Below, in pieces: positions 1 to 16,446 of a stretch of DNA of 16,446 bases; within the stretch, counting starts at the first letter, position 1; each line of letters opens with the position of its first letter. The stretch is from Bacteroidales bacterium (GTDB lineage Bacteria > Bacteroidota > Bacteroidia > Bacteroidales > UBA10428). The translations under genes and the position numbers were made by a program. The stretch lies in assembly GCA_016926235.1 (NCBI GenBank), contig JAFGOZ010000184.1, forward strand, positions 1 to 16,446, read 5' to 3'. The notes beneath the pieces are model-generated. The model was not told the DNA's origin, made no database searches, and saw only the letters and a list, made by a program, of their open reading frames with translations.

Positions 1-1624
1 GAGTCACTTTTAGGTTTTCTGCCATCCATACTTGATCACCGATTTTGACGGTTTTATATACATTACCATCAATGTCTGTAACTGTACCTTCATTTGGATT
101 AATATCCCAATTACCAATATGATAAAGTGAGTCAATCTCAGACTCAATGATTGCTCGATTATATAACCGAACATCATCAATATCTCCATTGAAATCTTTA
201 GAGTTATATCGCTCTGGAGCACCCTTTATGCCTATATACAACGGATCACCGCTATTTCCTGTTGATGAATTTATATAGATGGTACTTGTGTCAAGAACAC
301 CGTCAATATATAATTTTATCGTATTCCCATCCCAAGTACTGACAAGATGTCTCCATTGATTAAATGCGATTTTCTCCTTAGAAAATAATCGATTTGTTTG
401 GTAAATACCAACACCATAAGTTTGCGGTGTAATGTAGCTTTGAATCCCATATTCTCCATTTACACCGTCCCAAAATTTCCACACTATACCGCCATCATCA
501 GTTGCGTTTCCATCTTCATTTATCCAAACACTTATTGAAAATCTTGATAAATTGGAAATTGATTCATCATCAGGAATCTCAATATAATGGCTTACAGATG
601 AATTCCCGGCAAAATGATAAGCACTATTCTCATTCCCAAACCTATCAGTTGTCAAAGTTGCACCACTAACCGTCCCATTATTGCCGTTCCCACTGGCATC
701 AGTGGCATCTCCATTAAATGGATAATAGGCAATTAAGCTACTAATTTTATTTATATTCCCCCAGCATATACTACCTATCTCATAACCATTATTTGTAATT
801 TGTAAAGCATTCGTCCCATCACTCTGCATTTTCCAAATTTCATTATTTTTTATAAATGCAATCTCTTGCCCACTTATTGACCAGACGGGATTAATACCAA
901 TTCCCAAATCGGTGCTATCGCCATTTGTTAAATTGTAAACATAAACATATTTATCTTGACCAATCATTGCGTGATTAAATAGAATTAAAGAATCTTTTAG
1001 CATATCAGTTCCAGTATCACGACCATAGAAATCAGTAATTCGTGTTTGATTATTGCCATCCCAATCCATTATAAATAATTCAACACACATCGCACAACCT
1101 GTACCATTTGTATCCCGGCTAAACAGGATTACTGAATCTTTCATGACACATGCAAAATCATTGATAGCAGTATTGTTTGTTAGATTAGTGATCGAGCCAT
1201 TATAAATATTAACCTTAAAGATTTCTTCATTTTCTCCAGATGATGCAATATCCTGGATAAATAATACAACGGAATCATTTGGAAAAAAACTTAGCGTCCC
1301 ACCAATTGGATCACTCTGTTGGAACACAACCGTTTCTTTATTATCTACAAGACTATATCGAATTAAACTGTACTGCGATGCCTCTGGGTCATATCGTCTA
1401 AAAACCAGAGTCTTTCCATCATGTGATAATGATGGAAATCGATCCCAATCATCAGAATTAATTAGTGGCTCTTGACTGCTTCCATTGCTATCCATCATCC
1501 AGATATCCCAGTCACCAGTCTGATTTATGGAATAAATAATCTTCTCCTGAAAATTAATCCCAAGAAGTTGAAAAACACTAAAAAGAACAATCAATAAAAC
1601 AAATAAAACATGTTGGATTTTCAT
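1..1624 (-). CDS. Exported beta-propeller + LamG + FISUMP-domain protein (3' end outside window)
   Basis: The frame is open from the ATG at 1624 to the left edge: 541 codons, no stop, so the C-terminus is missing. Residues 1-22 are a hydrophobic signal or anchor segment. Residues about 26-290 contain propeller-like repeats of the TolB/PD40 kind ([20 protein letters not shown], then [13 protein letters not shown]; later [14 protein letters not shown]). Residues about 296-502 are a LamG/concanavalin-like fold: [20 protein letters not shown] opens it, [19 protein letters not shown] is its core, and [12 protein letters not shown] closes it. From residue 513, [20 protein letters not shown] followed by MAENLK matches the start of the FISUMP domain (TIGR02145/PF09603 type). 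AGGAGG lies 5 bases before the ATG. It follows the zinc-ribbon gene by 24 bases. Probable surface or secreted binding protein; its ligand cannot be told from sequence. Confidence 0.9.
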
Positions 1625-1629
1625 AATCC

Positions 1630-1635
1630 CCTCCT
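1630..1635 (-). promoter_or_regulatory. Strong ribosome binding site of the LamG/FISUMP gene
   Basis: On the minus strand AGGAGG ends 5 bases before the ATG at 1624. It fixes this start, which might otherwise be missed because the reading frame runs off the window. It also shows that the operon uses classical Shine-Dalgarno signals. Confidence 0.75.
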
Positions 1636-1648
1636 ATAAATAATGATT

Positions 1649-2179
1649 TTATTTCAATTGATGTTTCAGTCGTTGTACTTCCGATTCGATGAAATAATTT
1701 TTCACATTTATCACAATCAATATAAAACAGAGACCAAGCAGAATCAAGGTAAATTCAAATTTTGACATTCTTTTTGAAATAATAACAGATAGGATTTGAG
1801 CTGCTGGTGTCGAGACCGACAAACCAAATGCTATATACCAACCCAATGGTTTATTTCTTATCAATAAGAACAATAAAATCCCAATTAGAAAAAGAAATAT
1901 TATAACAGATAATTCATAATTATTTGAAATAATATTATGAATTAAATCTGTCACTATACTTAGTCCAATTAGTATCCAATATATCCAAAATATATAAAGT
2001 GATACTTTATGCGACTTTTTTTTCAGAGGTTGATTAATTGATCTGTCACTTTCATCAATTCCACTGAATATTATATCACAATTCCAGCATCTTTCATCAT
2101 CTCTTTTAACAATATGATCACAACCAGAACACCGATATTGAAAACCGTATTTTACTTTTAAATTCAATCTTCTTCCCAA
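1649..2179 (-). CDS. Zinc-ribbon protein with four membrane segments
   Basis: Unrecognised small membrane protein of 176 residues. The N-terminus carries a CxxC...CxxC zinc ribbon (Cys17, Cys20, Cys31, Cys34; CSGCDHIVKRDDERCWNCD). A basic, polar linker follows (residues 40-58), then four hydrophobic segments at about 59-84, 89-107, 113-135 and 142-163, and a charged C-terminal tail. The ribbon is probably cytoplasmic, as is usual for such ribbons, with an even number of membrane passes. The frame starts at TTG (2177-2179), one base after the stop of the preceding gene, so it is probably translated by coupling. No good ribosome binding site precedes it; a second TTG at 2165-2167, with GGAAG just upstream, is possible. 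It is the only non-exported product in the set and could be an accessory or sensor protein, but nothing in the sequence proves a function. Confidence 0.8.
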   Translation of the reverse strand: MGRRLNLKVKYGFQYRCSGCDHIVKRDDERCWNCDIIFSGIDESDRSINQPLKKKSHKVSLYIFWIYWILIGLSIVTDLIHNIISNNYELSVIIFLFLIGILLFLLIRNKPLGWYIAFGLSVSTPAAQILSVIISKRMSKFEFTLILLGLCFILIVINVKNYFIESEVQRLKHQLK

Positions 2180-2180
2180 G

Positions 2181-3629
2181 TTAAAATTTTATTATCTCCG
2201 GCTCCATTCCTACAAACTGCGGCATACACTGACCAATATCAGCATTAATATAGGTGGGATCGCAAATTGTATAAACATTTCCATCCACAGTCAATTGATC
2301 CCCTGGAATCCGGTCATGAAACAGCACTGCGGTTGCTAAATGACAGGGATAATGAAGTCCGACAACCGGCAGACCAATTAATTCCCTGACCAGGTATGCA
2401 AATAGTATCGAGCGGTCTTCACAATCGGAGAATGGATAATTAATCGTCTCTTCCGGCATTAGTGGTTTTTCACGGCCGAAATGTTCTTCATCAGTCTTAT
2501 AGTCGAATGCTGTCTGTACAAAACGTAAAAGGATATTAACAGCCTCAGGTTCTGATCTGTTTTGAAGTATTGGGCGAAGAGATTGGATAAGAGTACTTTG
2601 TGACTCTGGACTAGTTGACGCATTAAAATAGACACTAAAATCGGTTTGCGGATAATTCTCAAAATATTTTACTACATCATCGTTATACATCACAATAACC
2701 GTATAAGTTTTTCCTCCATAGGAGAAAGAAAGTGATTTGTTCAAGATTTTATTATTAATTGTCGGAGTATTTGCCACAGCCATGCTGATATTTTTTTTGG
2801 ATAATGAATGTTTCCCTTCATAAATAAACAGACTTCCACAGAATGTGATTTTCGAATTTAAATCAACAACCCAGTATTTAGTATTATCTACGGTAAAGTA
2901 AGGCATGCTGTACAACATATTTTCTGATGGTAACAGTAAAAATATTTTTGAGTTATTATGCCCAACTTTCGCTGTAAATCCAGATTGAATTAACGTAAAC
3001 CAGATAAATAAATTTTGCTGATTATTATCATTCGGGTAAATCTCATTTACAATTTTATTTAATAGAACTACAACGCCCCAATTATTCAGTTCCAACTCCT
3101 TTGTTGATCTTTCGATTTCAGCAATAAAAGGCTGATAATCAGTTTTACTTAACGACTTCCAATATCTGCTGATCGCTATATCATTCACGATGGATATCTT
3201 TTGTTTAAAACTCGGATCTATGTAAAATGTCAATATTTTTCCAAAGTAATCCACTTGAATTCTTTCACCCTTTAAAACGGGTGCTATAACAGATATATCC
3301 TTTATTTCTGGTTCCTTTTTTATAAACGATTTCGAATCTGGAATATCAACTTTATTGATTGATTTTATATCAAAAGATTTTTCCTTGGGTTTCGCCTTAG
3401 GGATCTCTTCTGGTTTTGGTTTATCATATATTTTTCCACTGGAAAATGATTGAAATTCTTTCCATTCATTTTCCAGAAAATTTGAAAATTCCTGATCTTC
3501 CTTACTAATGTAGGAATTGATATCCTGCTCTTCCTGTTTAAGCCATGTTTCATAATCATCCTGAGCGGATATAATTGAGATAAAACAAAGAATAATCAAT
3601 AATAACCGGCTTACATTCTTAATCTGCAT
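2181..3629 (-). CDS. Exported transglutaminase-like cysteine enzyme
   Basis: 482 residues. A signal peptide (1-22, ending IISA before Q23) directs it to the periplasm or beyond. Residues 28-63 form an 11-residue aromatic/acidic repeat, followed by a Lys/Pro/Glu-rich linker to about 115. The central part (120-350) is not recognised. The C-terminal part is a transglutaminase-like fold with all three catalytic positions: Cys403 in YPFSDCEDRS, His430 in YPCHLATAV, and Asp457 in ICDPTYI. Relatives act as transamidases or as cysteine peptidases/amidases on cell-surface proteins or peptide bridges; the substrate here is unknown. GGAG sits 5 bases before the ATG. It follows the OmpA-family gene by 41 bases. 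A TATAAT hexamer at 3647-3652 lies in that gap without a convincing -35 box. Confidence 0.88.
   Translation of the reverse strand: MQIKNVSRLLLIILCFISIISAQDDYETWLKQEEQDINSYISKEDQEFSNFLENEWKEFQSFSSGKIYDKPKPEEIPKAKPKEKSFDIKSINKVDIPDSKSFIKKEPEIKDISVIAPVLKGERIQVDYFGKILTFYIDPSFKQKISIVNDIAISRYWKSLSKTDYQPFIAEIERSTKELELNNWGVVVLLNKIVNEIYPNDNNQQNLFIWFTLIQSGFTAKVGHNNSKIFLLLPSENMLYSMPYFTVDNTKYWVVDLNSKITFCGSLFIYEGKHSLSKKNISMAVANTPTINNKILNKSLSFSYGGKTYTVIVMYNDDVVKYFENYPQTDFSVYFNASTSPESQSTLIQSLRPILQNRSEPEAVNILLRFVQTAFDYKTDEEHFGREKPLMPEETINYPFSDCEDRSILFAYLVRELIGLPVVGLHYPCHLATAVLFHDRIPGDQLTVDGNVYTICDPTYINADIGQCMPQFVGMEPEIIKF
3441..3548 (-). repeat. Three 11-residue (hendecad) repeats in the transglutaminase-like protein
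   Basis: Protein residues 28-60 split into three aligned 11-mers: TWLKQEEQDIN, SYISKEDQEFS, NFLENEWKEFQ, then SF begins a fourth. Position 2 is aromatic, 3 is Leu/Ile, 6 is always Glu, 9 is Asp/Glu and 10 is Ile/Phe. An 11-residue period suits a slightly right-handed helical or coiled-coil segment. It lies directly after the signal peptide, where it could mediate oligomerisation or binding to a partner. Confidence 0.65.
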
Positions 3630-3670
3630 TTTTACTCCATTAATAAATTATATAGGTGTAAAATTACCTT

Positions 3671-4858
3671 TTAGTTCTCCAAATATTCAATTTTAATTTC
3701 AACACGTCTATTTTTTGCTTTATTTTCCTCTGAATCATTTGGAACAAGCGGTTCCTGTTCTCCTCTACCGGAAGCAGATATCAGATTAGTAATAGAATCA
3801 CAGTCCGTTAATATAGATTCTAAAGAGTGTTTTGCTCTCCGATATGACAAATCTAAATTGTATTCTTCGCTACCATCACTGTCGGTATGTCCAACAACTG
3901 TAATACTGGAAATTCGATCAATGTTTTTAATAAACTTTATAATTTCACTTAATATCGTTTTATTTTTTTGAGACGAATCAAGAATGTCTGAGTTGTATGC
4001 AAAATTCAGATAAAAATCCTTACTAGTAAAAACTGCTTGATCGGGTGGTGGCGGTGGCGGGATACGGAGGATTAAATTTTGTATTTTTGGTAATTCAAAT
4101 TGAATGTCCAGTAAAATTGTATCACAAATAAATTCTCCCTTTTCGGCAATTATTTTATAAATTCCCAAATCTTTATAATCAATTACATAGCCACCTTCAT
4201 CACCAGATTGTGTTATTTTTTTCCCGTTCAACGCAATAATAGCCCCCGCAACAGGACGATATTGATCTCTGTTATAGACAATTCCTGCGATCACTTTTGT
4301 TCGAGGGAATACTAATTCTTTAAAATCTACCTGGTTTTTTGATGGATTAATAATACAAACCATCCACAAGCCAGCGGGTATATCCCCAACCAATTTGGTT
4401 TTTGGTGCATTACCTGAAAGTATGTTTGAAATACCAATTCCATCTTCAAAATGTTGAAGCTTTGTCAAGCCAATAACACTGCCATTTTTTAAAATAAGTA
4501 CTTTAATATCTGGCAATTCTTTTCCAAAATCCATTTCATCGTCATCATGACGATTTTTAAGCCATATCGCAAAAGCATCTGTTATTGTACCGGGTAATTC
4601 TACCGAAATTTTCCCGGTCATGAAGTCTGATTCACTTTTTAGTTTTATTCCCTGATGTTCTTGTACACTGTTCTCCAATAAATCATCAAATCCGATTTCA
4701 GTAAAACTTCCATCCTCGTGATACCATGTTAAACAAGGTACAACTTCCGGTCCATCTAGCAAACTGAATTCCGCAATAATCTTATAATCATTCGCAGATA
4801 AAGGGAGTATCGCTAATATTAAAGAAAGGGATAAAATATTAAAACTTCTAAGGTTCAT
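3671..4858 (-). CDS. OmpA-family peptidoglycan-binding protein with carboxypeptidase-regulatory-like domain
   Basis: 395 residues. Signal peptide 1-22 (ending LPLSA). Residues 24-185 form an unrecognised, probably beta-rich domain. Residues about 187-255 look like a carboxypeptidase-regulatory-like beta sandwich (AGIVYNRDQYRPVAGAIIAL, then a glycine turn and YVIDYKDLGIYKI). A run of six prolines (267-272) links this to the OmpA C-terminal domain (276-393): VVGHTDSDGSEEYNLDLSYR, RA at 341-342, GRGEQEP at 364-370, and NRRVEI at 383-388. These carry the Asp and Arg that in this family hold diaminopimelate of peptidoglycan. The role is inferred as tethering an envelope complex to the wall. GGAG lies 12 bases before the ATG, a long spacing. 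The gene starts 24 bases after the M48 peptidase stop. Confidence 0.9.
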   Translation of the reverse strand: MNLRSFNILSLSLILAILPLSANDYKIIAEFSLLDGPEVVPCLTWYHEDGSFTEIGFDDLLENSVQEHQGIKLKSESDFMTGKISVELPGTITDAFAIWLKNRHDDDEMDFGKELPDIKVLILKNGSVIGLTKLQHFEDGIGISNILSGNAPKTKLVGDIPAGLWMVCIINPSKNQVDFKELVFPRTKVIAGIVYNRDQYRPVAGAIIALNGKKITQSGDEGGYVIDYKDLGIYKIIAEKGEFICDTILLDIQFELPKIQNLILRIPPPPPPDQAVFTSKDFYLNFAYNSDILDSSQKNKTILSEIIKFIKNIDRISSITVVGHTDSDGSEEYNLDLSYRRAKHSLESILTDCDSITNLISASGRGEQEPLVPNDSEENKAKNRRVEIKIEYLEN

Positions 4859-4882
4859 AAAATATTATTACTCCATAATTTA

Positions 4883-6109
4883 TCATTTTAGATAATGAAG
4901 CGAATCAGTAATAAAACTTTCTATTTTTGAAATTCTATCACCCAATGCATCTTTCTGCCAATTGGATTCGGAATTATAGAATTCCCGTTCAGTTGAGTAA
5001 TTAATAATTTCAAGTATATTTAATAGTCCAAAAGGATTGTATCCTAAATTGTATATATAAACTACGCCATATTTATCGGCTTCGTATTCATAGGATATTT
5101 GTCTCTTTTTTGTAGCGTAATTATATAAATCAGCAGATAAACTCTCAAGCGATTGGGTCAAAGAATCTGATTCATATTCTAGGGAATTTGTAAATTCTAA
5201 ATAATCATCATCAATATATTCACTTTGATCTATCTGCTTTAATTCCTGATCAAGTTTATTAAAATTAAAATCCACCATAATTTGTGTACTTCTTTTTATT
5301 AGTTCTTCTGCTCCATGTTGACAAACAACATGAGATATTTCATGAGCTAATATGCATGCAAGTTCATCTTCATTTTCAGCTATATTATAAAGCCCCTGAC
5401 TAATAAATATATAACCATTTGGTAGTGCATATGCATATAATCGATCATCTTTCAAAATGAAAAATTTGAATGATACATCATATAAAGGTGTAAATTGTGT
5501 AATGTAAGTTCCAAGTATATTGATGTACTTAAGATCTGAACTATTTGATATAATTTCATGGTTTGATAATATTTTAACTGCAACTGCAATACTGATATTA
5601 TTGACGAACGAGTTTTGTTCAATATTTTCGTTATTATTGGATATTACATACCTTTCTGCTTTGAGTAGATTATTTCTTCTATCTGCATACTCTAAGTATT
5701 CCTGTGTATTAAAAAAAGTATTATTAAAAAAATCAAAGGAGATATCTGTATCTTTAAAATTTAAATAAGTTTTGAAAAATCCCTTGATTGCTCCGCTTGC
5801 AGAATTCGATGATATTGTTAAAGAATCTGGAATACTAAAATGAAAATCATTTTTATTACTACTCTTTTTCTTCTTTAATGCATTTTCAGATATCCAGCCA
5901 ACAGTGTGTAACTCATCATTTAGCCGAACTTTGTACCATCCTGGTTCATTTTTCAGGATTTTTACTGATACACCTGATTTAATTATTCTATTCGTCGAAT
6001 AAATTGATCCAGGACCTTTCCGTAACCATACATTTTCCCGGTTTATAGTATGAAATTCTTCTCCAAAACATAATAAAAATGGTAACAATAGAATGAAGTA
6101 GAATCGCAT
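4883..6109 (-). CDS. Exported SH3b-M48 zinc metallopeptidase
   Basis: 408 residues from the preferred start. The frame also has an ATG at 6124, but the ATG at 6109 has GGGGGA 7 bases upstream and gives a clean signal peptide (MRFYFILLLPFLLCFG), so I prefer it. A bacterial SH3 domain follows (RENVWLRKGPGSIYSTNRII to GWISENAL), of the kind that often binds wall peptides. The M48 core has LPNGYIFISQGLY, the zinc site ILAHEISHVVCQHG (HEISH), and the third ligand in YEYEADKYG. Relatives such as BepA and LoiP are periplasmic proteases that degrade or assist outer-membrane proteins. BepA carries TPR repeats, which I do not see; the SH3b fusion replaces them. Inferred job: envelope quality control or processing of products of this operon. 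Confidence 0.9.
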   Translation of the reverse strand: MRFYFILLLPFLLCFGEEFHTINRENVWLRKGPGSIYSTNRIIKSGVSVKILKNEPGWYKVRLNDELHTVGWISENALKKKKSSNKNDFHFSIPDSLTISSNSASGAIKGFFKTYLNFKDTDISFDFFNNTFFNTQEYLEYADRRNNLLKAERYVISNNNENIEQNSFVNNISIAVAVKILSNHEIISNSSDLKYINILGTYITQFTPLYDVSFKFFILKDDRLYAYALPNGYIFISQGLYNIAENEDELACILAHEISHVVCQHGAEELIKRSTQIMVDFNFNKLDQELKQIDQSEYIDDDYLEFTNSLEYESDSLTQSLESLSADLYNYATKKRQISYEYEADKYGVVYIYNLGYNPFGLLNILEIINYSTEREFYNSESNWQKDALGDRISKIESFITDSLHYLK

Positions 6110-6116
6110 TATTTTA

Positions 6117-6122
6117 TCCCCC
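6117..6122 (-). promoter_or_regulatory. Ribosome binding site deciding the M48 start
   Basis: GGGGGA on the minus strand lies 7 bases before the ATG at 6107-6109. It overlaps the first codons of the longer frame beginning at 6124, which has no comparable signal of its own. This favours the shorter protein. Confidence 0.6.
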
Positions 6123-6135
6123 ATTTTTCATTCTA

Positions 6136-6882
6136 CTAGTCTTCATTTAATAAAGGTGAGAATATATCTTTAACCTTTATTCTCACATTGACATAAAACA
6201 TTTTATTCTCATTGTCGGGCCATCTCTCAACAACTTCTATGTTTTTTAACTTAAAATTAAGTTCAACTGCCAATGCAATTTCAAGATCATCCTGATTTTC
6301 TGATAAATTTGATATTTTCACTTGATATATTTTTACTACAACGCCATTCAGTATCTCAAAATAAGCTCTTTCTTCAGCCGTTTTCCAGGCATCATTTATA
6401 TTTAATCTGGCGCTGTAGACACCAGTTGCATAATAATATCCATCTTCTTCCCAGAATATATTATTAATCCAATCTGGAGTCTTCATTGTAGATATATCCA
6501 CTGGATCAGGTTGAATAGTTAACAACGAATCCAACGAAAATATTGCTACTTTATCATTGGGTACAATTGAAGTAGTAAATTGATCTTTTAATATTAATTT
6601 GTCTTTAATTGACTGTAGTGAGTCATAGGGAAAATAGTAATAATAGTCACTAAATCTTTCATCGATAAAGTTGTATTGGTACAGATGTCCTTTCACAATG
6701 CACTCTTTGTATATCCAAAACATCTGTTCTGCGTCGGCAGATGCCGCGTAACCGTGATAGCTAAAACCAATTACTGTATTTTTATACTCCGATGGAAATA
6801 TAAACCAATGAGGATAATATTCTTGAGAAAAAATAGCAGTACTACATACAACTAACAGAAATAATAAGTAATATTTTTTCAT
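6136..6882 (-). CDS. Exported LPP20-like protein, second copy
   Basis: 248 residues with a signal peptide (1-20, ending TAIFSQ). The C-terminal half resembles the LPP20 family: TPDWINNIFW, then YYYATGVYSARLNINDAWKT, an AEERAYFEIL helix, and a closing VVERWPDNENKMFYVNVRI strand pair (residues 136-235). The N-terminal part repeats the opening pattern (PHW at 24-26, VIGFSYHGYAASADAEQ at 37-53), so the protein may be a degenerate two-domain form. No lipobox is visible: the only Cys near the signal is Cys13, inside the hydrophobic core. LPP20 proteins are envelope proteins of poorly known role. No Shine-Dalgarno sequence lies between the upstream hairpin and the ATG, so expression may be low. The stop lies 26 bases before the M48 start. 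Confidence 0.75.
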   Translation of the reverse strand: MKKYYLLFLLVVCSTAIFSQEYYPHWFIFPSEYKNTVIGFSYHGYAASADAEQMFWIYKECIVKGHLYQYNFIDERFSDYYYYFPYDSLQSIKDKLILKDQFTTSIVPNDKVAIFSLDSLLTIQPDPVDISTMKTPDWINNIFWEEDGYYYATGVYSARLNINDAWKTAEERAYFEILNGVVVKIYQVKISNLSENQDDLEIALAVELNFKLKNIEVVERWPDNENKMFYVNVRIKVKDIFSPLLNED

Positions 6883-6892
6883 ATTGAAATAT

Positions 6893-6916
6893 GTGAGCGG
6901 GATTTCTCCCGCTCAC
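6893..6916 (-). promoter_or_regulatory. Perfect intercistronic hairpin between the two LPP20-like genes
   Basis: The minus-strand transcript has GTGAGCGGGA, loop GAAA, then TCCCGCTCAC: ten perfect base pairs, mostly G-C, closed by a GNRA-type tetraloop, in an otherwise AT-rich region. It begins 9 bases after the LPP20 stop and ends 10 bases before the next ATG. No U-run follows, so it is not a standard intrinsic terminator. It more likely protects the 3' end of the upstream message, attenuates read-through, or limits translation of the next gene. Confidence 0.7.
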
Positions 6917-6925
6917 CATTTAACA

Positions 6926-7504
6926 TTAATAATCAATTTTTCCGGCAGCTTTTTCTTTTTCGTAATCTTGCATTTCTCTGTCAAGTTCCTCATAAGCTTT
7001 TGAAGCACGGAATCTTTCATACAGTTTCGGTTTCTTCTGCATTTCATCGAGAATAGATTGATCAAGTGTTTTGGGGTTAATTCCAACTAATACCGCATAA
7101 TGAACCCGATTGGTTTTTTTATTATTATAGTATTTGGAATCAATCACTACTGAACCAACCAATGTCTGATTTGTTACGGTCTTCGTAACAGCGGTAAATG
7201 CCTCATTAATTTCAGCATCTGTGGATCCAATCTCTTCCAGGAACATTTTTCTAAGATCTTCAACTTTCGTCTCAAAGCTCTGTGCAATTAAAGCACGCGC
7301 TGCAGTGGTTGCTTTTTCTTTTGCGATATCTGCGCGAGCTCCTTCTCTTTCACCGACTGCGGCAACGCCACCGCTTTCAATAATCTTGTTTGCTTTCTGT
7401 TGCAGCATTTCGAACGGGTCACTCTGTACGGCGATACCACCCGCGCAGTTCATGAACGACAGTGCAAACATACTTAGCAAGATAACAGTTAGGACTTTTT
7501 TCAT
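6926..7504 (-). CDS. LPP20-family probable lipoprotein
   Basis: 192 residues. The signal region MKKVLTVILLSMFALSFMNC places Cys20 just after the hydrophobic core, as in a lipoprotein, but Asn at -1 and Met at -2 are not the usual lipobox residues; ordinary signal peptidase cleavage near residue 25 is the alternative. The LPP20 domain spans about 38-145: GGVAAVGEREGARADIAKEK, an Ala-rich helix, then LVGSVVIDSKYY and NRVHYAVLVGI. The C-terminal 45 residues are charged and probably helical. AAGGAGG stands 5 bases before the ATG, the best ribosome binding site in the window. In nine full 60-base lines I counted about 41% GC, against 22-27% in single neighbouring-gene lines. This suggests high expression or strong selection. 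It starts 37 bases after the PorV-like gene, and the hairpin follows its stop. Confidence 0.82.
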   Translation of the reverse strand: MKKVLTVILLSMFALSFMNCAGGIAVQSDPFEMLQQKANKIIESGGVAAVGEREGARADIAKEKATTAARALIAQSFETKVEDLRKMFLEEIGSTDAEINEAFTAVTKTVTNQTLVGSVVIDSKYYNNKKTNRVHYAVLVGINPKTLDQSILDEMQKKPKLYERFRASKAYEELDREMQDYEKEKAAGKIDY

Positions 7505-7509
7505 TTTTT

Positions 7510-7516
7510 CCTCCTT
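7510..7516 (-). promoter_or_regulatory. Near-consensus ribosome binding site of the LPP20 gene
   Basis: AAGGAGG with a 5-base spacer to the ATG at 7502-7504. It is the closest match to the anti-16S consensus in the window and sets this gene apart from its neighbours. Confidence 0.8.
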
Positions 7517-7541
7517 TTTTGTTAAATGAACATCCTTCCTC

Positions 7542-8543
7542 TCAAATTCTACTAAAAATGATTGAAATTGTATTTAGCGAACCAAAATACTCGTTGGTAT
7601 AAGTGTAGGCTATTTTTAACATTTGATATTCTATAGTTGTACCAAATGATATTCTTTTAGAATAATCTGTAAATAACTCAAATTCTTTAATGTTTGATTG
7701 CATATTATAATGATTATAACCAGCAGAGAATGATATACCTTGATAATTTGCCAGATAATAACCAAAAGAAAACCCAGCATTCAAATATAACGGATGGTTT
7801 TCTTGCTGTTCAATATCAATAATGCTTAGTACTCTTATTTTATTGTTAAGTAAATGGTTATTGGTATATTGAATAGAAGCAGAAGTCAATGCATTGTTGC
7901 GCTCTATAATTTTTACTGATTCCTCATTCTGTCCTAAGTCTATTTTACTTGAGCCATAATACACTAAGTTTAAATCCAAATCTTTTAATAAGTGAAACGA
8001 CATGCCAAACCTTCCTCCGGCAAGTGGGGGATAATCATTCTTTATGTTTTGTCCACCATCAATCATTGAAGTTGAATAAAAAATAGAAAAACCAAGGTCA
8101 TATAATATTCCGGCTCTTGAAAGCGCAGAAAATACGGCAATATTCATATTATTAAATGTGCTTAAATAGTTCATGTATTCATCATATTGATCAATTGCCG
8201 CAATATCGTTATAGATTACACCTGCCGCAATACAATATTTTTTTAATCCTATTGGTAACGCTGCCGTAATATTTCCACACCTTTGATCAAAGATTTTAGG
8301 AATAAAATTATACGATAACTGGATAGAAGCATTTACAATGGTAGATAATCCTGTTGGATTATAAAATATCGCAGATGCTGATGGTAATACAGCAGATTGA
8401 CAATTACCAATTCCAATATATTCCGGTGATTGCGGTTGAAGAAGATATGCAGCGGCACCATGCGTTTCAATGAAATTGTCTTCTGCAGATAGTTTGGATA
8501 TGATTATTATAAGAAAGATTGTATTTAGAATCTTTTTTTTCAT
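7542..8543 (-). CDS. PorV/UPF0164-like outer-membrane beta-barrel protein
   Basis: 333 residues. Signal peptide 1-20 (ending SKLSA). Residues 44-67 hold the family hallmark: a GIGNCQSAVLPSASAIFYNP stretch followed by TGLS, matching the A-x-A-x-[FY]-x-NPAGL pattern of PorV/PorQ-type proteins. The rest alternates polar and hydrophobic residues as in a barrel, with Gly/Tyr-rich strands (LNAGFSFGYYLANYQGISFS, RISFGTTIEYQMLKIAYTYT). PorV in the type IX secretion system carries proteins with a C-terminal sorting domain from the translocon to the attachment machinery. The gene directly upstream encodes such a cargo, so a dedicated shuttle or partner is a fair inference. The ATG follows the giant gene's TAG with no gap, and AGGA within the end of that gene can serve as ribosome binding site, so translation is probably coupled. 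Confidence 0.83.
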   Translation of the reverse strand: MKKKILNTIFLIIIISKLSAEDNFIETHGAAAYLLQPQSPEYIGIGNCQSAVLPSASAIFYNPTGLSTIVNASIQLSYNFIPKIFDQRCGNITAALPIGLKKYCIAAGVIYNDIAAIDQYDEYMNYLSTFNNMNIAVFSALSRAGILYDLGFSIFYSTSMIDGGQNIKNDYPPLAGGRFGMSFHLLKDLDLNLVYYGSSKIDLGQNEESVKIIERNNALTSASIQYTNNHLLNNKIRVLSIIDIEQQENHPLYLNAGFSFGYYLANYQGISFSAGYNHYNMQSNIKEFELFTDYSKRISFGTTIEYQMLKIAYTYTNEYFGSLNTISIIFSRI

Positions 8544-11500
8544 CTAGTTCCTGATAAATATTTTTGTCATTCGATATTTATTATTAATAAGATCATCACC
8601 AATTTTTATAAAGGCAAAGTACACTCCTGATGCAAGATAATTGTTATTCATATCTTTACCATCCCAGAATAACTCTGTGTGTATTCCTGGCTGTGTAAGT
8701 GTTGATCCTTCATCAATTTTCTGCATAAACACAGGTTGTCGCGAAGCATCTAAAATCACTAAGTAAATTGGTTCTATAACTTGCTCATTTAACACATATC
8801 GAAAACGTGTTTCACCTAATACAGCATTAAATGGGTTAGGATAATTAAAGAATTCCTTTGACAAAATATGTTTACTCATGTCGATTTTATAACCGGTTTG
8901 TCCCCTAATAATATTGCCCGCTCTATCGGAAATATGTGTTGATATAGTAATTCCATCAATAATATCAATATGATTCTCTTTAACTATATCCTTAAATGTA
9001 AAGTGAGGGATTGATATAGGAGAATAATTAAAATTTACATCTACTCCAAGATTCGAAAACATATCGCTACTCGTAACTTCTATTGGTTCCCATATAATAG
9101 TCGTATCAAAAGGAACATTTGTAGAAATCGTATCCATGCTATATATATATGGGAATAATTCAAAATTGTTCAATACTGAGCATATAGTATCAGAAAATGC
9201 TACTTTAATTGAATCTCCGTTTGATGATAAATAAATATTGTCTGAAATAAATGTTTTAAAGGTATCATTTAGTGATACAGTATGCCCCCATTTACTATTT
9301 TTTGCAGTTCCTGGTAATGGATAAAAGATAACCGTATCAGGCGCTTCAGTATCTAAAATAAATTGCCTATAAATTGGAATACCAGGGTACGAAGAGACTT
9401 GTGGTTTTATCTTAATCTGATATATTCCATCGTCGAATTGATTCTTTGAAAAATCAAGTGTATCATTTAATTGTGTACCATTTTGTTCATTTATTCTATT
9501 AAGTAATATACAATTCATTAAGCCTAATTTCCCCCAAATGTCACTGAGTGAATCACAATTAACAATTAATGCATCTGTAGTATTAAAAAACCAATCATTC
9601 GGTAAAAGTGAATCATTTTTTGAACAAAAAAGCATATCAGGATTTCGATTGTTAGAAAAGACTGACATATCTTTAAAATCGCGATGCAATATTTGATCGG
9701 CAAATAGTATTCGTTCTGAATTTGGAGATTTACTTTTTAATTTCTCACCAGAAGAGAATTTTTGCCTTGGTAAAATAGATTTCTGATACCATTTATTTAT
9801 TTCATAAATATCATTATCTTCAAGCAAAATACCAACTTCAACGCCTAAGTCAGATACATTTACCTGGAAATGTCCAGATTTATTATTGATTGAATATGGT
9901 TCAGCATATACTCGAAAATCACTGGAATCAATTGTAGCACTATTATTATTAATGACACCGGGATTAAAATGAGCCTTTGATATTATTGATGTAATCTTTG
10001 AGATACTATTTATTGTTTCAAAATGTGGTTTCTTAACATAAAAAGGCAATTGATATGAAAATGAACTATCACTTAAAAATACTGAGTTTTTATGAACACC
10101 ATCATTTGTACTTATTAATAAATATATCTCGCCACTGACTGAATTCGAATTGAAAATCGATTGTTTGTGATTGAATTCAATCGCAATTGAATCGCCCTTC
10201 GCGAAAGGATTTAAAATGGTAATACTGTCAGAAAAGAAATCGGTCGATGTGTCCGTTGGTAACTTCATTTGAAAATTATTATCAGAGAGATTGAGTATAA
10301 ATACACGATTATTCAATAAAACCTTTTCACCTGTATCAGAATTGAAAGTAATTAGGCATTTTTGTGTCATCGGTTCATATCTCATATCCGGATTTAATGT
10401 GAATTCTTCAAATCCGATTTCCAATTGGCCAACATTAATAAAATTATCTGAGCTATCAACAATGTTATACTTATTTTCTGAGAAGTAAGGTTCAGTATAT
10501 TCTAATCTTACTCTTATCGGTTCTTTCGAAATACTGTTGAAAGGCAGAAAATATAAAGAATCAAGTACAATTTGATCTTCAAAGACATAATCAGGTAATT
10601 TAATCTTAGATTTGATATCACTGACGACCAGTGAATTATTAATTTTAGTGGGATCCCAGGAATACGATGTATTTGAGAATGATATATACCAGTCATATTC
10701 TGATAAATTCAAAGTTTTAACGATATTATCTTCATTTATAATAATACTTGGTAATGCTAAATATTCACCTGTATCATGAATTTCATACACTCTATTTGTA
10801 TCTAAGATAATTGATGGGGCACCGATCGCCATGATTAAATCATTTCTTAGAATAAATGACTTATTATATCCATCCAGGATACAGCACAAATTATCATAAG
10901 ACGATTCAATTAAATTCTTAACATATAGACTATCAATTGCAATTGGCTGGTCAAGGGAAAGTGTATCTATGTCAATTTGTAAAATTTTATCAGAAATAAG
11001 TTCTGCTTTATAATTATTTTCCAGATTTCCAATTCTGACATTCAATGAATCTTTGATTTTCTCACTATCCCAGATTGCTGGTAAATACTTATGAGTAGAT
11101 GATGTTATTGGATCTTCAGGAATTACTAACCATATAACTGAACTCGGCGTTGGGTACTTGTGGTTCTCTTTTATCTCATATCCAGATTTAATTATTAATC
11201 CAGGCAATCTTTTACTTTTCTCCTTGTCCATTTTGATAAATGTCATGCTTGCAGTACTAGTTGTATCATATGTAAAAATAAATGGATTTATGTAAAGGTT
11301 CTTATTATCATAGGCCTGGGCTAATGTGTTATTGTCTAATTTGAGAATTATTGAATCGGAAATTGTGGTTATATTTCTCGAAGTTCGAACACGTAAACCA
11401 TTAATATATACTGTATCACTTGATGAAAAAGGTTTTCGAACTTTAAGTGAAAAAACAGTGTCATTATTAGCGGAATTAAATATAACTCTGTTATCAATAT

Positions 11501-14500
11501 TCATCCATGAATTAGAATTGTTAGGTGATGATAACTGAACATATTTCATCGTAGTGTCCCATTTTACTGAAGAATTCTTACTTAAATGGAATCTTAATAA
11601 TACATCAGTATCGAGGATTGGATTATAAGGGTCATCAGCTAACTGAAGACTGTCAATTTTGAAGGTGTTGTTTGGCACTAGATAGTAAGGATGTTCAAGT
11701 CCAATAGATGGAGCACTAATATATTTTGGAAAATCCTTATTTATAAATGGAGAATAATCTCTGTTTTTCAGAGAATATTGAAGCTTATATCCCTGGCCAG
11801 ATTTCGGTTTTATAAAGTCCATAACTTTTAGACCATATATCATTAAGGAATCATTTGGAGCAAAGTCACTTGATAGTACAAAAACAGCGACTTTTCCTTC
11901 TTCTTCCCAGAGTAAATCAGAAATACGATTAGAGTCTGTGGCGGTACCCGTCAACAAAAGTGAATCCAGATTACATGCACTTGTATCAAACCTCATTGAT
12001 ACCGTATCAGGTATATGTATTCGAATATTATATTCATGAGGACTGCTGGAATGTTCAATATTTGACCAGATCGCGGTGTATTCTGGATCATTTTTAATCT
12101 TAATCGCATTTAAAAACGTACTATTTTGATTATAAACAAAAACCTGTACTGAATCACTTCTTATTTCTGGTGATGCCACATAATATTCATCTGCAATCGT
12201 ATGTACTGTGAAATAATATTGATCATCCAACCCATTAAACGCTATATCAATTTTGGGAATTTGGGTTGATTTCAATTCATTTTGCCGATCTGATTTTTCA
12301 TTCGCAGATTGAATAAAATAAATATTACTAAGTACAATTTGTTCACGGTTTTCAAGATCACGATCAAACATTATTTTTAGGTATTTTTTTGAATCACCAA
12401 AGATTTTTGTTTTAGTTTTAACTGTGTCAATAGTGAGATCATCAGTCATAGACGATGAAACCTTAATGCGAGATAAACTATCTGAACACCATTCAATGGT
12501 TAATTCATCAGAGATTCGTAACGTAATACCATCCGATTGGGTAATGCATGCTATGGAGTCTTCTTGAATAATTATTTTATGCAATGTGTCAATTGCTCCC
12601 GGTTCTAATATAAATACATCATCGTACACTGGTAGGACCTTTGGGTCACCTACTCTGATTTCATTTGATGTGATACGCTGTACCTGCCCGATAGTATTTA
12701 AAGTTAAGTTTAATTTTGATGGCGGTAATACCTCATTAAATTTTCTAAACAGTGAACCATGAATATCTATTGATCCATCAATGTTTAAAAACGAATTTCG
12801 AATTTCGTTTATTGGAATTCTTAGATGTTTTCCGTAGACCTTGTCGGAGAAGTTTTGATTATTAATATTCCATTCAAAATTTACTGAATCACTGATTGTA
12901 ATTATCAACGTGTCAGTTGAAATATCTTCTATTTCTAGATAAGAGATTAATATTGTATCACTAATAATAATCTTCGTCGGTTCAATTCGTAAAGAAGTGT
13001 CTCCAATACTATAAGCAAATTCTCTGTTTAAATCAAAGTCAGGGTTAGAAAATATTAAACCTTTCTTTGTTGTATCAGTATAAGAATAATTATTATCTTC
13101 TTCATTTGCTGATATTGAAAACCTTGTCAAATTAAATACGTTATTAGAATTATTTAAATATATATTAGAAATACTAATTGAATCAGGATATTCAGCATGA
13201 TTCAATATTTCATTATACGCAAGGGACAATCGAATTAGGTTAGTTGAATCAAAAATAGTATAAGTACTTTCTTGAAAAGAATTTGGAGTACCATCGATAT
13301 AATAATCGAATTTTGCATTAGCAACATCAATTAATCCCATTGATCTGTTTTCTGGGAATTTTATTCTAAGTATAAGAGAATCATCAAGATATTCAAATAG
13401 ATTTGCTCCTGACAAATCATACTTAAAAATTATAGTGGGTAGTAGCATACCAATAGATTCATTTATTCCTTGGTTATCGGTAATATTTGTAAAGTACAAT
13501 TGATTTCGTGAAAGGTCAGGAATCAAATCACAGATTCCAATTAAACCGCCCTCATCATTTTTGGGAGCAAAATCATTATGATCAATAGAATGGTATTGAT
13601 CATGGACGGAAAGTGATAATGTATCAAAATCGATCGGATCGTTAAAATTAATAAGTCTTAGTCCGGATAGAATTAAAGTATCACCTAAGTTTAGTGAACT
13701 ATTCCAGTGTAACTGTATCGTTTTGCCACTATTTATATAGGAAATTGAATCCAATAAGTTTGATACTTGTGTATAAAATTTTAAATCACTAATGGAAACA
13801 GATTCATCAAATGTAAATCCTAAAGGTAATTGAATATTACAATTGAGATATGAATCAGTAATCGATACAGTGGAATCTTCAATATAGAATAAATCAGGTA
13901 GCGCTTCCTTATCATCGCCAACAAAATAAGTTCTGTTTTCGCTTAATACTATTTGTGGGTCACCGATTCGTAGTGAGTAGTCAGTGCTATCACTGTAAAA
14001 ACTTTTTTGTTCAACAACATTCAATAATATTTTAGTACTATCACTAATTCCTGAGAAATTCTTAAGGTCAAAACTAAAACTAAGCGTATCTCCTGCAGAT
14101 AAATCCCTATCAAAAAAGAGTTCAAGAGTTTTATTTAAATCCACAATTTTTACTGAATCAACATTTGATTGTGTGCTTAAATTAATGAAACTTGCTGAGT
14201 CGATAGTAGCATTAAAATCATCCAAATTAATTCTGAGATTATGCTTTGAAGTGATTGCTGCCTCAAGTGGATCCTCTTTGATTGTAATGATACCGATTGA
14301 TCGCGGATTGGGATCTTCCTTTCTATAGACATGATCATGGTCCAAATGTATCTTTGGATTCCCTATGCGGATTGTATTTTTTGTTGTATTAATTGGGTGA
14401 TTACGATCTGAGAATGAAAGACTGACTATATCACGCTTCATTGGATATTTAATATTTTTTATCTTAATTCCACTCAATTGAACTGAATCGGGAATTACTG

Positions 14501-16446
14501 AGTATATTAAATTCAAACAGCCGCTAGTCGAATCATATAAAGTGTAGTCTGGTGGATTAGGTGTAATTAAAACTTCATTAGGAAAAATATCCGATATATC
14601 TTCCAAATCTTTGGGAAAATAAATCTTTATTGTGTCAATATCCAATTGTCCTAATTTACCATCTTTTTTTATTTTAATTGGAAACATAAAATCTTCCAGT
14701 TGTGATGTCACAAAAACGGAGTTCTCAGATAAGGAAATCTGTGGTTGACCTGACCGAAGACAATGTTGACTTTGGAATTGATGCTGATAATGGGGATATA
14801 CTGTTTGGCTTCTGTTAACATACAGATCAAAGAATTCAAGGCTATCGTAATAAACAGAATTACTTGCATAACCAAGATTTCGTATGGTAATTCCTGAATT
14901 AATAGTATCAGATAAAATAATAGTTAAACTACTATCATTACTTGATTCAATATTGGCATTCCCAATTAAATTAATATTATTTGTATCAATCCATCCTGCA
15001 CCTGCATGAAGAACAATTTTAAGAGTATCTCCAGCATGCAAAAATGTATCTGAAGGACCATCAGTGATTCTTATTTCAGGTATTGGACGTGAGATATCAT
15101 TTATTGCAAAATTTTTATTACCTGAAATATTGACATTAGGCTGTCCGATTTTTATCTCTTTTGGATCGTGAATATGCCATCTCTTAGTCCAATTATTATT
15201 TCCACCTGCAAGGAAAGAGTAATTAAAATGGATAGTTGTATCTGTAGCAGTAGTATCATTAAAATCTGAAATAAAAAGATTTTTAATAGTGATTGTATCC
15301 AATATACTGTAACCAGAAAGATCATCGGGTGCTAGAGTTATTTCAAGAATATTTGAATTAGAATTACTCTCTATCACTTCAATTGTAGATTCTAATCTTA
15401 CATCATTTATTAAAACAGAGATTTTATTTTGGTCCTCCCATTTTAATGATGAATCACCATCATTAATATATGGCAATTTAATATATATCGAATTTGCGAA
15501 AGTACCTAAGGACGGAGATTTTCCATTCTCAGTAATTCTAATGTCTTTTGTAATAGATGTAGTGTTATGAAATATGAATTTATTATCTTCTAGAGATGTA
15601 ATGGTACAATGACTTACTTGTATCGAATCAATCGATTGGCTATTGTATTCTTGAACTCGATTTCCATCCTTACCTGTAATATCTAACAGCAGCGGCAAAG
15701 GATATGACAAATCGGTCACATTGAAATCTATATTTGATAATTGTACGCTATTTGTAAAATCTTCATTAAGAACAAATACACAATTCTTTTTATCACTTTT
15801 TGTAGAATCAATATTTATAGTTGAGGGGTAAGAAGCCCATTTAACTCCCAATGCATCAGGTATCCGGATAAAAACCGAATCCCCTTCCTTGAGAAAATCC
15901 TGATTACCTCCCTCAAATAATCTCATTGAAACTGAATTCCATAATGAATCCGGGGTAAAGATAAAATGTGGTTCAATTTCAAATTCCAAATACGGCTTCC
16001 CTATCATAATCCTCTTTTTATCATTAACAGACTGTTTTTGGATTGTTAAATATGGAATACCGTTTTCCTGAGTATTTTTTAAGGTAATTTCAAACCATTT
16101 TATCTTCAAAGTATCGGTTTCAGCCCAATCACGATCCAATTGAAATTCGACGGTCTTTAATGAATTATTGATAATGATGTTAATGCCTGTTTTTATCAAT
16201 CCTTCGTTTGATGTAAAATCGACATTATGAATACTATCAACAACGTTATCAGGAAATGTGATTTTAATTGTATCATCATTAATAAAATATCCACCCAATT
16301 GACCATTAATAATATTCATTGGATATAAATATCGGTGACTATCTGAATATATAAATTTATGGTCTCTGCTTGAGGCAATGGAAGGATTGCCAACCCGAAC
16401 TCCATAGATATCCGCCAGCGGAAAAGCACTATTGTATCCAACACCA
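8544..16446 (-). CDS. Giant tandem-repeat surface protein with type IX/FlgD-like C-terminal domain (5' end outside window)
   Basis: At least 2633 residues: the frame stays open past the ATG at 16319 to the right edge, and residues before that Met (YGVRVGNPSI...) continue the repeat pattern, so that Met is internal. From the right edge to about 10000 the protein is a row of about 16 diverged units. Each has an anchor like IRIGDPQI, an acidic I-x-I-x-E/D strand, a D-S/T-L-x-I-x-I-P strand often ending in Trp, and a closing GDTL-x-I-x-x-L-x-I-x-N-F strand pair. The predicted structure is all-beta, rich in Ser, Asp, Asn and Ile. After a unique stretch (about 9990-9480) comes an Ig-like region (RQFILDTEAPDTVIFYPLPG; SDRAGN), then the sorting domain. 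I do not recognise the repeat family. A fibrous adhesin or surface-layer-like role is inference. It is probably first or early in the operon as seen. Confidence 0.9.
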   Translation of the reverse strand, partial: GVGYNSAFPLADIYGVRVGNPSIASSRDHKFIYSDSHRYLYPMNIINGQLGGYFINDDTIKITFPDNVVDSIHNVDFTSNEGLIKTGINIIINNSLKTVEFQLDRDWAETDTLKIKWFEITLKNTQENGIPYLTIQKQSVNDKKRIMIGKPYLEFEIEPHFIFTPDSLWNSVSMRLFEGGNQDFLKEGDSVFIRIPDALGVKWASYPSTINIDSTKSDKKNCVFVLNEDFTNSVQLSNIDFNVTDLSYPLPLLLDITGKDGNRVQEYNSQSIDSIQVSHCTITSLEDNKFIFHNTTSITKDIRITENGKSPSLGTFANSIYIKLPYINDGDSSLKWEDQNKISVLINDVRLESTIEVIESNSNSNILEITLAPDDLSGYSILDTITIKNLFISDFNDTTATDTTIHFNYSFLAGGNNNWTKRWHIHDPKEIKIGQPNVNISGNKNFAINDISRPIPEIRITDGPSDTFLHAGDTLKIVLHAGAGWIDTNNINLIGNANIESSNDSSLTIILSDTINSGITIRNLGYASNSVYYDSLEFFDLYVNRSQTVYPHYQHQFQSQHCLRSGQPQISLSENSVFVTSQLEDFMFPIKIKKDGKLGQLDIDTIKIYFPKDLEDISDIFPNEVLITPNPPDYTLYDSTSGCLNLIYSVIPDSVQLSGIKIKNIKYPMKRDIVSLSFSDRNHPINTTKNTIRIGNPKIHLDHDHVYRKEDPNPRSIGIITIKEDPLEAAITSKHNLRINLDDFNATIDSASFINLSTQSNVDSVKIVDLNKTLELFFDRDLSAGDTLSFSFDLKNFSGISDSTKILLNVVEQKSFYSDSTDYSLRIGDPQIVLSENRTYFVGDDKEALPDLFYIEDSTVSITDSYLNCNIQLPLGFTFDESVSISDLKFYTQVSNLLDSISYINSGKTIQLHWNSSLNLGDTLILSGLRLINFNDPIDFDTLSLSVHDQYHSIDHNDFAPKNDEGGLIGICDLIPDLSRNQLYFTNITDNQGINESIGMLLPTIIFKYDLSGANLFEYLDDSLILRIKFPENRSMGLIDVANAKFDYYIDGTPNSFQESTYTIFDSTNLIRLSLAYNEILNHAEYPDSISISNIYLNNSNNVFNLTRFSISANEEDNNYSYTDTTKKGLIFSNPDFDLNREFAYSIGDTSLRIEPTKIIISDTILISYLEIEDISTDTLIITISDSVNFEWNINNQNFSDKVYGKHLRIPINEIRNSFLNIDGSIDIHGSLFRKFNEVLPPSKLNLTLNTIGQVQRITSNEIRVGDPKVLPVYDDVFILEPGAIDTLHKIIIQEDSIACITQSDGITLRISDELTIEWCSDSLSRIKVSSSMTDDLTIDTVKTKTKIFGDSKKYLKIMFDRDLENREQIVLSNIYFIQSANEKSDRQNELKSTQIPKIDIAFNGLDDQYYFTVHTIADEYYVASPEIRSDSVQVFVYNQNSTFLNAIKIKNDPEYTAIWSNIEHSSSPHEYNIRIHIPDTVSMRFDTSACNLDSLLLTGTATDSNRISDLLWEEEGKVAVFVLSSDFAPNDSLMIYGLKVMDFIKPKSGQGYKLQYSLKNRDYSPFINKDFPKYISAPSIGLEHPYYLVPNNTFKIDSLQLADDPYNPILDTDVLLRFHLSKNSSVKWDTTMKYVQLSSPNNSNSWMNIDNRVIFNSANNDTVFSLKVRKPFSSSDTVYINGLRVRTSRNITTISDSIILKLDNNTLAQAYDNKNLYINPFIFTYDTTSTASMTFIKMDKEKSKRLPGLIIKSGYEIKENHKYPTPSSVIWLVIPEDPITSSTHKYLPAIWDSEKIKDSLNVRIGNLENNYKAELISDKILQIDIDTLSLDQPIAIDSLYVKNLIESSYDNLCCILDGYNKSFILRNDLIMAIGAPSIILDTNRVYEIHDTGEYLALPSIIINEDNIVKTLNLSEYDWYISFSNTSYSWDPTKINNSLVVSDIKSKIKLPDYVFEDQIVLDSLYFLPFNSISKEPIRVRLEYTEPYFSENKYNIVDSSDNFINVGQLEIGFEEFTLNPDMRYEPMTQKCLITFNSDTGEKVLLNNRVFILNLSDNNFQMKLPTDTSTDFFSDSITILNPFAKGDSIAIEFNHKQSIFNSNSVSGEIYLLISTNDGVHKNSVFLSDSSFSYQLPFYVKKPHFETINSISKITSIISKAHFNPGVINNNSATIDSSDFRVYAEPYSINNKSGHFQVNVSDLGVEVGILLEDNDIYEINKWYQKSILPRQKFSSGEKLKSKSPNSERILFADQILHRDFKDMSVFSNNRNPDMLFCSKNDSLLPNDWFFNTTDALIVNCDSLSDIWGKLGLMNCILLNRINEQNGTQLNDTLDFSKNQFDDGIYQIKIKPQVSSYPGIPIYRQFILDTEAPDTVIFYPLPGTAKNSKWGHTVSLNDTFKTFISDNIYLSSNGDSIKVAFSDTICSVLNNFELFPYIYSMDTISTNVPFDTTIIWEPIEVTSSDMFSNLGVDVNFNYSPISIPHFTFKDIVKENHIDIIDGITISTHISDRAGNIIRGQTGYKIDMSKHILSKEFFNYPNPFNAVLGETRFRYVLNEQVIEPIYLVILDASRQPVFMQKIDEGSTLTQPGIHTELFWDGKDMNNNYLASGVYFAFIKIGDDLINNKYRMTKIFIRN
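8547..8846 (-). other. C-terminal sorting domain (T9SS/FlgD-Ig-like) of the giant protein
   Basis: The last 100 residues begin NYPNPFNAVLGETRFRYVL and continue through a VILDASRQPVF strand, ELFWDGKDMNNNYLASGVYF, and KYRMTKIFIRN at the end. This is the standard order of the FlgD-Ig/type IX C-terminal domain found on secreted proteins of the FCB group. It implies export by signal peptide (outside the window) and then surface attachment or release. Confidence 0.88.
10000..16400 (-). repeat. About 16 diverged tandem beta units in the giant protein
   Basis: Anchor motifs lie near 16390 (VRVGNPSI), 16000 (IMIGKPYL), 15615, 15145 (IKIGQPNV), 14745 (LRSGQPQI), 14360 (IRIGNPKI), 13960 (LRIGDPQI), 13530, 13045 (LIFSNPDF), 12650 (IRVGDPKV), 12175 (YVASPEI), 11710 (YISAPSI), 11280 (LYINPFIF), 10820 (MAIGAPSI), 10425 (INVGQLEI) and 10035 (YVKKPHF). 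Spacing is 385-485 bases, or about 128-162 residues. Anchors near 15615, 13530, 12175, 11280 and 10035 are weak. I noticed no long DNA-level identity between units, so the duplication looks old. Confidence 0.75.

Follow-up and report, generated by a model that had tools for sequence, protein, structure and literature searches.

The window, the 16,446 nt stretch of Bacteroidales DNA analysed here, encodes on its minus strand a giant protein, P0001, that carries a tandem array of ~131 aa units. Profile comparisons indicate that these units form a real repeat family for which Pfam, NCBIfam and PHROGs offer no profile, in line with the first-pass annotation, which could match them to no named domain. 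The result is an unnamed sequence family whose domain fold is well known, as is the kind of giant surface protein that carries it. Less usual are the unit order, which one group of homologues has in common, and the absence of a head domain from some homologues.

The repeat array of P0001

The open frame of P0001 (Table 1) runs off the edge of the window, as had been claimed from the sequence. The first anchor, the short motif that opens a unit, lies at residue 16 (nt 16400), and the array therefore extends to the window edge. The interval 10000–16446 given in the first-pass annotation fits the array, with anchors from nt 16400 to 10043, but the protein itself continues to 8544.

Table 1. Features of the giant gene and its downstream neighbour (window coordinates; bits are profile scores unless stated otherwise)
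Feature	Position (nt)	Strand	Residues	Anchor	Remarks
Giant array protein P0001	8544..16445	minus			one open frame, 2633 aa plus stop; 5′ end outside window
Unit 1	16011..16400	minus	16-145	VRVGNPSI	36.1 bits
Unit 2	15624..16010	minus	146-274	IMIGKPYL	19.7 bits
Unit 3	15156..15623	minus	275-430	IQVSHCTI	21.8 bits
Unit 4	14760..15155	minus	431-562	IKIGQPNV	25.9 bits
Unit 5	14373..14759	minus	563-691	LRSGQPQI	16.0 bits
Unit 6	13974..14372	minus	692-824	IRIGNPKI	58.3 bits; structure predicted
Unit 7	13554..13973	minus	825 to ~964	LRIGDPQI	52.1 bits; structure predicted
Unit 8	13059..13553	minus	~965-1129		-0.8 bits, control range; boundaries from spacing
Unit 9	12660..13058	minus	~1130-1262	unrecognised	10.2 bits
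Unit 10	12186..12659	minus	1263-1420	IRVGDPKV	44.2 bits
Unit 11	11727..12185	minus	1421-1573	YYVASPEI	68.5 bits
Unit 12	11262..11726	minus	1574 to ~1728	KYISAPSI	40.5 bits
Unit 13	10833..11261	minus	~1729-1871		weak; 5.0 bits, E 0.0015; boundary inferred
Unit 14	10440..10832	minus	1872-2002	MAIGAPSI (10.4 bits)	6.5 bits, E 5e-4, columns 2-76 of 134
Unit 15	10044..10439	minus	2003-2134	INVGQLEI (8.0 bits)	weak; 1.6 bits, columns 89-130 only
Conserved tail	8547..10043	minus	2135-2633		alignable with P0003, P0011, P0012 and P0013; not array
C-terminal ~100 residues	8547..8846	minus			YPNPF at 2534; FlgD_ig-like, putative sorting/anchoring domain
PorV/PorQ-like gene	7542..8543	minus			directly downstream, 0 bp gap; NF033709, E 6e-8, 32.6 bits (curated cut-off 90)

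The main evidence for the array comes from a profile HMM of 77 units from the homologues P0003-P0007, which includes no unit from the window, although these five proteins were themselves retrieved with P0001 as query. The profile gave 15 rows in P0001, 12 of them at E<1e-3 (6.5-68.5 bits; E-values computed for this single protein) and three weaker (5.0, 1.6 and -0.8 bits), against best control scores of 0.4 bits in reversed P0001 and 0.1 bits in 20 shuffles. The tandem units, their common order of strand motifs and their strong divergence, all of which had been noticed on first reading, are confirmed; mean identity between the window units is 18.5% (54 pairs). A second model, built from six anchor-cut window units, found four further stretches, from residues 1263, 1425, 1579 and 1874, at 4.2-16.5 bits against a best control of 1.6, and left the rows expected at 281, 1026, 1134, 2045 and 2163 in the control range (-1.0 to -1.7 bits).

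The anchors proved less regular than first described. In its strict form, [IVL]R[IV]G[DNK]Px[IV], the motif matches P0001 only four times. A weight matrix made from the anchors of homologue units finds 17 sites of at least 3 bits where 3.1 are expected (500 shuffles), and 13 of these stand in register, at steps of 129-158 residues or, across missing anchors, 438 and 298; the other four are off register. Only five of these sites pass 11.1 bits, the 95th percentile of best scores in shuffled sequences, so the evidence lies in the number and spacing of the sites and not in the significance of any single one. We infer further anchors near residues ~965, ~1130 and ~1729, which the matrix does not recognise. 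The last in-register anchor (2135) falls, in the alignment, where the tail of the homologues begins; because it opens this conserved region, we count 15 units in the array and not 16, units 8, 13 and 15 being weak.

Could the repeats have arisen by chance, as a pattern in a beta-rich protein? The small number of strict anchors, the non-significance of most anchors taken singly, and units 8 and 15, which score inside and barely above the control range, would be in keeping with such a pattern. However, the margin between the window-free profile and its controls leads us to reject chance for the array as a whole, and the confidently predicted domains, whose boundaries match the anchors (below), also speak against it; we consider this explanation hardly credible.

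Fold and family of the unit

In the structures confidently predicted for units 6 and 7, each unit is a single beta-sandwich that begins and ends at the anchors, in agreement with the domain layout first proposed. As modelled, the units have the Ig-like beta-sandwich of ~100-150 residues by which Ig-like adhesin domains are defined at the level of fold. A new fold was rejected, as structural matches to known Ig-like structures exist; integrin and GH20 rows among these matches were read as reflecting the common Ig-like arrangement. The array unit is a new sequence family of this common fold, and nothing newer is supported.

Sequence searches returned no established family. P0001 matched no family in Pfam or NCBIfam at E<=1, and 25 two-unit stretches searched against Pfam gave four families, each in one or two members (best E 0.0088). 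The best E was 0.095 in PHROGs, and 0.48 (P0001) and 0.074 (profile of A1) among PDB sequences. Among the open-literature papers listed, no title or abstract opening deals with the unit family.

The nearest Ig-like adhesin and pilin domains are Gram-positive: PrgB (8beg), the antigen I/II C-domains (3opu/2woy), BcpA (3kpt) and ClfB (3asw). In contrast to these, the units of P0001 have no sequence match to them, no conserved Lys and no LPxTG. The internal bond of isopeptide-bonded domains is described as needing conserved Lys, Asn and Asp/Glu residues (PMC10588982). In an alignment of 165 units, acidic columns occur at 20, 32 and 100, and the highest Lys columns are 74 (48%) and 86 (43%); an isopeptide-bonded domain was rejected because no Lys column is conserved. 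P0001 contains neither LPxTG nor the RTX repeat motif GGxGxD, and was accordingly rejected as an LPxTG or RTX protein; GGxGxD occurs twice in the homologue P0012.

Homologues and spread of the unit

A protein search with P0001 found five homologues besides the window's own protein, and one with P0003 found nine besides the query. At E<1e-3 the proteins hold 21 (P0003), 16 (P0004), 19 (P0005), 21 (P0006), 6 (P0007), 18 (P0008), 23 (P0009), 16 (P0010), 8 (P0011), 7 (P0012) and 8 (P0013) units, and P0014, P0015 and P0016 one each. These last are strong single units (104-118 bits) within other large proteins, and the unit therefore occurs also as a lone domain. P0012 comes from Candidatus Marinimicrobia, P0014 from an Omnitrophica bacterium and P0016 from a Gemmatimonadota bacterium.

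Two Flavobacteriales loci emerged from a contig scan, with matches confined to 36 C-terminal residues, and the unit alignment has no match in either of these genomes. Among 395 genomes sampled from the phylum of these loci, two had a match to the unit alignment at E<=0.001 (L003 and L004), a count that is only suggestive of rarity in that phylum, as none of the sampled genomes was already known to carry the family. The L004 match spans 35 columns of a protein that looks peptidase-like by eye. In L003 the match falls in tandem repeats of ~130 aa that Pfam labels DUF2808. Compared profile to profile, these repeats match the homologue unit at 54% probability (67 of 134 columns in the middle of the unit, 4% identity) and the window unit at 38%, with PKD and cadherin-like control repeats at 1.4% and 0.6%. 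This hints at a remote common origin of the DUF2808-like repeats and the array unit, a kinship that remains unproven. The window and homologue unit profiles match each other at 99.8%, a value without independent weight, since the homologue profile had guided both the choice and the alignment of the window units.

Unit order and growth of the array

Six homologues (P0004, P0005, P0006, P0008, P0009 and P0010) share the order of their units. Reciprocal best unit matches were co-linear in all 15 protein pairs, with 192 of 198 matches in order (10 to 17 per pair), a result reached by none of 2000 shuffles, and each unit has its closest relatives at the corresponding place in the other proteins. 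Mean identity is 41% for the 198 reciprocal pairs, a figure inflated by the selection of best matches, 26% for other cross pairs and 27% within one protein. Numbering the places from the C-terminus gives an offset of zero in 133 of 139 matches in the ten pairs without P0006, and of mostly one or two in the five pairs with it, perhaps reflecting uncounted units there. P0011 and P0012 also agree, with seven of seven units in the same order.

For P0001 no such register is shown: it has three to five reciprocal unit matches with each of nine proteins, and its best ordering, four of four with P0010 (shuffle fraction 0.035), is one of nine comparisons. The order of P0003 agrees with that of P0010 (6/6, shuffle fraction 0.004) and not with that of P0005, P0008 or P0009.

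The simplest reading of the shared order is that the six proteins descend from an old array that has not been homogenised; order alone does not demonstrate place-specific function. In P0009 neighbouring units share 55-74% identity among the first six (residues 25-811) and 11-41% further along, as expected if the array had recently grown by duplication at its N-terminal end. A further step would be a headless rod of fixed register, in which each place has its own conserved unit, duplication lengthens the array at its distal, N-terminal end, and binding is spread along the rod over place-specific units and not seated in a tip domain, a combination that we hold to be unlikely.

An old, ordered set of units would also suit a packed lattice, and Ig-like domains are the building material of some surface layers. 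P0001 could on that account belong to a paracrystalline surface layer or sheath instead of forming single rods. Yet no S-layer family appears among its Pfam and NCBIfam matches, and its units do not follow the register that the six proteins share; we regard this possibility as very unlikely.

Ends of the protein and gene neighbourhood

YPNPF is found about 100 residues before the C-terminus in P0001 and ten homologues, and is absent from P0007, P0014, P0015 and P0016; most of the giant homologues recovered have a YPNPF/FlgD-like domain at this end. PF13860 (FlgD_ig) scores above its cut-off in P0003 and has no match in P0001. A structure model of residues 1870-2633, from a five-row alignment, reached pLDDT 32 and was left unused. 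The type IX cargo of Bacteroidota is described as surface proteins with a C-terminal sorting domain, served by PorV- or PorP/SprF-type shuttles (PMC12618676), and P0001 may resemble such cargo in its general plan. It differs in that its end is FlgD_ig-like and matches no type A/B sorting-domain model; none appears among the NCBIfam results for P0001, P0003, P0011 and P0012.

The adjoining PorV-like protein matches NF033709 below the curated cut-off, best over residues 31-140, and a search with it returned no match besides itself. The giant gene opens a run of nine ORFs on the same strand, each of at least 100 aa and separated by 0-43 bp, and together with the eight that follow it (window 2-8543, minus strand), the PorV-like gene first, it probably forms one operon. 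The eight also include an LPP20-like protein (a weak match below cut-off), a 248-aa protein, an M48 peptidase with an SH3-like part, an OmpA-type protein, a 482-aa protein that looks transglutaminase-like by eye, and a 176-aa membrane protein with a weak zinc-ribbon match. The last encodes a TolB-propeller/laminin-G protein in which a FISUMP domain is beginning where the window ends. The tail of P0001 and these neighbouring genes suggest an origin in the FCB group.

At the other end, P0003, P0005, P0008, P0009 and P0013 have, by eye, a signal-peptide-like start. In the first four, the array begins at residues 25-35, directly behind it. In P0011 and P0012 other sequence precedes the array, with tandem-95 repeats in both and Big_9 also in P0012. 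These two proteins would fit an array that serves only as a spacer presenting a separate adhesive or enzymatic head, which for P0001 would lie beyond the window, where its N-terminus is. Head presentation has been proposed for PrgB (PMC10588982) and the ice-binding adhesin MpAFP (PMC4083281). Against a mere spacer stand the four homologues of at least 18 units each that leave no room for a head before the array. The shared unit order is a weakened argument here, because descent alone explains it and the best matches were selected. We rate a spacer role as possible but doubtful.

Proposed role

We favour, with moderate confidence, the reading of P0001 as an exported, C-terminally anchored rod of Ig-like domains that acts as a fibrillar adhesin or coat. 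The body of the exported protein would be a string of ~15 or more Ig-like beta-sandwiches of ~131 aa, anchor to anchor, standing as a semi-rigid rod. Four repeats of MpAFP form a rod of ~190 Å (PMC4083281), a rise that would put 15 units at roughly 70 nm. The YPNPF/FlgD-like end, perhaps with the adjoining PorV-like protein, may serve passage through and fixing to the outer membrane, and the rod would then reach away from the cell. Because four homologues have no separate head before the array, the units could themselves carry binding sites. The long rod on the cell surface suggested by the first-pass annotation keeps its standing as a fair inference, favoured by the YPNPF tail and by the PorV-like neighbour, itself a below-cut-off match.

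Comparable proteins are known. The Ig-like domains of PrgB are hypothesised to be a rigid stalk (PMC10588982). Region II of MpAFP, an RTX adhesin of Marinomonas primoryensis, is likewise a stretch of tandem Ig-like repeats in a giant Gram-negative protein and a proposed rod (PMC4083281). Its repeats are described as identical 104-aa copies, whereas the units of P0001 are longer and strongly diverged and are found without the RTX motif.

Overall, our work provides a profile for a repeat that was missed by the libraries searched (Pfam, NCBIfam and PHROGs). The unit family occurs in giant proteins, including one from Marinimicrobia, and as lone units in Omnitrophica and Gemmatimonadota proteins. 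The unit order of the six homologues offers a route to studying the growth of such arrays and the reason why, unlike adhesins of identical copies, they are not homogenised.
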